6,484 nt of DNA from B21-G16 sp003644825 [NCBI: Candidatus Zhuqueibacterota bacterium]. GTDB taxonomy: Bacteria; SM23-31; B21-G16. The position numbers were made by a program, and so were the translations under genes. Below, piece after piece: positions 1 through 6,484 of this stretch; position 1 is the stretch's first letter, and each line of letters opens with the position of its first letter. The stretch is from positions 1 through 6,484 of the forward strand of contig QNDJ01000101.1 in assembly GCA_003644825.1 (NCBI GenBank), written 5' to 3'. The notes beneath the pieces were generated by a model that was not told the origin of the DNA, did not search any database, and saw nothing but the letters and a program-made list of their open reading frames with translations.

Positions 1-2
1 AA

Positions 3-31
3 TTGACATTATATTTTAACTTTTTTATATT
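3..31 (+). promoter_or_regulatory. Putative sigma-70-type promoter of thiD-mutS
   Basis: A perfect -35 hexamer TTGACA (3-8) is followed after exactly 17 bases by TATATT (26-31), one mismatch from the -10 consensus. Transcription would start near 38-39 and give a leader of about 26 bases before the thiD ATG. AT-rich DNA contains many chance -10 boxes, so the support comes from the perfect -35 box and the ideal spacing just upstream of the first gene. The sequence left of base 1 is unseen, so an upstream gene could also read through into thiD. No operator or riboswitch (for example a TPP element) fits in this short leader. Confidence 0.5.
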
Positions 32-64
32 TTAAATGCAAAATAAAAATTTAAAAACTTTCTT

Positions 65-838
65 ATGAATACATTATTGAGCATTGCAGGTTCAGATGTA
101 AGTTGTGGGGCAGGTATACAGGCTGATTTAAAAACAGCATCATATTTTGGAATTTATTGTTTGACCGTGGTAACTGCTATTACTGCTCAGAATTCCCTTG
201 GTGTTGAGAATGTTTTCCCATTGCAACCAATTCAGGTTAAAAATCAGCTTGAAGTCATTTTAAAAGATATAAGACCGAATGTCGTTAAGATAGGGATGGT
301 GTCCAGTGATGAAATACTTTATGTAATAAGTAAAGTAATAAATGATTTTAAACTTGACACGATCATTTGTGACCCGATAATTTTCTCAAAAAATGGTGTT
401 TCTCTTTTAGATGAAAATGGTGTTGATTTTCTTGTTAATGAATTTCTTAAAGATGTTTATTTGCTTTTACCAAATATAAATGAATCACATCTATTGACAG
501 GTGTAGATGTGGATGATGAATTATCTATGAAAGAAGCATGTAGAATTCTTTATCAAAAAGGGGCAAAAAATGTTCTAATTAAAGGTGGTCACTTAAATGG
601 CATTCCTATGGATATACTTTATAATGGAGAGAATTTTTATAAATTTGAGACCGAGAGAGTTGAAGGAGTAACGGTTCATGGAACAGGATGTATATTTTCT
701 TCAGCTATTGCCTCTGGACTTGCAAAGGGAGATGATTTGGTTTCCTCAATTCGAACAGCAAAAAAGTTTATTTATAAAGGAATTCTAAATTCGTTTAAGG
801 TTGGAAAAGGTTATAGTTTTTTTAATCATTTTATTTAG
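65..838 (+). CDS. thiD: Hydroxymethylpyrimidine / phosphomethylpyrimidine kinase (ThiD)
   Basis: A cytoplasmic ribokinase-fold enzyme of 257 residues, the usual length. The family phosphorylates 4-amino-5-hydroxymethyl-2-methylpyrimidine (HMP) and then HMP phosphate, giving the pyrimidine diphosphate that thiamin phosphate synthase joins to the thiazole. Visible marks are the N-terminal IAGSD...GAGIQADLKT substrate loop (residues 7-24), TAITAQN with Gln42 (37-43), KIGM with Met78, a DP pair in the DPVM-type position, PNxxE, KGGH, and the C-terminal anion-hole motif HGTGC (205-209) with Cys209. Gln42 and Met78 appear to correspond to the HMP-contacting Gln44 and Met80 of the Salmonella enzyme, which favours ThiD over a pyridoxal kinase, although the two activities can overlap. 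The substrate loop reads SDVSCGAG where SDSSGGAG is usual. The ATG at 65 is chosen because the conserved core begins only six codons later. No Shine-Dalgarno sequence precedes it. No other thiamin gene is in the window. Confidence 0.93.
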   Translation: MNTLLSIAGSDVSCGAGIQADLKTASYFGIYCLTVVTAITAQNSLGVENVFPLQPIQVKNQLEVILKDIRPNVVKIGMVSSDEILYVISKVINDFKLDTIICDPIIFSKNGVSLLDENGVDFLVNEFLKDVYLLLPNINESHLLTGVDVDDELSMKEACRILYQKGAKNVLIKGGHLNGIPMDILYNGENFYKFETERVEGVTVHGTGCIFSSAIASGLAKGDDLVSSIRTAKKFIYKGILNSFKVGKGYSFFNHFI

Positions 839-847
839 AATTTTGTT

Positions 848-3472
848 ATGACAAAAACACCATTAATGGAACAATATTTCAGGATAAAAAGCCTTCATAA
901 AGAGGCTATATTATTTTTCAGGATGGGTGATTTTTATGAGATGTTTTACGATGATGCCAGGATTGCTTCAAAAGTTCTTGGATTAACATTAACGACCCGT
1001 TCTCATGGAAAAGCAGCAAATGTTCCTCTTGCAGGTTTTCCTCATCACAGCCTGGAGATATATTTGAACAAGATGCTGAAAAGCGGTTATAAGGTTGCAA
1101 TATGTGAGCAGGTTGAGGACCCCAAAAAAGCAAAAGGTATTGTTAAGCGAGCTGTTGTGGAAACAATTTCTCCTGGAACTGCTTTTTCGGATAAGTTGTT
1201 GGATGTAAAGTCTAATAATTATCTTTTTTCTCTCTTTTTTTCTGATGGAGTAGCAGGTTTTTCAGCTGTAGACATTTCGACGGGTGAATTTCTGGTTTCT
1301 GAAGGTATGGAAAATGAAGTTATTGAACAGATTAATATATTTAATCCTTCTGAAATTCTCATTTCAGAATCCCAGGATAATTATTTAAGTGAAAAATTAA
1401 AGGGAAATTTAAATATTTTTAAAACAGTTATTGAAGATTATCCTTTTTCTTATGATTATGCATATAATAGTCTGAAGAATCATTTTAAAACGACTTCTCT
1501 GAAAGGATTTGGTATTGAGGAATTAAGATGTGGAATATCTGCTGCTGGGGGAATTCTGGAATATTTAAAGAAAAGTCAGGTCGAGAATCTTGCTCACATT
1601 AAGAGTATAAAGGTTCATCATATAACTAAATATATGATTCTTGATTCTTCTACAAGAAGAAATCTTGAGTTAATAACTCCTATGAGCAATAGTGTTAATA
1701 AAGAAGGGACGCTCATTTCTATTATTGATAAAACTTTAACTCCAATGGGTGGAAGGAAACTTAAAAAATGGTTACTAACACCCTTGAAAAATATTAAAGA
1801 AATTGAAAAACGCCTGAAAAGTGTTGATGAACTATTTAAAAACAGGAATTCAAGAAAAGAAGTTGGTAAAATACTTTATGAAATTTCGGACATAGAAAGA
1901 ATAATTGCCAAAATAAGCTCTAATAAGGCTAACGCCAGAGATTTAATAGGGTTGAAAAAAAGTCTTATTCAGATTCCTCTTTTAAAGAGAGCTCTGAACC
2001 GGGAAAGAGCTTTTTATACAGGAATTGCTGTCAGGAAATTGAACGATCTGAAAAGAGTGGTAAATGAAATTGATAAAAGTATTGTTGAAAATCCTCCTAC
2101 AGCTATTACTGAAGGGGGTATTATAAAGGAAGGTTATAATAAAGAACTTGATGATTTAAGGAAACTTGCTTATTCTGGGAAAAAGTGGATTAATAACCTT
2201 CAAAATCTTGAAAGGAAAAGAACAGGTATTCCAAGCCTTAAAGTTAGTTATAACAAAGTATTTGGTTATTATATTGAGGTAACGAAACCTCATTTATCCA
2301 AAGTTCCGGAAAATTATATAAGAAAACAGACTCTTGTTAATGCTGAAAGATTTATAACTCCAGAATTAAAAGAGTATGAGGAAAAAGTATTAAATGCTGA
2401 AGAAAAAATTAATTCACTCGAGTATGAGATATTTCAGAGTATCAGAAAAAAAATTATGAAGGAAATTACCTCAATACAGAAAAATGCTGATATAATTTCG
2501 GAGATTGATGTAATAAGAAGTTTTGCTGAAGTATCTGAAGAAAATAATTATGTAAGACCAAAATTAACGAATGAGAGTTTAATTTATATAAAGGATGGAC
2601 GACATCCGGTTGTTGAGAAAATGCTACCGCCGGGTGAACAATTTATACCTAATGACCTTGTTTTAAAGAGGAGAGATGAACAGATACATATTATTACAGG
2701 TCCCAATATGGCAGGGAAATCAACTTTTCTAAGACAGGTTGGATTGATAGTTCTTCTTGCACAAATTGGTTCATTTGTTCCTGCTTCTGAAGCTAAAATA
2801 GGTATTGTAGATAGAATTTTTACAAGAGTAGGTGCTTCTGATAATCTTGCCAGAGGAGAAAGCACTTTTCTTGTAGAGATGAATGAACTGGCAAATATTT
2901 TACATAATGCTACCCCAAAGAGTTTAATACTTCTTGATGAAATAGGAAGAGGCACAAGTACTTTTGATGGTCTTTCTATAGCCTGGGCGACTGCAGAATT
3001 TATTCATAATAATCCTAAAATATCTGCAATGACTCTTTTTGCCACTCATTATCATGAGTTAACTGAACTGGAGAGATTATATTCAGGGATTAAGAATTAT
3101 AATGTTACTGTAAAAGAATGGGGTGATTCCGTGATTTTTTTGAGAAAAATTGAAAGAGGAGGATGTGACCACAGCTATGGAATACAGGTTGCAAGAATGG
3201 CAGGAGTTCCACCAGAAGTTATTGAAAGATCCAAGGAAATTTTATCTAACCTTGAGGCGAACGAATTAACTCCTGACCATTTCCCTAAACTGGCTTTAAA
3301 AAAAAGAAAAGATAGCTATAAGGAAAATCCTTTTCAGATAAATATCTTTACTATGGAGAAAGGTGATTTAGAGAAAGAATTAGAAAAAATTAATCCAGAT
3401 AAACTTACCCCTCTTGAAGCTCTTGAAAAAATATATAAATTAAAAAAAATGTGTGAAGGGGAAAATTCTTGA
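848..3472 (+). CDS. mutS: DNA mismatch repair protein MutS
   Basis: An 874-residue protein, close to the 853 of E. coli MutS. It recognises mispaired or looped bases, then acts as an ATP-switched sliding clamp that recruits MutL. Domain I contains GDFYEMF (residues 27-33), with the Phe29-x-Glu31 pair that wedges into the mismatch. The connector and lever domains follow (about 125-420). The clamp contains the hallmark FGYYIEV stretch at about residue 475. The ATPase domain has Walker A GPNMAGKST (618-626), signature Ser672 in GEST, Walker B LLDE with Asp697-Glu698, and the FATHYHEL switch with His734. Near the C-terminus QINIF (830-834) resembles a beta-clamp binding motif, followed by a TPLEAL helix typical of the MutS tetramerisation tail. 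All key residues are intact and there is no frameshift, so it should be functional. This is MutS1, not MutS2, since there is no Smr domain. It begins 9 bases after thiD without a Shine-Dalgarno sequence, which suggests cotranscription and possibly translational reinitiation. mutL is not nearby. Confidence 0.98.
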   Translation: MTKTPLMEQYFRIKSLHKEAILFFRMGDFYEMFYDDARIASKVLGLTLTTRSHGKAANVPLAGFPHHSLEIYLNKMLKSGYKVAICEQVEDPKKAKGIVKRAVVETISPGTAFSDKLLDVKSNNYLFSLFFSDGVAGFSAVDISTGEFLVSEGMENEVIEQINIFNPSEILISESQDNYLSEKLKGNLNIFKTVIEDYPFSYDYAYNSLKNHFKTTSLKGFGIEELRCGISAAGGILEYLKKSQVENLAHIKSIKVHHITKYMILDSSTRRNLELITPMSNSVNKEGTLISIIDKTLTPMGGRKLKKWLLTPLKNIKEIEKRLKSVDELFKNRNSRKEVGKILYEISDIERIIAKISSNKANARDLIGLKKSLIQIPLLKRALNRERAFYTGIAVRKLNDLKRVVNEIDKSIVENPPTAITEGGIIKEGYNKELDDLRKLAYSGKKWINNLQNLERKRTGIPSLKVSYNKVFGYYIEVTKPHLSKVPENYIRKQTLVNAERFITPELKEYEEKVLNAEEKINSLEYEIFQSIRKKIMKEITSIQKNADIISEIDVIRSFAEVSEENNYVRPKLTNESLIYIKDGRHPVVEKMLPPGEQFIPNDLVLKRRDEQIHIITGPNMAGKSTFLRQVGLIVLLAQIGSFVPASEAKIGIVDRIFTRVGASDNLARGESTFLVEMNELANILHNATPKSLILLDEIGRGTSTFDGLSIAWATAEFIHNNPKISAMTLFATHYHELTELERLYSGIKNYNVTVKEWGDSVIFLRKIERGGCDHSYGIQVARMAGVPPEVIERSKEILSNLEANELTPDHFPKLALKKRKDSYKENPFQINIFTMEKGDLEKELEKINPDKLTPLEALEKIYKLKKMCEGENS

Positions 3473-3488
3473 CGATTTTATTTATAAC

Positions 3489-3534
3489 GGGGGAAAATCC
3501 TTCCTTCTGGAATTTCTGATAATTCTCCTTTTTT
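3489..3534 (+). terminator. Possible intrinsic terminator after mutS
   Basis: Starting 17 bases after the mutS stop, the sequence can fold in two competing ways. An outer stem pairs GGGGAA (3490-3495) with TTCTCC (3523-3528), including one G-U pair, and directly abuts six T residues (3529-3534). Inside it, TTCC-TTCT-GGAA forms a small hairpin. Alternatively GGAATT (3509-3514) pairs with AATTCT (3521-3526) around a six-base loop. The position and T-run are right for a terminator, but both stems are short and AT-rich, so strength is doubtful. Confidence 0.4.
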
Positions 3535-3838
3535 AAATATTTTCAGCACAGGTTAAGTTGTACATTAGATAACATTGTTTTTTATACTACCAGATGGCAT
3601 AAACTTTGCAATTATAAAAAAAGAACTAGTGTTCTGTAAAAAGATTTAATTTTAAAACTTTCAATATTTTATTCCAATTAATTCAGGCTAAATCAATGTT
3701 TCTGAAGGTAAAAAAAATAATTTTTCCTTTAAAGTTTTCAAAAAAGGTGTCGATATTGAAAATAAGCTGTTCCATAATTTTGGGGGTGAAATAGGTATAT
3801 ACTGCATAAAGTAATGAAGAAAAAAAACAAAAATCATA
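3535..3838. other. Intergenic region with no credible gene
   Basis: About 300 very AT-rich bases separate the possible mutS terminator from the ribosome binding site of the next gene. I see no tRNA or rRNA, no riboswitch I recognise and no conserved-looking protein. Short inverted repeats are present: AGAAC/GTTCT around a four-base loop (3622-3635), and AAGG plus an A-run facing a T-run plus CCTT (3705-3729). Either may be chance in such DNA. The promoter of the downstream gene should lie here, but no convincing one stands out. The best -10-like boxes are TATACT at 3583-3588, with TTGTAC 19 bases upstream (3558-3563), and TATACT at 3798-3803, with no good -35. Confidence 0.5.
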
Positions 3839-3845
3839 AAAGGAG
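3839..3845 (+). promoter_or_regulatory. Shine-Dalgarno sequence of the large secreted protein gene
   Basis: AAAGGAG lies six bases before the ATG at 3852, an ideal spacing. It fixes the start at 3852 rather than at the in-frame ATG codons at 3867 and 3870, which would also shorten the signal peptide. It contrasts with thiD and mutS, which have no such sequence. Confidence 0.75.
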
Positions 3846-3851
3846 TAGGAT

Positions 3852-6484
3852 ATGAAGACCAAATATATGATGATCGTAGGGGTCATAATTGTATTATTAG
3901 TGACCTTTTCGTCTTTTACATTTGGGCAGATCACCTGGTACAGTAATGGTCTTGGTTTATCAAATAGATATGCCGGGAAAGTTACCACAGATACTTTACG
4001 TTTTATACTGGGTGAGAACTCAGAATTGACAAAAGACCAGACTCTAACAATAGACCTTTCTGCTTTCCAGATTATTACAAGCGAGGTTACGAATAAGGCT
4101 AATTATGATTTCTCGACTTCTCCTTCAGCATCCTCTTATACAAATTTCAGTATGGATACGAGTGATTTCAGTGTTAGTTATAATTCTACTTTAAAACAGG
4201 TTACATTTACTCTACTGACGGACAATTCATTACTACCCGGTGATTCTACAGTTCTTATAATTAGTAATGTTACTGCAAACCCGGGTAAAAGTTCGGGAAC
4301 AAATGATGTCAGTGTCAGGGTGAAAAGCTCGGACCAACCTGTTTTTTCGAGGTCTGAATATGATGCATTAATTGGAGCCAATGACCAGGTCATTGGGTCA
4401 ATTACATTTGCAGACACAAATGCATCAGTAACAACTTACGTTACTCTTTATGATACAGCAGAAGGTATAGTTCCAAGTGATGGAATTATAAAAGTTTATT
4501 TTCCTTCAGGGTTTGATTTTGTAACCAGTGTGGATACAAGTATGGTAACAGTGAGAGATGATGGAGTTAAGTTATTATTATCTTCTGTGAGCACCAGTGG
4601 TGATACTGTTATCATAAACCTTTCTGCTACCAGTGATATTGAAGATGGTTCAGTAATTCAAATAGACCTGGGAAAATCTTCAAGCCCGATGGTAGTAAAC
4701 CCCACCATTTTTGTAAGTTCATTGAGTTATCCTTCATTGAAATCCTATTCCACAGGATATAATAATGATTTTTATGTTGCTGTTTATGATAGTGACGGAG
4801 ATACAATTTTTGTGGATAAAAGTGGTGGACTCACTTTCAATATTGCAAGTAACTGGTGGGCTGATGATGTTGGTGATGGTGGTGTAAGTTTATCTGACTA
4901 TACGGCTTCAAATCCTACTTCAATGACCTTGAATTTCAAGGTTGGAACAAGGGTTGATTTTGATTCAACCGCAACTACAAGATACGATACTTTTGTAGTA
5001 GATTTAACTGATGGAACAAATAATACCTTTACGGTATCTTCTTCTGAAGCTCAAACCAAAACCAATTATACATTCAGTGTTGGCTTTGATGATACGTCCA
5101 AGTTCGATATTATATATTCAAGTAATCAAATAAAGTTTATTCCAGATAGTGCTGCTGGTGGTTATTTACCAGCTCAAACTTCAATTACCTTAACGATTTC
5201 TTCAAATGTATTAAGAAATAAAGGACAGACTTCTGATGCAGATGTTAGAATCAGAACAAATCATCAGACTGCCTGGGTAACAGATAGGGATGTAACTGCA
5301 ATTGACCCCAATAATGGTGGAGTTATCACTGTAATAGATTTAGCTGATACGAATGCAGGTATGGGTTCTGTTATAGATTCATTGGTATTTGTTGCGAATG
5401 GTCAGATACCATCTGATGGTCAAATTAGAATAAAATTTCCTACAACTTTTACTCTTGCAACTTCTATTGATTGTGTAAGAATAGATACAGGAAATACTTC
5501 CCACTTCTGGGATATAACAACAACAGCAGGATACATTTCAACGGTTTCTCAAGCTGCTGGAACCATTGTTAATAATGAAGTTAGATTAAATTTGAGCTTA
5601 AGTAGCGCAATTAATACAGGAACAACGGTTAAGATTATGCTTGGAGATACAAGTGGAACCGGTGCAGTAGCAAATGGATACGGACATATTTCTACTCCAG
5701 CTTTTACAAATCCGGCTGCAAGTGACTCGGGTGTTTATCCCACTGTAGGAGAAAGAAGTCCATTTGTTGTGGAAACAAGATTTAATGATGGTACACTTAT
5801 TATGAGCGGTAATAACAGTGATGATCCTGTAACGATAGTTACAAATGCGTTTTCAGACTCTCAATTTGTTTTTGTGGATGGTTCAGATATTTATAGCAGA
5901 TCAAGGTATGCAGGTGATAGTACAGGAATAGAGCTGACATTTAAAGTTGGTTCAAGGATAAGAGGAGCAAGAGATACACTCTACCTTGATGTTTCAGATT
6001 TCTTTGTTAATCCACTTGAAGTAACGGATACAAGTAATTATGTATTTACTAAAGGTTCTTCCGGTAATAATGCTGGATATTTCGCTAAAACAGTTGGTTA
6101 TGATGCATCAAATCAAATTATATCATTTTATGGTTCTCCTAATGATACTCTGTATTCCGGTAGAGAAGATTCAACAATTATTCTAAAGATAAAAGCAAAT
6201 GGTAAAGTTGCTGGTGGAACAAGCAACTGGGGTGGTGTATTATCTGCAAAAGGAGCACGAAGTGACCTTTCTGTTAGAATAAAAACAAATCATCAGACAG
6301 GATGGATTACCGTTGATTCTGTTAGAACAATAGTAGCAAATAATAAAGATTCTGCATCTGTAGTTTATATCAGTAGATCTGATAGTTCTGCTGGTGAAAC
6401 TTCTTATGATACTTTATGGGTACATCATAGAGGTGTTCTGGTGCCCGGTTCAAAGATAGCTATTAAATTGGATGCTGGTTTCTC
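3852..6484 (+). CDS. Large exported tandem-repeat protein, function unknown (3' end outside window)
   Basis: An uninterrupted frame of 877 codons with no stop before the window ends. Residues 1-25 form a Sec signal peptide: a Lys-containing start (MKTK), a hydrophobic core (about residues 6-19), and a likely cut after TFG25, before Gln26. The mature part is rich in Ser, Thr, Asp, Gly, Asn and Val, has a single Cys (in IDCVRI), no later membrane segment, and alternating hydrophobic/polar strands as in beta-sandwich surface proteins. It is built from a repeated module. Anchors recur in the same order: F-x-[LV]-G (Phe51, 362, 697), N-Y-x-F (Asn84, 405, 729), V-R-[IV]-[RK] (Val155, 465, 808) and a Pro-Gly turn before a beta strand (Pro208, 520, 865). 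Spacing is about 310 residues, then about 324-345. An Asp-rich DxDxD (313-317) could bind a cation. I do not recognise the family. A surface-layer, adhesin or extracellular-matrix role is inferred from export and repetition only. No catalytic motif is visible. Sorting or anchor signals would be at the unseen C-terminus. Confidence 0.85.
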   Translation, partial: MKTKYMMIVGVIIVLLVTFSSFTFGQITWYSNGLGLSNRYAGKVTTDTLRFILGENSELTKDQTLTIDLSAFQIITSEVTNKANYDFSTSPSASSYTNFSMDTSDFSVSYNSTLKQVTFTLLTDNSLLPGDSTVLIISNVTANPGKSSGTNDVSVRVKSSDQPVFSRSEYDALIGANDQVIGSITFADTNASVTTYVTLYDTAEGIVPSDGIIKVYFPSGFDFVTSVDTSMVTVRDDGVKLLLSSVSTSGDTVIINLSATSDIEDGSVIQIDLGKSSSPMVVNPTIFVSSLSYPSLKSYSTGYNNDFYVAVYDSDGDTIFVDKSGGLTFNIASNWWADDVGDGGVSLSDYTASNPTSMTLNFKVGTRVDFDSTATTRYDTFVVDLTDGTNNTFTVSSSEAQTKTNYTFSVGFDDTSKFDIIYSSNQIKFIPDSAAGGYLPAQTSITLTISSNVLRNKGQTSDADVRIRTNHQTAWVTDRDVTAIDPNNGGVITVIDLADTNAGMGSVIDSLVFVANGQIPSDGQIRIKFPTTFTLATSIDCVRIDTGNTSHFWDITTTAGYISTVSQAAGTIVNNEVRLNLSLSSAINTGTTVKIMLGDTSGTGAVANGYGHISTPAFTNPAASDSGVYPTVGERSPFVVETRFNDGTLIMSGNNSDDPVTIVTNAFSDSQFVFVDGSDIYSRSRYAGDSTGIELTFKVGSRIRGARDTLYLDVSDFFVNPLEVTDTSNYVFTKGSSGNNAGYFAKTVGYDASNQIISFYGSPNDTLYSGREDSTIILKIKANGKVAGGTSNWGGVLSAKGARSDLSVRIKTNHQTGWITVDSVRTIVANNKDSASVVYISRSDSSAGETSYDTLWVHHRGVLVPGSKIAIKLDAGF
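3966..4898 (+). repeat. Protein repeat unit 1 (residues 39-349)
   Basis: First copy of the roughly 310-residue module, beginning at RYAG (39-42) only 13 residues after the predicted signal peptide cut. Anchors: FILG (51-54), NYDF (84-87), VRVK (155-158), VPSDG turn with Pro208 followed by the strand IIKVYFPSGF. The segment after VRVK reads SSDQP, where the other copies have TNHQT. This is the most diverged copy. Unit boundaries are approximate because the repeat is circularly ambiguous. Confidence 0.65.
4899..5903 (+). repeat. Protein repeat unit 2 (residues 350-684)
   Basis: Second copy, about 335 residues. Anchors: FKVG (362-365), NYTF (405-408), VRIRTNHQT (465-473), IPSDG turn with Pro520 followed by IRIKFPTTF. 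The extra length over unit 1 lies mainly between Pro520 and the next FKVG (177 residues against 154), probably as a loop around the DTGNTSHFWD stretch. It contains the protein's only visible cysteine. Confidence 0.65.
5904..6484 (+). repeat. Protein repeat unit 3, cut by window edge (residue 685 onward)
   Basis: Third copy, incomplete. It opens with RYAG (685-688) exactly 12 residues before the Phe of FKVG (697-700), the same distance as in unit 1. It continues through NYVF (729-732), VRIKTNHQT (808-816) and a VPGSK turn (Pro865), with the strand IAIKLDAGF at the edge. Matching anchors at matching spacing are strong evidence of homology among the three copies, and more copies may follow. Confidence 0.65.

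Follow-up and report, generated by a model that had tools for sequence, protein, structure and literature searches.

A predicted giant type IX secretion cargo with a diverged array of paired beta-rich domains in B21-G16 sp003644825

In the MSCRAMM adhesins (SdrD, SdrG, ClfA/B and FnBPA, N2-N3) two successive beta-sandwich domains make up a unit of about 300-350 residues. Enterococcal PrgB, with its Ig-like domains, and streptococcal antigen I/II, with its C-terminal domains, are Gram-positive, sortase-anchored proteins, and the type A cargoes of the type IX secretion system (T9SS) combine an export signal and a large body with a C-terminal sorting domain. The protein described here adds one more case to a known kind of surface protein, and the kind of system is not new. 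In our literature search no paper joined type IX secretion with KSB1 or with a giant repeat protein, no paper joined a sorting domain, the candidate phylum and an adhesin, and MSCRAMM/DEv-IgG papers dealing with type IX secretion were not found among the matches listed.

The window, by which we mean the whole 6,484-nt stretch of contig C101 that was analysed, carries on its plus strand a thiD-like phosphomethylpyrimidine kinase gene (65..838; Pfam Phos_pyr_kin, E 1.2e-76), mutS (848..3472; Pfam MutS_I to MutS_V) and an open frame of 877 codons (3852-6482) that has no stop before the window edge. Its first 26 residues (3852..3929) were read by eye as an N-terminal export signal, with a basic start, a hydrophobic stretch and FGQ, in agreement with the signal peptide of the initial annotation, and they align with similar starts in two related genomes, G001 and G003. 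In G001, G002 and G003 too, mutS adjoins the giant-protein gene or its homologue. Positions 6362-6484 of the window are the end of another contig of the same genome, C9 (L003, minus strand), with an exact overlap of 123 nt, and in C9 the frame runs on for 1885 residues past the 877 in the window until it reaches the stop codon up to which an extension had been suggested. The joined protein is predicted to have 2762 residues (about 298 kDa), the window frame being its front third; on C9 domain 3B is completed, and then come unit 4 (4A and 4B), the core and the T9SS tail. Along the joined protein there are four A-B units (aa 27-326, 327-659, 660-1006 and 1007-1361), two Ig-like stretches, placed by eye, that reach to about aa 1640 and, from about aa 1690, a core of about 1070 residues with CarboxypepD_reg-like and dockerin-like parts and a T9SS type A sorting domain at its end.

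The predicted full-length protein rests on the C101-C9 overlap and on gene order. A single contig of G002 has mutS first and next to it a gene for a 1210-aa homologue of the core; four genes then follow, coding for 1313, 217, 758 and 561 aa, of which the fourth is on the opposite strand. Past the giant gene C9 follows the same order, with genes of 1299 aa (36%), 218 aa (TPR, 45%) and 783 aa (vWA, 44%) and, as the fourth, a 536-aa vWA gene on the opposite strand with 36% identity to its G002 counterpart; all four were matched in G002 by BLAST across most of their length. In G004 (37%) and G005 (38%) as well, a counterpart of the 1299-aa gene comes after the core. The gene order of G002 supports the join; the far ends of C101 and C9 had no overlap with any contig. 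The 1299-aa gene next downstream (L003:4485-8381, minus) encodes Ig-like Big_9 repeats and a T9SS tail of its own, and one of the two vWA-domain proteins (L003:1620-3968, minus, and L003:2-1609, plus) has a weak CsgG/LpoB-like C-terminal part. All three assemblies that bear the array break within the gene (window 6362-6484; L007:1-3; L008:1). At the DNA level repeats are short and scattered. That the assemblies break in the gene despite its diverged DNA repeats is perhaps due to strain variation.

The C-terminus of the C9 part scored 33.9 bits with TIGR04183, the NCBIfam type A sorting domain (cut-off 23); in the same tail FlgD_ig was above its cut-off (E 4.9e-12) and Pfam Por_Secre_tail was below (22.4 vs 27). 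The initial annotation had advised looking for a C-terminal sorting or anchor domain, and this one lies on the adjoining contig; provided that the C101-C9 join is correct, the window frame would belong to a T9SS type A cargo. SprA is encoded in the same genome (contig C42), with 849.4 bits when its frame neighbours are included, against a cut-off of 200 and 0/14 controls, and so is PorU (contig C8), which is partial at a contig edge and scored 564.5 bits against a cut-off of 420, with a signal in 2 of the 14 controls and none of them above the cut-off. Among the six genomes of the phylum SprA was above the cut-off in five and PorU in four, the source genome being included in both counts. When the C9 part was used as query it gave 36 matches in its own genome, mostly T9SS tails among the matches listed, and the giant protein is therefore one of many T9SS cargoes.

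The CarboxypepD_reg-like part of the core had an E of 1.8e-5, under the Pfam cut-off, and a model of the core (1068 aa, 5 sequences) had a pLDDT of 45.2, which is too poor for a fold search. Against the PDB, the core profile matched cellulosomal scaffoldin segments (4wi0_B, E 1.3e-7; 4u3s_B, E 2.6e-7); its matches to dockerin domains (6kge_D, E 0.0037), FlgD and the PorU end were weaker. The scaffoldin and dockerin matches would fit a scaffold in which the dockerin-like segment docks on a cohesin partner in a cellulosome-like complex and the array serves as an arm. We regard this as quite improbable, given that Pfam detected no cohesin or dockerin family at E <= 1 in the giant protein and its four C9 neighbours, and dockerin-like calcium-binding repeats are common in non-cellulosomal proteins. 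Two core stretches that looked cohesin-like by eye were rejected because Pfam gave them no support.

The initial annotation had proposed a giant protein built on a long repeat, in which four anchor motifs recur three times at nearly constant distances, and both the motifs and the spacings were borne out. F-x-[LV]-G is at aa 51, 362 and 697, with one more copy at 408; NYxF is at aa 84, 405 and 729; VR[IV][RK] is at aa 155, 465 and 808; and the Pro turn is PSDG at aa 208 and 520 and PGS at 865. The F-to-V spacing is 104, 103 and 111 and the V-to-P spacing 53, 55 and 57. None of 20000 shuffled sequences had at least three copies each of F-x-[LV]-G, NYxF and VR[IV][RK], a lax test in that the motifs were picked with the sequence already known. 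When 14 segments of the joined protein were compared profile against profile with hhalign (91 pairs, 20% threshold; 1-3 sequences per profile, orthologues included), eight pairs exceeded 20% and every one was A-A or B-B, that is, 8 of the 12 like pairs and 0 of the 79 others, and only one of 196 reversed-sequence controls passed, unit 3 A against its own reverse at 30.6%. These profiles separate two domain types, and the unit therefore consists of a domain A of about 155-175 aa and a domain B of about 145-200 aa, so that the 2762-residue prediction contains a repeat of about 300-350 residues. The borders of the units were placed by eye from the anchor motifs. Domain A of unit 1 (aa 27-180; 3930..4391, plus) matched A of unit 2 (aa 327-488; 4830..5315, plus) at 97.1% (P 5.2e-11) and A of unit 3 (aa 660-833; 5829..6350, plus) at 85.6%, and the latter two matched each other at 97.2%. 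Domain B of unit 1 (aa 181-326; 4392..4829, plus) matched B of unit 2 (aa 489-659; 5316..5828, plus) at 97.2% and B of unit 3 at 94.3%; of this last domain the first part (aa 834 on; 6351..6484, plus), assigned by profile match, is in the window and the remainder is on C9. Unit 4, outside the window, was weaker, with 46.3% for A1-A4, 66.5% for A2-A4 and 84.1% for B1-B4 over 29 columns only, and A3-A4, B2-B3, B2-B4 and B3-B4 were below 20%. Plain self-blastp of the joined protein found nothing off the diagonal up to an E of 1; against the G001 frame blastp gave the orthologous match and an out-of-register one at aa 392-819 (25% identity, E 5.5e-9). The repeat is real and strongly diverged. The A and B profiles match at 45.8%, which may mean that A is a sister of B that has diverged.

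Neither Pfam nor NCBIfam gave a family for the window frame at E <= 10, and a known family spanning the whole unit, a search for which had also been suggested, was rejected as there was none in either. B1 alone had no match in Pfam. Below the curated cut-off of Pfam, B2 matched DUF637 (E 0.048) and the C9 stretch from 3B to 4B matched HECW_N (E 0.024), and PDB sequence searches stayed at chance level, the best E being 0.16 for B and 0.084 (titin) for A. The A-B pair is a module pair outside the families of Pfam and NCBIfam. Among 380 genomes that lie outside the class, six were matched weakly by the B profile (E 7.2e-6 to 2.3e-4), which also hit another T9SS protein in G003 (E 8.9e-5). That protein has 1916 aa (L059:4471-10218, minus); as judged by eye, three B-like modules come after its Ycf48-like BNR repeats. 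A stretch like G-x-I-P-x-x-G-x-I-x-I-x-F-P-x-G-F was seen in L061, L062 and L064 and in looser form in L063 and L065; L066, which is without the F-P motif in the matched stretch and may be a chance match, was omitted from the profile comparison, and for L065 hhalign was run with the first module, the search match having been to the second. Against three sets of these modules B gave 95.6% (44 columns), 92.3% (91) and 88.6% (95), with a maximum of 18.7% in 25 reversed controls, and A gave 6.3, 34.0 and 27.3% against the same sets. Three of the distant B-like modules have Pfam matches solely below the curated cut-off. By profile comparison domain B has a relative in an unnamed module of other secreted proteins, and this module, which occurs in genomes outside the class, may merit a profile of its own. 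The description of the protein as unrecognised, with no named family known for its motif set, stands as far as Pfam and NCBIfam are concerned and is not fully accurate in that the whole protein can be recognised as a putative T9SS cargo and B has kin in an unnamed module.

Structure prediction of one unit, which had likewise been suggested, gave for unit 2 a model from 9 sequences that is mainly beta in both domains (pLDDT 69.8, pTM 0.71), B being less certain and having several low-confidence stretches. Two or three beta-sandwich domains per unit had been expected, and the profile comparison points to two domains. The top Foldseek matches of this model in the PDB were Ig-like domains of adhesins, namely PrgB, Srr1, SdrD/SdrG/FnBPA pairs and antigen I/II, and there were also integrins, transglutaminase 2 and a complement receptor complex. 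The best E was 1.8e-6 (8beg, PrgB) and the others were weaker; the Sdr/Clf/FnBP pairs had E values of 4.1e-6 to 4.6e-4 with a query TM of at most 0.30, for a model with a pLDDT of 69.8, and among the 50 matches listed the query TM-score was 0.15-0.30. In VIA, PrgB had a Z of 9.8 with an rmsd of 10.9 A over 249 residues, the whole-pair rows mostly had an rmsd above 10 A, and domain A alone superposed on ClfB with an rmsd of 3.0 A (125 residues, Z 8.4), where a Z near 8 may mirror a common arrangement. Whole pairs fit poorly, and therefore the matches support, with moderate confidence, an Ig-like domain type and not the arrangement of the pair. No MSCRAMM family was present among the Pfam and PDB sequence matches, and LPxTG was absent from the 2762-aa joined protein.

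Pilin shaft domains were also among the fold matches in VIA, and Ig-like arrays also act as passive spacers. Both are in keeping with the main rival explanation, that the array is a passive stalk or spacer which holds the core or a partner off the cell and does not itself bind, and the distribution of the array bears on it as well. The window frame, used as query, had matches in three genomes out of 60 (the source genome G000, G001 and G003), which is three of six in the class and none of 54 outside it, and the A or B profiles found the array in the same three of the six phylum genomes, which are 63-90% complete. In G002 the core is beside mutS in the same place on one contig, without the array and with the T9SS tail kept. 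G005 has the core and T9SS tail without the array, across two contigs, together with a counterpart of the downstream gene; a mutS match was not found there and a different gene precedes the shorter core gene, which is therefore not tied to mutS. G004 was left unscored for the array, its mutS contig ending 534 nt past mutS with no coding start seen by eye, and its copy of the core is cut at a contig end. G005 shares one family with G001 and G003, and therefore the array was gained or lost either within this one family or repeatedly. That the homologues in G002 and G005 keep the core and tail without the array indicates that it is dispensable for the core, as a passive stalk would be. Against this, conserved stretches (SSDQP) in both domains in the three array-bearing genomes perhaps go beyond what a spacer needs, which is a weak point, and we hold the passive stalk to be a real possibility, though not the favoured one.

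The two relatives without the array also bear on a further alternative, that of a self-assembling surface-layer or sheath protein forming a lattice or filament. The protein is large and acidic (327 acidic vs 185 basic residues), is poor in cysteine (4 Cys) and is beta-rich in the modelled unit, all of which would suit such a role. However, Pfam found neither SLH nor any other S-layer family in the window and C9 parts, and the absence of the array from two relatives and the 36 core matches in the own genome make a single lattice protein less likely. S-layers without SLH exist, and therefore the negative Pfam result for SLH is not an exclusion; on balance we consider a surface layer unlikely. 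The initial annotation had offered a filament, S-layer-like or adhesive role. These roles are putative; the fold matches point towards adhesin or pilin domains, which is not proof of binding.

The reading that we prefer, and that we think likely, is that of a surface protein exported by the T9SS, with an array that projects or binds. The signal peptide would take the protein across the inner membrane and the type A sorting domain would direct it through type IX secretion to the outer surface, with the C-terminal 1070 residues or so as the conserved core. The Ig-like beta-sandwich domains of the four A-B units and the two Ig-like stretches would probably form an elongated arm off the cell, and this arm probably contacts a surface, a neighbouring cell or matrix, in a low-specificity or ligand-specific manner. 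We infer the surface location from the sorting domain and the T9SS machinery, both computed here, for which export to the surface is established for the family; the elongated, projecting shape and adhesion are suggested by the fold type, by the repeat with its domain pairs and by the variable presence of the array, which were computed here too. In this poorly known lineage the presence of the array ahead of a conserved T9SS core varies. A more specific proposal, which we consider rather doubtful, is that the A-B array would be an independently assembled, MSCRAMM-like adhesive unit of two domains that type IX secretion employs, and that its gain or loss as one piece before the conserved core would let relatives alternate between an adhesive and a non-adhesive version of the same surface protein.

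Compared with the known systems, the protein is like a T9SS type A cargo in its export signal (by eye), its large body, its C-terminal sorting domain and the SprA and PorU encoded with it, and it is unlike one in its front array of four A-B units without a Pfam or NCBIfam family. The unnamed module of secreted proteins (L061-L065 and L059) matches domain B, which here alternates with A. The Ig-like domains of PrgB and the C-terminal domains of antigen I/II are among the best fold matches of unit 2; with 10.9 A over the pair the single domains match, but their arrangement does not. With the MSCRAMMs, which are among the Foldseek matches, the protein would share two successive beta-sandwich domains in a unit of similar length, whereas here a T9SS tail takes the place of LPXTG and four pairs stand in a row.
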